A DNA stretch of 64,000 bases from Psychromonas sp. psych-6C06 (lineage in GTDB: Bacteria; Pseudomonadota; Gammaproteobacteria; Enterobacterales; Psychromonadaceae): the NCBI RefSeq assembly GCF_002835465.1, contig NZ_PIZM01000007.1:1-64000 (forward strand), read 5' to 3'. The notes beneath the pieces were generated by a model that saw nothing but the letters and a program-made list of their open reading frames with translations, did not search any database and had not been told where the DNA came from. The translations under genes were made by a program, and so were the position numbers. Below are positions 1-64,000 of this stretch, piece by piece (within the stretch, counting starts at the first letter, position 1; the number at the start of each line of letters is the position of its first letter).

Positions 1-2
1 GG

Positions 3-260
3 GCACCAGTTAATAAAGAAAGTGGCAGTTACGAAGGTCAACGAAATATACGAGGAGGCCGTCATAAAATCCGCACAGTGATGTACATGGCAATGATGTC
101 AGCGATGCAATGCAACCCCGTTTTCAAAACTACATATCAACGCTTATTGGAGGCTGGAAAGCCAAAGAAAACAGCAATAATTGCGTGCGTGCGCAAGATG
201 ATTGTTATCTTAAATTCGATGGTAAGAGATGGTGCCATGTGGGATCCTAAAATGAGTTAA
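3..260 (+). CDS. IS110-family transposase, C-terminal fragment (cut by window edge)
   Basis: The frame is open from the window edge to TAA at 258-260, giving about 85 residues. The segment RGGRHKIRTVMYMAMMSAMQ followed by NPVFK, then GKPKKTAIIACVRKMIVILN, is the typical end of the Transposase_20 domain of IS110/IS116/IS902 transposases (DEDD plus serine chemistry). The first in-frame ATG is at 78, but the homology runs upstream of it, so the true start lies outside the window. Whether the element is intact cannot be judged from here. Confidence 0.8.
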   Translation, partial: APVNKESGSYEGQRNIRGGRHKIRTVMYMAMMSAMQCNPVFKTTYQRLLEAGKPKKTAIIACVRKMIVILNSMVRDGAMWDPKMS

Positions 261-288
261 AATTAGGATTTGACACCATAGTCACTTG

Positions 289-558
289 TTAGATTTTAAA
301 CACAGCTCGCCAACTTGAGGATAATAATGTAGCTAAGACACTCTCTGCAACTGCGCTATTTTCTGACTCTAAGGCATACATTCGCGGATTATCGTTATAA
401 AAATATAACGCCTCTTCTGTGTTTGATGCTTCAATTGCTTGACTACTGAGTGTGAAACCTTGTTCGGTCAAAGACTCATATTCATCTTTTGAGTCTGAAG
501 TGCCACACTCTACAGCAACGAATAAATCACCTTTTTTGAAAATCACATATTGCGACAT
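289..558 (-). CDS. Small protein of unknown function (89 aa)
   Basis: I do not recognise the family. The protein starts MSQYVIFKKGDLFVAVECG, is acidic and has no signal peptide or membrane segment. A good ribosome-binding site (AGGAG on the minus strand, about 6 nt before the ATG at 558) supports a real gene. It lies between an IS110 remnant and a repeat element, so it may be accessory DNA. No neighbour suggests a function. Confidence 0.5.
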   Translation of the reverse strand: MSQYVIFKKGDLFVAVECGTSDSKDEYESLTEQGFTLSSQAIEASNTEEALYFYNDNPRMYALESENSAVAESVLATLLSSSWRAVFKI

Positions 559-720
559 ATATACTCCTACTAAATATTTAACAAGTAAAACTAATCATGG
601 GAATTGATAGCCCCTCCATATTAACAACACGATCCCAAAATGACATCAATATGTACTTAAACTGCCCGCCATCTTCCAGAGTATTCAGACTATTTTCACC
701 ATTTGGTATTATCTAAATAC

Positions 721-1270
721 CTAGTTCTTCTACGCTCATCCAGTCGATATTTAAACTTACTGTGCAGATATTTCACCTTGTCGGCGACATTACTTTCTCT
801 CAACAGCAAGAGAAAGTAAGCAAAGAGTGCCGTTCCGAAACGTTTTTGGTCTTGCTAAATAAATTCCTTTATACGCACCAGCTCGGACCGCACCTCCATG
901 TGCGGAACCGAACTTAGTCGAGGCATCCATGCCTCAACTTGCTAAAGAAATTGATTTATCAAGAAAAACGTAAACGAAAACTTTGTGTATCCGTATTGAG
1001 CTTTTATACCGGAAAAGATTCTAGGTTTTACTATTTGAAAGTGCGTTATGTGCAATCAGGACGTGCAAATCAGAAAATGCTGGGCGGCCTTTCTTTGGAA
1101 CACTTTTCTTTGGCCGTTCAAAGAGCATGCTTATTTATCCTTCGAAACATGTTTCGAGTCTAAAACGCTTACTCGCCAAAGGCGAAACACCCACTAAGAA
1201 ATACCGAACAGTAAAAATTTTAGCTCTGTACTTTATGCATAAGGAAAAGATAGGTACTGAGTTACAATAA
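721..1270. repeat. Degenerate copy A of a ~550-630 bp inverted-repeat element
   Basis: This stretch resembles 47101-47733 over most of its length. Shared blocks include GCTCATCCAGTC (733), a palindromic AGTAA-rich segment at about 785-820, AAGTGCCGTTCC-like sequence (near 826-837), GGCCTTTCTTTGG (1086), CTCGCCAAAGGCGAAACACC (1172) and TAAAAATTTTA (1211). The left and right parts are imperfect inverted repeats of each other. A 74-codon open frame inside (939-1163) lies on the repeat and has no protein-like features, so it is not called. Apart from this element, 559-1318 shows nothing I can identify. Confidence 0.6.
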
Positions 1271-1318
1271 TTTTTATAAGTAAGGTTAAACAGCTATTTA
1301 CTGGATTTTCCATCACCC

Positions 1319-1346
1319 ACAAAAAAGGGAAGCGATGCTTCCCTTG
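1319..1346 (-). terminator. Rho-independent terminator of the disulfide reductase gene
   Basis: Perfect 9-bp stem AAGGGAAGC/GCTTCCCTT (1325-1333 and 1337-1345) with a 3-nt loop. On the minus strand it is followed by a run of T. It lies 22 nt beyond the stop codon at 1368. Confidence 0.85.
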
Positions 1347-1367
1347 TTATCCTAGTATTCTAAAGCA

Positions 1368-3026
1368 TTAATAGTTAACCGATTTCCAGGTTTTAAAACC
1401 GCCTGTTAAGTTTTTCACGTTATAACCTAAATTTTTCAATAGTGTTGATGCCACGTGTCCACGTAAGCCAACCTGACAATATACAAGAATCTCTTTTTGT
1501 TTATCAAGCTTACATAAGTTTGCACGCAAATCATCAACCGGTATATTGATAGCGCCCGGGATCATGCCCATATTATCGACTTCTTGATGAGTACGAACAT
1601 CAATTAATAACTGATTATCATCTAACGCTTCTAGCTTATCGCAATGAAAGATAACCTCATCACCTTTCATCACATTACTTGCTAATAAACCCGCTTGATT
1701 TACAACATCACGCGCGGATCCAAAAGGTGGCGCATAACATAGTTCTAAATCCTGTAGATCATAAACAGTCAAACCTGCACGTTGAGCAACAGAAAGTACA
1801 TCAATTCGCTTATCAACCCCATCCTTACCCACTGCTTGAGCACCTAAAATCTTACCGGTTTCAGGGTTAAACAATAATTTTAAACTAACAGGGTGCGCAC
1901 CGGGGTAGTAACTCGCATGGCTCATCGCGTGTACGTATACTTTTTCATAAGACATTTTTTTGCGCTGTAATGTTTTTTCATTCATTCCCGTTGATGCAAC
2001 GGCTAAATCGAATACTTTACAAATCGCTGTCCCCTGAGTTTTATTGTAGACCTCTGCACTACCAAAAATAACATTCGCAGCCAAACGACCTTGACGGTTT
2101 GCAGGCCCCGCTAAGGGTGAAAGCATTGCATCGCCAGTCACAAATTCAGGTGTTTCAATCGCATCACCAACAGCAAAGATTGCTTCATCGCTAGTTTGCA
2201 TCTGCTTATTAACTTTAATGCCACCAAACTCGCCAAGCTCAAGTTCAGCTTGAACAGCAAGCGCAGTCTCAGGCTTAACACCAACCGCCATAATCAATAG
2301 ATTAGTTTCCAGTGTTGAGCCGTCATTTAAGGTTAACGACAGATTATTATCTTGCGGGGTAGACTCGGCCACTTTTTGTAACGCTTTTCCTAATTTAAGT
2401 TCAACGTTATGTTGGACTAACTCTTCATGCAATACATTGGCTATCTCAATATCAACAGGCGCCATTACTTGTGGTGCTAACTCAACAAGCGTCACGGCAA
2501 TATCTCGATGACGAAGTGCTTCCACCATTTCCAGACCGATAAATCCACCGCCACAAACTGTTGCATGCGCAGGTTTATTAACTTCAATAGCATGAATAAT
2601 CGCATCCATATCAGGAATATTACGCAACGTATGCGTTAAGTGATTTTTAACGCCTGCAATAGGTGGCACAAAAGGACCAGCGCCAGGGCTAAGAATTAAC
2701 GCATCGTAAGATTCGATATACTCTTTTTGCGCTAAGATATCGCGAACAGTAACCGTTTTGGCTTCTTTATTAATACTTAATATCTCATTTTGAACTCGAA
2801 TATCAACGTTAAAACGCGCCTTAAAGCTTTGTGGAGTTTGCAGTAACAGCTTATCGCGTAGCTCTATTTCACCGCCAATGTGATACGGCAACCCACAGTT
2901 TGCAAAAGAGATATAAGGGCCTCGTTCAAAAACAATGATCTCCGCAGATTCATCTAATCGACGAGCACGAGCAGCAGCTGAAGCGCCACCAGCGACACCA
3001 CCAATAATTAATATTTTTTTAGACAT
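1368..3026 (-). CDS. FAD/NAD(P)-dependent CoA-disulfide (persulfide) reductase with C-terminal rhodanese domain
   Basis: The 552-residue protein has an FAD Rossmann motif at its N-terminus (IIGGVAGGASAAARARRL), the single active-site cysteine in SFANCGLPYHIGG (about residue 43), a second nucleotide-binding fold near 160 (CGGGFIGLEM), the FAD motif AVGDAIE, and a rhodanese domain from about 455 with the active-site loop VYCQVGLRGH. This is the architecture of CoA-disulfide reductase-rhodanese fusions (Shewanella Npsr, Bacillus CoADR-RHD), which reduce CoA polysulfides, persulfides or elemental sulfur. It follows the DUF2892 gene on the same strand and shares a promoter region with the ArsR-type sensor at 3471, so sulfane-sulfur detoxification or use is likely. 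The physiological substrate is an inference. Confidence 0.9.
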   Translation of the reverse strand: MSKKILIIGGVAGGASAAARARRLDESAEIIVFERGPYISFANCGLPYHIGGEIELRDKLLLQTPQSFKARFNVDIRVQNEILSINKEAKTVTVRDILAQKEYIESYDALILSPGAGPFVPPIAGVKNHLTHTLRNIPDMDAIIHAIEVNKPAHATVCGGGFIGLEMVEALRHRDIAVTLVELAPQVMAPVDIEIANVLHEELVQHNVELKLGKALQKVAESTPQDNNLSLTLNDGSTLETNLLIMAVGVKPETALAVQAELELGEFGGIKVNKQMQTSDEAIFAVGDAIETPEFVTGDAMLSPLAGPANRQGRLAANVIFGSAEVYNKTQGTAICKVFDLAVASTGMNEKTLQRKKMSYEKVYVHAMSHASYYPGAHPVSLKLLFNPETGKILGAQAVGKDGVDKRIDVLSVAQRAGLTVYDLQDLELCYAPPFGSARDVVNQAGLLASNVMKGDEVIFHCDKLEALDDNQLLIDVRTHQEVDNMGMIPGAINIPVDDLRANLCKLDKQKEILVYCQVGLRGHVASTLLKNLGYNVKNLTGGFKTWKSVNY

Positions 3027-3093
3027 GCTTTTCCCTCAAGAAAAAATTTATAAAAGTGTAAAAGATAATTGAAAATAGTATTTAATATTTATC

Positions 3094-3117
3094 TCCCCCG
3101 ACCTATTGGTTGGGGGA
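3094..3117 (-). other. Hairpin between the DUF2892 and reductase genes
   Basis: Imperfect stem of TCCCCC...GGGGGA with an inner ACC/GGT pairing and a TATT loop. It has no T-run, so it is more likely an mRNA-stabilising or processing structure within the operon than a terminator. Confidence 0.4.
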
Positions 3118-3132
3118 AAGGATTTTTAGCTT

Positions 3133-3333
3133 TTATTTTTCAGCTTCTGGTTTACAACCAAGTTTTTTTAGAAAAAAAACCGCTGGGCAAATACCGGTAA
3201 ATGCGCTTTGTAATAAGTTAGCGCCGGCAAAAACCGTCAACCAAAAAAAGTTAGGATGAACAAATTGCGTTAATAAAACTGACAATAACACCATCGTTCC
3301 TGCGAGCACTCTAATACCATTTTCAATTGTCAT
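3133..3333 (-). CDS. DUF2892 inner-membrane protein (YgaP membrane-domain type)
   Basis: The 66-residue protein has two hydrophobic segments (about residues 9-23 and 29-55) and the motif GICPAVFFLKKLGC, typical of DUF2892 and the membrane part of E. coli YgaP. In YgaP this part is joined to a rhodanese domain; here the rhodanese is in the next gene of the operon. DUF2892 proteins recur beside persulfide regulators and YeeE/YedE transporters. The role in sulfur handling is inferred from that context. Confidence 0.85.
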   Translation of the reverse strand: MTIENGIRVLAGTMVLLSVLLTQFVHPNFFWLTVFAGANLLQSAFTGICPAVFFLKKLGCKPEAEK

Positions 3334-3376
3334 TTTTTAAACCCTTTTTATTAAAAACAAGTCAATCATAAACCCC

Positions 3377-3398
3377 TTAATTAGAAAAGTCTAATTAA
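3377..3398. promoter_or_regulatory. Candidate operator 1 of the ArsR-type sulfur sensor
   Basis: Perfect inverted repeat TTAATTAGA-N4-TCTAATTAA in the divergent intergenic region, 44 nt upstream of the DUF2892 start (3333) and 73 nt before the regulator start (3471). AT-rich palindromes of this type are the usual operators of BigR/SqrR/YgaV-class ArsR repressors. Binding by this regulator is inferred from position and symmetry. Confidence 0.6.
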
Positions 3399-3438
3399 TC
3401 TTTTGCTAAATTAGCTTGAAGATAATTATTTACAACGG

Positions 3439-3456
3439 TAGTATGGCAACATACTA
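3439..3456. promoter_or_regulatory. Second palindrome just upstream of the ArsR-type regulator
   Basis: Perfect 7-bp inverted repeat TAGTATG-N4-CATACTA, 14 nt before the ATG at 3471. It would overlap the transcript start or leader of the regulator gene. Its half-sites differ from those of the palindrome at 3377, so it could be a hairpin or a different protein's site. Confidence 0.4.
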
Positions 3457-3470
3457 ACAAAGGGTGAACT

Positions 3471-3776
3471 ATGGATAACAAATTAGCACTAATTCATGAC
3501 AAAGCGAAAGAGGTCAGTGAACTTTTGAAACTGATGGCACATGCTGACCGAATGGTCGTATTGTGTTTATTATCTGATGGAGAGATGGGGGTTTCAGAGT
3601 TACGTGAGCACACTAAACTTAGCCAGTCTGCCTTTTCACAACACCTAGGTGTCTTACGAAAAAACAACCTTGTAAAAATACGTAAAGAGTCACAACAAGT
3701 ATTTTATTCTATTGCTGATGAACGTGTCAGTGTCCTGCTTAGCGCCCTTCAGGCTGCGTTTTGCCCCAGTGACTAA
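3471..3776 (+). CDS. ArsR-family transcriptional regulator, persulfide-sensor type (BigR/SqrR/YgaV-like)
   Basis: The 101-residue winged-helix protein has the recognition-helix region KLSQSAFSQHLGVLR and the wing KIRKESQQVFYSI. It has exactly two cysteines, C32 (in VLCLL) and C98 (in AFCPSD). The 66-residue spacing equals that of the redox pair in SqrR (C41/C107), which forms a polysulfide bridge on reaction with persulfides. The gene is divergent from the reductase operon and precedes two YeeE/YedE genes. It is likely a repressor released by sulfane sulfur, acting on both sides of the intergenic region. Confidence 0.85.
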   Translation: MDNKLALIHDKAKEVSELLKLMAHADRMVVLCLLSDGEMGVSELREHTKLSQSAFSQHLGVLRKNNLVKIRKESQQVFYSIADERVSVLLSALQAAFCPSD

Positions 3777-3806
3777 CATTAAAAAATAAATAATTAGGAG
3801 TCTTTC

Positions 3807-4229
3807 ATGGATAACTTTACACCTTGGACATCATTGGCCGGGGGGGCTTTGCTTGGCCTTTCAGCAGCATTATTGATGTTATTCAGTGGTAAAATAGCAG
3901 GAATTAGTGGTGTCATTGGTGGCTTGTTAAGCCCTAAAAAACATGAGTCAAGCTGGCGAGCAGCCTTTCTAACCGGCATGATTTTAAGCTTTTTAATCGT
4001 TGCGCCATTAGGGTTTACATTACCAGATATTAGCGGTGAAAACATTTTAGTGGTTTCACTGGCCGGACTCTTAGTTGGTTTTGGCACCCGCCTGGGCAAT
4101 GGTTGCACTAGTGGACATGGCATTATTGGTATGGGGCGATTTTCAAAACGATCTATTTATGCCACCCTCACATTTATGGCCTCGGCAATTGTAATGGTGT
4201 ATTTACGCGGTTTAGTTGGAGTTACTTAG
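3807..4229 (+). CDS. YeeE/YedE family membrane protein, first half-transporter (PmpA-like)
   Basis: The 140-residue protein has about four hydrophobic helices and the YeeE/YedE (DUF395) signature RLGNGCTSGHGIIGMGRFSK, whose cysteine is conserved in thiosulfate and sulfur-compound channels such as YeeE/TsuA. Full-length YeeE is about twice this size; here it is split over two adjacent genes, as in PmpA/PmpB pairs next to BigR-type regulators. A good Shine-Dalgarno sequence (AGGAG at 3796) precedes the ATG. The next gene starts 1 nt after its stop, so the two are translationally coupled. Confidence 0.88.
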   Translation: MDNFTPWTSLAGGALLGLSAALLMLFSGKIAGISGVIGGLLSPKKHESSWRAAFLTGMILSFLIVAPLGFTLPDISGENILVVSLAGLLVGFGTRLGNGCTSGHGIIGMGRFSKRSIYATLTFMASAIVMVYLRGLVGVT

Positions 4230-4230
4230 T

Positions 4231-4707
4231 ATGTCAAAATCAAAAAAAATTCGCATTTTAATGGGGTGGATTTCAGGAGCCCTATTTGGCAGCGGTATGA
4301 TCATCTCAGGTATGGTTGACCCCAATAAAGTGATTGGCTTTTTAAATATTAGTGGAGACTGGGATCCAAGTTTAATGTTTGTCATGGGTGGCGCTTTAGC
4401 CGTATTTACCCCTATTTATCATTTAGTAATTAAAAAGCGTAAAACAGCGATTAGTGGCGATGCCTTTACTTGGACTAGCAATACAAAAGTTGATGGCACT
4501 TTAATATGGGGCGCGATTATTTTTGGTGCAGGCTGGGGGTTAGCGGGGTTCTGCCCAGGCCCAGCTATGGCAAGTATTGGTGGAGGAACCAATATTATTC
4601 TAGCTTTTACGCTGAGCATGTTAGTGGGCATTGTACATGCTAATCAATACCTAGCAGGTCGCTTTCCGCTCCCTTTTGTCGGATACCGAAAAAACTGCCA
4701 AGATTAA
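4231..4707 (+). CDS. YeeE/YedE family membrane protein, second half-transporter (PmpB-like)
   Basis: The 158-residue protein has about four hydrophobic segments and the second YeeE/YedE signature GAGWGLAGFCPGPAMASIGGG, again with a conserved cysteine. I chose the ATG at 4231, directly after the TAG of the upstream gene, over an in-frame TTG at 4216, because a start there gives the usual MSKSKKIR-type N-terminus. With the preceding gene it probably forms one import channel for thiosulfate or another sulfane-sulfur compound. The substrate is not shown by sequence. Confidence 0.87.
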   Translation: MSKSKKIRILMGWISGALFGSGMIISGMVDPNKVIGFLNISGDWDPSLMFVMGGALAVFTPIYHLVIKKRKTAISGDAFTWTSNTKVDGTLIWGAIIFGAGWGLAGFCPGPAMASIGGGTNIILAFTLSMLVGIVHANQYLAGRFPLPFVGYRKNCQD

Positions 4708-4730
4708 TAATATTAAATCAATTAACACTA

Positions 4731-4912
4731 GGGTCTGTTGATCTTTCGAGTTTATTTTTGCAACAATTTGTTGGCTATTGCTGTAATGACTTCGTCAATT
4801 CCACGCAATACAAAATAAAGAGACATTTTGCTGCTTATGCCGTGTGGTTATTCCACATCAATAGGTTAAAACGCAGTAAAAATGGCCAACAAAATTTAAA
4901 CGGCAAAGATCC
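4731..4912. mobile_element. MITE-like inverted-repeat element, copy A
   Basis: The segment begins GGGTCTGTTGATCTTT and contains TTTGTTGGCTATTGCTGTAAT near its left end. Its right end is the imperfect reverse complement (TTTACTGC... AACAAAATTTAAACGGCAAAGATC read on the + strand as GCAGTAAAAATGGCCAACAAAA onward). It has no transposase. The same left end (CTAGGGTCTGTTGATCTTT) occurs at 18950. The expected terminal bases after AAAGATC are replaced by a C-tract. An open frame of 68 codons over it is not protein-like. Confidence 0.6.
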
Positions 4913-4921
4913 CCCCCCCCC
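4911..4921 (+). repeat. Homopolymeric tract of 11 C
   Basis: Eleven consecutive C residues in an otherwise AT-rich intergenic region, about 130 nt upstream of the secreted-protein gene at 5049 and directly at the right end of the MITE-like element. A slippage-prone tract at this distance could alter promoter spacing, or may only be a mutational or sequencing curiosity. Confidence 0.9.
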
Positions 4922-5048
4922 TACTTTCATGATTACCGCCCTATTTCATGAAACTAGGGTTTAGCTAGCCCACAGATTTTCCTTTTTTGTCTTTACAAAA
5001 TCCTCAGCGCATTCTTTACTAACATCATTATAAAAATGGAGAATTACT

Positions 5049-5615
5049 ATGAATCAAAAACAGTTAATAACCGGACTGATATTAGGTGCTGGCTTAACAT
5101 TCTCAGCATCAAGCTTTGCAGATGAAATTGTATTTACAGAAGATTTTAGCGGTGACTTTTCAAAGTGGCTTGGTAAAGAAGTTGAAGTTGATACGCCAAA
5201 AGGGAGTAAATTACAAAATTTAGACGTTTTGAGTAAAATTGTTGATGATCCTGTTCGTGAGGGAAAGAAAGCGGCTCAATCTACAGTGAAAGTATTTGGT
5301 GGCGACTTTATTAGTAAAGAAAGCTTTACACCGGGTAAATACACGCTCAGCTTTGATTACATGGGAACCTGTAAGCGAGACTGTGGCGGAGTAGTTGGTT
5401 ATGGAGAAGGGTTCCCTGGTGTTAAACATCATTGGCTAGCAGGAACGACGCGTGCTTTTCCGAAAGGGCTACGTGATAATAAAGGTTGGAAACGTTACGA
5501 GTTAGCGTTTAAAGCTAATTATGATTTCCATGTTATTTTCGAACAATGGACCGACTCAATTGGTGAAGAGGGAACGGTATTCTTTGCAGATATTGAGCTT
5601 AAGAAACACGATTAA
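5049..5615 (+). CDS. Secreted protein of unknown function, probable beta-sandwich
   Basis: The 188-residue protein has a clear signal peptide (cleavage probably after SASSFA, residue 24). The mature part begins DEIVFTEDFSGDFSKW and ends EGTVFFADIELKKHD, a pattern seen in jelly-roll, carbohydrate-binding-like domains (FxxDFSG start, FxDIEL final strand). Two cysteines lie close together in GTCKRDCGG (about residues 110-114). I cannot name a family. A good ribosome-binding site (GGAG) lies about 8 nt before the ATG. The gene stands alone and converges on the diguanylate cyclase gene. Confidence 0.75.
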   Translation: MNQKQLITGLILGAGLTFSASSFADEIVFTEDFSGDFSKWLGKEVEVDTPKGSKLQNLDVLSKIVDDPVREGKKAAQSTVKVFGGDFISKESFTPGKYTLSFDYMGTCKRDCGGVVGYGEGFPGVKHHWLAGTTRAFPKGLRDNKGWKRYELAFKANYDFHVIFEQWTDSIGEEGTVFFADIELKKHD

Positions 5616-5640
5616 AGATTATTAATGAGGAATAGGCCCG

Positions 5641-7218
5641 CTATTCCTCATTATAAACATAACAGTTTCTGCCATTAGCTTTGGCTTTGTATAACGCACT
5701 ATCAGCACGCTTTATTAGCCTTTCAATGAGTTCCCCCTGCCATCTTATTGCCCCACCGATACTAATAGTTAGCGGTCTACCCGGTAAGAGATCAGACCAA
5801 TAAGCAACTTCTACTGCATTGCGAATTCGTTCTGCTAACCCCATTAGTTGTAATTCATTGGTTTCACATAAAATAATAACAAACTCTTCGCCACCAAATC
5901 GAATCACACTGTCAATTGGACGTATCTCTGAAGTTAATATATTAGCTAGCCTTTTTAAAACATGATCGCCAATTTGATGTGAGAAATCATCATTAACAGT
6001 TTTAAAATGATCAGCATCTATCATCAGTAGGGCATAGCTTTCATTATCATGTTTATTTTTTAAGGTTTCATCCATCCATCTACGATTGTAAACTTCGGTC
6101 AAAGGGTCAGTGAAAACATCATGCTGGAGTCGCTCAACCATATCATGTTGATCTTCAACCTGATCTTTTAACTCTTTATTTTCCAGTTGTGTATGCTGTA
6201 TTAACAATAAGCGCTGTTGCTTAGCCAATTTATTAAAGTATTCACATTCTAGGGTGCCAACAGGTATTTTATCTATCAAAGATAATTCAATGGCATGGGC
6301 TACTTTTTCATGCTTTAGTGCCATTTCAAATTCACCTAATTGTGCATAAGCATCACTCATTGCGTCATTAAACTTTTGCTCTAAGAAATCCAGACCAACA
6401 CCTTTAATACCTAGGAAAGTATCACTAAGTAAAGAGACAGCTTGATGGGCTTGGTTATCTGCAATTAAACAATTGCCATGCTCTAGTAAAAGCATGCTAC
6501 GAGTCCAAGTTTCTCCGCCATTTTTTAATAATTGATTACCTTTTTCTATCGCCTCTAAAGCCTCTTTTATATGATCCGTTTGACGTAATATCTTAGCTTT
6601 ATATAAATGTATTAATGCTTCAAATTCCAGCACAATTTCAAGCGTTTCATTACTAGCGCAAAAGTCTAAATATTTCTGTGCTTTATCATATTTTTTCAGT
6701 GATATATAACAGGCAACAATATGAAAGTTTAATCGAGCATGAGTAGTACCTGACTTAGATTTTTTAGAAAGCAGTTCAGCTTGGTTAAAAAAGTTTAATG
6801 CGCCACTATGCTCTGCGACAATCTCAAGCATTGATCCGATGCCCAAAAGTGCTTGGATGAAGAAGTCAACGTGTCCGACCTCAGCGCTGTATTCAGCAAC
6901 ACTCAGCCAATTTTGTGCAGCTTGCTCATATAAGCCAAGGTCATTGTTACGATAACTAAGGGTGGATAAAACCTGTAATCTGTCATCCGGTAAGGTATCT
7001 GTAGAAAAAAGGGCGATTGCTCTTTCTAAAGAAGCTACACTTTCATCGGTGTAACCTAGCTCAATCAGTATTTCCGACAGTAATAATTCACCATGTAGTT
7101 TTTCATTATTACGATAAGCTATTTTATCCACAAATTTTTTACATAATACTAGCGCTTCATTGAGGTTGTTATTTTTAAATTGCTTTCGTGCTTGTTGTAA
7201 CAAAGGCATATTTCCCAT
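5641..7218 (-). CDS. TPR-repeat diguanylate cyclase (GGDEF domain)
   Basis: The 525-residue protein is cytoplasmic, without membrane segments. Residues 1 to about 330 are TPR-like helical repeats, about 335-365 form a coiled coil, and the GGDEF domain occupies about 365-525: DPLTEVYNRRW, DADHFKTVND, and the active-site motif GGEEF within VIRFGGEEFVIIL. An RxxD inhibitory-site motif (RPID) lies five residues before GGEEF. It should make c-di-GMP and be subject to product inhibition. Its start codon overlaps the stop of the upstream TPR gene by one nucleotide (TAATG), so the two are coupled and probably interact. Confidence 0.92.
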   Translation of the reverse strand: MGNMPLLQQARKQFKNNNLNEALVLCKKFVDKIAYRNNEKLHGELLLSEILIELGYTDESVASLERAIALFSTDTLPDDRLQVLSTLSYRNNDLGLYEQAAQNWLSVAEYSAEVGHVDFFIQALLGIGSMLEIVAEHSGALNFFNQAELLSKKSKSGTTHARLNFHIVACYISLKKYDKAQKYLDFCASNETLEIVLEFEALIHLYKAKILRQTDHIKEALEAIEKGNQLLKNGGETWTRSMLLLEHGNCLIADNQAHQAVSLLSDTFLGIKGVGLDFLEQKFNDAMSDAYAQLGEFEMALKHEKVAHAIELSLIDKIPVGTLECEYFNKLAKQQRLLLIQHTQLENKELKDQVEDQHDMVERLQHDVFTDPLTEVYNRRWMDETLKNKHDNESYALLMIDADHFKTVNDDFSHQIGDHVLKRLANILTSEIRPIDSVIRFGGEEFVIILCETNELQLMGLAERIRNAVEVAYWSDLLPGRPLTISIGGAIRWQGELIERLIKRADSALYKAKANGRNCYVYNEE

Positions 7219-8678
7219 TACTCACAGCCCTCAATTTTGTCTAAGTAACTTTCTTTATTATCGAGGAAATCATCAATAGAAAAATATCTTACATTTAACC
7301 CCATGCCTGTTTTGCCTATTCGCCACCACGGATAAGCTAACAATGTCGCCTTTAAGTCATTCAGCATTTTACCTTGATTCTCCGGCCCAACGTCTAGCAA
7401 TAAGGCCAAACGATTGTTCTTAAAACGAGTAATTAATTCATGGGGCTGACAAAGAGCATGCACAATTGGCAGGATAGCAATTAGCTCCTTTTCGCTGTTC
7501 AACTCTAAAATAAACACCGTGCTATGGTTTTCAGTTTGTGCTCTTTGGCAAGCGTATAACCATATAGAGGCTTCTCTGAAAGCAGGGAAGCCACCTTCAG
7601 AAGCATTAAATGCACCAGCTTCTAATCGCCCAATCAACAGTTCTGCTTTATAGTTTAAAATATCAACCGTCAATTCACAGCGATCTTGCCCAAGTGCAAG
7701 ACTACGACTACGTAATAGTTTTATGCTGTATTTTCTGTATTTTTTAAAATAGAGCAACATTAACTCAGAAGCTTGTTGGTGGCTTTCTAAATCGAAACGT
7801 AATAGATAGAGTTGTGCTAGCAACTCTAATTGGTTAAAACGCAAGGCGACCGATTCCGCCTCATCTAAAAATTGTCGCGCTAGATTATATTTTTTAAGCT
7901 TAATTGCCACCATTGCACGACTAATGGGAGTATAGGTTTCAACCCATTGTCCTCTTACCTTGACCGTTTCTTTATCACGCTTTTGTGTTATCTGCTCAGC
8001 CTCTGCAAAATGTCCCAGCGTGGCTAAGCCCATACTTTTTAAATCTTGAATTTCTGCATGCCAAGTAGAGTCTGGGTGACCATATAAAAACGATTCTGCT
8101 TTAGCTAAAACTTCAAGCATAAGCGTATGTTGGTTTAATTCATTGAGCACCCTGCTTAATAAAATAGCACTTTGACCGGCCAATATATTAAAGTCATATT
8201 GCTCGGCTAAGGTCATTGCCAGTGACAATGCTGAATAAGAAAGTTCTAACTCTCTATTCACTCGCCAGATATTAGCAACGCCAATCAAGGATTCAATCTG
8301 TAAGTTGAGTTGATTATGAACTAACGACTTTTCCATCGCTAGGTTCCAAAAGTGGTGTGCGGAACGAAATTGCTCTAAACCCCAATACTGCTGAGCATAG
8401 ATATGATATAGCTCAGAGAGGTACTGGCTTTCAAATTCAGGTAACAGTAACTGTTCGGCTCGCCGACATAAATTTATCCCTTTATCGTATTGATTAAGGT
8501 GCCAAGCGATACGTGCTAGTTGCATAGTTGCAACTAATTGAGCACGATTTTCATTGAGTGCTTGCGCGCGTGAAAAAACACGCAATACCTTGGCTTCGGC
8601 CTGTTGAGGATTCTCTACGATTAGCGTTTCAATATCAGCCAAAGCGAGCATTAACGGACTATTATTTTCTGAGGTCAT
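7218..8678 (-). CDS. TPR-repeat protein with a probable degenerate GGDEF-like C-terminus
   Basis: The 486-residue protein is made of TPR-like helical repeats (for example residues 20-330), without signal peptide or membrane segment. Its last ~110 residues look like a GGDEF fold that has lost its signature: FILELNSEKEL resembles the strand with the metal-binding Asp, and ITRFKNNRLALLLDVG aligns with the RxGGEEFxxLL hairpin but has KNN in place of GGE. It would then be inactive as a cyclase and may act as a regulatory partner of the coupled downstream cyclase. The degenerate-domain assignment is my inference from pattern. Confidence 0.75.
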   Translation of the reverse strand: MTSENNSPLMLALADIETLIVENPQQAEAKVLRVFSRAQALNENRAQLVATMQLARIAWHLNQYDKGINLCRRAEQLLLPEFESQYLSELYHIYAQQYWGLEQFRSAHHFWNLAMEKSLVHNQLNLQIESLIGVANIWRVNRELELSYSALSLAMTLAEQYDFNILAGQSAILLSRVLNELNQHTLMLEVLAKAESFLYGHPDSTWHAEIQDLKSMGLATLGHFAEAEQITQKRDKETVKVRGQWVETYTPISRAMVAIKLKKYNLARQFLDEAESVALRFNQLELLAQLYLLRFDLESHQQASELMLLYFKKYRKYSIKLLRSRSLALGQDRCELTVDILNYKAELLIGRLEAGAFNASEGGFPAFREASIWLYACQRAQTENHSTVFILELNSEKELIAILPIVHALCQPHELITRFKNNRLALLLDVGPENQGKMLNDLKATLLAYPWWRIGKTGMGLNVRYFSIDDFLDNKESYLDKIEGCE

Positions 8679-8894
8679 TTAATCTCTGAATAGTTATTAA
8701 AAACAACAATATGGTTAATAAAGTAGCATATCTAAAAAGTTAATTCGTGATATTGTGATTTATTGTTCACCAATCTTTGAAGGGTCCCACAAATAAAAGA
8801 TGGCACTTTATTTGCTTATATTCGATAAACTCCATTAAGTGGCAATATTTTGTTGTCGTTAACGGAAGGTACAATTATAACTAATAGGTGACGG

Positions 8895-9641
8895 ATGAAC
8901 TTTCTGGGAAATAAACATGGTGGCATGGAGTATAAAGCGTCTTTAGTGGTCCGCTTATGCATCTCGCTGTGTTTGTTATTCAGCACCTTTATGTGCGTAG
9001 CGGCAGACACAAAGGCAAGCAATGAAGCCGACGCTATCATCAAGAGCGACACCTCTGCAACTACATTAGATGACGTAAAGGCATTGCTTGATCAACAGAT
9101 AGCGGAATGGAACGAAATGAAACCCGCTTTAAAACGCTTAATTCAATCCGAAAAAGATTTAGCTTTAATCATTGATGCTTTAGATAAAACAACCCCAGTC
9201 GCGTCATCACCAAGTGATCAACAATTACTAGAAAGCCCTTCCCTCACTTTACCCATCGCTTCTAAAAAAACATCAGATAAACAGGAAAAAGTGGCCACTA
9301 TCAATCCTATTACTATTAAGAATAAAGTCGATATTGCTCTAGCCGCTGACAGTGAAAAAACAGTCACAACAACCGTTCAGATAGGCGTTCATTTGGCTTC
9401 TTACCAAGAGGTCAGCAATGTGGAGCCCGGCTGGAAGATGATTAAAAAGCGATATAATCAATGGTTAGGTGATAAAACCCCCTTCTATTATCAAATGAAT
9501 GTTGGCCAACAAGTTTTCACTCGTCTCGTCGTCGGCCCATTTAATAGTGAAGAACACGCCAAAGAAGCCTGCCAATTACTACAACAACATCAGCAATATT
9601 GTCAGGCAGTCAGCTATAAAGTGCTATCAAAAAGTTTATAA
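8895..9641 (+). CDS. Secreted SPOR-like protein, first gene of the fimbrial locus
   Basis: The 248-residue protein has an N-terminal hydrophobic export signal (LVVRLCISLCLLFSTFMCVAA). It carries the motif AEWNEMKPALKRLIQSEKDL (about residues 74-93), which recurs in the lipoproteins at 15272 and 15929, then a polar linker, then a SPOR-like domain (about 163-245): VQIGVHLASYQEV, VFTRLVVGPFNSEEHAKEAC and QYCQAV, with a cysteine pair. SPOR domains bind septal peptidoglycan in other proteins. ATG 8895 has an AGGTG site; 8925 is an alternative start. It lies 240 nt ahead of the pilin-like gene on the same strand. Confidence 0.75.
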   Translation: MNFLGNKHGGMEYKASLVVRLCISLCLLFSTFMCVAADTKASNEADAIIKSDTSATTLDDVKALLDQQIAEWNEMKPALKRLIQSEKDLALIIDALDKTTPVASSPSDQQLLESPSLTLPIASKKTSDKQEKVATINPITIKNKVDIALAADSEKTVTTTVQIGVHLASYQEVSNVEPGWKMIKKRYNQWLGDKTPFYYQMNVGQQVFTRLVVGPFNSEEHAKEACQLLQQHQQYCQAVSYKVLSKSL

Positions 9642-9880
9642 AAACGACTTCTGTGAAGTGCCCAACAATAAAAACACTTTATAGCTCACAAAAAAATTAC
9701 TCACTAGGCAAGACAGTTAAAGTTACACCATACTTTGCCGATAAAACTCCTATTACGGCATGATTGCTTGCATCTAGCTCAGTTCTTATCGCATTCAGTT
9801 TTTTGCAATTTAAACACCATTAACTACGATTAAACCAATATTAAAAATCTTATTTTTCTAACCAGAAAAGGTGAAAACAT

Positions 9881-10549
9881 ATGAACAAGACGTTATTAAC
9901 TACGACAAAACTGCTCGGCGTAACGGTTTTATTATCAGCAACAACAAGCGCAGTTGCTGTTGAGTCGGTGACATCAACAGCAACAGTGACAGTACAAAAT
10001 GCATTTACCTTTTCAGAAGGAGCTGCGCTAGATTTTGGTACAATTCGAGCAGCAGCAGTGGCAGCCGGTGATGCTACCAATGGCTCAGACACCGGTGCCA
10101 GTGGTGGTACAACCCCTGACGTCGCAAGCCTAACATTAGCGTCTATTGATGCAGGCACATCTATCGTCGATGGTGCAACTGCTGCAATACAAATTTTAAC
10201 ACCTGGGACTGCAGGTACTTACACCATTGCAGGTGTTGCGCCCTATTCAACACTGACCATCACATTACCGACAGCAACTTCGGCAGCGGCCATTAAACTC
10301 ACCTCAGGAAGTGTTCCACCAGGATCCGCTTATTTCTGGATGTATGACTTTGAAGCAACCGTCACCAGTGGCACGAAAAATGGAACCGCCTATTCGACAG
10401 CGGGTGATCTCACCGCTGATTTAAATGGAGATGCTAGCTTTAGTGTCGGTGCAACATTAGCGACCTCTCATCCCGCAACTGCAAGCGCGCAGGCTGGATA
10501 TCAGGATGTTGCTTACACTGGCAGTTACACCATTACTGTCGATTATTAG
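9881..10549 (+). CDS. Probable major fimbrial subunit, DUF4402-type
   Basis: The 222-residue protein has a signal peptide ending near TTSAVAVES and a mature part rich in Ala, Thr, Gly and Ser. The N-terminal strand pattern ATVTVQNAFTFSEGAALDFG and the terminal strand DVAYTGSYTITVDY are typical of DUF4402-type pilin-like subunits of chaperone-usher systems. There are no cysteines in the mature part. A strong ribosome-binding site (AAGGTG) lies 7 nt before the ATG. Codon and residue bias suggest high expression; a hairpin follows the gene. It should be exported, capped by the chaperone at 11242 and polymerised through the usher. Confidence 0.8.
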   Translation: MNKTLLTTTKLLGVTVLLSATTSAVAVESVTSTATVTVQNAFTFSEGAALDFGTIRAAAVAAGDATNGSDTGASGGTTPDVASLTLASIDAGTSIVDGATAAIQILTPGTAGTYTIAGVAPYSTLTITLPTATSAAAIKLTSGSVPPGSAYFWMYDFEATVTSGTKNGTAYSTAGDLTADLNGDASFSVGATLATSHPATASAQAGYQDVAYTGSYTITVDY

Positions 10550-10571
10550 CTTTGTGCTACAGCACTATATA

Positions 10572-10601
10572 ACTAAGGCATAGTGATTCACGTGCCTTAG
10601 T
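10572..10601 (+). terminator. Hairpin after the major subunit gene (attenuator or mRNA-stability element)
   Basis: Perfect 9-bp stem ACTAAGGCA/TGCCTTAGT with a 12-nt loop, 23 nt after the stop of the major subunit, followed by a weak pyrimidine stretch (CTCTTT). Such a structure in a fimbrial operon commonly lowers transcription into the minor subunit, chaperone and usher genes or protects the subunit mRNA. Confidence 0.55.
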
Positions 10602-10737
10602 CTCTTTATCGACATAAATGACATGCTAATAGAAAAATAAACTATTTACATAAAATTGAATGCATCTCCCTGTTTTACTTATCTTTACATCTAGAATGTA
10701 ATGTACCTGTTAGCACAATGTCACTGGAAGTAGCCGT

Positions 10738-11214
10738 ATCTTTAACTATCTTACTATTAAAACACTCTGTTATTTTGCATTGATATTAGTGCCTACGCAG
10801 GCTTTTTCTGGAATTATTGTCGAAAGGAAACTCTCTTTTGGCACGGTCGTGGTCACAGATAATAGCAGCGTGAGTAGCGTAACCGTTAACTTAGTCGATG
10901 GAAAAACATTATCAAACAATAAATTACGCGTTTTAGTCCCGGGGCAACTTGGTGAATTTACACTGATAGACTTTCCTCCCTACACACAGTTATACATTAA
11001 CGCTGTAATTTTAAGCTCAGAAACCACCAGCGATGATTACTCTCCCAGCCAATTTACCTTAGATAATATTACTACCTTACCCACGATCACAGTTAATGAG
11101 AGTGGCATTGCTACCCTTTTTATCGGTGGCACTTTATCCACCTCTGGTGATGGCACTAACCAATACATTAATAGTAATTATGATGGTATCTATAACATCT
11201 CTATTAGTTATTAA
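10738..11214 (+). CDS. Second DUF4402-type fimbrial subunit, non-canonical start
   Basis: The mature part ends NYDGIYNISISY, matching the final strand of the major subunit, and contains the related core LRVLVPGQLGEFTLIDFPPYTQL. It is probably a minor or tip subunit. The only standard start codon in frame is TTG at 10780, which would give a poor export signal. The frame is open from the TAG at 10711; reading from ATC at 10738 gives a proper signal peptide (FNYLTIKTLCYFALILVPTQAFS), and GGAAG sits 7 nt before it. ATT at 10756 is another option. The start is therefore uncertain: rare start codon, point mutation or sequence error. Confidence 0.65.
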   Translation: MFNYLTIKTLCYFALILVPTQAFSGIIVERKLSFGTVVVTDNSSVSSVTVNLVDGKTLSNNKLRVLVPGQLGEFTLIDFPPYTQLYINAVILSSETTSDDYSPSQFTLDNITTLPTITVNESGIATLFIGGTLSTSGDGTNQYINSNYDGIYNISISY

Positions 11215-11241
11215 TAACACTTGTAAAGGAAATTTTTAGAC

Positions 11242-12075
11242 ATGAAAAACCGCTCCTCATTAATGCTCAAAATAACCATTTTATTGTTGCTATTTAGCCA
11301 CTCGATGCTTCAAGCTGCATTACTTATCTCTCCTACAAAAATAAAATTGGAAGATAGAGAGCGTGCAACGCAACTTATTTTAATAAACACCTCAGACGCA
11401 CCGATCACCTATCGTTTGTCATGGGAAGAAAAAACCGTTTCTGACAAAGGAAAATATCAACAACTTACAGAGCAACAGCTGACTACCTTTCCCAGCGCCA
11501 GTAACATGATTCGTTTTAGCCCTAAACAGGTAAAATTAAAGCCAGGATCACGACAAGTAATTAAAATTGCAGTGCGTCGTCCAAAGGATCTACAAATGGG
11601 TGAGTACCGTTCACATTTAAAATTAAGTGCGGTGCCGGATGAAAGAGAAAAACCTCAAAACAATGAAATGTCAATTAAAGCAACCATGCTATTTAGCTAT
11701 GTATTACCCGTTATTGTTCGTAAAGGTGTTGCCACTTCTGCGGTGACGATTACCGATATTTCTCTTAAAAATAAAACCGAGAAAACCCCAGTACAATTGA
11801 TTGTACAGATGAAAAATAAAAGTAAATATTCAACCACAGGAAATTTAATTGCCTATTTAGCTGATTCAAATGGCAATGAGGAGGTTATTGCACGACTACA
11901 TGACTTTACTTTTTATCCCGACAAAAACCGCACCCAAGCACAGCTTGTTTGGCTTGATAATTGTAAAAACAAATGCAGCGGGCGATTACGTGTCGCCTTT
12001 GAAGGAATCAAAGAGAATATAGGTAAAATATTTGCAGAGCAGCAGATAGATATTAATGCAGATAGTTTCAAGTAA
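11242..12075 (+). CDS. Periplasmic fimbrial chaperone (PapD-like)
   Basis: The 277-residue protein has a signal peptide (cleavage near SMLQAA). The mature sequence begins ALLISPTKIKLEDRERATQL, the usual first strand of pili-assembly chaperones, followed by LINTSDAPITYRLSW and FSPKQVKLKPGSRQVIKI, the G1 donor-strand region with alternating hydrophobic residues. It should cap DUF4402 subunits by donor-strand complementation. A pair of cysteines near the end (NCKNKCSG) is unusual. It lies 27 nt after the second subunit gene and 3 nt before the usher gene, so it is clearly in one transcription unit. Confidence 0.87.
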   Translation: MKNRSSLMLKITILLLLFSHSMLQAALLISPTKIKLEDRERATQLILINTSDAPITYRLSWEEKTVSDKGKYQQLTEQQLTTFPSASNMIRFSPKQVKLKPGSRQVIKIAVRRPKDLQMGEYRSHLKLSAVPDEREKPQNNEMSIKATMLFSYVLPVIVRKGVATSAVTITDISLKNKTEKTPVQLIVQMKNKSKYSTTGNLIAYLADSNGNEEVIARLHDFTFYPDKNRTQAQLVWLDNCKNKCSGRLRVAFEGIKENIGKIFAEQQIDINADSFK

Positions 12076-12078
12076 TGA

Positions 12079-15000
12079 ATGATGTATAGAGCAATCTGCA
12101 CACACTACACACGATGCCTTATTATATTGTTGCTTACTTTTAATAGTCAGGGACTATTTGCAGCCCCTGAAAACAAACTATCGATAATATCAATTGAGCA
12201 ATTACTGTTATCGCCTAACTTAGTTAATAATTTAAAACAGATTGAAAAAAAACAAAGCCTAACACTTCAAGAGATAGACACTACCTCCCCGACAGAAAAT
12301 AGCTCTGCTATTCCTGCTGGCGAAGATTTGATTCTCTCGTTATACATTAGTGAATCGAAATATAGCTCCCTATATATCGCTGACATTTTCGCAATAAAAA
12401 GCGAACAAGGGGCGAAATTAAGCCTTCTCTCTCTTTTTGAGTCTCTCGACTTTCCAATAGCGGTTAGTGCGCGCAGTAAAAATATAGAAGGCTGGTTTAT
12501 CAAGGAAGAGAATACTTTTAAACTGCAACAGCCAACGAATGAAACACAGACGCTAAACGTATTACTAGCAGATAATCAATATAGCTTATCAAAGGAAGAA
12601 TACTTAGTGATCGACGATGATATTTTTGTCGAAGCAACATCTATTGAACAGTGGTTTGACCTTACATTTACCTTTAGCTTTGCCGATCAAACTGCACATA
12701 TTAGTACTCAATCTCCATTACCAATACAGATGGCTATAGCGCGTAGAAACAAACTAAACAACACAGGTTATAGTAATAAAGCAGTGTTACCATGGAAAGA
12801 GAGCACTTATCAGCCTATTTCTGCACCTCTACTTGATGTTCAGTTAAACGGCTCGATCAATCAAGATCAAGTTTATGGTAACTACTCATTACTCAGCGTC
12901 CAAGACATCGCTTATTTAAGTAGCGAGTTATACCTCAGTGGCAATAAATTTGAACCACTCAATAACGCTCGACTCACCTTTTCTAAAGAAGATGAAAACA
13001 AAAGCTTATTAGGCCCATTAAAAGCAAGCCGATATCAATTTGGAGATGTTACTCCAGTTAAGTTAGCAAATAGTAGTACCAGCAGTGAGAATGTTGGCTT
13101 TCGTTTTTCCAACCAAAATACTTCGCTAGGAAGCGATAATAAAACTACAACCATCAGTGGAAATATTCAAGCAGGCTGGGATGCAGAACTTTATCGCAAT
13201 GGTTTATATGTTGATAGGCAGTTAAATATTCAAACAGGGCGATATGATTTTAGAGATGTTGAACTCTACTTTGGTGAAAATCAATTTGAAATTATTCTTT
13301 ATGGTCCACAAGGACAAGTACAGCAAGTAAGCCAAGATTATTATATTGATAGCAATGTTTTAAAGGCGAAAGAGAGCATCTATGACTTCTCTGTTACAAA
13401 AGTAGACAAATCACTGCTAGGCATTTCCAATGCACGTAAAGCCGGCGTAAAAGGCTGGCAAAGTGCGGCTGTTTTCAGTGTTGGTTTAACCAATAACCTA
13501 TCTACGACAGCAGGAGCCTCTTACTTTTTTAATGAACAGGGTGAAGATTTATTCCAGTACTCTATTGGAGCCAGTTTTACGCCTATTAATCAATTAATTA
13601 TTTCAGCAGATTACCAACGAGATAATCTCGATAACGACAGTATTACACTTTCAGGTCGCACGTTATGGTACGGACAATCCTTTTCACTTAACTACGCCAA
13701 AAATAGATTTATTAAGCGCCAAGATAACATCGTCAACAATGCGCAAAACTATACCTTTATTATGAGTGGTGAAATATTTTCAAAGACACCTCTGCCACTC
13801 TATTATCAAAATGATTGGCGACATTCACAAACAGACACGGGCAGTGAATCAAATTCATTTACCAATCAACTATCATTAAGGAATCGCTTTGGCGGTATCT
13901 CTAATCAACTAACTTGGTTAGAGACAAGTACACTAAATGTTGAACAACAATCTTTATTTGGTAGCCTAGAGTTACAAAAACATTTTTCACGCCTATATAC
14001 ACGCCTAACAAGTAGTTACCAGTTATCTGATCATAGAGAGTTTACCTTAATCAAGGGTAATTTATCCTATCCTTTAGCGGAAAAATTAAGTGCAACATTT
14101 GACCTTAGCTATACCCTAGCCAATGACCGATACCGGAGTAAACTAGGGCTAAATTGGTCATTAGAAAACATGATACTAAGCTCTACTGCAACTCATGATA
14201 GCGATGATAACTGGTCTATTGGCCTATTCACCTCCTTTGGGTTTGGTTATGAACCTACCACTAGTGAACTATTTATGGCCAAAGGCTCTATCGCACGAAG
14301 TGGCACACTGGTAGCACGAGTATTTGAAGATGATAATCTGAATGGCCAATTTGATGAAGGCGAAACATTATTAGAAGGAGTCAAAGTCAAAGCACAGCAG
14401 AGTCATCGACAAGGTTATACTGGTAAAGAAGGAACTGCTGTTTTAAATAATTTACCACCAGGCAGAAGAACCGATATTGTTGTTGATACAAAAACCATTG
14501 CAGATCCCTTTATTATCCCTGCGACCCCAGGTGTTTCCATCACAGCACGTAAAGGCTTAATTGAAGTATTAGATATTCCACTGGTTAATGCAGGTGAGTT
14601 AGAGGGAACGGTTTATTTAAATAACAAACAAAATCAAGAGAAAGCCGGTGCCTATTTAAAAGTCAATTTACATGACCAAAATGATAAACTCGTCGCCTCC
14701 ACTGAAACAGAGTTTGACGGTTACTATCTATTTACAAATATTGTTCCAGGAAAATACACTCTGTCGATTGCTCCTGAAGAGTTAGAAAGAAAAAACCTAC
14801 ACGATGCTCAGATACAAGCATTTGAGTTTAGTGCGGCAGGAGATGTTATTGCAGGAGCCGATATTGTTGCGATGCGCTACACTTTTGTAAAAGGGTATGT
14901 GGTTGATCTTGGTGAGTTTAATTCTTTAACTATGCTCAAAGTATACTGGCAAATAATACAAGAAAAATATAATAACACACTGCAGCAGCAAGTTTTTTAC

Positions 15001-15138
15001 AGCAAGCTAGAAGATGAAAAAATGTTTCGTTTGAATGCGGCCTTTTTCAAAGGGCAATCTCAAGCAATACGAGCCTGCGAGTATTTACAAGATATGCAGA
15101 TAAGTTGCACCGTTAAAGCTTTTGAATTCAAAATTTAA
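12079..15138 (+). CDS. Usher-like outer-membrane protein with C-terminal Sdr/CnaB-like and SPOR-like domains
   Basis: The 1019-residue protein has a signal peptide (to about GLFAA, residue 30) and two small N-terminal domains (LSLLSLFESLDFPIAV; DIFVEATSIEQWFDLTFTF, about 110-215). A long beta-barrel part follows (about 250-740), with a plug-like segment AELYRNGLYVDRQ and IILYGPQGQVQQV. At about 750-930 lie beta domains with an Sdr-like calcium loop, EDDNLNGQFDEGETLLEG, and FDGYYLFTNIVPGKYTL. The last ~75 residues (from VVDLGEFNSL) are SPOR-like, ending ACEYLQDMQISCTV. Size and position next to the chaperone suggest the secretion pore. The C-terminal SPOR-like part is not a feature of FimD/PapC ushers. 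Start 12079 or 12082. Confidence 0.75.
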   Translation: MMYRAICTHYTRCLIILLLTFNSQGLFAAPENKLSIISIEQLLLSPNLVNNLKQIEKKQSLTLQEIDTTSPTENSSAIPAGEDLILSLYISESKYSSLYIADIFAIKSEQGAKLSLLSLFESLDFPIAVSARSKNIEGWFIKEENTFKLQQPTNETQTLNVLLADNQYSLSKEEYLVIDDDIFVEATSIEQWFDLTFTFSFADQTAHISTQSPLPIQMAIARRNKLNNTGYSNKAVLPWKESTYQPISAPLLDVQLNGSINQDQVYGNYSLLSVQDIAYLSSELYLSGNKFEPLNNARLTFSKEDENKSLLGPLKASRYQFGDVTPVKLANSSTSSENVGFRFSNQNTSLGSDNKTTTISGNIQAGWDAELYRNGLYVDRQLNIQTGRYDFRDVELYFGENQFEIILYGPQGQVQQVSQDYYIDSNVLKAKESIYDFSVTKVDKSLLGISNARKAGVKGWQSAAVFSVGLTNNLSTTAGASYFFNEQGEDLFQYSIGASFTPINQLIISADYQRDNLDNDSITLSGRTLWYGQSFSLNYAKNRFIKRQDNIVNNAQNYTFIMSGEIFSKTPLPLYYQNDWRHSQTDTGSESNSFTNQLSLRNRFGGISNQLTWLETSTLNVEQQSLFGSLELQKHFSRLYTRLTSSYQLSDHREFTLIKGNLSYPLAEKLSATFDLSYTLANDRYRSKLGLNWSLENMILSSTATHDSDDNWSIGLFTSFGFGYEPTTSELFMAKGSIARSGTLVARVFEDDNLNGQFDEGETLLEGVKVKAQQSHRQGYTGKEGTAVLNNLPPGRRTDIVVDTKTIADPFIIPATPGVSITARKGLIEVLDIPLVNAGELEGTVYLNNKQNQEKAGAYLKVNLHDQNDKLVASTETEFDGYYLFTNIVPGKYTLSIAPEELERKNLHDAQIQAFEFSAAGDVIAGADIVAMRYTFVKGYVVDLGEFNSLTMLKVYWQIIQEKYNNTLQQQVFYSKLEDEKMFRLNAAFFKGQSQAIRACEYLQDMQISCTVKAFEFKI

Positions 15139-15153
15139 CCCAGTAAATGATAT

Positions 15154-15180
15154 TTGAGATGATTAAACGGTCTCTATAAT
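15154..15180 (+). promoter_or_regulatory. Possible promoter for the SPOR lipoprotein genes
   Basis: TTGAGA (15154-15159) and a perfect TATAAT (15175-15180) separated by 15 nt, which is shorter than the ideal 17. It lies about 90 nt upstream of the lipoprotein start at 15272, so this gene could be transcribed apart from the usher. Confidence 0.35.
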
Positions 15181-15271
15181 ACAATGCAGTAGCAACTCAT
15201 AGCGATAAAGTGTTCGCTTTTTAATTCCTTTAGTAATAACACTAGAGGTTTCGCCAATGTAAGGAACGTCG

Positions 15272-15868
15272 ATGTTTAACAATTATTGCTTTTTGCTCTT
15301 ACTCATAGTCGCATTATCAGGCTGCAGTAATACACAGCAAGCACAGCAGAAAACAGCGCAACAAACGCTTGTAACACAACAAGCGATGCTAATGGATAAA
15401 GTCGAATCTCTTGAACAGGATATCGAGCAATGGAAAAATGTAGCGCCTAATGTACAACGATTAGTGGCGATAGAAAGTGAATTAACATTATTAATCACGC
15501 AACTTAATGCCATCATTGCGCAGGCAGAAAAAAAAGAACACCAAAAAAACAGTGCTATTACACAAATAAACGCTCCCAAAAATCCGATTAATTCGACTAA
15601 CAGAAACTATGCAGTGCAATTAGCATCGATCAATGATCCTACTGTACTACCTTCACTATGGATTAAAACCACTAAAAACAACCCTAATATATTCAAAGAG
15701 ATGGAGCCAATAGTTGAAAAAATATCAGTCAATCAACGCGATTATTACCGACTTAAAGCGGGTTCTTTCGGCTCTAAAAGTGAAGCAACACAGGTATGTA
15801 AAAAACTCAAAAAAATTGCAGTAAACTGCCTAATTAGCCCTGCTACTGGTGAGCCTCTTGACTATTGA
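15272..15868 (+). CDS. SPOR-like lipoprotein 1 of the fimbrial locus
   Basis: The 198-residue protein has a lipoprotein signal (lipobox LSGC, Cys 18). A Gln-rich coiled coil follows, then the locus motif EQWKNVAPNVQRLVAIESEL (about residues 51-70) and a C-terminal SPOR-like domain (about 112-195): NYAVQLASIND, YYRLKAGSFGSKSEATQVC and VNCLIS, with the same cysteine pair as the other members. With no Asp after the lipid Cys, outer-membrane sorting is expected. AAGGAA precedes the ATG. It probably spans from the outer membrane to peptidoglycan and supports the fimbrial machine. Confidence 0.8.
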   Translation: MFNNYCFLLLLIVALSGCSNTQQAQQKTAQQTLVTQQAMLMDKVESLEQDIEQWKNVAPNVQRLVAIESELTLLITQLNAIIAQAEKKEHQKNSAITQINAPKNPINSTNRNYAVQLASINDPTVLPSLWIKTTKNNPNIFKEMEPIVEKISVNQRDYYRLKAGSFGSKSEATQVCKKLKKIAVNCLISPATGEPLDY

Positions 15869-15928
15869 TAGCCATTTAACTTTGACTGTATTTAGGCTAA
15901 AATATCGGCTCAATTTTAATAAGGGATT

Positions 15929-16501
15929 ATGATGAAATTTAACGTAAGCGCAACGATGTTATGTGCAATAACATTAACAATCACAGGCTGTAGCAACACT
16001 TCCCAGCCCTCTGCAGAGATGCAAAAGATCACCAATCAGCAAACAGAAATTGAAATGCTTAAAACACAACAACAAGCACTTCAAGATGAATTAAACGCAC
16101 TACAAGCGATGCAAAGTGATGTAGAGCGTTTAGTTGAACGCGAAGCAGAACTGAATAAGCTTATTCAAGAATCAAAAGATCTTGCTAAAGAAAATAAAAT
16201 GAAAGCGATACAAGAGAAACGTAGACTACGTGATGCGCGTCCTTTCTTTATGCTACAAACGGCCTCATTAAATAGCCTTGACGATCTAAAAAATGCATGG
16301 CAATTACAACAGGAAGAGTACCCTGAAATTTTAAATGGCTTACCAGCACGTTACCAACAAGTTGAAATGGCGGGTAGAGAATATTTTCGCTTAAAATCAG
16401 GCGAGTTTGACCATAAAGGGGACGCAGTAATGACCTGTGAAATGTTAATGGACCTAGGCGCAGACTGCATTGTGGTTAATAACAAAGGCATTAAATTCTA
16501 A
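15929..16501 (+). CDS. SPOR-like lipoprotein 2 of the fimbrial locus
   Basis: The 190-residue protein has a lipobox (TITGC, Cys 21) and a predicted coiled coil (about residues 30-100). The latter includes ALQAMQSDVERLVEREAELN, the counterpart of the motif in the genes at 8895 and 15272. A SPOR-like domain follows (about 105-190): FFMLQTASLNSLDDL, YFRLKSGEFDHKGDAVMTC and ADCIVV. It appears paralogous to the lipoprotein just upstream (60-nt gap). AAGGGA precedes tandem ATGs at 15929 and 15932; either may be used. Last gene of the fimbrial locus, followed by a bidirectional terminator. Confidence 0.8.
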   Translation: MMKFNVSATMLCAITLTITGCSNTSQPSAEMQKITNQQTEIEMLKTQQQALQDELNALQAMQSDVERLVEREAELNKLIQESKDLAKENKMKAIQEKRRLRDARPFFMLQTASLNSLDDLKNAWQLQQEEYPEILNGLPARYQQVEMAGREYFRLKSGEFDHKGDAVMTCEMLMDLGADCIVVNNKGIKF

Positions 16502-16546
16502 GTAGCGCCCCGATCTGTGTATTACCTCATTAAATACGCTAACAAT

Positions 16547-16576
16547 TAAAAAGGTGGAATGGTTATTCCACCTTAA
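16547..16576 (-). terminator. Terminator between the fimbrial locus and relA
   Basis: Perfect 10-bp stem AAGGTGGAAT/ATTCCACCTT with GGTT loop (16551-16574). A T-run follows on the minus strand, so it best serves relA, and it may also stop read-through from the lipoprotein gene on the plus strand. Confidence 0.7.
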
Positions 16577-16711
16577 TTCAAGAGAGCGTTCAAAGTTAGA
16601 CCTAGAACAAATCATAGCGATTATGCTTGCTACTTACTTTTGCAATAATAATTAAACAGTAAAGCTCAACATCTTCTGACCACAAAATAATACACCATGG
16701 CCTTGAGCAAG

Positions 16712-18925
16712 CTATAAACGCCTTACCGAAGATACATCTTTTAACTGTTGTAATTTAACCACCAGCTTGGCAATGTCATCACTATTAAATACCTCTAAAT
16801 TCATATCGATGATAGCAGACTGATTTTTAATATTTGACATACTATTCACGCCCAATAAATTTACCTTCTCATTAGAGAGTAAGGTAGTAATATCTTTTAA
16901 CAAACCACTACGATCTAGTGATTCAAGGCGAAGAGTCAGTGAATATCCCGACGAGTGAGACTCTCCCCAGCTCGCTTCAATAATACGCTCAGGATGTGCA
17001 TCACGAAGGTCTGCTAATTGCTCACAGTGTTTACGGTGTACTGAAATCCCTCTACCTTGGGTAATATAACCTTCAATATCTTCTCCCGGAATTGGCTGAC
17101 AGCATCGTGCAACGGAATGCATTAAATTACCAACGCCATCGATAATAATATTATTTCCAGTCTTCTTTGGCGTAAAGCTCTGTTTACGCTTTTCAAGTGC
17201 TTCAAGGGCAGCTAAATCCTGCTGCTCTAAGGTTTGCTGGTGATGATGCGCATCTAAAAAATGGACCAGTTGATTTAATCGTAAATCGCCATTACCAATA
17301 CCTGCAAAAATATCATCATCACAGCTAACATTAAACCGCTCAACTGCAGGTGTAACATCACTGAGTTTCAGTTTTACTTTTGCTAATTCTGTTTCCAGTA
17401 ATTCACGCCCAGCCTGGATATTTTTATCGCGATCCTGTTTTCTAAACCAAGTCGCCACTTTGTTGCGTGCACGAGGCGCGTTAAGATACCCGAGGTTAGG
17501 GTTCAACCAATCACGGCTCGGATTAGGTTCTTTTTGGGTTAGTATCTCAACCTGATCACCAGTTTTAAGCTGATAGGTAAATGGCACAATGTGGTTAGCT
17601 ATTTTAGCACCAATACAGCGGTGTCCAACTTGGCTATGAATGTAATAAGCAAAATCAACAGGTGTTGAACCAGCGGGTAGATCGATCACCTCACCCGTGG
17701 GTGTAAATACATAAACCCTATCATCAAAAACTTGGCTTCGAAGTTCATCAACTAAGTTTTCACTATCAGCAAGGTCTTCTTGCCAAGCGAGTAACTTACG
17801 CAACCAAGCAATCTTCTCTTCATAACTATTTGCTGATTTTCCGGCATTTCCACCCTCTTTATATTTCCAGTGTGCAGCGACCCCAAGCTCTGCATCATCG
17901 TGCATCTGTTGCGTACGAATCTGCACCTCAATCGCTTTTCCCTCTTCGCCTAAAACCACAGTATGAATAGACTGATAACCATTAGGTTTTGGATTTGCGA
18001 TATAGTCATCAAACTCACTTGGAATATGATGCCACATAGTATGAATTGCACCTAAGGCGGCATAACAATCCTGTAATTTCTCAACGACAACACGTACCGC
18101 TCTCACATCGTAGAGTTGTTCAAATTGCAGCTCTTTTTTCTGCATTTTTCGGTAGATACTATAGATATGTTTAGGCCGACCGTAGGCATTACCTTTGATA
18201 TTCATATCAGTCAATGAAGCTTGTACTTTGGTCACAAAGTCATGGATGTAGTTTTCACGATCGATACGTTTTTCAGCCAGTTGTTTGGCTAATTTTTTAT
18301 AGGTATCAGGTTCAAGATAACGAAATGAAAGATCTTCAAGCTCCCACTTTAATTGGCCAATGCCTAAACGGTTTGCTAATGGCGCGTAAATTGAAGATAT
18401 TTCACGTGCAACCAGCACTTTTTTCTCTTCATCAGCGATTTTAACTTGGCGTAGATAACAGATACGTTCAGCGAGTTTAATCACCACAGCGCGAACATCT
18501 TCTACCATTGCTAGGAGCATATGGCGCAGATTATCGACCTGTGAGGCAACAATTTTAGTTGACCCCTTATTCTGTAATGCACGAATTCCTTCCATGTCCA
18601 TTGCGCCTTTAACAAGCTTTGCAATGCGCTTAGGCCACATTTCATCAACCTGTTCTTGGGTGACTATTTTATGGTCTAATAATGGAAAAATAAGCGCGGC
18701 ATTCAAGGTGTCTCGATCCATATCAAGCGTCACCAGAATCTCTACCATTTCAGTACCCAGCTCTAACAATGGAAACTGTTCAGGCTTACTGCAAAGGGTC
18801 ATTATTTTTTCATAGTTTTCTAGTAGGCTAGTTTGATCCTTTTCATTTAACCCTAATGTAGTTACCCATTTACTGGGATCTTTCTGTGCAGTTTGAAAAA
18901 AATGTGTATCGCGAACTGAAACCAT
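16712..18925 (-). CDS. relA: (p)ppGpp synthetase I RelA
   Basis: The 737-residue protein (E. coli RelA 744) makes (p)ppGpp on amino-acid starvation when bound to ribosomes. In order: a degenerate HD-like domain (residues 25-180, lacking the HD pair, as usual for RelA), synthetase domain (about 240-360, with YGRPKHIYSIYRKM and PNGYQSIHTVV), TGS domain (about 405-465, VYVFTPTGEVIDLPAGSTPVDFAY region), zinc-finger-like CCQPIPGEDI and a C-terminal ACT domain. Start ATG 18925 with GGAG 6 nt upstream. With rlmD and barA it keeps the E. coli order. Confidence 0.97.
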   Translation of the reverse strand: MVSVRDTHFFQTAQKDPSKWVTTLGLNEKDQTSLLENYEKIMTLCSKPEQFPLLELGTEMVEILVTLDMDRDTLNAALIFPLLDHKIVTQEQVDEMWPKRIAKLVKGAMDMEGIRALQNKGSTKIVASQVDNLRHMLLAMVEDVRAVVIKLAERICYLRQVKIADEEKKVLVAREISSIYAPLANRLGIGQLKWELEDLSFRYLEPDTYKKLAKQLAEKRIDRENYIHDFVTKVQASLTDMNIKGNAYGRPKHIYSIYRKMQKKELQFEQLYDVRAVRVVVEKLQDCYAALGAIHTMWHHIPSEFDDYIANPKPNGYQSIHTVVLGEEGKAIEVQIRTQQMHDDAELGVAAHWKYKEGGNAGKSANSYEEKIAWLRKLLAWQEDLADSENLVDELRSQVFDDRVYVFTPTGEVIDLPAGSTPVDFAYYIHSQVGHRCIGAKIANHIVPFTYQLKTGDQVEILTQKEPNPSRDWLNPNLGYLNAPRARNKVATWFRKQDRDKNIQAGRELLETELAKVKLKLSDVTPAVERFNVSCDDDIFAGIGNGDLRLNQLVHFLDAHHHQQTLEQQDLAALEALEKRKQSFTPKKTGNNIIIDGVGNLMHSVARCCQPIPGEDIEGYITQGRGISVHRKHCEQLADLRDAHPERIIEASWGESHSSGYSLTLRLESLDRSGLLKDITTLLSNEKVNLLGVNSMSNIKNQSAIIDMNLEVFNSDDIAKLVVKLQQLKDVSSVRRL

Positions 18926-18949
18926 GAAAACTCCAAATTTAATACTTGC

Positions 18950-19140
18950 CTAGGGTCTGTTGATCTTTACAACAATTTATTGGCTGCTCCCACATCAATA
19001 CTCGAAAAAGCCAGTAAAAGTAGTCACCAAAGGCAATCCTACGGTAGACGAAATTCGCTTAGAATGACTAAGCGACAGTCCACCAGCCTTTTCAAGGCAC
19101 GTTGTGTTGAACAAAAAACGGCTAAGTCAACAGGTGCTAG
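18950..19140. mobile_element. MITE-like inverted-repeat element, copy B (diverged)
   Basis: It starts CTAGGGTCTGTTGATCTTT like the element at 4728 and continues ACAACAATTTATTGGCTG, matching CAACAATTTGTTGGCTA there. The right end reads ACGGCTAAGTCAACAG, close to the inverted left end, and is followed by CTAG. The middle differs from copy A. It fills the relA-rlmD gap and ends 7 nt beyond the rlmD stop. It codes for nothing plausible. Confidence 0.5.
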
Positions 19141-19146
19141 TAGAAA

Positions 19147-20481
19147 CTATTTAATAAACAGCGCCATCGACTCTACATGCCCAGTTTGTGGAAACATATC
19201 TAATACACCTAATTTAGCCAATTTATAGCCTTTTTCCAACAGTTGTTGGCTATCACGAGCCAGAGTGACCGGATCACACGAGACATAAACAATGTGTGAT
19301 GGCTTGAGCGAGATAATAAAGGGAATCGACTCAAGCGCTCCTGCTCGTGCAGGATCCAATAAGACTTTATTAAAGTCATTCTCTGCCCATGATTGTTGGC
19401 TAAGTTGCGCTGCGCTTAAATCAGCTTGATAAAACTGAGTATTATTTAAGGCGTTACACTGCGCATTTTGCGTGGCACGGTCGACCATTGTTTGAATTCC
19501 TTCAACACCAACCACCGATTCAACTTTAGTCGCGATAGGTAAAGTAAAGTTCCCTAATCCACAAAATAGATCCAATACTTTATCTTGCGCGTTTAAATTT
19601 AACCACGACAATGCTTGTTTAACCATTTTTTGATTAACTATTTCATTAACTTGTAAGAAATCAGTAGCACAAAATTTGAACTGGCACTGCCAGTCATCTA
19701 AGGAGTAACTTAAGCGCTCTTCACCGTACAATAAAACCGGCTTTTTATGATTAGGAAGGCTAAAGAAGTTCACCTGATGCTGTTCACAAAATCTATTAAT
19801 GAGTGATAAATCAGCGTTGGATAAAACCTTAAGGTGACGCAGTAATACTACCGCACCTTGATCAGACCAGATAAGCTCAACATGCCCCAAATCCGCTTTA
19901 CTACTAAAACCATTCAGTAATGTTTTCAGAGGCATAATCAAGGCTTCTAAAGGTGCCTTTAATACCGGGCAGACTTGCTGTTCGATTAGATCATTACTCT
20001 GTGAGCGCCGAAATCCCATCTGCACCTTTTTACTTTTTTTATTATATTGCAGGCCAAAACGCGCGCTACGACGATATCCCCATGGTGAAGCGGTGATGGC
20101 ATCTTCAAGAGCAATCTCTGATTGCTTTGCAAAACGGCTGAACAAATCAATTAATCCAGTTTCTTTAATCACAATTTGCTGTTGTGCAGAAGTATGTTGC
20201 AAATGGCATCCACCACACTCCTCATAATGCTGGCAGAGTGGTGCAATTCGATGTTCACTAGCTTCATTAATATTAATGATTGTCCCTTTAGTGAATCGTT
20301 TTTTACTTTCAGTTATCTGTACATCAACATTTTCACCGGATAAGCCTCCATCAATAAATAAAGGCTTTTTTTGAAAAAATGCGATACCTCGTCCTTGATG
20401 ATCAAGCTTTTCGACTAATACATTTTTCAAAATACGATTTTTTATACTATTTTTGGGTGATGCTTTAAAGAACTGAGCCAT
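19147..20481 (-). CDS. rlmD: 23S rRNA (uracil-1939-C5)-methyltransferase RlmD
   Basis: The 444-residue protein methylates U1939 of 23S rRNA using SAM. N-terminal TRAM domain (about residues 15-75, DHQGRGIAFF). The [4Fe-4S] ligands are in CQHYEECGGCHLQ (about 83-95) plus Cys in QQVCPVL. The methyltransferase domain has VLDLFCGLGNFTLP and LLDPARAG, and the catalytic cysteine is in VSCDPVTLARD. Gene order relA-rlmD-barA is as in E. coli. The start at 20481 lacks a strong Shine-Dalgarno site. Confidence 0.96.
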   Translation of the reverse strand: MAQFFKASPKNSIKNRILKNVLVEKLDHQGRGIAFFQKKPLFIDGGLSGENVDVQITESKKRFTKGTIININEASEHRIAPLCQHYEECGGCHLQHTSAQQQIVIKETGLIDLFSRFAKQSEIALEDAITASPWGYRRSARFGLQYNKKSKKVQMGFRRSQSNDLIEQQVCPVLKAPLEALIMPLKTLLNGFSSKADLGHVELIWSDQGAVVLLRHLKVLSNADLSLINRFCEQHQVNFFSLPNHKKPVLLYGEERLSYSLDDWQCQFKFCATDFLQVNEIVNQKMVKQALSWLNLNAQDKVLDLFCGLGNFTLPIATKVESVVGVEGIQTMVDRATQNAQCNALNNTQFYQADLSAAQLSQQSWAENDFNKVLLDPARAGALESIPFIISLKPSHIVYVSCDPVTLARDSQQLLEKGYKLAKLGVLDMFPQTGHVESMALFIK

Positions 20482-20716
20482 AAGTAATTCACAGGTAAGG
20501 GAAGCTATGCCATCATAGCCTTATAGACACTCATGATACTTCAAAATAACAACTCATCAAGGCTAATTATAGCAATGCGATGGGGATGAAATTATTCATT
20601 CCGATACTGTTTGTATAACAAAACAAACCACATGATGATTTGGCATTAAAATGAGCGGTCGAATAAAACAGGATCATTGCATTCATTTCATCGACTAAAA
20701 GATTAGATAAATACCT

Positions 20717-23491
20717 ATGACAAAATATGGACTGCGCGCTCAAGTCATCACTTATACCATCTTACCTACCATACTAATTGGCGGGTTATTAGCGACCTAT
20801 TTCACCATTAATCGTTATATGCAGGGGAATGATTTTCTTATTAACCGCGCGATTAATATTACCGAGCCTCTCGCGATTGCTAGCGAATATGGTATCCAAG
20901 ATGAAACACGTACCATTTTAAGACGTATCATCGGCGCAACGCACCGAAAAAACAGTGCAATGATCAAAAGTATTGCTATTTTCGATGCCGAAAATAAACT
21001 CTTTGTGACCAGTAACTATCACCGCAATTTTCAACTATTAAAAATTGAGCAGGGGCAAAGTATTCCCGAAATAACTCAGGTGATTCACCATCTAGATAGT
21101 ACAGTAATTCAAACCCCCATTATTGATGAATCCAATTTCTTAGAATATCAACTGACCTTTGATCAACCCCGTAAAGTAATCGGTTATGTTTCTTTAGAGA
21201 TTAATCGCTCACAGGTAGATCTTCTCTTTTTCCGCGATGCTGCGTTATCATTGATCGTAGTATTAATGGGTATTATCGGCAGTCTCTTTTTTGCCTTTAG
21301 ACAAGCCAAACGCATTACCGGTCCAATTACAGAGATGGCCTCTGTGGTTGAAAAAATTAGTCTTGGACGCCTTAATGCGCGTGTAGAAGGAAGTTATAGC
21401 GGGGAGATCGAATCCTTAAAAGATGGTATTAACCAGATGGGCTTTGCCATGTCAAAGCACCATGAAGAGATGCAAGATAATATTGACCAAGCAACCAGTG
21501 AATTGCGTGAAACCCTCGACTTGATGGAAGTGCAAAACATCGAGCTAGATATCACAAGAAAAGATGCGCAACAGGCGGCTTCGGTTAAATCAGAGTTCCT
21601 TGCTAACATGAGTCATGAGTTACGTACCCCACTCAATGGTGTTATCGGCTTTGCAAGACAACTTTTGAAAACTCAAATGACCACAAATCAAGTCGATTAC
21701 CTGCAAACTATCGAGCGCTCTGCCGGTAATCTATTAAATATCATCAACGATATACTCGACTTCTCTAAATTAGAAGCGGGTAAATTAACCCTAGAGCATA
21801 TCCCTTTTGATCTGCGTGAATGTATTGATGAAACCATGCATCTGCTCGCCCCAAGTGCACACGAGAAGAAACTTGAACTGAGTATGATGGTAGACTCCGA
21901 AGTCCCCTCTGATGTTCTGGGGGATGCAATGAGGCTACAACAAATTCTCACTAATCTGATTGGTAACGCGATTAAGTTTACCCAAGAAGGAAATATTGAG
22001 GTACAGATTCAACGTATCAGGCAAGAGGACGATGTTGATAATAATGTGACTCTGAAAATTATGATCTCCGACACCGGTATCGGTATTTCAGAAAAACAGC
22101 AACAACAACTATTTAAAGCATTTGGTCAAGCAGACTCAAGCGTAACACGCCAATATGGCGGTACAGGCTTAGGCTTAGTTATCACTCAAAAACTAGTTAC
22201 TGAAATGCAGGGTAGTATAGATCTCGTTTCAGCACCTAACCAAGGCTCTACATTCTGGTTTACCATCACTATTGAAAAAAATAGCCACAGCCCATTAGAG
22301 CAATTGCCACTTGATCAACTGCAAAAGCAATCTATTTTAGTTTATGAAACTAATGAGTTTGCAGCCCGTGCTTGTTCGCAATTACTAAACCAGTGGCGAA
22401 CCACACTTACCCTAGCGGAAACAGAGTTACAACTACAGCGAAGTCTAGACAAACAATACAGTAGTATTGTCATTGGCTATAGCCATTGCGATAACCTACA
22501 GCCCTTACTTAGTCATATCGAAAAAGCAAAATCGTTCACTAAAAACATTGTCGTTTTGATAAACTCCAGTGATCCAAGTATTTTTGAGATGATTCAAAAA
22601 ATGGGGGTTAATCACTGCTTAAGCAAACCGATCAACCATAAGCATTTAGCCAATGTACTCGTCCCTGAAAATGAAAGTAGTCCAGAATTAATTGCACCAC
22701 AAAATATACCGGCTTTAGTGCGAAAAGATATCAATGTCATGGCGGTCGATGATAATCCAGCCAATTTAAAGCTTATTCAAGCAATGCTTAATGATAGAGT
22801 TAATCATGTTACTACCTGCGTCAATGGCCAGCTAGCTGTAGATCAATCACAACTGCAAAAGTTTGATCTTATTTTCATGGATATTCAAATGCCAATACTT
22901 GATGGCATCAGTGCTTGCCTGAAAATTAAAGACGGCAACACCAATAATGAAACTCCAATTATTGCCGTAACAGCGCATGTTTTACCAGGAGAAAAAGAGC
23001 AGTTCCTGCAACAAGGAATGGATGATTGTTTAGCAAAACCGATAGATGAACACGCATTACAACAGATCATCAACAAATGGACACCTGACGCAAAATTACT
23101 TGAAAGCGTGGCACAAAATAGTCCTGATTCTCTGCCACCAACAAGCAATCACAATGTATCATTTGACTGGCAGTTAGCACTCAAACAATCTGCCGGCAAA
23201 GAAGACCTCGCGAAAGAGATGCTCACTATGTTGCTCGCAGACTTTCCAGAAATTGCAGAGTGCGCTAATAAAGCCATAAATAATGAGATTGATAACGTTC
23301 ACCTTACCCAAGTAATCCATAAATTTCATGGTGGTTGTAGTTACAGTGGCGTACCTAAACTAAAGAAAATTGCAGCCGTGATTGAACAGGAGCTAAAACA
23401 GGGAATTAGCCCTGACTTATTAGAGCCAGAGCTATTGGAATTATTAGATGAATTAGAAAACGTTCAACGAGCGGCTTCAGAGTATCTTTAA
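20717..23491 (+). CDS. barA: Hybrid sensor histidine kinase BarA (VarS/GacS class)
   Basis: The 924-residue protein (E. coli BarA 918) has two TM helices (about 10-30 and 170-195) around a periplasmic sensor, HAMP, HisKA with the phospho-His in NMSHELRTPLNG, an ATPase domain (NLIGNAIKFTQEG, DTGIGIS, GGTGLGL), a degenerate receiver-like segment (about 535-640), a true receiver with MAVDDNPANLKL and FMDIQMPILDG, and an HPt domain with HKFHGGCSYSG. It should phosphorylate a UvrY/VarA regulator and control CsrB-type small RNAs, linking to motility, biofilm and carbon storage. Divergent from rlmD. Confidence 0.95.
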   Translation: MTKYGLRAQVITYTILPTILIGGLLATYFTINRYMQGNDFLINRAINITEPLAIASEYGIQDETRTILRRIIGATHRKNSAMIKSIAIFDAENKLFVTSNYHRNFQLLKIEQGQSIPEITQVIHHLDSTVIQTPIIDESNFLEYQLTFDQPRKVIGYVSLEINRSQVDLLFFRDAALSLIVVLMGIIGSLFFAFRQAKRITGPITEMASVVEKISLGRLNARVEGSYSGEIESLKDGINQMGFAMSKHHEEMQDNIDQATSELRETLDLMEVQNIELDITRKDAQQAASVKSEFLANMSHELRTPLNGVIGFARQLLKTQMTTNQVDYLQTIERSAGNLLNIINDILDFSKLEAGKLTLEHIPFDLRECIDETMHLLAPSAHEKKLELSMMVDSEVPSDVLGDAMRLQQILTNLIGNAIKFTQEGNIEVQIQRIRQEDDVDNNVTLKIMISDTGIGISEKQQQQLFKAFGQADSSVTRQYGGTGLGLVITQKLVTEMQGSIDLVSAPNQGSTFWFTITIEKNSHSPLEQLPLDQLQKQSILVYETNEFAARACSQLLNQWRTTLTLAETELQLQRSLDKQYSSIVIGYSHCDNLQPLLSHIEKAKSFTKNIVVLINSSDPSIFEMIQKMGVNHCLSKPINHKHLANVLVPENESSPELIAPQNIPALVRKDINVMAVDDNPANLKLIQAMLNDRVNHVTTCVNGQLAVDQSQLQKFDLIFMDIQMPILDGISACLKIKDGNTNNETPIIAVTAHVLPGEKEQFLQQGMDDCLAKPIDEHALQQIINKWTPDAKLLESVAQNSPDSLPPTSNHNVSFDWQLALKQSAGKEDLAKEMLTMLLADFPEIAECANKAINNEIDNVHLTQVIHKFHGGCSYSGVPKLKKIAAVIEQELKQGISPDLLEPELLELLDELENVQRAASEYL

Positions 23492-23509
23492 AGTAGCCGC
23501 TGAATAAAA

Positions 23510-24586
23510 CTATTCCGCATCTTTGGATATATGTAGTTGCCTTGTCGGGAAAGCAAATTGAGCATTGTTGTGGTCAACAATTTTAGCCACTTTAAGTAGC
23601 ACATCCTGTTTAATGGAGTGAAACTCTACCCAATTTGTGGTTTTAGTGAAGGTATAAATAAAGAAATCTAAGGACGAATTATTAAACAGGTCAAAGTTCA
23701 CGATAAGCGTTTGGCTTGTATCAATTTCAGGGTGATTTAGTAACATCTCGCGTACTTCCTGAATAATGGTTTCAACTTGATTAATATCGCCATAACGTAA
23801 ACCAAAGTTTTCCTTGATACGACGGTTACTCATGCGAGAGGGGTTTTCAACCACAATTTGTGTGAATAAGCTATTCGGTACATACAAAGGGCGCTTATCA
23901 AAAGTACGAATACGTGTCACTCGCCAACCAATATTCTCGACAGTGCCTTCTATAGACTTATCAGGACTGCGGATCCAGTCTCCCACTTTAAAAGGTTTAT
24001 CCATATAGACCATAATCGCACCAAACAAATTCGACAATAGATCTTTCGAAGCCATTCCGACAACTAATCCGCCCATACCACCAAAAGCAAGTACACCTGA
24101 AACGCTAACACCAAGCGTTTGCAAAACAGAGAGTAAAATAATGACCGAGATAGATAACTTAGCTAATTTCGCAACTGCAGTCACCGTCGTGGTATCGGTA
24201 TTATCATCAGCGACATAAATCATTTCAGCTTGAGTAATAAAACGCCAAAATCCCCAACCAAGTAAGATTAAAATAGATATTTTTTGTACTAATGGCAGGT
24301 AATGCGAAATAAACAGCTGTTCACTTTCAGCGACAATGCGTAAGGCCATTGACCCACCCATTAGCACAATTAACCAATTAGTCGGTCGCGAAATAGCAAA
24401 CCATACAATATCATCCCAGTGATTAGTCGTATTGACGATCATGCGTTCTATTTTGCTGGTCACAACACGCCAAACTAGTTGCACTAATAACGTAATTAGT
24501 AACACCAACGCAAAATTGGCAACCCAACTGCCAATATCCAGTGCCATTAAAAGTTTACTAAGATATAACTCAAACTGTTCAATCAT
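23510..24586 (-). CDS. MscS-family small mechanosensitive channel (YnaI-like)
   Basis: The 358-residue protein has four to five TM helices (about residues 15-240). The pore-lining TM3 and gate region reads VLAFGGMGGLVVGMASKDLLSNLFGAIMVYMDKPFKVGDWI, here in two parts: glycine/alanine-rich helix, then the start of the MscS beta domain. The C-terminal vestibule domain follows. Extra helices ahead of the pore and overall size fit the YnaI subgroup rather than the 286-residue MscS. It releases osmolytes on hypo-osmotic shock. It converges on barA with an 18-nt gap. Confidence 0.88.
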   Translation of the reverse strand: MIEQFELYLSKLLMALDIGSWVANFALVLLITLLVQLVWRVVTSKIERMIVNTTNHWDDIVWFAISRPTNWLIVLMGGSMALRIVAESEQLFISHYLPLVQKISILILLGWGFWRFITQAEMIYVADDNTDTTTVTAVAKLAKLSISVIILLSVLQTLGVSVSGVLAFGGMGGLVVGMASKDLLSNLFGAIMVYMDKPFKVGDWIRSPDKSIEGTVENIGWRVTRIRTFDKRPLYVPNSLFTQIVVENPSRMSNRRIKENFGLRYGDINQVETIIQEVREMLLNHPEIDTSQTLIVNFDLFNNSSLDFFIYTFTKTTNWVEFHSIKQDVLLKVAKIVDHNNAQFAFPTRQLHISKDAE

Positions 24587-24788
24587 CTTTCACCTAAAAT
24601 ATATAAAATTATTAACAACATCTATGGTACTGCTTATACACTAAGCAAACAAATTAAACTAAAAAGCAATAAGATAGCAAAAATCAGAATTGCGACCTCG
24701 ATAGCTTGTATAACTTATAAGAAAACAATTATAATTGCACAAATAACAAACAACTTGTTATTACACAACGCTTACAAGGAATGTAGCT

Positions 24789-26324
24789 ATGAAACTCAAT
24801 AAAATAGTATCGTCTATGATACTTTGCTCTGCGATCGCCCTTCCCTCTATTTTTACACCAGCCATTGCTGATGTTGCAGACTCGGACTTTAAAAACGTCG
24901 GGTATATGCCAACTTATCGTGGCTATTTAATGGATAAAATAGAATTTTCTAAATTAACACATGTTATGTATTCGTTTGCTCGCCCTGATGCACAAGGAAA
25001 TATTTACTTCTATGGGAGCGGAAGCGCTTCACAACTTGCGAGCTTGGTTGCAAAATCTGCAACAGCAAAAGTCGGGGTTGCATTAGGTGGCTGGGATGAT
25101 AATTACAGCACTGCGCGTATCTTTGAAAATTTAACAGCCAATCCAACAACACGTACAAACTTAGTCAATAATATTGTGCAATTTGCAAAGACCCACAATA
25201 TCGATGGTATTGATATGGATTGGGAACACCCAACAGCATCTTCGGCAAATAATTACACGCTGTTCATGACAGAACTTGCGGATGCTTTGCATGCAGAGGG
25301 CTTATTTTTATCGGCGGCCGTTATATCTTATGGTCCAATGGGAGCGCATGTACAGGATGCAGTCCTAGATAAACTCGATTTTGTAAATTTAATGGCTTAC
25401 GACGCACAAGGTCACCCAGATGGGCATCACTCATCTATGCAGGTCGCCATTGAGTCTGTTGCTTACTGGAAAGGTCGTGGTATTGATCCTAAAAAGATTG
25501 TATTAGGAACACCTTTTTATTCTCGTGGTGCGGCAGTTGAAACCTATGCACAGATCATTGCTAGCTCTCCTGATAATGCTTGTTTAGATAATGCTAATGG
25601 ACGAATGTATAACGGCATCCCGACAACACGTGCAAAAACACAATATGCCATCGACAATGTTGGCGGTATTATGAACTGGGAGCTAGGACAAGATAGCTTT
25701 ACTCAATATTCTTTATTAAGTGCAATTGATGATGTAATTAATCAAGTACCTGATTATATTTGTGATACTGGTAATCCAGAAGTGACACCAACACCAACAC
25801 CAACAGTGACGAGTACACCCACACCAGTGATCACACCGACACCGATTGTTAGTATTACACCGACACCTGTTGTGGGTGATATTACTGTCTTTATTCCAGG
25901 ACAAACCGTGGCTAAAAATGGTGATATCGTCAGCTATCAAGGTAGTTGTTACCAAGCTAAAAACAACCCGGGAACATGGGAAGTACCAACAGCTTCGTCG
26001 TGGTTCTGGAATAGCGCACAGTGTTCAACGATTCCAACACCAACGCCTGTTATTACAGTAACTCCGAGTTTGACGCCAACACCGATTGTTACAGCAACAC
26101 CGACACCGGTAGTCACTGCGACACCAACGCCGATTGTTACCTCTACACCAGTGGTGACACCAACGCCACTGCCAGAAATCACTGAAACGACATGGGATAA
26201 AAACAGCGTTTATAACAACGGTGATGAAGTGCTTGTGAATGGTGTTGTGTATACGGCTCGTTGGTGGACAAAGGGTGAAAACCCTGTAGATTCAACGCAA
26301 TGGGGAGTTTGGAAAAAACAATAG
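24789..26324 (+). CDS. Secreted GH18 chitinase with two chitin-binding domains
   Basis: The 511-residue protein has a signal peptide (to about PAIA, residue 27). The GH18 domain (about 35-315) has the SxGG-type strand VALGGWDD and the catalytic motif DGIDMDWEHP, with Glu as acid. Also seen are LMAYDAQG and IMNWELGQD. Then a Thr-Pro linker, a CBM5/12-like module (about 360-415; VVSYQGSCYQAK, WFWNSAQC), a second Thr-Pro linker and a second module (NSVYNNGDEVLVNGVVYTA ... WGVWKKQ). It degrades chitin outside the cell, a common marine trait. Monocistronic; a bidirectional terminator follows. Confidence 0.92.
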   Translation: MKLNKIVSSMILCSAIALPSIFTPAIADVADSDFKNVGYMPTYRGYLMDKIEFSKLTHVMYSFARPDAQGNIYFYGSGSASQLASLVAKSATAKVGVALGGWDDNYSTARIFENLTANPTTRTNLVNNIVQFAKTHNIDGIDMDWEHPTASSANNYTLFMTELADALHAEGLFLSAAVISYGPMGAHVQDAVLDKLDFVNLMAYDAQGHPDGHHSSMQVAIESVAYWKGRGIDPKKIVLGTPFYSRGAAVETYAQIIASSPDNACLDNANGRMYNGIPTTRAKTQYAIDNVGGIMNWELGQDSFTQYSLLSAIDDVINQVPDYICDTGNPEVTPTPTPTVTSTPTPVITPTPIVSITPTPVVGDITVFIPGQTVAKNGDIVSYQGSCYQAKNNPGTWEVPTASSWFWNSAQCSTIPTPTPVITVTPSLTPTPIVTATPTPVVTATPTPIVTSTPVVTPTPLPEITETTWDKNSVYNNGDEVLVNGVVYTARWWTKGENPVDSTQWGVWKKQ

Positions 26325-26376
26325 TCTTGTTTTATAGTGGCAGTTTTGCAGTGACTGTTGTGTAAAGCGGCTAAAT

Positions 26377-26413
26377 AAAAAAGCCACCGAGTTATTAACT
26401 CCGTGGCTTTTAA
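26377..26413. terminator. Bidirectional terminator between the chitinase and obgE
   Basis: A 13-bp stem with one mismatch, AAGCCACCGAGTT/AACTCCGTGGCTT, sharing an ATTA-type loop (26381-26409), with A-run on the left and T-run on the right. It serves the convergent chitinase and obgE genes. Confidence 0.85.
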
Positions 26414-26437
26414 TCAATCGATGCAGGCGAGTGGAAA

Positions 26438-27655
<1,218 letters not shown>

Positions 27656-27714
27656 TTATACCTATTTCTATTAAACATAGATCACATTTTTATGGGTAAT
27701 AGAGATAGATAAGT

Positions 27715-27744
27715 AAAAAAAAAGCCCCGCATAAGCGAGGCTTT
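27715..27744 (-). terminator. Terminator of rplU-rpmA
   Basis: On the minus strand AAGCCTCGC-TTAT-GCGGGGCTT forms a strong stem with one mismatch (27722-27743), followed by a run of nine T (27715-27723). It lies between rpmA and obgE, so obgE either depends on read-through or has its own promoter in the ~100 nt leader. Confidence 0.85.
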
Positions 27745-27766
27745 AGAATCTTACTTCGAAACTGAA

Positions 27767-28024
27767 TTATTCAGCAACGATGCTCACGTATGAACGTAGT
27801 GGTTTACCTTTCTTTTCGAATTTAACTGTACCAGTTTCTTTCGCGAAAAGAGTGTGATCTTTACCAAGACCAACATTTAGGCCAGCGTGGAATTTAGTAC
27901 CACGTTGACGTACAAGGATATTACCAGCTAATACAGACTCGCCACCAAAACGTTTAACACCTAAGCGTTTACTTTCTGAATCACGACCGTTATTAGTACT
28001 ACCACCAGCTTTTTTATGTGCCAT
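27767..28024 (-). CDS. rpmA: 50S ribosomal protein L27
   Basis: The 85-residue protein starts [19 protein letters not shown], the canonical L27 N-terminus that reaches the peptidyl-transferase centre. It has the usual [10 protein letters not shown] motif. It sits 16 nt after rplU, in one transcription unit, with AGGAG before the ATG. Confidence 0.98.
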
Positions 28025-28040
28025 TTTTAATAACTCCTAA

Positions 28041-28352
28041 TTAAGCGTTAATCGCAGTAATTTTAACTTCAGTAAACCACTGGCGATGACCAGCTTGAGT
28101 ACGTGAATGTTTACGACGGCGGAACTTAACGATTTTAACTTTTTTACCACGACCGTGTGCAACTACTTCAGCAGTTACTTTACTTCCGTCTACGTATGGA
28201 ACACCAACTTTGATGTCGTCTGCGTTTGCTACTAGAAGAACTTTATCAAATTCAACAGTTGCGCCAGCTTCTACATCTAGTTTTTCCAAACGAAGAGTTT
28301 GTTCTACAGCAACACGGTGTTGCTTGCCACCACTCTGGATAACAGCGTACAT
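28041..28352 (-). CDS. rplU: 50S ribosomal protein L21
   Basis: The 103-residue protein starts [14 protein letters not shown] and has the L21 signature [16 protein letters not shown] with the terminal [10 protein letters not shown]. The start at 28352 gives the same length as E. coli L21; an upstream in-frame start at 28388 adds 12 residues that do not belong. First gene of rplU-rpmA. Confidence 0.98.
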
Positions 28353-28435
28353 GTTTATTACTCCGTTCAGGCGTCTCGTGCTATTCATCTAGGAACCAGC
28401 ATCGAGAGCACACTTATTAATCACAATGGAGGCGG

Positions 28436-28464
28436 AGTTTACGGCAATTAATGTCACTTGGCAA
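28436..28464 (-). promoter_or_regulatory. Candidate rplU promoter in the divergent rplU/ispB region
   Basis: On the minus strand TTGCCA (28464-28459) and TAAACT (28441-28436) are separated by exactly 17 nt, placing transcription start about 75 nt before rplU. The rest of 28353-28695, the divergent region towards ispB, holds no gene or further structure that I can support. Confidence 0.4.
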
Positions 28465-28695
28465 TAATAAATGGAAAAAATAATAGAAATAGTTGCAACT
28501 TCTATTCCACATTACAAATAGACGATTTTACGAGTAAACAAAAACACTAAATATCAACGAGTTGATAAAAAAAGGTGCAGTGAATCTAGAAATGAAATTA
28601 GTTATTATTATTTCCCATATCAGAGTTGAGATAAGTACTATAAAGGGCAATAATAAACACTTATTTTATCGCGCTTACTTCGGAACCGTTACATC

Positions 28696-29667
28696 ATGGA
28701 TATTAAACAGATTCAACAATTATCAAACAATGAAATGCTACAAGTAAACGCATTAATTCAAGCACAATTAACCTCTGATGTAGCGCTAATTAATCAACTT
28801 GGCTTTTATATCGTTAATAGTGGTGGCAAACGTATTCGCCCTTTAATCACTATATTAGCAGCTAAGGCACTTGATATACATAACGATAAAACCACTAAAT
28901 TAGCCGCAATTATTGAATTTATTCATACAGCAACACTATTACATGATGATGTGGTAGATGAATCTGATCTTCGCCGTGGCGAGAAAACAGCGAATGCTCT
29001 TTTTGGTAATGCTGCCAGCGTTTTAGTGGGTGATTTTTTATATACACGCTCTTTTCAGATGATGACTGATTTACAAAACCTTAAAGTGATGGACGTTCTT
29101 TCAAATGCCACCAATGTCATTGCCGAGGGTGAAGTTTTACAGCTAATGAACTGTAACGACCCAGATACTACTGAAAAAAGTTATATGGATGTTATCTACT
29201 TTAAAACAGCTAAGCTTTTTGAAGCTGCTACGCAATTAGTCGCAGTTTTGGGTGAACAGCCCACTGAAATTGAACAAGCTTTGTTAAATTATGGAAAATA
29301 TCTCGGTACCGCTTTCCAGCTAACAGATGATGTGATGGATTATAACTCTGACGCCTCTGAAATGGGTAAAAACACAGGTGATGACTTAGCAGAAGGAAAA
29401 CCAACATTACCATTACTTTATGCGATGCAACACGGTAACGAAACACAAGTCACCTTAATTCGAGATGCAATCGAAAAAGGCAACGGAATGGACCACTTTG
29501 ATGACATTATGCAGGCATTAAAAGAAACCAACGCCTTATCATATACGCAACAACGTGCGCTAGAAGAAGCAGATAAAGCGATAGCCGCTATCTCGATTTT
29601 ACCTGAAAACGATTATAAACAAGCCTTGATTAGCCTTGCACACTTAGCGGCCAATCGTAAAAACTAG
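28696..29667 (+). CDS. ispB: All-trans-octaprenyl diphosphate synthase
   Basis: The 323-residue protein elongates farnesyl diphosphate to the octaprenyl side chain of ubiquinone and menaquinone. First Asp-rich motif LLHDDVVDESDLRRG, product-length region before it, and second Asp-rich motif QLTDDVMDYNSD, with GGKRIRP near residue 43. Divergent from rplU as in E. coli. An upstream open frame (28562-28747) overlaps and is not protein-like. Confidence 0.96.
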   Translation: MDIKQIQQLSNNEMLQVNALIQAQLTSDVALINQLGFYIVNSGGKRIRPLITILAAKALDIHNDKTTKLAAIIEFIHTATLLHDDVVDESDLRRGEKTANALFGNAASVLVGDFLYTRSFQMMTDLQNLKVMDVLSNATNVIAEGEVLQLMNCNDPDTTEKSYMDVIYFKTAKLFEAATQLVAVLGEQPTEIEQALLNYGKYLGTAFQLTDDVMDYNSDASEMGKNTGDDLAEGKPTLPLLYAMQHGNETQVTLIRDAIEKGNGMDHFDDIMQALKETNALSYTQQRALEEADKAIAAISILPENDYKQALISLAHLAANRKN

Positions 29668-29673
29668 TGGACA

Positions 29674-29696
29674 TGCCGTTACAACTCGCAACGGCA
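29674..29696. other. Small hairpin between ispB and the chemoreceptor gene
   Basis: Perfect 7-bp stem TGCCGTT/AACGGCA with a 9-nt loop in the 43-nt gap between convergent genes. There is no T-run, so termination here would be weak or factor-assisted. Confidence 0.4.
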
Positions 29697-29710
29697 GTAG
29701 CTCACTAAAT

Positions 29711-31705
29711 TTAGCTAAAGTAAGCGACCTTATCACTTAAATCACTAGATAATCGATGCAGTTGCGTTGCGCTATCTGCATTTTCTACCGCAGCTTTATG
29801 GTTATCACTATTCAGTGTACTAATACGATTTGCATTAGCAGATATCTCTTGTGTCACAAGCGCCTGCTCTTCTGAAGTCGCGGCAATAGCATCAGATTGT
29901 TCTGCAATTAATACGACCTGATTAGCAATACTCTTGAGTGACTCTCCAACTTCAAAAGCATGTGAAGTTACTATACTGCCACGCTCTTCACTTTTCTCCA
30001 TCATATTGACTGCGCTGGATGTACATTGGCGTAACTGTTCCATAATCGTAACTACTTCTTTAACCGACTCCTGCGTTCTAGCGGCTAATGTGCGGACTTC
30101 ATCGGCAACTACGGCAAAACCTCGCCCTTGTTCCCCAGCGCGTGCGGCTTCAATGGCTGCATTCAAAGCCAGCAAATTAGTTTGCTCCGCAATTTCATCA
30201 ATCATCTTAGTGACACTTTGAATGTTATCGCTTTCTTGACTGACTTTTTTGATCGCCTCTGAGGATGCTTTGAGTTGTGAATTTAATTCACTAATATCGG
30301 TTGTCATCTCAATAACTAAAGAAGAGCCTGAATGCGCATCATTTTTGGCAATATTAACACTGCTCGCAATCTCTTCTATCTGCTGTGCAGATGATTGCGC
30401 CGTCGCAGCTATCTCCTCTATTGCAGCCACAACTTGGTCTATTTCCATCTGTTGTTGCTGAGACATCTCCAAGCTACTGTCTGCGTTCCCAGCCACACTA
30501 TTAGATTGTTGATGTAGTTTATTACTATTTTTTCGTAAACCAGTTACCAGCTCATTTAACTGTGTTGCCATGGTATGCACACCATGTATTAATTTATCAA
30601 CCTCATTCTGAGAATCAGGCGTAGTTTCACCGACATTAAAGCTAACCTCTCCATTACCTAACCGTTGCATATAGCCGGTTAAAGATTTTAACGGCGTGAT
30701 CATTTTACCGACAAAAATAATCATAATTAATAAGGTAAAGCCACCTACTAATGCTGAAATTGTAATAATAGTCAGTAAGAGTTGCTTACTTTCTCTGGTT
30801 ATTTCAGCGACGGTTGTTCCCCCAACTAGCTTCCATTGCCAGCCTGGCACATTAGCATAAACAAGATAACTAGCTTGATTACTTTTATCTGTATATTGAA
30901 CAACACCTTGTTCAGAGTTAAATAAAGAGGAGAGGATTTTTCCTACTAATGGTGCACTATTTTTCGTAGGGAAGAGATAACTGCCTTTATCTTTTTCAGC
31001 ATTACTCAAGACAAAACTTTCACCGGTTTCTCCCCAGCGAATATTAGCAAGGTTTGCAAAAACTTCTTCAGTGGCAACCCCAATTGGAATTCCAATAAAA
31101 GAAATGGCAACGATCTGACCTAGATTATTTTTAATAGGTTCATAATAGGTTAAATATTCATCACCAAATAAATCGACTTTGGCATAATACGGACTACCAG
31201 TCGTTAATGATTGATAGCCATCGTGTTGCTTACCTAATAAAGTGCCAACAGCACGCTGACCATTTTCTTTTTTCAAAGAGGTAGAGACACGTAAAAAATC
31301 ATCACCTGATTTTAAAAACAACGTTGCGATTGCCCCCGTATCACGATAAAAAAGATCCACTTCATCAAAGTGGTTGATCACTGAAACGCCATTAATAGTA
31401 GCGTTATTGACGCGATGTCCATTAACTATCACCACATCATTTTGTAGCGTTAACCCACGAAGGTAGGCATGCTGGAAAGTTGAACCAAGTTTTTCAGCAT
31501 TTTCTAGATAAGTACCAAATTGGCTTGATATAGTGGTTGCGAGCGCACTTACACGCGACTGTTGTTCAGCTAACGTACGATTTAATAGTACTTGTGAAAT
31601 GTTTTTATAAACGAGTACTGCAATAGTTGAAAAACCTAATACCAAACATAAGCTGATAATAGAGACCATTTGAACCGTTACGGTTCGGTTTTTGTAAGCT
31701 TTCAT
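29711..31705 (-). CDS. Methyl-accepting chemotaxis protein with periplasmic Cache domain
   Basis: The 664-residue protein has TM1 (about 12-33), a large periplasmic Cache-type sensor (about 40-310; [20 protein letters not shown] region, [12 protein letters not shown]), TM2 (about 312-335), HAMP ([17 protein letters not shown]) and a signalling coiled coil. The hairpin tip reads [20 protein letters not shown], the near-invariant MCP signature. There is no CheR-binding pentapeptide at the C-terminus. The ligand cannot be told from sequence. It stands alone between ispB and purA. Confidence 0.95.
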
Positions 31706-31807
31706 AGATGACTTCTCCTTTTATACTCATAAAAGAGTAGTTAGGAGCAAATAAAAGACAAGTAAATATCAAATTAAAGATCGGTTTAATTGACTAAAGT
31801 CATCTTT

Positions 31808-31845
31808 AAAAAAAAGCCCTTATCATGTGACCATGATAAGGGCTT
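31808..31845 (-). terminator. Terminator of purA
   Basis: Perfect 14-bp stem AAGCCCTTATCATG/CATGATAAGGGCTT with a 4-nt loop (31814-31845), followed on the minus strand by a run of T. It lies 27 nt beyond the purA stop. Confidence 0.92.
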
Positions 31846-31872
31846 ATATTAATTAAGTTTATTAATCATTAA

Positions 31873-33201
<1,329 letters not shown>

Positions 33202-33292
33202 CTAGCGAATTGAGCGGGGATTTTAGCAAATATTAATTACCTTGATCAATCTCTTTATGAGTAAATCACTATTTGTTTAAATTTCAGGCGAA

Positions 33293-33319
33293 AAAAAAGG
33301 CAACTAAGTTGCCTTTTAA
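33293..33319 (-). terminator. Terminator after hflC
   Basis: Stem AAAAGGCAAC/GTTGCCTTTT (10 bp) with TAA loop, followed on the minus strand by a T-run. It closes the hflX-hflK-hflC unit ahead of purA. Confidence 0.85.
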
Positions 33320-33336
33320 AATAGATGGAGTAAGTG

Positions 33337-34203
33337 TTAATCCTTACTATTCATGAACTTAAAGAACTCTGAATCTGGACTTAACACCATCACGTCATCT
33401 TTACCTGAAAAGCTTTTTTCATAAGCTTGCATACTACGTAGGAAAGCAAAGAAATTTGTGTCTTGTGCATAAGCATCTGCATAAATCTTAGCGGCTAACG
33501 AGTCACCGTTACCACGAACCTCTAAAGACTCTTTGTTAGCTTGCGCTAACATAACAGAAACCTTACGGTCAATATTTGCACGAATCACTTCTGACTTCTC
33601 TTGACCTTGAGAACGATGCTCTCTTGCTACCGCTTGACGCTCAGCACGCATACGCTTATAAACACTGTTACTTACTTCATCAGGCAGGTTAATCTTTTTA
33701 ATACGTACATCAACAACTCTGATCCCCAACTCCGATGAACGAGCCATACGTTTCAATGCGGTTTCCATTACTTCACCACGTTTACCAGAAACAATTTCCT
33801 TAATCGTGTGGGAACCAATTTCATTACGCAAACCATTATTAATTTTACGTTTTAATAACGCTTCTGCTTGCATCTTATTACCACCTGTTGCCAAGTAATA
33901 AACAGACAGGTCAGCAATTTGCCATTTAACGTAAGAGTCAATGATCAGATCTTTTTTCTCTGAGGTTACAAAACGATCCGCTTGATCGTCTAATGTTTGA
34001 ATACGAGTATCCATAATACGTATCGAGTCAATAATCGGCACTTTAAAGTGTAGCCCAGGGCCAAATACAACTGGGTTGCCCTCTGCATCACGTTTAACCT
34101 TGCTAAACTGCATGACGATACCGCCCTGCCCTTCTGACACGACAAATGCACTACTGATGAAACCTAAAAACAGTATGATAGGTAAAATTAAAAGTTTATT
34201 CAT
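33337..34203 (-). CDS. hflC: HflC, SPFH-domain regulator of FtsH protease
   Basis: The 288-residue protein has one N-terminal TM helix (LLILPIILFLGFISSAFVV) and a periplasmic SPFH/prohibitin domain (about 20-185), then a helical region (YKRMRAERQAVAREHRSQGQ). With HflK it forms a cage around FtsH and modulates degradation of membrane proteins. The stop of hflK lies 2 nt upstream, so the two are coupled. Confidence 0.96.
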   Translation of the reverse strand: MNKLLILPIILFLGFISSAFVVSEGQGGIVMQFSKVKRDAEGNPVVFGPGLHFKVPIIDSIRIMDTRIQTLDDQADRFVTSEKKDLIIDSYVKWQIADLSVYYLATGGNKMQAEALLKRKINNGLRNEIGSHTIKEIVSGKRGEVMETALKRMARSSELGIRVVDVRIKKINLPDEVSNSVYKRMRAERQAVAREHRSQGQEKSEVIRANIDRKVSVMLAQANKESLEVRGNGDSLAAKIYADAYAQDTNFFAFLRSMQAYEKSFSGKDDVMVLSPDSEFFKFMNSKD

Positions 34204-34205
34204 AA

Positions 34206-35390
34206 TTACTCTCTCCCGCCACTGCGGCTACTACGAGATAATCTCTCACTTGTTGAACTCCGTTCATCTAAATCAGCTTTTTCATCCGCACGTGAGCGCG
34301 TTTCTATTTCACTTGAATAAGGCGCTTCTACCTCCTTGGTTTTACTCATTAGTTTATCTAATGGTAAGAAGGTCAAGTTACCGCCCGCTTTATTATCAAT
34401 TAACACCTTAGAGCTGTTATTAAGTACCGACTCCATTGTTTCGATATAAATACGCTGACGTGTTACTTCTGGATTTGCTTGATATTGAGGCAGTAGGTTT
34501 TTAAAACGTGCAACTTCACCCTCTGCTCGCAAGACTAAACCTTCGCTGTAAGCTTGTGCTTGCTGCTCAATACGTTTAACTTGACCACGTGCAATCGGCT
34601 CTTTTTCACGCTCATAAGCTTCAGCTTCACGTACAAAACGCTCTTCATCTTCTTGCGCTGCAATAGCATCATCAAAAGCGGCTTTAACCTGCTCAGGAGG
34701 ACGTGTTTGCTGTAAGTTCACATCAACAATATCGATACCAAGATCATAAGGCTCTATAATTTTATCAACCATTTCCCATGTATCTTGACGAACCACTTCA
34801 CGGCCTGTTGTTAATACATCATCCATGGTTGAGTGACCAACCACAAAACGCAGAGAGCTATCTAATGCCTGTAATAAGCTGTTATCAGCATTAGTAACAC
34901 TAAACAGATATTTTTCAGGCGATACTATACGGTATTGAATTTCCATGCCTACAGTGACGATGTTTTCGTCTTCAGTTAGCATAAATCCCGTTGTTGGCAT
35001 GGTACGGAACGCTTCAACATTGATAGGAATAATTTCATCAATAAATTTTGGATTCCAATGTAAGCCAGGTTCAACTTGGCTATGATAAGCACCAAAACGT
35101 AACACTACACCACGATCAGACTCTTTAATGGTGTACCAACCACTAACAAACCAGACCACAAATAACAACGCTGCAATAGCAATGACAGCGAACTTTCCGC
35201 CACCACTTTTATTACCGCCACTTCCTGATGATGGTTTTTTACCAAATAAACCACCGAAAAGGTCAGACATTTTCTGAAATACAACATCTAGATCAGGTGG
35301 CCCCTGCTCATTTTTTTTGCCGTTATTCTGCCACGGGTCTTGATCTTTCTTACCGTCTTTCCCCGGTTCATTCCAAGCCATCCAAGCCAT
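34206..35390 (-). CDS. hflK: HflK, SPFH-domain regulator of FtsH protease
   Basis: The 394-residue protein has a cytoplasmic Gly/Pro-rich N-terminus (EPGKDGKKDQDPWQNN), a TM helix (about 68-90), an SPFH domain (about 92-260), a coiled coil, and a charged C-terminal tail. The start ATG 35390 has GAGGG upstream; an exact 9-nt duplication (ATGGCTTGG twice) creates a second ATG at 35381, where other HflK proteins begin (MAWNEPG). Either start is possible. Confidence 0.96.
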   Translation of the reverse strand: MAWMAWNEPGKDGKKDQDPWQNNGKKNEQGPPDLDVVFQKMSDLFGGLFGKKPSSGSGGNKSGGGKFAVIAIAALLFVVWFVSGWYTIKESDRGVVLRFGAYHSQVEPGLHWNPKFIDEIIPINVEAFRTMPTTGFMLTEDENIVTVGMEIQYRIVSPEKYLFSVTNADNSLLQALDSSLRFVVGHSTMDDVLTTGREVVRQDTWEMVDKIIEPYDLGIDIVDVNLQQTRPPEQVKAAFDDAIAAQEDEERFVREAEAYEREKEPIARGQVKRIEQQAQAYSEGLVLRAEGEVARFKNLLPQYQANPEVTRQRIYIETMESVLNNSSKVLIDNKAGGNLTFLPLDKLMSKTKEVEAPYSSEIETRSRADEKADLDERSSTSERLSRSSRSGGRE

Positions 35391-35480
35391 TTTAGCCCTC
35401 GATATGTAAGTAATTAAATTTAAAATATTAATGTAGCAATGATCTTAACAAGAATAAAGCTACTATGACATATTATGTTA

Positions 35481-36773
35481 CTATTTATTTTGCACAATAC
35501 ACGCTTCTAGCGCACCATCAAACTGTTTTCGTAAACGCGATAGATCAACATTGTTAATGCGAATATCTAATATGCAGTCCCCATTTTCGTCATAACTTTC
35601 ATTATCAATACAATTGAGCTCATAAAACGCTGCGCGTAATTTGCCCTGTGCAGGCGGAATAGCGAGTTGCAAAGCACGAATTTGCCCAGATAATAATGAA
35701 CTTAATGCTTCAAAAAGTAACTCAACACCTTCACCAGTACGAGCCGATAGCCAAACGCGCATCGGTTTTTCTTCATCATCAAAGTCAATCCGTGGCGAAA
35801 CATCATCAAAAGCATCAATTTTATTCATGATAATCAACTGTGGAACATCACCAGCATCGATATCAGTCAATACACGCTCTACAGCATCAATATTGCCTCG
35901 ATAGTTTTCATCAGAGCAATCAACGACATGCAATAGCAATGTTGCTTCTCTTGTTTCTTGAAGAGTAGCTTTAAAAGCGGCCACTAAATCATGCGGTAAA
36001 TGACGAACGAAACCAACCGTATCAGCTAAGATACAATTACCCACATCGCCTATTTCGATTTGACGTAAAGTAGGGTCGAGTGTCGCAAAGAGTTGGTCGG
36101 CTGCATACACCCCCGCATCGGTGATTTGGTTAAACAGTGTGGATTTACCTGCATTGGTGTAACCCACTAATGATACGGTAGGTACCTCTGCGCGTTGACG
36201 AGCGCGACGGCCTTGATCACGTTGTTTAGCAACTTTTGCCAAACGCCCTTTGATGGCTGTGATACGAGCACTTAATAAACGCCTATCTGTTTCTAGTTGA
36301 GTTTCCCCGGGGCCACGCATGCCTACACCACCTTTTTGTTTATCTAGGTGACTCCAACCACGAATAAGGCGCGTTGACATAAAGCGAAGCTGCGCTAATT
36401 CAACTTGTAATTTACCTTCGTAGGTACGTGCACGCTGTGCAAAAATATCTAAAATTAGCGCTGTTCTATCTAGCACTAAACATTGGCAGATAGCCTCTAA
36501 ATTACGCTGCTGTGCAGGTGTTAATGAGTGATTAAAAATAACCACATTAGCCCCTAAAGTTTGCACTGTATCAGCAATTTCTTGGGCTTTACCGGTACCA
36601 ACAAAATAACGTGCATGGGGAGACTTTCGAGGGCCTGTTACTGTGCCAACAGTTTCGACACCAGAAGAACTGACTAATAGCTTAAGCTCGTCAAGATCCT
36701 CTTTTTTTTCATCATCAGAAAAAGTGATATGAACTAAGACAGCCTGTTCACCGGCTTCATAACGATCAAACAA
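35481..36773 (-). CDS. hflX: Ribosome-associated GTPase HflX
   Basis: The 430-residue protein splits stalled or heat-damaged ribosomes. N-terminal nucleotide-binding domain (about 1-190, with GPRKSPHARYFVGTGKAQEI and the linker motif GPGETQLETDRR). Then the G domain: G1 GYTNAGKST, G2/G3 DPTLRQIE and DTVGFVRHLP, G4 NKID. Size close to E. coli (426). It sits between hfq and hflK on the same strand. Confidence 0.96.
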   Translation of the reverse strand: MFDRYEAGEQAVLVHITFSDDEKKEDLDELKLLVSSSGVETVGTVTGPRKSPHARYFVGTGKAQEIADTVQTLGANVVIFNHSLTPAQQRNLEAICQCLVLDRTALILDIFAQRARTYEGKLQVELAQLRFMSTRLIRGWSHLDKQKGGVGMRGPGETQLETDRRLLSARITAIKGRLAKVAKQRDQGRRARQRAEVPTVSLVGYTNAGKSTLFNQITDAGVYAADQLFATLDPTLRQIEIGDVGNCILADTVGFVRHLPHDLVAAFKATLQETREATLLLHVVDCSDENYRGNIDAVERVLTDIDAGDVPQLIIMNKIDAFDDVSPRIDFDDEEKPMRVWLSARTGEGVELLFEALSSLLSGQIRALQLAIPPAQGKLRAAFYELNCIDNESYDENGDCILDIRINNVDLSRLRKQFDGALEACIVQNK

Positions 36774-36881
36774 ATAATTGCTCCAAAATAGGAAATAGAA
36801 AATAGAAAAGAAGTAGGTTATTTCAATCTGATAAATAACATACAGACCAATAATCCTACCATAGTAGTTTAAATTTTGGAT

Positions 36882-36909
36882 AAAAAAATGGCTTACATAA
36901 GCAAGCCAT
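36882..36909 (-). terminator. Terminator of hfq
   Basis: Stem ATGGCTT/AAGCCAT (36888-36894, 36903-36909), followed on the minus strand by seven T. A terminator here allows abundant hfq mRNA apart from hflX. Confidence 0.75.
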
Positions 36910-36936
36910 AAGATATGTTATATGTGAATACAATAA

Positions 36937-37173
<237 letters not shown>

Positions 37174-37293
37174 CTACATTATTTTTATTATTAATTTTAG
37201 TGAAGCCAGTATAAACAATGGTTAAATAAAAACCGATTTGAATGTTAAATTTATGATCAGTAACACTTTCTAAACACTAGCGTAGAATAATAT

Positions 37294-38220
37294 TTACGAC
37301 ATAAATGCTGTTCTACAGATTTCAAAATTATTTTCATCTCCGCTCTCAAGCCATTTTATCTCGCTTTTCCAGCCTCGAAGCCAAGTCATTTGTCGCTTAG
37401 CAAGCTGCCTAGTTGCTACCACACCGCGGAAAACCATCTCTTGATGATCCATCTTACCATCAAGGTATTCCCACATTTGTCGATAGCCTACACAACGCAT
37501 CGAGGGTAAATCTAAATGTAAGTCACCACGATTTCGTAAACGTTCAACTTCTTGCTCAAAACCCGCAGCGAGCATAAGCTCAAAGCGACGTTCGATACGC
37601 TCATGCAGTACGGACTTTTCAGCCGGAGCAATGGCAAACTGCTTAAAAGTAAATGGTAAGGAATCACTTTTAGTTTCCGTTAATTGGGTCATGCTTTTAC
37701 CCGATATCCGGTATACCTCAATGGCACGTGATAAGCGTTGCGGATCATTAACATGAATACGTTTAGCTGAAACCGGATCAATCTCTGTCAATTGATCATG
37801 TAGATACTGCCACCCAAATTGCTCAGCCTCAGCCTCTATGTCAGCCCGAATTGCTACGTCTGCACTTGGCAATGGTGATAAACCATCAATTAATGCTTTG
37901 TAATAAAGCATGGTGCCCCCAACTAATAGAGGGGTTTTGCCACGCGCAACAATTTCATGCATTAAACGAATTGCATCATCGCGGAAATCCCCCGCTGAAT
38001 AAGCTTCTAACGGGTCAATAATATCCACTAAGGCATGTGGCGCTTCCGTTAACTCTGCTTGAGTCGGCTTAGCCGTGCCGATATCCATACCTTTATAGAT
38101 CAGAGCAGAATCGACACTGATAATTTCACAGTCACACTCGGTCGCTAAACGAATAGCCAGATCTGTTTTTCCAGAAGCCGTTGGCCCCATTAAAAAAATA
38201 ACGTTAGGTAATTCATTCAT
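37294..38220 (-). CDS. miaA: tRNA dimethylallyltransferase MiaA
   Basis: The 308-residue enzyme adds the dimethylallyl group to A37 of tRNAs reading UNN codons. P-loop [31 protein letters not shown] (catalytic Asp and substrate site) and [16 protein letters not shown] chose ATG 38220 (MNELPNVI), which overlaps the end of mutL by 8 nt; the 17 codons upstream to 38271 encode the mutL end in another frame and do not belong. Confidence 0.96.
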
Positions 38221-40048
38221 CTGAAAAGCCTTGTAATAAAAGAGTAAGATCAGGCCTGATATAAAGTGCATTTTGTGCCATTAACTCTGATGTTGAAAAG
38301 CGTGACAATAACGCAGTTACAGCACTGACATCAAATGACTTATCGGTACTAATTTGCTGGATCATAAAATCGCAAAAAGCATCTATCTGTGTGTCGCTTA
38401 ACGGCGCATCAATGGTACTTAAATAATCAAACAACAGAGGTAATATTTTACCAATGGGAGCCTGACGGAGTAGCGCAGGAACTTTGCTAATAATAAGTTT
38501 GTTTGTCTGATTTTTAAAGCTAAAACCCAAACGCAAAAACAGCGATTCAAAGCGTTCACTAATTTGCAACGAAGCATCATTGAGTATGATACGAACAGGG
38601 AGCAGGAGAGGCTGTGATATCACTTCACCATTTTGCCAAGCTTCTAACAAAGAATGCTTTTCAACATATTGATAACATCGTGGCAGAGAAACTAACAGCA
38701 ATTCATTTAGCGACTTAACCTTAACTAAAGCATGACGGTTATCGACCAAACTAAGCAGTTCAAAATCTGATTGAGACTGATTATCTACTGTCCCATTTAA
38801 AGGTTGATGTGACTCACTAACAAAGTCACAGTAGGCATTTACCTGTCGCTCATCTAATGGGGTCGGCTTATATAGTGTTTGATAATGTGGTTGGGCGTTC
38901 CCCTGTTCACCACTTTGGTTTCGAGGCTCACTATAATTATTACTTTTTACTCCCGCGCTACTTTCTCTATTAGATGAAAGTGGTGATTGAGGAGGCTGAT
39001 AGTCATGTTCATATTGCTGGTGCGATTGGTGTGCATCTTCACTATTTAAGGTCATTGATAAGGTACTAACAATATAATCATGCACCCACCTTGCTTGATG
39101 AAAACGTACTTCGTGTTTAGAAGGGTGCACATTCACATCTACTTGCTCAGCTGGACAATGAATGTAAATAACATAACCGGGAAACTGACCTTCAGGTAAT
39201 AAACGCGCATAGGCTTGCTTAATGGCATGGTTTACCAATTTATCGCGGATCATACGCCCATTAATATAGCAGTACTGCACATCACCTAGTAACCGAGGTG
39301 ATAACCTATCTGAAATCCATCCTGAGATCTTAAGGTAATTTGCTGTATTACTATTTTCTTCGCTACTAAAGGACAGCGCGCTTTTTACAAAGCTCTCACT
39401 ACAGATACTAGCAAGGCGCTTATCTATTTGTGCGGAAGTTTGCGCTGCTCGATACTGGCGAATAATTTTTCCGTTATGTCTTAACACAAAACCAATATCA
39501 AATGAGCTTAATGCAATACGACGAATCAATTCATCAATATGCTGAAACTCTGTTTTTTCGGTTTTCAAGAAACGGCGTCGTGCAGGTGTGTTAAAAAACA
39601 GATCTAATACTTCAACGGTAGTGCCTTGTGGGTGTGCAGCGGGTTGAATATTCACCTGCATATCACGTCCCTCAGCAACAGCTTGCCAAGCCTGATCTTG
39701 GTCACTTGGTTTAGACGTAAAGGTTAAACGCGAGACTGAACTGATACTGGCCAGTGCTTCACCGCGAAAGCCAAGACTAACAATTGCTTCAAGGTCATCA
39801 AGATGGCTAATTTTACTTGTTGCATGGCGACTTAACGCTAGCGTAAGTTGGTCTTTACAGACACCGACACCATTATCCTTAATGCGGATACATTTAGCAC
39901 CACCTTTTTCGATATCAATCTCAATACGAGTTGCACCGGCATCCAAGCTATTTTCAATTAATTCTTTTACCACCGATGCAGGTCGCTCAACCACTTCACC
40001 TGCAGCAATTTGGTTTGCGAGGCGAGCGGGTAAAATTTCGATTGCCAT
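38213..40048 (-). CDS. mutL: DNA mismatch repair protein MutL
   Basis: The 611-residue protein couples MutS mismatch recognition to MutH and UvrD. N-terminal GHKL ATPase: [32 protein letters not shown] and PARRRFLK. A poorly conserved Ser/Gln-rich linker (about 345-415) precedes the C-terminal dimerisation domain. There is no endonuclease DQHAxxERxxYE motif, as expected where MutH is used. Between amiB (20-nt gap) and miaA (overlap). Confidence 0.96.
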
Positions 40049-40068
40049 GTTGATTTAATCCGAAGAGT

Positions 40069-42879
40069 TTAAGTCGTTGGAATAGTAAGCAGTTGTCCAA
40101 TTGCCAGCGAGTTAGAGCGCAGTTTATTGATCGATTTAATCACTGAGGCACTAGTACCATAACGCTTTGCTATCACTGACAATGATTCACCACTTCGTAC
40201 TTTATGAGTGGTGAGCTTATCTGCATTTGCAGGTATTTTTATCTTTTGTCCAATCGCCAAAGTTGTTGAACGTAAGTTATTATGTTTCTTTAACACCAAT
40301 GAACTGGTGTTATATCGTGATGCAATCACCGACAAAGATTCACCACTACGTACTTTATGTACTGTTGCCTTTCGTGAAACAGTGCGCTCAACAACTGCAC
40401 CATCAACAGGAATTTTTAATTTCTGGCCAATGGCCAATGTGGTAGAGCGCAATTTATTATACTTCTTCAGCTCACTACTACTGTAACCATAGCGTTTTGC
40501 TATCACCGAAAGAGATTCACCACTTTGAACTATGTGTAGCGATGGTTTTTCAGGTACAGATGATTTCGCTATTACAGTGCTTGCATTGGGGATTTTTAGT
40601 TTCTGGCCAATAGCCAATGAAGTAGAACGAAGCTTATTATAGGACTTTATCGCATTGCTAGAAGTTGCATATTTTTTAGCAATCACAGAAAGTGATTCAC
40701 CACTACGCACAATATGGACACTAGGTGGGTGAATAAGCGTTGCTTTCACTGGCGTTTCAGCCACTTGCGAAGCAACACCAGGAATTTTAATTTTTTGGCC
40801 GATTGCTAAGCTCGTTGAGCGTAAGTTATTAAAGGTTTTTAATTCCTTGCTTTGCTTTCCATATTTTTGCGCGATAACAGAAAGTGATTCACCTTTACGT
40901 ACTGTATGCACGGTTGCTAGGGAGGTTCTGGATACCACTGGCGCCTTCACCGGTGTACTCACTACTTGAATAGCCTCCCCTGGGATTTTTAATTTTTGTC
41001 CAATCGCCAATGACGTTGAACGAAGTTTATTAAAGGTTTTAATATCACTGCTCGACGTACCATATTTTTCCGCAATAACGGAAAGTGACTCACCTCTACG
41101 CACTGTATGTACTGTTGCTATTGACGCGACGGGTGCTTTTAATGGCCGACTTGCCACTTGAGAAGCTACTCCTGGTATTTTTAATTTTTGTCCAATTGCC
41201 AATGATGTCGAGCGTAATTTATTATACGTTTTTAATTCATTACTCTGTTTACCATATTTTTGTGCGATCACTGACAGTGATTCACCTTTACGCACCGTAT
41301 GCACTGTTGTAGCAGTTACATCAGACGTAGTAACAAAAGTATCAGTAGGTATTTTAATTTTTTGACCAATAGCCAATGACATGGAGCGTAATTTATTAAA
41401 GCTTTTAAGCTCTTGTGTCGTGGTTTGGTAACGTTTAGCAATAACCGAAAGTGATTCCCCACTTTTTACTTTATGAATCGTCGGTTTTGACAAAATAGAA
41501 TCTGGCGCAGGAACCACTGCAATCGGATCAGGTTTTACCACTAATCGATAATTGGGTGGTATTTTTAATACTTGACCGATACGTAATGAAGAAGATTTTA
41601 AACGATTATAAGACTTTAACTCTTTTGAAGTGACGCTGTAACGCTCAGCTAAAATTGACAGAGACTCGCCACTGCGCACAGTATGTTTGATCGCACGTTT
41701 TTTTTGCGCAAATAAAGAGTCGTGTGGAGGAGACTCTCTAAAGTGACTGTAAATACCTTTGAAAACTGCATTTGCCACTTTATTTTGATATTGCGCTTGG
41801 TTAAGTAACCGCTCTTCACGATGATTGGTAATAAAACCAGCTTCAACCAAAATAGAGGGGATGTAAGGCGATTTAAGCACAGCTAAACTTGCACCCACCG
41901 GTTTTTTCTTATGTAGTTTTGTTATCCGGCCTAGCTCTTTGACAACTAAGTTTCCAACATCAGATCCAACCTGCATGGAGTTAGATTTGGACATATCAAA
42001 GAAAACTTTATTCAAAAACGGAACACTGCTCGCGGCTTCAGACGCCTGACCTTTACCCCCTAGTAACTCAGAATGAACTTCGTGGCGTTCCATTCTCCGT
42101 CCCATTTCAGAGTTTGCACGACGATCAGATAGAATCCACACTGATGCTCCACTGGGTTGACTAGAACTAAAACCATCAGCATGAATAGAAACCAAAAAGT
42201 CTGCTTTACCTTTTACGGCAAGCTCTGAGCGTTTATTTAAATTAACGTAATAATCGCCTGTACGAATTAAAAAAGCACTCATACCCGACTGTTTGTTAAT
42301 CCGTTTTTGTAAACGTTTAGCAATCTGTAGGGTAATTTTTTTCTCATAGCTAAACTTACCAATGGCGCCGGGATCTTCACCACCATGACCAGCATCAATG
42401 GCAATAATCACATCACGGCCAACACTCACAGGACTTACAGTTTTATCTGGCGTTGGTGTTGCATCAGCAACTTGGTGCGGTAAATCAATGACTAAGCGAT
42501 GCCCATAGGGGTTAGCAGGAGGCAGTGTAAATACGTTCGCAATGCTTGCCTGTTTAAGATCTATCACTAAACGATAAGTGCCACTGCTATTACTTGCGCT
42601 GGCGCGAATGTTTTTAACTAGGGGGCCATCGTGAGAAATGGTTTTAAGATTAACTTTGCTACGAGTTGATTGAATATCCAATACAAGGCGGTTTGGTTTT
42701 TTTAAATAATGAATTTCATAATCGGGTTTACCACTTAAATCTAATACAACACGCGTATTATCGGGCGAAGGCCATGCACGCACACCTTTTAGTTGATTAG
42801 CCTGCGCACTGTTAAATGCGAATAATAAAAAGCTGACAATCAATAATTTGTATATAAAAAAGCGATCACTTAAATTCAT
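40069..42879 (-). CDS. amiB: N-acetylmuramoyl-L-alanine amidase AmiB with nine LysM repeats
   Basis: The 936-residue protein cleaves septal peptidoglycan during cell separation. Signal peptide (to about SAQA, residue 27), AMIN domain (about 30-135), Amidase_3 zinc domain (about 155-385: DAGHGGEDPGAIG, SIHADGF, LVEAGFITN). From about residue 400 to the end there are nine LysM repeats, each xHxVxxGESLSVIAxxY ... NKLRSxSLAIGQKLKIP. Typical AmiB proteins are about 450-600 residues with few LysM. The reading frame is intact. The start overlaps the tsaE stop by 4 nt. Confidence 0.95.
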   Translation of the reverse strand: MNLSDRFFIYKLLIVSFLLFAFNSAQANQLKGVRAWPSPDNTRVVLDLSGKPDYEIHYLKKPNRLVLDIQSTRSKVNLKTISHDGPLVKNIRASASNSSGTYRLVIDLKQASIANVFTLPPANPYGHRLVIDLPHQVADATPTPDKTVSPVSVGRDVIIAIDAGHGGEDPGAIGKFSYEKKITLQIAKRLQKRINKQSGMSAFLIRTGDYYVNLNKRSELAVKGKADFLVSIHADGFSSSQPSGASVWILSDRRANSEMGRRMERHEVHSELLGGKGQASEAASSVPFLNKVFFDMSKSNSMQVGSDVGNLVVKELGRITKLHKKKPVGASLAVLKSPYIPSILVEAGFITNHREERLLNQAQYQNKVANAVFKGIYSHFRESPPHDSLFAQKKRAIKHTVRSGESLSILAERYSVTSKELKSYNRLKSSSLRIGQVLKIPPNYRLVVKPDPIAVVPAPDSILSKPTIHKVKSGESLSVIAKRYQTTTQELKSFNKLRSMSLAIGQKIKIPTDTFVTTSDVTATTVHTVRKGESLSVIAQKYGKQSNELKTYNKLRSTSLAIGQKLKIPGVASQVASRPLKAPVASIATVHTVRRGESLSVIAEKYGTSSSDIKTFNKLRSTSLAIGQKLKIPGEAIQVVSTPVKAPVVSRTSLATVHTVRKGESLSVIAQKYGKQSKELKTFNNLRSTSLAIGQKIKIPGVASQVAETPVKATLIHPPSVHIVRSGESLSVIAKKYATSSNAIKSYNKLRSTSLAIGQKLKIPNASTVIAKSSVPEKPSLHIVQSGESLSVIAKRYGYSSSELKKYNKLRSTTLAIGQKLKIPVDGAVVERTVSRKATVHKVRSGESLSVIASRYNTSSLVLKKHNNLRSTTLAIGQKIKIPANADKLTTHKVRSGESLSVIAKRYGTSASVIKSINKLRSNSLAIGQLLTIPTT
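40072..41695. repeat. Nine tandem LysM-coding repeats in amiB
   Basis: Units of about 165-210 nt (LysM plus linker) recur with high DNA similarity; the inner units share near-identical stretches coding LRSTSLAIGQKLKIP and GESLSVIA. Such homology within one gene allows copy-number change by recombination or slippage. Confidence 0.9.
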
Positions 42880-43334
42880 AGTTTCTGTAAGACTTGTTTG
42901 CCTGTCTCTGTATTTGCTTGCAATGAAATAATACGTTGCTCACCATCATATCTGAGCGTTAAATCAATATCAGCTAACGGTAATACACCTTCACCTCGCT
43001 CTGGCCACTCAACTAGACAATGGCTATTATCGGCAAAATAATCTCGAATGCCCATAAACTCTAGCTCTTCAGGATCGCCTAAACGATAAAGATCAAAGTG
43101 ATAAATATTCCAGTCAGCCAGTTCATAAGGCTCTACTAAAGTATAAGTGGGGCTTTTTACATTTCCCTCATGACCTAAGTTTTGGATAAAACCACGTGTT
43201 AATGTGGTTTTACCTGCACCTAAGTCACCATGTAAATAGATACAAGTTGCACTTGTACAAGCACTACTTAATCGGCCCCCAAAAGCAACGGTTTGCTCTG
43301 CATCACTTAACTTTTCTGTAAATAAATCAACCAT
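42876..43334 (-). CDS. tsaE: tRNA threonylcarbamoyladenosine ATPase TsaE
   Basis: The 152-residue P-loop protein works with TsaB, TsaC and TsaD to make t6A37 in tRNAs reading ANN codons. Walker A YLHGDLGAGKTTLTRGF, then SPTYTLVEPYE and HFDLYRLGDPEEL, the canonical TsaE motifs. Its ATG overlaps the nnr stop by one nucleotide and its stop overlaps the amiB start by four, so the genes are coupled. Confidence 0.96.
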   Translation of the reverse strand: MVDLFTEKLSDAEQTVAFGGRLSSACTSATCIYLHGDLGAGKTTLTRGFIQNLGHEGNVKSPTYTLVEPYELADWNIYHFDLYRLGDPEELEFMGIRDYFADNSHCLVEWPERGEGVLPLADIDLTLRYDGEQRIISLQANTETGKQVLQKL

Positions 43335-44836
43335 TATGGATTAACCAACTTCCTGATATATGGGAAAAGATCACTGGCTAGTAGACCTCGTTCATCGGTT
43401 TCTGCTGCTGCATCGGCAGCTAAACCATGGATAGATACCCCTAAAATAGAGGCCTGTAGCGAATCTAACCCTTGTGCTAATAATCCGGCAATGATACCAG
43501 AAAGTACATCCCCCATGCCACCACTTGCCATGCCAGGATTACCAACATTCGCAACATATACCTGTTTTCCGTCACAAATTAGTGTGCCCGCTCCTTTCAA
43601 AATCACAACGCCACCAAAACTCCGTTGTAAATTGCGCACCGCACTGAAGCGGTCTTCTTCAATTTTACTGATTGAGCAACCTAATAAGGTTGCAGCTTCA
43701 CCAGGATGGGGCGTTAACATCCAGTTTTCTTTCCAAGCAGGTTTATCCACCAGTAAGTTCAACGCATCAGCATCAACAACCACAGGTAGCTCACTTTCTA
43801 ATACATAATCGAGTAATGTTTGTGCCCATTGATCACTACCTAAGCCAGGACCGATAGTTAAAACGGTTGCCCAGTTCTGTAAAATATTATTGGTTAATTT
43901 ATTAAGCCCGATCCCCTCGCCCATTAACTCAGGTCGACCAGATAGAATAGTATGTAAATTCTCAGGTACTGTGAGTACTTTTACAAGACCGGATCCACAT
44001 CGTAACGCGGCTTCTGATGCTAACCTTGCAGCACCAGGCATACCGACATTGCCTCCGATAACCAATGTTTTACCAAAAAAACCTTTGTGGCTAGTACGGG
44101 TTCGTGGAGTTAAGTAACCACTCACATCGCTATACGTTACTCTAGAGACAGTATTTTTACATAGCTGTTCAAATTCATTTTCGACACCAAGTCCTGAGAA
44201 ATAAAGCGTTCCGCAATATTCAGCAGAGCGCCCGGTGAATAAACCTTGCTTTAATCCCACTAAACAAAGTGTGGCATCGGCATTAACAGCAACATCAGAA
44301 ATATACCCTGTATCTGCATTTAACCCTGAAGGAATATCAACACTTAATACTGGTTTATTACTTTGATTGATTCGATGGATCAGTCGCTGATACTCTGCGC
44401 GAAGCGTACCTAGTAAACCAATACCTAATAGTGCATCAACAATGACATCACAGCGTTCAAAATCAGCTTGCTCAATGCCATCAATCACGCCTTGCTCAAT
44501 ACGCCAAGCATTCCTTGCTTGGGCTGCATCTCCAGTTAACTCACTAGCATCGCCTACTTGGCAAAGCTGAACATGTAGCCCTGCATCTTTAGCAATAGCT
44601 GCAAATACATACCCATCGCCACCATTATTACCTGAGCCTGTTAGCACCAGCACTTTTTTCGCTTCAGGAAAATGACTTGTAAAAAGTTGAAAGCAAGCTT
44701 GTCCAGCGCGTTTCATCAACCCATACAAGGTCGTGCCTGCTTGTTCAGCAGCAATGCCCTCAAAATCTTTTATCTGCTGAGCACGGTATAAAGAGTGTGG
44801 TAAACTTGCATTAACTTTTAGCTGTTCAGAAAGCAT
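43334..44836 (-). CDS. nnr: Bifunctional NAD(P)HX epimerase/dehydratase
   Basis: The 500-residue protein repairs hydrated NADH and NADPH. The N-terminal YjeF epimerase domain (1 to about 215; VLTGSGNNGGDGYVFA, VDIPSGLNADTG) is joined to the C-terminal ADP/ATP-dependent dehydratase of the ribokinase-like fold (about 225-500; LTPHPGEAATLLG, GNPGMASGGMGDVLSG). First gene of the leftward operon and divergent from queG, with a 33-nt gap. Confidence 0.96.
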   Translation of the reverse strand: MLSEQLKVNASLPHSLYRAQQIKDFEGIAAEQAGTTLYGLMKRAGQACFQLFTSHFPEAKKVLVLTGSGNNGGDGYVFAAIAKDAGLHVQLCQVGDASELTGDAAQARNAWRIEQGVIDGIEQADFERCDVIVDALLGIGLLGTLRAEYQRLIHRINQSNKPVLSVDIPSGLNADTGYISDVAVNADATLCLVGLKQGLFTGRSAEYCGTLYFSGLGVENEFEQLCKNTVSRVTYSDVSGYLTPRTRTSHKGFFGKTLVIGGNVGMPGAARLASEAALRCGSGLVKVLTVPENLHTILSGRPELMGEGIGLNKLTNNILQNWATVLTIGPGLGSDQWAQTLLDYVLESELPVVVDADALNLLVDKPAWKENWMLTPHPGEAATLLGCSISKIEEDRFSAVRNLQRSFGGVVILKGAGTLICDGKQVYVANVGNPGMASGGMGDVLSGIIAGLLAQGLDSLQASILGVSIHGLAADAAAETDERGLLASDLFPYIRKLVNP

Positions 44837-44869
44837 ATTTTGGGCTCCGTTCTATAAAAAGAGAAAACA

Positions 44870-46036
44870 ATGGTTGAGAAACATACCGCTGGCGATCAAA
44901 TTGATACTAAGCAGATAGATTTAATTCAGTTAGCTGAAAATATCAAGCTCTGGGGAAAAGCGCTAGGGTTTCAGCAAGTGGGTATCTCAGATATCGATCT
45001 CAAACAACATGAAACCGCTTTACAACAGTGGTTAGACAACCAATATCACGGTGAAATGGATTATATGGCGCGCCATGGCATGAAACGTGCGCGACCAGAT
45101 GAGTTACACCCTGGCACATTAAGGGTTGTTTCAGTACGTATGGATTACTTGCCTGAAAATGCACAATTTGCGCGCACTTTAAAAAACAAAGAAAATGCCT
45201 ATATTAGCCGTTACGCACTTGGCCGAGATTACCATAAAGTTATGCGTAAACGTCTCAAACAATTAGGGCAAAAAATTGAACATCAGGTGGGTAAACTAGG
45301 CTATCGCCCCTTTGTTGATAGTGCCCCTATTTTAGAGCGTCCACTTGCAGAAAAAGCAGGCCTTGGCTGGACAGGCAAGCACTCACTACTTATCGATGCA
45401 AAAAATGGCTCGTGGTTCTTTATCGGGGAGTTACTAATTGATTTACCCCTGCCCGTTGATCAACCCGTAGAAGAAAAATGTGGACAATGCGTTGCCTGTC
45501 TAAAAATATGCCCTACTCAAGCCATTGTTGCTCCCTATGTCGTTGATGGGCGACGTTGTATCTCCTATCTAACGATTGAATTACAAGGCGCAATTCCGGT
45601 CGAGTTTCGTAAAGCGATAGGGAATAGAATATACGGCTGTGACGATTGTCAGCTTATTTGTCCTTGGAATCGCTTTGCTAATGTGACGCAAGAGCAAGAC
45701 TATCAAGCCCGCCATCAGCTTGAAAAGCAACCTTTACTCGCGCTTTTTGCATGGGATGAAGATACCTTTTTAACCAATACAGAAGGCTCACCGATAAGGC
45801 GTATCGGTTATCAACGGTGGCTACGTAATATTGCTGTCGCCTTAGGTAATGCACCGCACAGTGGCGCATTAATAGAAGCATTAAATAAAAAACTCAGCGA
45901 GAGTGATTGTGAGCTACTTAATGAACATATTATCTGGGCCTTAGAGCAGCATCAAACACATATTCCTATTATTGAAGATCGACTCAATAGTCGCTTGATT
46001 AAAGCAATTGAAAAAGGCTTACCGCGCGATGCTTAA
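44870..46036 (+). CDS. queG: Epoxyqueuosine reductase QueG
   Basis: The 388-residue cobalamin-dependent iron-sulfur enzyme makes queuosine, the last step in tRNA Q34 synthesis. Two [4Fe-4S] ligand sets: CGQCVACLKICPTQAI and CDDCQLICPWN. The motif VDSAPILERPLAEKAGLGW is typical. HEAT-like repeats at the C-terminus bind tRNA. E. coli has queG in the same divergent position to nnr (yjeS/yjeF). Confidence 0.96.
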   Translation: MVEKHTAGDQIDTKQIDLIQLAENIKLWGKALGFQQVGISDIDLKQHETALQQWLDNQYHGEMDYMARHGMKRARPDELHPGTLRVVSVRMDYLPENAQFARTLKNKENAYISRYALGRDYHKVMRKRLKQLGQKIEHQVGKLGYRPFVDSAPILERPLAEKAGLGWTGKHSLLIDAKNGSWFFIGELLIDLPLPVDQPVEEKCGQCVACLKICPTQAIVAPYVVDGRRCISYLTIELQGAIPVEFRKAIGNRIYGCDDCQLICPWNRFANVTQEQDYQARHQLEKQPLLALFAWDEDTFLTNTEGSPIRRIGYQRWLRNIAVALGNAPHSGALIEALNKKLSESDCELLNEHIIWALEQHQTHIPIIEDRLNSRLIKAIEKGLPRDA

Positions 46037-46154
46037 CTTTAGGTATAAAAAATCACCTACATCGCTTAATTCCCAGCTATTTAAAGACGACTTCCTTGAC
46101 ATATAAGCTATTGTCTCTAAAGCTTAAGTCAGCTATTTCTATTCAGGAGGATTT

Positions 46155-46484
46155 ATGATCACAGTACTTTTTCGTTGGGATATCAAGCCACAATATGAAC
46201 AGGCATTTAAAGAGGGTTGGTCGGAAATCATTCATCGCAATATTGAAAAGTATGGAGCATTAGGATCACGTTTGCATAAAACTCATGACAACCAGTGGAT
46301 CTCTTATAGCCAATGGAGTAGCGAGCAACATTACAAGAATGCACAAAATTGCCAAGATAAACACGAGCAAGCACGTATTAAAATGGTAACAGCGATCCAG
46401 AAAAGCTATGAACCGATTATTATGGTACCAATGCTGGACCATCTTCTTGCTAGTGAAACATCCATTCCCCAATTGTTGCCTTAA
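46155..46484 (+). CDS. Small antibiotic-biosynthesis-monooxygenase-like (ABM) protein
   Basis: The 109-residue protein has the dimeric alpha-beta barrel pattern of ABM domains: MITVLFRWDIKPQYEQAFKEGW, LGSRLHKTHDNQWISYSQW. It has no signal or membrane segment. A strong AGGAGG lies 8 nt before the ATG. Members act on quinones, haem or small metabolites; the substrate here is unknown. Confidence 0.7.
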   Translation: MITVLFRWDIKPQYEQAFKEGWSEIIHRNIEKYGALGSRLHKTHDNQWISYSQWSSEQHYKNAQNCQDKHEQARIKMVTAIQKSYEPIIMVPMLDHLLASETSIPQLLP

Positions 46485-46530
46485 CAAGCGATGAGCGGTA
46501 GGCTAACCAAAAACATCACTAGGAAACATA

Positions 46531-46917
46531 ATGAGCAATACACTCACTGAACAACAAGTTAAAGATATTCAGCGTTTAGACGCACAAAAGCGTTATCAAT
46601 ACCTGTTAAAAGAGGTAGTTAAAAACAAGCAAATTTGGCTATTAGTAGATGAGCATGGATGCGTCATGCTCAACAGTGAAGATGAAGACTGTGTGCCTGT
46701 TTGGCCTAATCAAGAGTTTGCGTTAGCGTGGGCAACGGAAGAGTGGTCACACTGTAAAGCGGAAGCTATTTCACTAGAGAAATGGCATAACCGTTGGACA
46801 CATGGGCTTGAAGATGATGAATTAGCGTTAGTGGTATTTCCTGACCAAAACAGTGAAGGGCTGATCTTCTTTCCAGATGAATTTGATTTTGAGCTTAAAC
46901 AACAGGCAAGAAAGTAA
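46531..46917 (+). CDS. DUF2750 family protein
   Basis: The 128-residue cytoplasmic protein has the family pattern: KRYQYLLKEVVKNKQIWLL, PVWPNQEFALAWA, ISLEKWHNRWTHGLEDD and LALVVFPDQNSEGL. Function is not known. It is 46 nt after the ABM gene and followed by a terminator. Confidence 0.8.
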   Translation: MSNTLTEQQVKDIQRLDAQKRYQYLLKEVVKNKQIWLLVDEHGCVMLNSEDEDCVPVWPNQEFALAWATEEWSHCKAEAISLEKWHNRWTHGLEDDELALVVFPDQNSEGLIFFPDEFDFELKQQARK

Positions 46918-46934
46918 CATTTCTATATATCCCT

Positions 46935-46960
46935 AAAGACTCAGGATTACCTGAGTCTTT
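46935..46960 (+). terminator. Terminator after the DUF2750 gene
   Basis: Perfect 11-bp stem AAAGACTCAGG/CCTGAGTCTTT with ATTA loop. The T-run is short. The same stem recurs at 47735. Confidence 0.65.
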
Positions 46961-47734
46961 GACTCGTTCTCTCGCTCGGCGTAGTAATGCATAACATCCA
47001 AATTGTGCTAGAAAAAGTTTATAGCTGTGCAAGATTACCATTTATCTTTTGAAGCATGTTCTGAATATAAAACACTACTAGCCAAGGGCGAAATATGATC
47101 TATTCGCCTCTGCTCATCCAGTCAATATTTAACCTTACTTTGCAGTGATTTCGCCTTTCAGCGAGTTACTTTTTCTCAACAGCAAGAAAAAGTAACCAAA
47201 AAGTGCCGTTCCACAATATTTTCTAATCTGCTAAAAAGCATCACTTCTTAACGCACTGCATCTGAATACACATCCATGTGCATGCAGATGCTAATGAAAT
47301 CATCCATGATTTCCTTTGCTAAAGTGATGCTTTTTATCAGGAAAATATAACGGAATTTTTGTGGGTACGCATTGAGTTGTTAAAGTTTATGGGCCAGATC
47401 TTTGTTACTTTACAGACAAACAAAGCAATCAAGGTGACACAGATGCCCTCTATTTTTCTTGCTAAGGCAGGATTGCTTAGCAAGTCCCGCCATGGATGGC
47501 GGTGCTAGGCTTGATCAGCACAGGGGTGTGCTGTTCAAGCCGGTGCGTTTAAGCAATCAGGTTGCGCAAGACAAAAAAATAGCGGGTCGGCCTTTCTTTT
47601 GGTTACTTTTCTTTGGCCGTAAAAGAAAAGTAACTCGCCAAGGGCGAAACACCCTCTAATAAATACTGGAAACTAAAAATTTTAACTCGAAAATTGTGTA
47701 TAAGAGACAACGCAGAGCGTGAGAACGAGTTATA

Positions 47735-47761
47735 AAAGACTCAGGTTTTTCCTGAGTCTTT
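47735..47761 (-). terminator. Terminator after the pirin gene
   Basis: Stem AAAGACTCAGG/CCTGAGTCTTT with a TTTTT loop, identical in stem to that at 46935. It lies 5 nt beyond the pirin stop; on the minus strand TTTTAT follows. Confidence 0.75.
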
Positions 47762-47765
47762 CATT

Positions 47766-48479
47766 TTAAGGGGTATCTATCAGCAACAATTCACAATCAG
47801 TGATTGCACTAATTGTCAGCGTTTTTACATTGGTCACCTCGGCACCATCCCCTTTCCTTAAAACCACCTGCTCACTGCCATCTATAATGCTAAACTCCCC
47901 CTGCGAAGCTAGCAGATAAGCTTGTTGGTCGATAGTGTGCTCAATAACACTGCCTTTTTTTAATACGCCTGCATAAATACGCGCATGTTGATAAATTGAA
48001 AGTAGCTTTGCGTTGCCTTGATCTTGCTCATAACCAGAAACCAATAGCGTCAATTGCTCAACATTATCACGCGTCGGAAAAGGCAAAGTTTGCCAACGTG
48101 GTTTAACATTGTGCACATTAGTTTCTATCCATATTTGATATAAGGTTAACGGCTCAGTTCCCAAATTATATTCCGCATGGACAATACCAGATCCCGCACT
48201 CATCACTTGTACTTCGCCAGCTCTGGTGACGCCTTTATTGCCTTCGCTATCTTGATGAGAAATTTCACCGCTTCTAACGTAAGTAATGATCTCCATGTTA
48301 CGATGCGGGTGTGCATCAAAGCCATACCCCGCTTTAATAATGTCATCATTAATGACGCGTAATTTACCAAATCCCATTCGCTGCGGATTATAATAATCCG
48401 CAAAACTAAAATGAAAACGGCTACTCAACCAGCCGTGCTCACCACGCCCTAATTGCGCAGAAGAGATCTTTTTTATCAT
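47766..48479 (-). CDS. Pirin family protein (YhaK/YhhW-like)
   Basis: The 237-residue bicupin has the N-terminal pirin motifs FDAHPHRNMEIITYV (metal-binding His pair) and GSGIVHAEYN (third His region), and a shorter C-terminal cupin. E. coli YhaK and YhhW are of this size; YhhW cleaves quercetin and YhaK responds to redox stress. It overlaps the upstream glutathionyl-hydroquinone reductase gene by 4 nt, so they are co-translated, suggesting quinone or aromatic stress. Confidence 0.9.
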   Translation of the reverse strand: MIKKISSAQLGRGEHGWLSSRFHFSFADYYNPQRMGFGKLRVINDDIIKAGYGFDAHPHRNMEIITYVRSGEISHQDSEGNKGVTRAGEVQVMSAGSGIVHAEYNLGTEPLTLYQIWIETNVHNVKPRWQTLPFPTRDNVEQLTLLVSGYEQDQGNAKLLSIYQHARIYAGVLKKGSVIEHTIDQQAYLLASQGEFSIIDGSEQVVLRKGDGAEVTNVKTLTISAITDCELLLIDTP

Positions 48480-49423
48480 AACGCTTCCCTGTTGTGGGCT
48501 TGATTAAAATCAACCCAAGGCCCAGCGGGAATAATACGTGTCGGATTTATCATATCGTGGCTGTAATAATAGTGCGTTTTAATATGCTCAAAATTCACTG
48601 TTTCAGCAACGCCTTCAATTTGATACAACTCTCGTAAATAGCCACTAATATGTTTAAAACTCGCTAAGGTCTGACGGTTACATTTAAAATGTCCATGATA
48701 AACGGCGTCAAAGCGAATCAAGGTTGTAAACAGGCGCCAATCTGCCTCTGTGATTTGCTCACCAACTAAATAACGTTGTTGTGATAAACGAAGCTCTAAC
48801 CAATCTAATCGCTCAAATAAGCGATGGTATGCGCTTTCATAGACCGCCTGAGACGTCGCAAACCCCGCTTTATAAACGCCATTATTGATATCATCATAGA
48901 TAAATTGATTCACCTCATCGATTTCACTCTGTAATGGATCAGGATAATAATCATCGTGATTATCCGTTAGTTGGTTAAACGCACCATTGAGTATACGAAT
49001 TATCTCACTCGACTCATTATTAACAATAGTCTGCGTTTTTTTGTCCCACAATACCGGCACAGTAACACGCCCTTGGTAGTTTGAATCGCCTTTTAGATAG
49101 ATTTCATACATCTGCTTTAGCTGGTAAAGATCATCTCCTTTTTCTGCAAATGACCAGCCTTTATTAAGCATTTCAGGCTCAACAACCGACACAGAAATAA
49201 TGCCAGTTAGCCCCTTAAGTTGACGAAATATCAATGCACGATGCGCCCAAGGGCAAGCGAGTGACACATAAAGATGATAGCGCCCCGCTTCTACCTGATA
49301 AGGATTATTTGCTTGGTTATTAATTGAACCTCGATAAGCACTGTCTTGGCGTACAAATTGTCCATCGCTATTTTTTGTGTCATACCATTTATCAACCCAC
49401 TGTCCATCTATAATTAATCCCAT
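48476..49423 (-). CDS. Glutathionyl-hydroquinone reductase (YqjG/Xi-class GST)
   Basis: The 315-residue protein reduces glutathionyl-hydroquinones. The active-site cysteine is in YVSLACPWAHRALIFR, followed by SVVEPEM and the C-terminal GST helical domain (YLVGEQITEADWRLFTTLIRFD, KHISGYLRELYQ). The N-terminus FVRQDSAYRG is typical of the class. In E. coli yqjG lies close to yhaK and yhaJ, which matches the grouping here. Confidence 0.93.
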   Translation of the reverse strand: MGLIIDGQWVDKWYDTKNSDGQFVRQDSAYRGSINNQANNPYQVEAGRYHLYVSLACPWAHRALIFRQLKGLTGIISVSVVEPEMLNKGWSFAEKGDDLYQLKQMYEIYLKGDSNYQGRVTVPVLWDKKTQTIVNNESSEIIRILNGAFNQLTDNHDDYYPDPLQSEIDEVNQFIYDDINNGVYKAGFATSQAVYESAYHRLFERLDWLELRLSQQRYLVGEQITEADWRLFTTLIRFDAVYHGHFKCNRQTLASFKHISGYLRELYQIEGVAETVNFEHIKTHYYYSHDMINPTRIIPAGPWVDFNQAHNREAL

Positions 49424-49449
49424 TTCACACTCCTTTAAGTCACCATAGA

Positions 49450-49712
49450 TATACCCATGTTACCTCAAGATGCTTTGTCAGGTACAAGCTCGAATAGCAA
49501 TGCAAGGCGTAACCTGAGGGAATTGTTATTCACTTTTCAAAGGTTACAACGCAGTAGTGCTGTTCGAGCTTGCGCCCCGTAGGGCAAGTCAAATTGCACC
49601 AATCTGCGTTGTTATAAAATATCGATGTAGAATAACTATACTTCAATTTTATGCCTAGCATCTTGGCACCATTTGTCTTGCTGACTTTGCATCTTGAAGT
49701 ATCATGGGTATA
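49450..49712. mobile_element. 263-bp MITE-like element with TATACCCATG termini
   Basis: The left end TATACCCATGTTACCTCAAGATGC and the right end, read on the other strand as TATACCCATGATACTTCAAGATGC, are inverted repeats with two mismatches. Inside is a second inverted pair (CAAGCTCGAATAGCA/TGCTGTTCGAGCTTG, 49487-49501 and 49560-49574). There is no coding capacity. It occupies the region between the reductase operon and the divergent LysR gene, where it may add or block promoters. Confidence 0.75.
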
Positions 49713-49794
49713 CAGTATACAAATTGCTTATTTTTTAATAAGCCATTAAATTAAAGGTATCTATTCAGTTTTTTTGAACAATAAAGAGAGCCAA

Positions 49795-50700
49795 ATGCAA
49801 AACTTGCCCATTACCTTAGAAGCGATCACTGTCTTAGATGCCATCGAGAAACGTGGTAGCTACGCAGCGGCTGCCGAACAGCTGAATAAAGTGCCTTCAG
49901 CTCTTTCTTACATCGTACAAAAACTTGAAGAGCAGTTGCAGGTCACCATTTTTCAAAAACAGGGGCGACGCTCCGTATTAACACCAGCGGGTAAGAACCT
50001 ATTGATTGAAGGACGAATCATTTTAGAAGCGGTACAACGATTGGCAGAAAAAACGCAAACCATCTCTAATGGTTGGGAGCCCAAAATTAATATTGCCATT
50101 AGCTCTATTTTGCACTGCGATAGTATTTTCATAATATTAAAACAATTTTTAGATCAGCACCCGAGTATCGAAATGGATATCAGCGAGGAGATAATGAATG
50201 GTGCTTGGGAGGCTTTAGTGGATGATCGCGTTGATATGATCATTGGCTCTTCCGGAGAAGTACCAAAACAAAAAGGGATACAAACACAACCACTGTGCAT
50301 TTTTGACCGTGTTTTTGTAGTGAGTCCAGATCACCCTTTAACACAGGTTGCCCAACCTATCGGTCACGACATTATTGCGCAACATCGTGCCGTTGTCGCC
50401 CATGATACGGCAAGACAATGGATAACCCAGACGCATTCAGTGATCAGTAAAGATAACTATTTTTATGTACCGAGTGTGGAATATAAGCTGCGTGCACAAC
50501 TGCAGGGCATCGGCTGTGGTTTTTTACCGCGTTCACGAGTACAAAAGTACCTCGACAGTGGGCAACTTGTTGAATTGACGCTTGACCCAGTGTTATGCCC
50601 AGTCCCCCTTTACCTAGCATGGAAAACCGTAAACAGGGGCAAGGCGTTACAAACAGTGAGAGAGATGTTAATCGCACAAAAGGCGAATATACATTGTTGA
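49795..50700 (+). CDS. LysR-family regulator, YhaJ-like
   Basis: The 301-residue protein has an N-terminal winged helix (LEAITVLDAIEKRGSYAAAA, VPSALSYIVQKLEEQL) and a periplasmic-binding-protein-like effector domain. The VPSALSY recognition helix and overall pattern fit E. coli YhaJ, the regulator near yhaK and yqjG that senses aromatic compounds. I chose ATG 49795, which has AAAGAGAG upstream, over a TTG at 49774. Divergent from the yqjG-pirin operon, which is its likely target. Confidence 0.88.
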   Translation: MQNLPITLEAITVLDAIEKRGSYAAAAEQLNKVPSALSYIVQKLEEQLQVTIFQKQGRRSVLTPAGKNLLIEGRIILEAVQRLAEKTQTISNGWEPKINIAISSILHCDSIFIILKQFLDQHPSIEMDISEEIMNGAWEALVDDRVDMIIGSSGEVPKQKGIQTQPLCIFDRVFVVSPDHPLTQVAQPIGHDIIAQHRAVVAHDTARQWITQTHSVISKDNYFYVPSVEYKLRAQLQGIGCGFLPRSRVQKYLDSGQLVELTLDPVLCPVPLYLAWKTVNRGKALQTVREMLIAQKANIHC

Positions 50701-50727
50701 GTATATCCGCCTTTAATAGCTAAACAA

Positions 50728-52575
50728 TTAATTTTCAGGGTAATAATAATACACATTAGTGTATAACGATGGCCCACTGTTAATCGGCAGTCTCGACTCT
50801 CCTGCTAAGCTTTCATCATAATGTAAGCCACCATCGCCGGAAACAAGCACTGTTTTTCCACGTACTGAGCCCATGAATTCGCCACTCGCTTTTACTGCAA
50901 CATGCCCCTTTGGCGCATAAACAGTTGCCGCCATATCTGTGCTTTGAATATCTACAGCTAAATCTTCGAATTCATCTTCCGTACCGGAAGGATTATCGTT
51001 CGAGTTGTAGGTAGAGTAAATGGCTAATGGTGAGCCACTTTTAGGCTTTGGATCATCGGAGGTAGATGCAACATATTGCACCTGTGTGCCTGTTTTCGTC
51101 TCCATTTTTCCCATTACAATCAAGGTTAACGAACTCCCCTCTTCGACATTAATCGCAGCTGCACGCGTTACATAATCGTCATTTTCTGTGATTCGATATC
51201 CCTCTGAGTCAACACGATTATTGTTATCATCAACAAGATATGTTTCACCACCAGCAGTATGGGAGCTATAGGTACCATCTGCACTTTCGCCTTTCTGCTT
51301 TGTGCCAGTTACTCCGGCAGAGCCAAGTAAAAAGTCTCCCTTAACAACAATCACCACATCTTTATCACCTTTGATGGTCATATCTCGACCATTTAAGGTA
51401 AAATTATCAAAGACATGCGCTTTTTTACTATTACCTAAAACATTCACCGAGACTGCATTCTTAGTTTCCAACTGGTTAGTGTCTGCGTCCCAAATATGTG
51501 CTGAGTTCTGTGTAAATTCATAAGCTTGACCATCAGGAATATTACTTAGGAAATCACCATTACTGGCGAAATTTTGATAGTTTAAAACTTCACTGGCAAT
51601 ATCGCGTACATCACATTCACCGACATCGATATCAGGCGCAGCAAGGCTATAATCTTGCTCATATTCGCCTGCATGGGTACTTTCTTCACCCGACATACTG
51701 CCATTTTCACCATAGATAACTTTACCGGTACGCTCGCCATCGGTAATACCAACTTGGCTGGTATTTGAAGCGACGCCCATTACCGATGCATTACCCGTTA
51801 CCGTATTGGTATTTGCGTCAAAGTTACCGCCAGTAGCAACATTGCCCGTTACCGCATACGCAAAAGGAGAATCCGCAGCTTTACTTGCAAAGGTGACATT
51901 TTGCTTAGCACTAATGTTTCCCACAACGGATGAAGATCCATTCATATTAAAATTACCGGTGGCCTTAACGTTGCCCCAAACTGGCGCACTACCACTTAGG
52001 TTAATATCTTTATTATCAGTTAACGTCGAGACGGTCGCCCTAGCATTTTTGTTGTTTTTTAATACCCCATCCACTGTCACTTCACTGTTATATGCGCCTA
52101 AGCTTGAATCAAAGCTATCAACATGACCACTACCTTTGATAACAACGCCATCACAACCAACTACGGCATCATTATTAATAATATCTTCACCGGGAAGCTT
52201 AGCCAGAATTTCAGCCTTTAAATAGGCCGTTGCGCCGTGGTACATGCCAGTGCTCATTAGTTTATAGGTACGATCCTGCTCCGTGATCACAACATCAATA
52301 AAGTCGTTATCAGTAAATAAAGATTCAATGTGGCTTTTTACATCTTCAGCGCTAGGGGCAGAGCTTACCGTGGCGGCAGCATAAGTTGATTTAATATAAG
52401 CAAAACTGTCGAAAATTCCTTTTTCTGCTTTCAAGCGAGCATTAAGTTCTTTTTGTTGATTACCACCAATACGCTCTTGTAACTTGCTCTCTTGAATAGA
52501 GTTCATTGCTAACACGCTGGCAATAGTCGTGATCAGTAACACTGAAATAAGGACAAAACCTTGGAAATTTTTCAT
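50728..52575 (-). CDS. Large PilX-like minor pilin with glycine-rich beta-helical body, paralogue 1
   Basis: The 615-residue protein starts with a PilX_N-type pilin helix (FQGFVLISVLLITTIASVL, residues 3-21; then QERIGGNQQKELNARLKAEKG). Next come a disulfide-like VVGCDGVVIKG and DSFDSSLGAYNS motif (about 145-170), a body of short repeats such as ATGNFNMNGSSSVVGNIS, and a conserved C-terminus: TVYAPKGHVAVKASGEFMGS and GGLHYDESL. I chose ATG 52575, with AAGGAG 5 nt upstream. Its two paralogues are at 53093 and 57238. It is probably incorporated into or tips a type IV pilus. Confidence 0.75.
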   Translation of the reverse strand: MKNFQGFVLISVLLITTIASVLAMNSIQESKLQERIGGNQQKELNARLKAEKGIFDSFAYIKSTYAAATVSSAPSAEDVKSHIESLFTDNDFIDVVITEQDRTYKLMSTGMYHGATAYLKAEILAKLPGEDIINNDAVVGCDGVVIKGSGHVDSFDSSLGAYNSEVTVDGVLKNNKNARATVSTLTDNKDINLSGSAPVWGNVKATGNFNMNGSSSVVGNISAKQNVTFASKAADSPFAYAVTGNVATGGNFDANTNTVTGNASVMGVASNTSQVGITDGERTGKVIYGENGSMSGEESTHAGEYEQDYSLAAPDIDVGECDVRDIASEVLNYQNFASNGDFLSNIPDGQAYEFTQNSAHIWDADTNQLETKNAVSVNVLGNSKKAHVFDNFTLNGRDMTIKGDKDVVIVVKGDFLLGSAGVTGTKQKGESADGTYSSHTAGGETYLVDDNNNRVDSEGYRITENDDYVTRAAAINVEEGSSLTLIVMGKMETKTGTQVQYVASTSDDPKPKSGSPLAIYSTYNSNDNPSGTEDEFEDLAVDIQSTDMAATVYAPKGHVAVKASGEFMGSVRGKTVLVSGDGGLHYDESLAGESRLPINSGPSLYTNVYYYYPEN

Positions 52576-53092
52576 GCACACTCCTTATGCGTTGATAAGC
52601 AACTAACAAACTTTCATCCTGAATTTTTATTTAGTTGATTAAGCAGTTATTCTTTTGGAAAGGTATATAACGGTCAAATTATAACCTTTATTCGATAGAC
52701 TAATAACCGAGAAATGCAATCGTTATATCGATTTTATTTTTGACTTTTTGAGTGTTTTGTAAGCGGTTGTTTAGAAAGGAAGGATTATTTGTTTTTGGAA
52801 AAGGTATAAAATTTATCAGGTATAAAAAAGATACAAATAGAAGGGTGAATATCTGTTCCGTTAATTTTATATTAAAAGATAACGCTTACGTGTTGGGGTA
52901 TAATTTGATGAATTAAATAATATAAATATCAATTCTTAAATTTATGCTCGCCTTATGAATAACCTATAACTACGAGCAAATCTTCGAGATAATAACCTAA
53001 GAAAAGCATTATCTCGAAGAGCCTTAAATTGCCGGTATTACTCGGACAACTAATTACATATCAAAGTCACAAGCATATAATTCCAATAAAGC
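52576..53092. other. Intergenic region between two PilX-like genes
   Basis: AT-rich and non-coding. It holds a 12-bp perfect hairpin, CTTCGAGATAAT/ATTATCTCGAAG (52982-52993 and 53008-53019), about 75 nt beyond the stop of the gene at 53093 on the minus strand. There is no T-run, so it could be a weak terminator or an RNA-stability element. I see no promoter I would defend in the rest. Confidence 0.6.
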
Positions 53093-54832
53093 TTAATTGT
53101 AATAATAGTATGCAGATAAGTATTTTACTTTTGATGGGTCAGGGGGATCGCCACGCTCAGGAAGGCCAAGAGCCTCATCATAATGCACTCCGCCAGTTCC
53201 TCGAACATCAACAGCTTTACCACGAACAGAGCCCATTAATTTACCAGAGCCATTAACACTTACATACCCTAATGGTGCATAAATTTTTGCATACATTGCC
53301 GAATCACCAGCAAAAACAAATGCAGCATCAACATTTTGTTCCGTGCCACCAGAGCCTGAATTATATGAATCTGCGCGCGTTCCTGAACTATCATAAGATG
53401 AATAGATAGAAAGCGGTGCTCTGCTACCATTATGTACTTTTGACGCATTAGGAAATATAGTTGCATCACTTCCGATGGTCACTTTACCTTTCGACACAAT
53501 AGTTAAAGAGCTGGTAGACTCTGCACCAGAAGCAAATTTAAAACCAGACTGCCCACCAAAAAGTGATATATCCCCCTCCACTATTAAGGTTACATCACCT
53601 TTTATCTCTAACTGAGTATTTACTAGCTCTAGTGATTCCAATACATAAACTTTCTCATTAATAGCGAGTTCTTTGCTATCAAGCGCAGTTAGATTCATTT
53701 CTGAAGTATATACCGGTGTTGTTACAAGGTTATTATCACTGTCACGAGTAAACACCTCACCTGTTCTACCATCTGCATCGATCACACTATCTGTTAACTT
53801 CATGGTGCCACCAGATGGCCCAGAAACAGCAGCAACCGCAGTAGGCTTATTAGTATTTTCATCTATCGCACGGACAACAGCGCTAATACCTTTCGGGTCA
53901 CAGCTCTGTTTAGAAGCAGGAGGTGTTTTTTCTGCAACGCCAGAAACATTATTGTGGCCAAAATCATATGTAGATGGAGTTGGATCAGCTCCTCCAGACT
54001 GCACCAGTAAATCGCCACCATAGCTTACATTACCATCTACAATGGGGGATCCAGTATGGGTTAAATTTCTACCTGAATTGAGGGTACCTTCGATATGTCC
54101 GCCAGTTATATGTGCCGACTCTCTAGCATTGACATTACCAGTAATAGTTGCCTCTTTAGTGGTTATATTTTTTTGTGCAGTAAGGTTACCAGTCACATTT
54201 GCGCCAGAACCTCCGGGAGTCGTTCCAATTGAGCCATTGGAATCAATATTACCTTTTACGGTACCTGCATTTAGAGTGACATCAGCATCTGAATTTACCG
54301 TTGCGATCCCTCCGTTGTTTCCGGCATTATTTTCATCATAAGCTCCTGGATTATCTGCTGAATTGTAACTGTCTACTACACCATTATATAGGCCTACACC
54401 TTCACAACCAACAATTGCATCTTTAAAAGGACTCGGCGGTATAATTTCACTTGCATCAATCTCTGCGATCATTAATGCTTCAGCGCCATGTATTGTACCT
54501 TTGCTCTTGAAAGTAAAAATATCTGCATGCTCTGATGCATCCAAAATAGTAATTAAGCCTTCTTCATGATTGATATACCCAGTATTCCCATTATTCAGAG
54601 CATTAATCATATCGTTAGTATCTACACTATTTGACATAGCAACTTGAATATATTTAAAGCTCTCAAAAATACCTTTTTCCGCAAGTAATCTCGCATTCAT
54701 CTCTTTCTGTTGATTACCACCAATGCGCTCTTGTAGCTGATTGCCTTTGATTTCAGAAAAGGCGTAAAAGGTAGCAATAGAGGTGATCAATAATACAGAA
54801 ATCAGCACAAATCCATTTTGAGATTTTTTCAT
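53093..54832 (-). CDS. Large PilX-like minor pilin with glycine-rich beta-helical body, paralogue 2
   Basis: The 579-residue protein starts MKKSQNGFVLISVLLITS and has the PilX_N continuation QERIGGNQQKEMNARLLAEKG. Then IVGCEGVGLYNG and DSYNSADNPGAYDE, a body with repeats like VTGNLTAQKNITTKEATITG, and the family C-terminus KIYAPLGYVSVNGSGKLMGS, GGVHYDEAL. ATG 54832 has AGGAAAG upstream and lies 10 nt after the PilW stop, so this copy belongs to the minor-pilin operon and takes the usual place of PilX. Confidence 0.78.
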   Translation of the reverse strand: MKKSQNGFVLISVLLITSIATFYAFSEIKGNQLQERIGGNQQKEMNARLLAEKGIFESFKYIQVAMSNSVDTNDMINALNNGNTGYINHEEGLITILDASEHADIFTFKSKGTIHGAEALMIAEIDASEIIPPSPFKDAIVGCEGVGLYNGVVDSYNSADNPGAYDENNAGNNGGIATVNSDADVTLNAGTVKGNIDSNGSIGTTPGGSGANVTGNLTAQKNITTKEATITGNVNARESAHITGGHIEGTLNSGRNLTHTGSPIVDGNVSYGGDLLVQSGGADPTPSTYDFGHNNVSGVAEKTPPASKQSCDPKGISAVVRAIDENTNKPTAVAAVSGPSGGTMKLTDSVIDADGRTGEVFTRDSDNNLVTTPVYTSEMNLTALDSKELAINEKVYVLESLELVNTQLEIKGDVTLIVEGDISLFGGQSGFKFASGAESTSSLTIVSKGKVTIGSDATIFPNASKVHNGSRAPLSIYSSYDSSGTRADSYNSGSGGTEQNVDAAFVFAGDSAMYAKIYAPLGYVSVNGSGKLMGSVRGKAVDVRGTGGVHYDEALGLPERGDPPDPSKVKYLSAYYYYN

Positions 54833-54842
54833 TGTTCTTTCC

Positions 54843-55448
54843 TTATAAACTGGTATTGCTTGCGTTCGATACTCCTGCATCGATTAAAATCCGTTGACGC
54901 ATCGCAAGGCTAAATTTAAATCCATTTGTAGCCATATCTCCCGGCATTCCTTTTATTGCCAGAGCGATATACACACCTTTTTTATTACCCGTCGCTAACG
55001 AAGCTGAAATATTGGTCACATCAAGCGCAACCAGTTCTTCAACTGATACTAATGTTGCAGCGCCAGCACTTGCTTTACCTACTGTATGGCAATATAAGTT
55101 GTCATCTACAATTTTAAATGTATCTTTTGCACCTGAATATTGTCGCTCGCCTAAGCAACCATAAAAAATATTGTTATCCGCTTCACTACCATAGGTAACG
55201 ATCAATTCACGGTCAGTGCCATTCGCCCCTGATAGCGCCAAACCATAACCTTGACGCACAGAGCGAGACATTAAATAGTGTGCAGTGCGCAAAGATTCCT
55301 GTGCCGTCGAGAGGTCCTGAGAGGCCTTTATACTGTCTCGTAATGAACTATATACCGATGCACAGGCAAAAATAAGTGTCAAGCTGATAACCATCGCAAT
55401 CAGTAATTCAACAAGACTAAAGCCGGCTTGTCTTTTTGCATAAATCAT
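54843..55448 (-). CDS. Type IV minor pilin PilW-like
   Basis: The 201-residue protein has a prepilin leader and cleavage site MIYAKRQAG|FSLVELLIAM with Glu5, then a pilin helix. The globular part has two cysteines (IFYGCLGER; NLYCHTV). Gene order after pilV and before the PilX-like gene is that of the fimT-pilV-pilW-pilX cluster. I prefer ATG 55448, which overlaps the pilV stop (ATGA); 55454 is also possible. Confidence 0.85.
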   Translation of the reverse strand: MIYAKRQAGFSLVELLIAMVISLTLIFACASVYSSLRDSIKASQDLSTAQESLRTAHYLMSRSVRQGYGLALSGANGTDRELIVTYGSEADNNIFYGCLGERQYSGAKDTFKIVDDNLYCHTVGKASAGAATLVSVEELVALDVTNISASLATGNKKGVYIALAIKGMPGDMATNGFKFSLAMRQRILIDAGVSNASNTSL

Positions 55449-55906
55449 AAACATAGCCCCGAAAAATCTGGGAAGTTAACATCTAACTGAACGCGATCAT
55501 TTTCAAGCACACTGTCAAAATTTTTGTCATTCCAAAAGACTAAAATAGAGTCCTGCAGCAAAAGTTCATCTAACGGCGCAGTCTTACTGCCATCAAATAC
55601 AGTGTAATTACTATTAACACTCGCTAAGCTAGCTCGCCAGTCATTATAAAATGCTGTATATATCGCCTTGCCTGCAGGGCTAGTTCTTCCTCCGGCCTGT
55701 TCAATTTCACACAGATTTTGCCATGTTTTATCGATCAAGGTATTTGCTTCAATCGTCGCTAAGGTGTAATTAAAACTAGATTGCGATGAACGAAGAATAT
55801 TCAACTCGAGCATGACTAGTCCCAATACAGCAACCCCTGCAATAAACATTGAGATAAGCACTTCAAATAGGGTAAAACCCTCTTGTTTTTTATTTAAAAA
55901 TTGCAT
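55445..55906 (-). CDS. Type IV minor pilin PilV-like
   Basis: The 153-residue protein has the prepilin site KKQEG|FTLFEVLISM, then a helix with FIAGVAVLGLVMLELNILRSS, typical of PilV. Cysteine in NLCEIEQAG and at the end (SGLCL). It overlaps the FimT-like gene by 13 nt and PilW by 4 nt. Confidence 0.85.
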   Translation of the reverse strand: MQFLNKKQEGFTLFEVLISMFIAGVAVLGLVMLELNILRSSQSSFNYTLATIEANTLIDKTWQNLCEIEQAGGRTSPAGKAIYTAFYNDWRASLASVNSNYTVFDGSKTAPLDELLLQDSILVFWNDKNFDSVLENDRVQLDVNFPDFSGLCL

Positions 55907-56379
55907 GATTGAAGAGACTCATAGCTTTGGCCATTTTTAAGAATACAGAGGTATTGCGCATTACTATTTCTAGTATCAAACACCCTAAATGCCTGGTTAG
56001 CTGTAATTGTTCCTCGTGCAGTAACAGTAACAGTGCTGCCTGTAATATCAATTTCCGAAGACTTTACAGCAGGATAATCTACTAAATGATTATTCGGTTC
56101 GCCTTGAGGATAAACGATCCACCCGCCATCCCAATCACTGCCACCTCCGGCACCAAAACTCTGCATTACCATCGAATGTGATGTTTTTATTGCTTCTGCT
56201 CGGGCAAAACGATAAGCATTATACAGATTATTATAGGCATCATTAAACTGACCTTGCTGGACAAACTTGTTGTAACTTGGCACTCCAACAGCGGTCAAAA
56301 TTCCAATAATGGCCAGTACGACTAAAAGCTCGACCAACGTAAAACCTGAAGGCAGTTTTTTAATAAGTCGGCGTCTCAT
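55894..56379 (-). CDS. Type IV minor pilin FimT/GspH-like
   Basis: The 161-residue protein has the prepilin site KKLPSG|FTLVELLVVLAIIGIL and a GspH/FimT-type part: NNLYNAYRFARAEAIKTSHS, then DWDGGWIVYPQG. Two cysteines near the end (YLCILKNGQSYESLQSCNF). Its ATG is directly next to the stop of the pilin-like gene at 56380. Confidence 0.87.
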   Translation of the reverse strand: MRRRLIKKLPSGFTLVELLVVLAIIGILTAVGVPSYNKFVQQGQFNDAYNNLYNAYRFARAEAIKTSHSMVMQSFGAGGGSDWDGGWIVYPQGEPNNHLVDYPAVKSSEIDITGSTVTVTARGTITANQAFRVFDTRNSNAQYLCILKNGQSYESLQSCNF

Positions 56380-56805
56380 TTACCAACACTCCCTAATATC
56401 TGCATCAAGTAGTGAGGTGTCTTTGACTTTAATCAGCCCAGATTGTGTTAACCTCATTATCCCGCATTCATCAGATGCTTGATTGGTTCTCGCTTTAGGT
56501 GTTGCTTTAATTTCATATTCTTTTTCATTAGGATCACGAGTCAAAGTGATTTCATAAGTACTGGGAATCTCAACGCCAGTCGCAATAGCAGAGCTTGGAT
56601 AACTATTCTGACGCGCATATTGACGTTCAGCAATGAGAGACATTTTAGTCATTGCCATTTTAGCATCAAGGCGATTCGATTTACGGATATGTGCTTGGTA
56701 TGAGGGTAGTGCGATGCCCACAAGAATGCCGATAATCGCAATGACAATCAACATTTCAATTAATGTAAAACCTTTATTTTTCATTGTATTAATAAACCCA
56801 TTCAT
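56380..56805 (-). CDS. Type IV pilin PilE-like (ComP/PilE class)
   Basis: The 141-residue protein has the prepilin site MKNKG|FTLIEMLIVIAIIGIL and a helix ending LPSYQAHIRKSNRLDAKMAM, usual for PilE minor pilins. A C-terminal disulfide loop is likely between CGIMRLTQSG and RECW. ATG 56784 gives the standard short leader; ATG 56805 adds seven residues. First gene of a compact operon running through fimT, pilV, pilW and a PilX-like gene. No PilY1 adhesin gene is present. Confidence 0.87.
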   Translation of the reverse strand: MNGFINTMKNKGFTLIEMLIVIAIIGILVGIALPSYQAHIRKSNRLDAKMAMTKMSLIAERQYARQNSYPSSAIATGVEIPSTYEITLTRDPNEKEYEIKATPKARTNQASDECGIMRLTQSGLIKVKDTSLLDADIRECW

Positions 56806-57237
56806 CCATTGAATTATCGCTTAACCGCTTGTTAAGCTTATTTTTTTAAGTTGGTACTTTATTTATCAACAATATTAATATTGACGAGTACTCTATAGTT
56901 ATAATAAAAATTTAGTAGCTCAATAATACAGCATAAACAAGCTCAAAAATGAGGGGCTATTCATTTTTTTTAAAATATGCTAATTAATTGATGCAGTTTA
57001 GTTAATGACTATTAACGTTTTTAACCAAATAGTAATGAACAAATAGAGACAATGTAGGCTAGTAGTTCATGCTCAGAATGGGGAGTGAAAAAAGGACGTA
57101 ATCAACTACCTAAAAGGAGGTGGCGAATAACTATGGTAATTATAGATTATTCGCCTAGCATTGTAAGAGATCTGCCTGCAATCATTTATTCTTACCTCAG
57201 ACTAGTCACAAATCTTTAATGCGGCTGGTCTGTTAGG
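56806..57237. other. Intergenic region upstream of the minor-pilin operon
   Basis: AT-rich, non-coding. It contains a hairpin GGCGAATAA/TTATTCGCC (57122-57130 and 57147-57155), extended by CTAT/ATAG with a one-base bulge, about 85 nt beyond the stop of the gene at 57238 on the minus strand, a likely weak terminator for that gene. The pilin promoter should lie nearer 56806, but I see no sequence I would assign to it. Confidence 0.6.
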
Positions 57238-58878
57238 TTAATTAGGGTAGTGGTAATAAATAGCAGCAAACTTTGTAATATCCTGACTATTACTGCTTTC
57301 TTGGCCAACATGCTTTAATGCTTCATCGAAATGTATTGCTCCAGCACCAGAAATATCGATATATTTCCCTTCAAGCGCCCCCATCATCGCACCACTGGCC
57401 GCATATTCGACACGCCCAAGTGGCGCATAAACTTTCGCGTACATATTAGCAGCACCATCTAAAAACACGGCATTTTTATTAGCATTATTACCTTTACTTT
57501 CATAGGAAGAGTAAATAGTAAGCGGAACCTTTTTATTGACCGAATCCACGACTGCATTAGCAAAGACTGAAGTATCACTGCCAATATCAACCGTGCCTTC
57601 ACTTAAAATAGTTAATGAGCTGTTGGTATCACCATCATTAAAGCGGAAACCAGTCTCTCCTCCTGTAGTGGTTAATTCACCCTTGACCATAATGGTGACA
57701 TCACCAGTGATAGTCACCATCGTATTTTTCATTTTGACACTATCAAAAACATACACCTCTTTACTTCCTTGCCAAAGCTCAGAAGTTAAGGAGGTTGGAT
57801 AAACGGTAACCAACTCGTTTGTGGTGTTAGTTTCATCAAAGACTTGTGCACTCATTTCGCTGAATTCTAACTGTGCAAGCTCACCACCATGTGCAGTACT
57901 CAAATTTGATTTCACATGCCCAGAGGTCGTTGTGGGCATTGCATTTGCAATATCTTTCTCATTGCATTTATGAGAGGCCATCATCGGCGCGACAGGGCTA
58001 GCGTCGTTCACGGTGCCTGAAAACATTGCGATATCGTAAGAGTCATATTGCTTAGTTAAGTTACCAGCATAATTAAGTGCGCCCGTTGTCGTTGCAGAGT
58101 CATTTAATTTAAAATTACCAGTTATATTAACATTACCTGAATCTGGATCAGTAAGCTTGCCAATCGATCCTCCCATAATAGTTGCATTTTGACCGACACT
58201 GACGTTTCCATGTACCGTCGCCTGCGCTAAGTTTAAATCCTTGCTGGCATTAATATCGCCACCAATGGTTGTAGAGCCACTTTGAGTAATCGTACCATTA
58301 ACAGTAAGATCGCCCTTAAGGTTGGTCCCACCGTGAATACCGACATCACCATTTATGCTAACTACATCGGCATTACTTGTTGCACTTAATGCACTATAAC
58401 TGCCATTACGGGAATCAAAACTATCAATCAAACCGCCACCCGTTAATGACACACCATCGCAGGCAACTACCGCACCACCGTTACCTAAAGCTGCGGTACC
58501 ATTTTCTATCAAAACTTCCGCTTTTAGGTAAGCCGTTGCGCCATGATATTGCCCTTTACTTGTTATTAGTAATGTATTAGCCGTTGCGCCAAAATCTGCA
58601 CTCAACAGATAATGACCAACTTCACTTTGCCCACTGATCAGCGACTTTATCTGTGCTAATGTTTTATCATTATTTTGTTGCTGTTTAATAAACTGGTAAC
58701 TATCAAACACACCTTGTTCTGCTTTAGCCCGCGCATTGATCTCTTTTGCTTGATTACCTGCAATACGCTCTTGTAAGCGGTTTTCACCGATTGCAGATAA
58801 AGCAACAAAAGTTGAAATGGTAGTGATAATAAGGACTGAAATCAGCACGAATCCCTGCTGCTTTGATCTCGTTGACAT
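57238..58878 (-). CDS. Large PilX-like minor pilin with glycine-rich beta-helical body, paralogue 3
   Basis: The 546-residue protein starts MSTRSKQQGFVLISVLIITT with QERIAGNQAKEINARAKAEQG. Then VVACDGVSLTGGG and DSFDSRNGSYSA, a body of short hydrophobic/glycine repeats (GDLTVNGTITQSGSTTIGGD) and the family C-terminus KVYAPLGRVEYAASGAMMGA, GAIHFDEAL, ending YYHYPN. AGAAGG precedes the ATG. It lies upstream of the pilin operon with a 430-nt gap, so it is probably transcribed on its own. Confidence 0.75.
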   Translation of the reverse strand: MSTRSKQQGFVLISVLIITTISTFVALSAIGENRLQERIAGNQAKEINARAKAEQGVFDSYQFIKQQQNNDKTLAQIKSLISGQSEVGHYLLSADFGATANTLLITSKGQYHGATAYLKAEVLIENGTAALGNGGAVVACDGVSLTGGGLIDSFDSRNGSYSALSATSNADVVSINGDVGIHGGTNLKGDLTVNGTITQSGSTTIGGDINASKDLNLAQATVHGNVSVGQNATIMGGSIGKLTDPDSGNVNITGNFKLNDSATTTGALNYAGNLTKQYDSYDIAMFSGTVNDASPVAPMMASHKCNEKDIANAMPTTTSGHVKSNLSTAHGGELAQLEFSEMSAQVFDETNTTNELVTVYPTSLTSELWQGSKEVYVFDSVKMKNTMVTITGDVTIMVKGELTTTGGETGFRFNDGDTNSSLTILSEGTVDIGSDTSVFANAVVDSVNKKVPLTIYSSYESKGNNANKNAVFLDGAANMYAKVYAPLGRVEYAASGAMMGALEGKYIDISGAGAIHFDEALKHVGQESSNSQDITKFAAIYYHYPN

Positions 58879-59094
58879 ATTAACCTTCTAATATTTTTAT
58901 GTTTTTTATTTCAATGTACTAGCAAGTAACCTTGCAAAGTGTGCGATTTTATAATTTAGCAATATTACGTAAAAACAGAGTCAAAGGCAGTAATGAATTT
59001 GTAACAATAGGCAAGTTTTGGGTGAGATATTAGAAGCTGTCACAATAAAAAAATATTTGTGAAAATAATTTGTTTTATACAAAAAACAGTCTAC

Positions 59095-59116
59095 GCCCCT
59101 CGAAGTGTTAAGGGGC
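59095..59116 (-). terminator. Weak terminator after the FKBP gene
   Basis: Stem GCCCCT/AGGGGC with a 10-nt loop, a few nt after the stop at 59125 on the minus strand; a T-rich stretch (TTTTTTG) lies about 10 nt further on. Confidence 0.45.
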
Positions 59117-59124
59117 AAAATGGA

Positions 59125-59601
59125 TTAATTGATGCTGAAAAGCTCTACATCAAAGATTAATAGTGAGCCCGCTGGAATAGCGCCTACACCACTATTACCA
59201 TAGGCAAGTGAGCTCGGGATATAGAAACGATATTTATCTCCCACAACCATTAGCTGTAATCCTTCCGTCCAGCCTTTTATCACTTGATTCAATTTAAATG
59301 AGATGGTTTTATCGCGCTCTACAGAGCTATCAAATACACTACCATCAATTAAGGTACCGTGATAATGGACCGTTACTTTACTCTTAGCAGTGGGGTGAAC
59401 AGATCCGTCACCTTTACTTAATATCTCATACTGCAAACCAGATTCGGTTGTGTGCACCCCTTCTTTTTGACCATTTTCAGCCAAAAATTCAACGCCAATT
59501 TGAATATTTTGCGGTGCATTTTTACTGGCCATAAAATTTTTGAAAAGAAAAAATAAGCCAACTAATATCAGCCCAACAATAACTACTTTCAATGTATTCA
59601 C
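59125..59601 (-). CDS. Membrane-anchored FKBP-type peptidyl-prolyl isomerase
   Basis: The 158-residue protein has an N-terminal TM anchor (VVIVGLILVGLFFLFKNF) and a C-terminal FKBP domain: SKVTVHYHGTLIDGSVFDSS, VIKGWTEGLQLM, GDKYRFYIPSSLAYG and AGSLLIFDVELFSI. Active-site residues are conserved, as in FklB/FkpA. The part outside the anchor most likely faces the periplasm and helps fold exported proteins. Confidence 0.9.
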   Translation of the reverse strand: MNTLKVVIVGLILVGLFFLFKNFMASKNAPQNIQIGVEFLAENGQKEGVHTTESGLQYEILSKGDGSVHPTAKSKVTVHYHGTLIDGSVFDSSVERDKTISFKLNQVIKGWTEGLQLMVVGDKYRFYIPSSLAYGNSGVGAIPAGSLLIFDVELFSIN

Positions 59602-59654
59602 CTTTTAAATTAAATAAACCACCACTCTACTAAATTTACAGAAAAATGGATATG

Positions 59655-60128
59655 TTAAAGCAACAGTTCTCTGTCTATGGCATGAAAATAAGTACATGAA
59701 TCAATCAGCGATTTAGAGGTTAGCTGTGGCACACCATAAGCCTCCGTTTGTACCGAAAATCGTTGCTTTACATTATCAAGTAAAATAGCAAAATCACCAT
59801 CGCCCGATAACAAAATAATAGTATCCACTTGCATCGCTATTTCCATAATGTCAATGGTAATGCCGACATCCCAATCACCTTTGGCTGTGCCGTCGCTACG
59901 CTGAATGTAGGGCTTTAGCTTGACCGTAAACCCCAAGTGTTTAAGCATATCTTGAAATTTTTTCTGTTGGTTATCGCCTTTATCAATGGCATAAGCAAAA
60001 GCATGGGTTATCTCGCCCTGCGATTGTATCCTTTGCCATAACTTGCGGTAATTAAATTGTTTGCCGTAGGCTTGCCGCGAGGTGTAATAGATATTTTGAA
60101 CGTCGGCGAAAATTGCAATTTTTTTCAT
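59655..60128 (-). CDS. NYN-domain (LabA/DUF88) probable RNase
   Basis: The 157-residue protein starts MKKIAIFADVQNIYY with the first Asp of the PIN-like active site, then KGDWDVGITIDIM and ILLSGDGDFAILLD, the other acidic residues of the NYN fold. Members cleave RNA or act in RNA turnover. It is 53 nt upstream of the FKBP gene on the same strand. Function here is inferred only from the fold. Confidence 0.88.
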   Translation of the reverse strand: MKKIAIFADVQNIYYTSRQAYGKQFNYRKLWQRIQSQGEITHAFAYAIDKGDNQQKKFQDMLKHLGFTVKLKPYIQRSDGTAKGDWDVGITIDIMEIAMQVDTIILLSGDGDFAILLDNVKQRFSVQTEAYGVPQLTSKSLIDSCTYFHAIDRELLL

Positions 60129-60177
60129 TGAAGTGCTAGCCTCTCATTGTGAACCTCAATCATGCCAGAAGGCGATA

Positions 60178-60211
60178 AAAAAAGCCCCCAATAAACAAGG
60201 TTATTAGAGGC
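60178..60211 (-). terminator. Terminator of the rhlE-like gene
   Basis: On the minus strand AGCCTCTAATAA/TTATTGGGGGCT forms a stem (ten of twelve pairs) with a short loop, followed by seven T. It is about 195 nt beyond the stop at 60407. Confidence 0.65.
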
Positions 60212-60406
60212 TAATAGTATCTGTTGCTAATAGCAGTGAAATTTAGAAAGTGATCTCGTATTACATAGGAAAAATTACGTAGGAAAAATTTAAACTACCA
60301 AGGTGTGAGATGCACAAGTTAGTTGTTCTCCCTTGAAGACCCACAACACAGGTAGTGTAAATTTTAACAAGTAAGACTGATCAGCTTTTTAATTCTTTTG
60401 CTATAA

Positions 60407-61693
60407 CTACCCACCCACAAAGTTATTTCGTGGGCTACGCTGCTTGTGACGACTTCCAGTGCCAGCACCAGAGCGAACACCATCTGCATGGCCCACTTTA
60501 GGCTTTTTCGGCTTTTTAGGTTTCGGTGCGCGTGTATCTAGCACAGATGGTGGCAGTGGTGTACCCGGTTCAAAACCCGCTACCGTTTTACGTGGAATCA
60601 CTTTTTTAATTAGCTTTTCAATATCTTTAAGCAGTTTAAACTCTTCGTTACACACCAATGAAAGTGCTTGCCCGAAATTACCTGCGCGCCCCGTACGGCC
60701 AATACGATGCACATAATCTTCACTGACATGCGGAAGGTCGAAGTTAACAACTTGTGGGAGTTGATCAATATCGATACCACGGGCTGCAATGTCGGTTGCC
60801 ACTAAAACGGTGATCTGCCCCTCTTTAAAAGCAGCTAATGCTTTGGTACGTGCGCCTTGACTCTTATTACCATGAATAGCAGCAGCACGAATGCCACGCG
60901 CTTCAAGCTGTTTGACTAAACGGTTAGCACCATGTTTGGTTTTTGAAAAGACTAATACCTGTTTCCAGTCGTTTTCTTTAATTAAGGTCGTTAATACGAT
61001 CGATTTTTTAGTTTTATCAACTTCGTAAATAAACTGTGTGACACTCTCGGCAGTAGTATTACGTGGGCTTACTGATATTTCTACAGGGTTGTTGACCAAA
61101 CCTTTGGCAAGCTGGCGAATATCTGGCGAAAACGTGGCCGAGAAGAGTAAATTTTGTCGCTTTTTAGGTAAGAAACCGATGATACGTTTGATATCATGAA
61201 TAAAGCCCATATCTAACATGCGATCCGCTTCATCTAAAATCAATACTTCAAGTTGCTTAAAACGTACTGCGTTTTGGTTATACAGATCTAATAAACGTCC
61301 CGGAGTTGCCACTAGCACGTCAACACCTCGGCGAAGCAGTTGCATTTGCGGATTAATCTTCACACCACCAAAAACAACCGCACTACGTAGTGGTAAATTT
61401 TGACCATAGTTTTTAACGCTATCATGTATCTGTGCAGCCAACTCTCGAGTCGGCGTTAAAATCAACACTCGTACTTGATTGGATTTTGCAGCTTCACCAT
61501 CAATAAGGTTAGCTAATAAAGGTAAAGTGAATCCCGCTGTTTTACCCGTTCCCGTTTGCGCGGCTGCCATCACATCTTTTCCCTGTAAAATAACAGGAAT
61601 TGCTTGTGCTTGAATAGGTGAAGGCTCTGTATAGCCTTGTTCTTTAACCGCGCGCAGTAGCGTTTCAGGTAAACCTAGGGAGTCAAAACTCAT
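60407..61693 (-). CDS. rhlE: ATP-dependent RNA helicase RhlE-type (DEAD-box)
   Basis: The 428-residue protein has the full DEAD-box set: Q motif ([14 protein letters not shown]), [32 protein letters not shown], and [11 protein letters not shown] short basic Pro/Lys-rich tail ([11 protein letters not shown]) resembles RhlE rather than SrmB or DeaD. It remodels rRNA or assists mRNA decay and is often cold-induced. Single gene. Confidence 0.9.
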
Positions 61694-61896
61694 AAATAAA
61701 TCTCTTTGTAAAATGGGTGTACAGGTGACATTAATGGCTAAATTTTAGCAATTAATCACAGGTACAAAGCAAATAATCGCGTAGCTTACAGCAAAGCGCC
61801 GATTAGATGTGATTTAAATCACCATTGCTCTATAAATAATCAATTTGATCGGTATAATGCCATTTTTTATTATTAACCCCATTTAGGAAGATTGCC

Positions 61897-63492
61897 TTGC
61901 TTAGTACAAACAACATCACCATGCAGTTTGGTGCAAAACCACTTTTTGAAAATATCTCTGTTAAATTTGGCACAGGAAATCGTTATGGTTTAATCGGTGC
62001 AAATGGATGTGGTAAATCAACATTCATGAAGATCTTAACCGGTGATCTTGAGCCAAGTGCGGGTAATGTCAGTAAAGATCCAAATGAGCGTATTGCTAAA
62101 CTTCACCAAGATCAGTTCGCCTTTGAAGAATACACAGTACTAGACACTGTTTTAATGGGCCACAAAGAGATGTGGGCCGTTATGAATGAACGTAACCGCA
62201 TCTATTCTTTGCCAGAGATGAGTGAAGAAGAGGGGATGCAGGTTGCTGACTTAGAAACTGAATTCGCAGAGATGGACGGTTATACTGCCGATTCGCGTGC
62301 AGGGGAAATTCTACTTAGCGTTGGTATTCCACTGGAACAACATTACGGTTTAATGTCTGAAGTAGCACCGGGTTGGAAACTACGTGTATTACTGGCACAG
62401 GTACTTTTCTCAAACCCAGATATCATGTTACTCGATGAGCCAACCAATAACTTGGATATCGACACTATTCGTTGGTTAGAAACAGAATTGAATGCACGCC
62501 AATGTACAATGGTTATCATCTCGCATGACCGTCACTTCTTAAACTCTGTTTGTACCCATATGGCAGATATCGATTACGGTGAGCTTCGTTTATTCCCGGG
62601 TAACTACGATGAGTACATGACGGCAGCAACACAAGCGCGTGAGCGTTTATTAAATGAAAATGCTAAGAAAAAAGCGCAACTTTCTGAGTTACAAGACTTT
62701 GTTAGCCGTTTCTCTGCAAATGCTTCAAAAGCGAAACAAGCGACTTCACGTGCTAAACAGATGGATAAAATTCAACTTGAAGAAGTTAAAGCATCAAGCC
62801 GTGTTAACCCTTATATCGTCTTCAAACAAGAGAAGAAGCTTTTCCGTAACGCATTAGAGATGGAAAATGTCGCACAGGGTTTTGACACAACATTGTTTAA
62901 AGACTTAAACATCATGATTGAAGTGGGTGAGCGTGTTGCTATTATCGGTCAAAATGGTGTTGGTAAAACGACGTTATTACGTACATTAATGGGCGAAATC
63001 GAAACAAAAGCGGGTGAGTTCAAATGGTCTGAAAACGCGAACTTAGGTTACTATGCACAGGATCACGCCTACGCATTTGAAAAAGATCAAACACTCATGG
63101 AGTGGATGGCGCAATGGATGAAAGAGGGTGACGACGAACAAGCCGTTCGTGGAACACTCGGTCGTTTATTGTTTGGTTCAAACGATATCGGCAAATCGGT
63201 TAAAATCATCTCTGGTGGTGAGCAAGGCCGTATGTTGTTTGGTAAATTAATGATGGATGCGCCAAACATCCTGTTAATGGATGAGCCAACCAATCACTTG
63301 GATATGGAATCAATCGAGTCATTAAACTTAGCCCTTGAAAACTATGAAGGTACGCTGTTGTTTGTTTCTCATGATCGTGAGTTTGTATCATCACTAGCTA
63401 CTCGTATCATCGAAATCAAAGAAGATAAAGTCGTTGATTTCCAAGGTACTTATGCAGAATACTTAGCAAGCCAAGGTATTGTAGAGGGTTAA
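61897..63492 (+). CDS. ybiT: ABC-F family ATPase YbiT
   Basis: The 531-residue protein (E. coli YbiT 530) has two ABC domains without membrane segments: Walker [10 protein letters not shown] and GQNGVGKTT, Walker B LLDEPTNN and LMDEPTNH, and signature ISGGEQGR in the second. The linker between them ([15 protein letters not shown]) enters the ribosome E site in related factors. The start is TTG at 61897, with AGGAAG 6 nt upstream; this aligns with E. coli MLVSSNVTMQFG. It modulates translation by analogy with EttA. Confidence 0.95.
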
Positions 63493-63504
63493 ACCTCGCG
63501 GTCT

Positions 63505-63741
63505 AATAGCTGCCAGCTTTTAGCTGTCAGCTGTTAGACAAACTCAAAGACTCCCCTTTCAGCTTTCAGCTTTCAAGCATTCTAACTTTCCAGCCCCTAA
63601 GCCTTCCAGCCCCTAAGCCTTCCAGCTTACAGCCTTCAAACCTTCCAGCCCCTAAGCCTTCTAGCTTTCAAGCCTTCTAACTTTCCAGCCCCCAAACCTT
63701 CCAGCTTACAGCCTTCTAGCTTTCAAACCTTCCAGCTTCTT
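63505..63741. repeat. Degenerate tandem-repeat array
   Basis: About 235 nt built from short related units such as CCTTCCAGCCCCTAAG, CTTTCAAGC and CTTACAGCCTT, repeated roughly every 8-16 nt with variation. It has few G and is C/T-rich on this strand. It begins right after ybiT and runs up to the stop codon of the gene at its right, with no sign of a transposon. Confidence 0.85.
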
Positions 63742-63999
63742 TTACTCCTGCTCCTGTGCCTTAGAAACATAAAAGTACTGCACATCATTGCTCCATAACT
63801 GTAAAAATTTACGTTTTTTATCTTTACTCTGAATGCATTTAGCAAAAATAATAAACCCCGCCCCTTCGAGATCACGTGGCTCCTGTATATCAAAGCGCGA
63901 TAAAAGTGCCTGTCGATATTTACTGATAGGGATAGAAACAGTGCGCTCTTCCGCAGGGTTTAACCAATTTAAGGTTTTATCGGCATCCGCGATGGTGCC
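63742..63999 (-). CDS. Unknown protein, C-terminal part (cut by window edge)
   Basis: The minus-strand frame is open from the window edge to a TAA at 63742-63744, giving 85 residues of protein-like composition (GTIADADKTLNWLNPAEERT; DLEGAGFIIFAKCIQ; LQLWSNDVQYFYV). There is no start in the window, so the ORF would be missed by start-dependent calls. I do not recognise a family. The repeat array lies right after its stop. Confidence 0.6.
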   Translation of the reverse strand, partial: GTIADADKTLNWLNPAEERTVSIPISKYRQALLSRFDIQEPRDLEGAGFIIFAKCIQSKDKKRKFLQLWSNDVQYFYVSKAQEQE

Positions 64000-64000
64000 C

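Follow-up and report, generated by a model that had tools for sequence, protein, structure and literature searches.

To our knowledge, the chaperone-usher pili are textbook machines that need only a chaperone, an usher and subunits, with no attachment to the cell wall. According to a 2019 paper on the structure of RlpA, all known SPOR proteins act in cell division or morphogenesis (PMC6895207). The glutamine of strand 1 and the arginine of strand 3 contact the glycan in RlpA (Q270 and R309), and their counterparts in FtsN (Q251 and R285) are important there (PMC6895207). The system described here, in which a chaperone-usher gene set carries SPOR domains, would be an exception to the rule that confines these domains to division and morphogenesis.

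The window, i.e., the whole stretch of 64,000 nucleotides from Psychromonas sp. psych-6C06 that was analysed (host genome of 3.7 Mb; nearest named relatives belonging to Psychromonas), carries on its + strand, at 8895-16501, the genes for an exported SPOR protein, two pilin-like proteins, a chaperone, an usher of 1019 residues and two SPOR lipoproteins, in this order. All gene coordinates quoted in the first-pass annotation of this DNA, as well as the four C...C helices listed there, are present in the translations. A search of the window proteins against NCBIfam gave zero matches above the cut-off, and matches to the sigma-70 promoter were found at chance level only. Upstream of the locus, and divergent from it, lie genes for two TPR proteins, one of which bears an intact GGDEF-type motif (FGGEEF), and downstream, on the opposite strand, lies a gene that we take, from its sequence alone, to be RelA-like.

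The usher gene (12079..15138, +) encodes a protein that none of the sequence libraries (Pfam, NCBIfam and the PDB sequence search) recognised as an usher. Its AlphaFold2 model, which was built with 56 usher sequences (mean pLDDT 85.8), matched FimD (3rfz_E) in Foldseek with E=2.4e-29 and prob 1.00 over 918 columns, and PapC with 1.8e-23; judged from this predicted FimD fold, the protein is a true usher. It comprises an N-terminal domain, a beta-barrel, SdrD_B/CarboxypepD-like C-terminal domains and a SPOR tail. The C-terminal part was matched in Pfam by PF17210 (two stretches) and PF13620, and these SdrD_B/carboxypeptidase-regulatory-like domains occupy the expected site of the usher C-terminal domains.

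The PapD-like periplasmic chaperone (11242..12075, +) itself falls just under the cut-off of PF00345 (E=2.9e-4), and 24 of its 26 orthologues match that family (best 2.3e-9). An assignment to WxLIP_PGBD, a peptidoglycan-binding family, was rejected as fold likeness: the E-value was equal to that of PapD_N and below the cut-off, and the match was seen in 5 of the 26 orthologues. The first pilin-like subunit (9881..10549, +) is homologous to pilins of the DUF4402 family; the second, of the same family (10738..11214, +), matches its relatives at 1e-40 in phmmer and has an uncertain start, either TTG at 10780 or ATC at 10738 after GGAAG, with no in-frame ATG. Neither pilin of the window reaches a Pfam match, and the DUF4402 label of the first-pass annotation is right for the family, since PF14352 matches 37 of 44 related pilins. 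PDB sequence searches with usher, chaperone and pilin profiles were uninformative, returning SdrD, antibody and WxLIP matches. Taken as a whole, the locus appears to encode a chaperone-usher system for DUF4402 subunits, which would presumably produce a pilus.

The tail of the usher (residues 936-1018; 14884..15132, +; Cys1000 and Cys1010) on its own scored 17.2 bits against PF05036 (E=0.0066), under the curated cut-off of this family, 21 bits. The tails of 13 of the 51 orthologous ushers match PF05036 (best E=5.4e-9); the usher of the closest relative (G011) scored 33 bits (E=2.9e-7) in a whole-genome search, and the tails of four more distant ushers scored 38 (G196), 31 (G109), 26 (G186) and 24 bits (G098). 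Profile-profile comparisons linked the usher tail to the SPOR genes downstream with prob 97.9 and E=3e-13, and the latter to the SPOR domains of housekeeping proteins with prob 97.5 and E=6e-12; the direct match of the tail to housekeeping SPOR was weak (prob 30, E=5e-4). Both the AlphaFold2 usher model and a separate model of the tail (pLDDT about 89-96 across the domain) predict a beta-alpha-beta-beta-alpha-beta fold. The SPOR-like fold that had been proposed for the tail from the letters alone was borne out by this prediction, as the top two Foldseek matches among 350,542 PDB chains were the SPOR domains of DedD and CwlC, both with prob 1.00 but with E-values of only 0.011 and 0.016. On these models and profiles, the usher tail is a divergent SPOR domain. 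It is an addition to the usher, because it is positioned behind the usher's own SdrD_B/CarboxypepD-like C-terminal domains, and by usher topology it would face the periplasm.

The three stand-alone genes, for which a profile search had been proposed, all match PF05036 above the cut-off. The upstream one (8895..9641, +; 248 aa; 26 bits, E=1.1e-5) encodes a signal peptide, a helical RLxxxExxLxxLI-like motif, a linker and a C-terminal SPOR domain (9393-9608) with the cysteine pair described below. Its Cys34 stands in the aligned place, but in a poor, atypical lipobox (TFMC), so the product may be a soluble periplasmic protein. Downstream lipoprotein 1 (15272..15868, +; lipobox LSGC|S; 36.3 bits, E=7.4e-9) has its SPOR domain at 15599-15835, with both Gln and Arg retained, and its lipobox Cys18 is invariant. 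Downstream lipoprotein 2 (15929..16501, +; lipobox ITGC|S; 21.4 bits, E=3.2e-4) has its SPOR domain at 16241-16477 and an orthologue in the related locus L020 (E=1.5e-67). The Pfam SPOR match was obtained for 35 of the 37 downstream proteins and for 14 of the 21 upstream ones, and a lipobox was found in 61 of 71 downstream and 46 of 61 upstream SPOR genes. As none of the 107 lipobox-bearing SPOR proteins carries Asp at +2 (Ser in the two of the window), the usual sorting rule would place the SPOR lipoproteins in the outer membrane. The helical motif RLxxxExxLxxLI, which lies ahead of the linker, is common to the accessory proteins.

Two cysteines nine residues apart (C-x9-C), one in helix 2 and the other in strand 4, are present in all 217 SPOR domains of the system, namely 71/71 downstream domains, 63/63 upstream domains and 83/83 usher tails, and probably form a disulphide by which helix 2 is held to strand 4. 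In the alignment, the helix cysteine is missing from housekeeping SPOR domains. The C...C pattern that the first-pass annotation had listed among the shared SPOR-like features is therefore invariant within this subfamily, but is no general feature of SPOR domains.

The residues for glycan contact are distributed unevenly. The downstream SPOR domains have the canonical Gln in 55 of 71 cases and the Arg in 54 of 71, the upstream domains have Gln in 32 of 63 and Arg in 25 of 51, and in the usher tails of this clade both are absent (83 of 83). It had been suggested that four SPOR domains in one DUF4402 chaperone-usher locus make a machine tied to the wall; the four SPOR folds, one of them fused to the usher, were confirmed, but the four are not equivalent in wall binding, as the usher tails are devoid of Gln and Arg. 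Because these residues are mostly kept downstream and lost from the usher tails, the two downstream lipoproteins are likely the best candidates for wall binding, and the usher tail probably serves for docking. Ushers outside the clade bear canonical tails, a single one in L178 (YYVQLAAF) and a tandem pair in L179 (LQLGSY), for which reason the ancestral usher tail was probably a wall binder. In a tree of the ushers with tails removed, the tail states fall in few groups and the tandem-tailed group is separate; this was a quick tree with SH-aLRT support only, in which long branches were flagged. The simplest reading of these sequences would be that wall binding resided first on the SPOR domain of the usher and was later passed to the lipoproteins.

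The gene set is no oddity of a single genome, and recurs in many marine bacteria. A single-sequence usher query of genome contigs gave no match; an alignment query succeeded, yielding at least 561 stretches that encode relatives, the best 80 of which were analysed. Among these best 80, the set and its order recur, as the first-pass annotation had proposed to survey, in Pseudoalteromonas, Shewanella, Paraglaciecola, Alteromonas, Bowmanella, Rheinheimera, Glaciecola, Colwellia, Thalassomonas, Catenovulum, Vibrio, Marinomonas and others; the nearest loci are those of Psychromonas sp. Urea-02u-13 (L085) and P. hadalis (L086). When the best 80 of at least 561 loci are taken together with the window, the SPOR-tailed usher is present in 79 of 81 loci, a frequency inflated by the ranking of loci on likeness to a tailed usher, and one to three separate SPOR genes, which were outside the query, are likewise present in 79 of 81. 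The chaperone was found in 79 and exactly two pilins in 74 of the same 81 loci, and upstream SPOR genes in most of the best 80. The other flanking ORFs of the 81 loci (roughly 960) include zero SPOR genes. A profile made from housekeeping SPOR domains only, taken from the same genomes, recovers the same SPOR genes. Of 395 genomes drawn evenly from the order, 12 possess an usher of this clade.

Two loci are reduced. L021 (in G008) and L022 (the second locus of G011) consist only of a SPOR lipoprotein and an usher of 774 and 800 residues, respectively, in which the N-terminal and C-terminal domains are gone and the barrel and the SPOR tail are retained. The two reduced ushers, which occur in 2 of the 24 genomes of the genus, are sisters nested within Psychromonas in the usher tree, and have open frames and signal peptides with a mutual identity of only 35%. 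No chaperone of this family was found in G008 (one contig), so the reduced pair there cannot serve in an ordinary chaperone-usher pathway that relies on a chaperone of this kind. The RelA-like gene that flanks the full locus in the window also adjoins the G008 pair.

The interpretation we favour, and consider somewhat probable, is a chaperone-usher pilus system with its outer-membrane assembly platform tied to peptidoglycan. The SPOR lipoproteins would sit in the outer membrane, as their lipobox with Ser at +2 predicts, and reach down by the helical stalk and the linker, and those of their SPOR domains that possess Gln and Arg would hold naked glycan strands. The usher tail, which has lost these residues while conserving the fold, would dock either to these lipoproteins or, by another route, to the wall. 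With the lipoproteins holding glycan and the usher tail docked, the platform would be fastened to the wall so as to withstand pulling force, possibly at the septum and young poles, where naked glycan is abundant. A pure role as pilus anchor does not explain the two reduced loci without pilins and chaperone.

A special case of the wall-tied platform would be a septal or polar pilus. Amidases expose naked glycan at the division site; the SPOR lipoproteins would guide the usher there, and the pili made at the septum would be inherited at the new poles. In E. coli, the septal localisation of the known SPOR proteins comes about through binding to denuded glycan (PMC6895207), and the downstream SPOR domains retain the Gln/Arg contacts; nevertheless, the usher tail itself has none, and naked glycan is not necessarily confined to septa. 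Septal targeting is plausible from the sequences, a general wall anchor fits them equally well, and we regard the specifically septal pilus as a possibility to be held only tentatively.

The loss of the canonical residues in the usher tail, and in part in the upstream proteins, suggests that the SPOR folds may serve protein contacts. If they are mainly protein-protein modules, the tail and the lipoproteins would make a periplasmic collar that gates or times secretion, with wall binding as a residual function. The usher tail keeping both its fold and its cysteine pair (83/83) without Gln/Arg, the upstream SPOR domains being only half canonical, and the shared helical motif, which suggests a common docking partner, all speak in its favour. 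Nevertheless, the downstream SPOR domains are canonical in most genomes, which would be difficult to account for if they did not bind glycan, and we find this proposal rather doubtful.

It is attractive to speculate that the usher is itself a SPOR protein and that the system is built on the wall at sites of naked glycan; the pilus part would be dispensable in some lineages, in which the wall-tethered barrel and a SPOR lipoprotein persist in the outer membrane as a device serving a different function. We deem this unlikely. A further proposal, in our view very unlikely, is that the conserved core, a wall-tied outer-membrane barrel, serves a purpose of its own in addition to exporting pili, and that pilins and chaperone can be lost. 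It accounts for the intact frames and signal peptides of L021 and L022 despite their divergence, for the nesting of the two sisters inside Psychromonas and for the lack of a chaperone of this family in G008, but the reduced ushers, seen in so few genomes of the genus, may be slowly decaying remnants, and chaperone and pilins are kept at nearly every other locus. Chance neighbourhood of SPOR genes and a fimbrial locus, to which we give practically no credence, finds no other support than that SPOR genes are common (3-10 per genome), and is refuted by their recurrence at 79 of the 81 loci (best 80 of at least 561, plus the window) and nowhere else in the flanks, by the SPOR domain fused to the usher and by the private cysteine pair common to all.

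Among the open-access papers to which our search was directed, none was found to link SPOR and an usher within a single system, in agreement with the earlier statement that no described fimbrial system of this form was known, and DUF4402 was not mentioned. The few open-access papers containing both SPOR and usher deal with other topics, as far as their titles, abstracts and term counts indicate, and a biofilm proteome of Pseudoalteromonas tunicata mentions neither SPOR nor usher nor DUF4402. Single genes of the locus may already bear labels from annotation pipelines. The SPOR-bearing chaperone-usher system is apparently a new, widespread and undescribed variant, and the presence of the clade in many marine Gammaproteobacteria opens two questions to direct testing: is the platform of a pilus fixed to the wall, and can the glycan of the division site determine where a surface structure is positioned?

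Among known proteins, the FlgO-family lipoproteins (PF17680) of the flagellar region recur as neighbours, adjoining 56 of the best 80 of at least 561 loci in several arrangements and with several paralogue groups; in 32 of these 56 loci, FlgO is the sole member of the tested flagellar set within the fetched stretch. In Psychromonas, FlgO stays with FlgT and FlgP, one FlgO per genome, and was rejected as a part of the window's own system. Like FtsN, DamX, DedD and RlpA, the downstream lipoproteins have a C-terminal SPOR domain after a membrane anchor and a linker, with Gln and Arg mostly kept; unlike in those proteins, the SPOR domains are encoded in a pilus locus, and the usher tails lack the glycan-contact residues. 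FtsN has two cysteines in strands 1 and 4, whereas this system has its private C-x9-C pair. With the FimC/FimD and PapD/PapC pili the system shares a PapD-like chaperone, an usher of FimD fold (barrel with periplasmic N- and C-terminal domains) and small exported subunits, as known here from genes and models. It differs from them in its DUF4402 subunits, in an usher without sequence match to the Pfam usher family, and in the extra SPOR domain on the usher together with one to three dedicated SPOR proteins.

The SPOR-pilus gene set recurs in reduced form in two other genomes, where L021:7688-10630 and L022:7564-10708 each comprise a SPOR lipoprotein and a shortened SPOR-tailed usher, pilins and chaperone being absent from both. 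C-terminal SPOR-like domains, partly in tandem, were also found in separate usher lineages (loci L047, L048, L053 and L054, and also L179), and no separate SPOR gene was seen within these loci. A further related usher, L184:1203-4298, carries the hydrophobic segment LRMFAFLAFMLLLAGWLMYRAG at its C-terminal end, an odd feature in an outer-membrane usher.

In the locus of the window itself, the start region of the second DUF4402-family pilin gene (10738-11214, + strand) contains no in-frame ATG. The candidate starts are a TTG at 10780, which shortens the signal peptide, and an ATC at 10738, which is well spaced behind GGAAG; the gene may have an unusual start codon, a start mutation or a sequencing error.

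Divergent from the locus lie two genes for TPR proteins (5641-8678, - strand), one with a C-terminal GGDEF-type domain bearing FGGEEF and the other apparently degenerate. A similar pair adjoins the SPOR-pilus locus in L020/L086 (L086: P. hadalis). The pilus may be under c-di-GMP control. For the exported protein of 188 aa encoded at 5049-5615, the MAM-like match is weak (E=0.01).

SPOR-usher loci, often with no other flagellar genes nearby, are repeatedly adjoined, in several arrangements, by genes for FlgO-family lipoproteins (L041, L044, L090, L096, L099, L129 and others), a family (PF17680) of the flagellar region.
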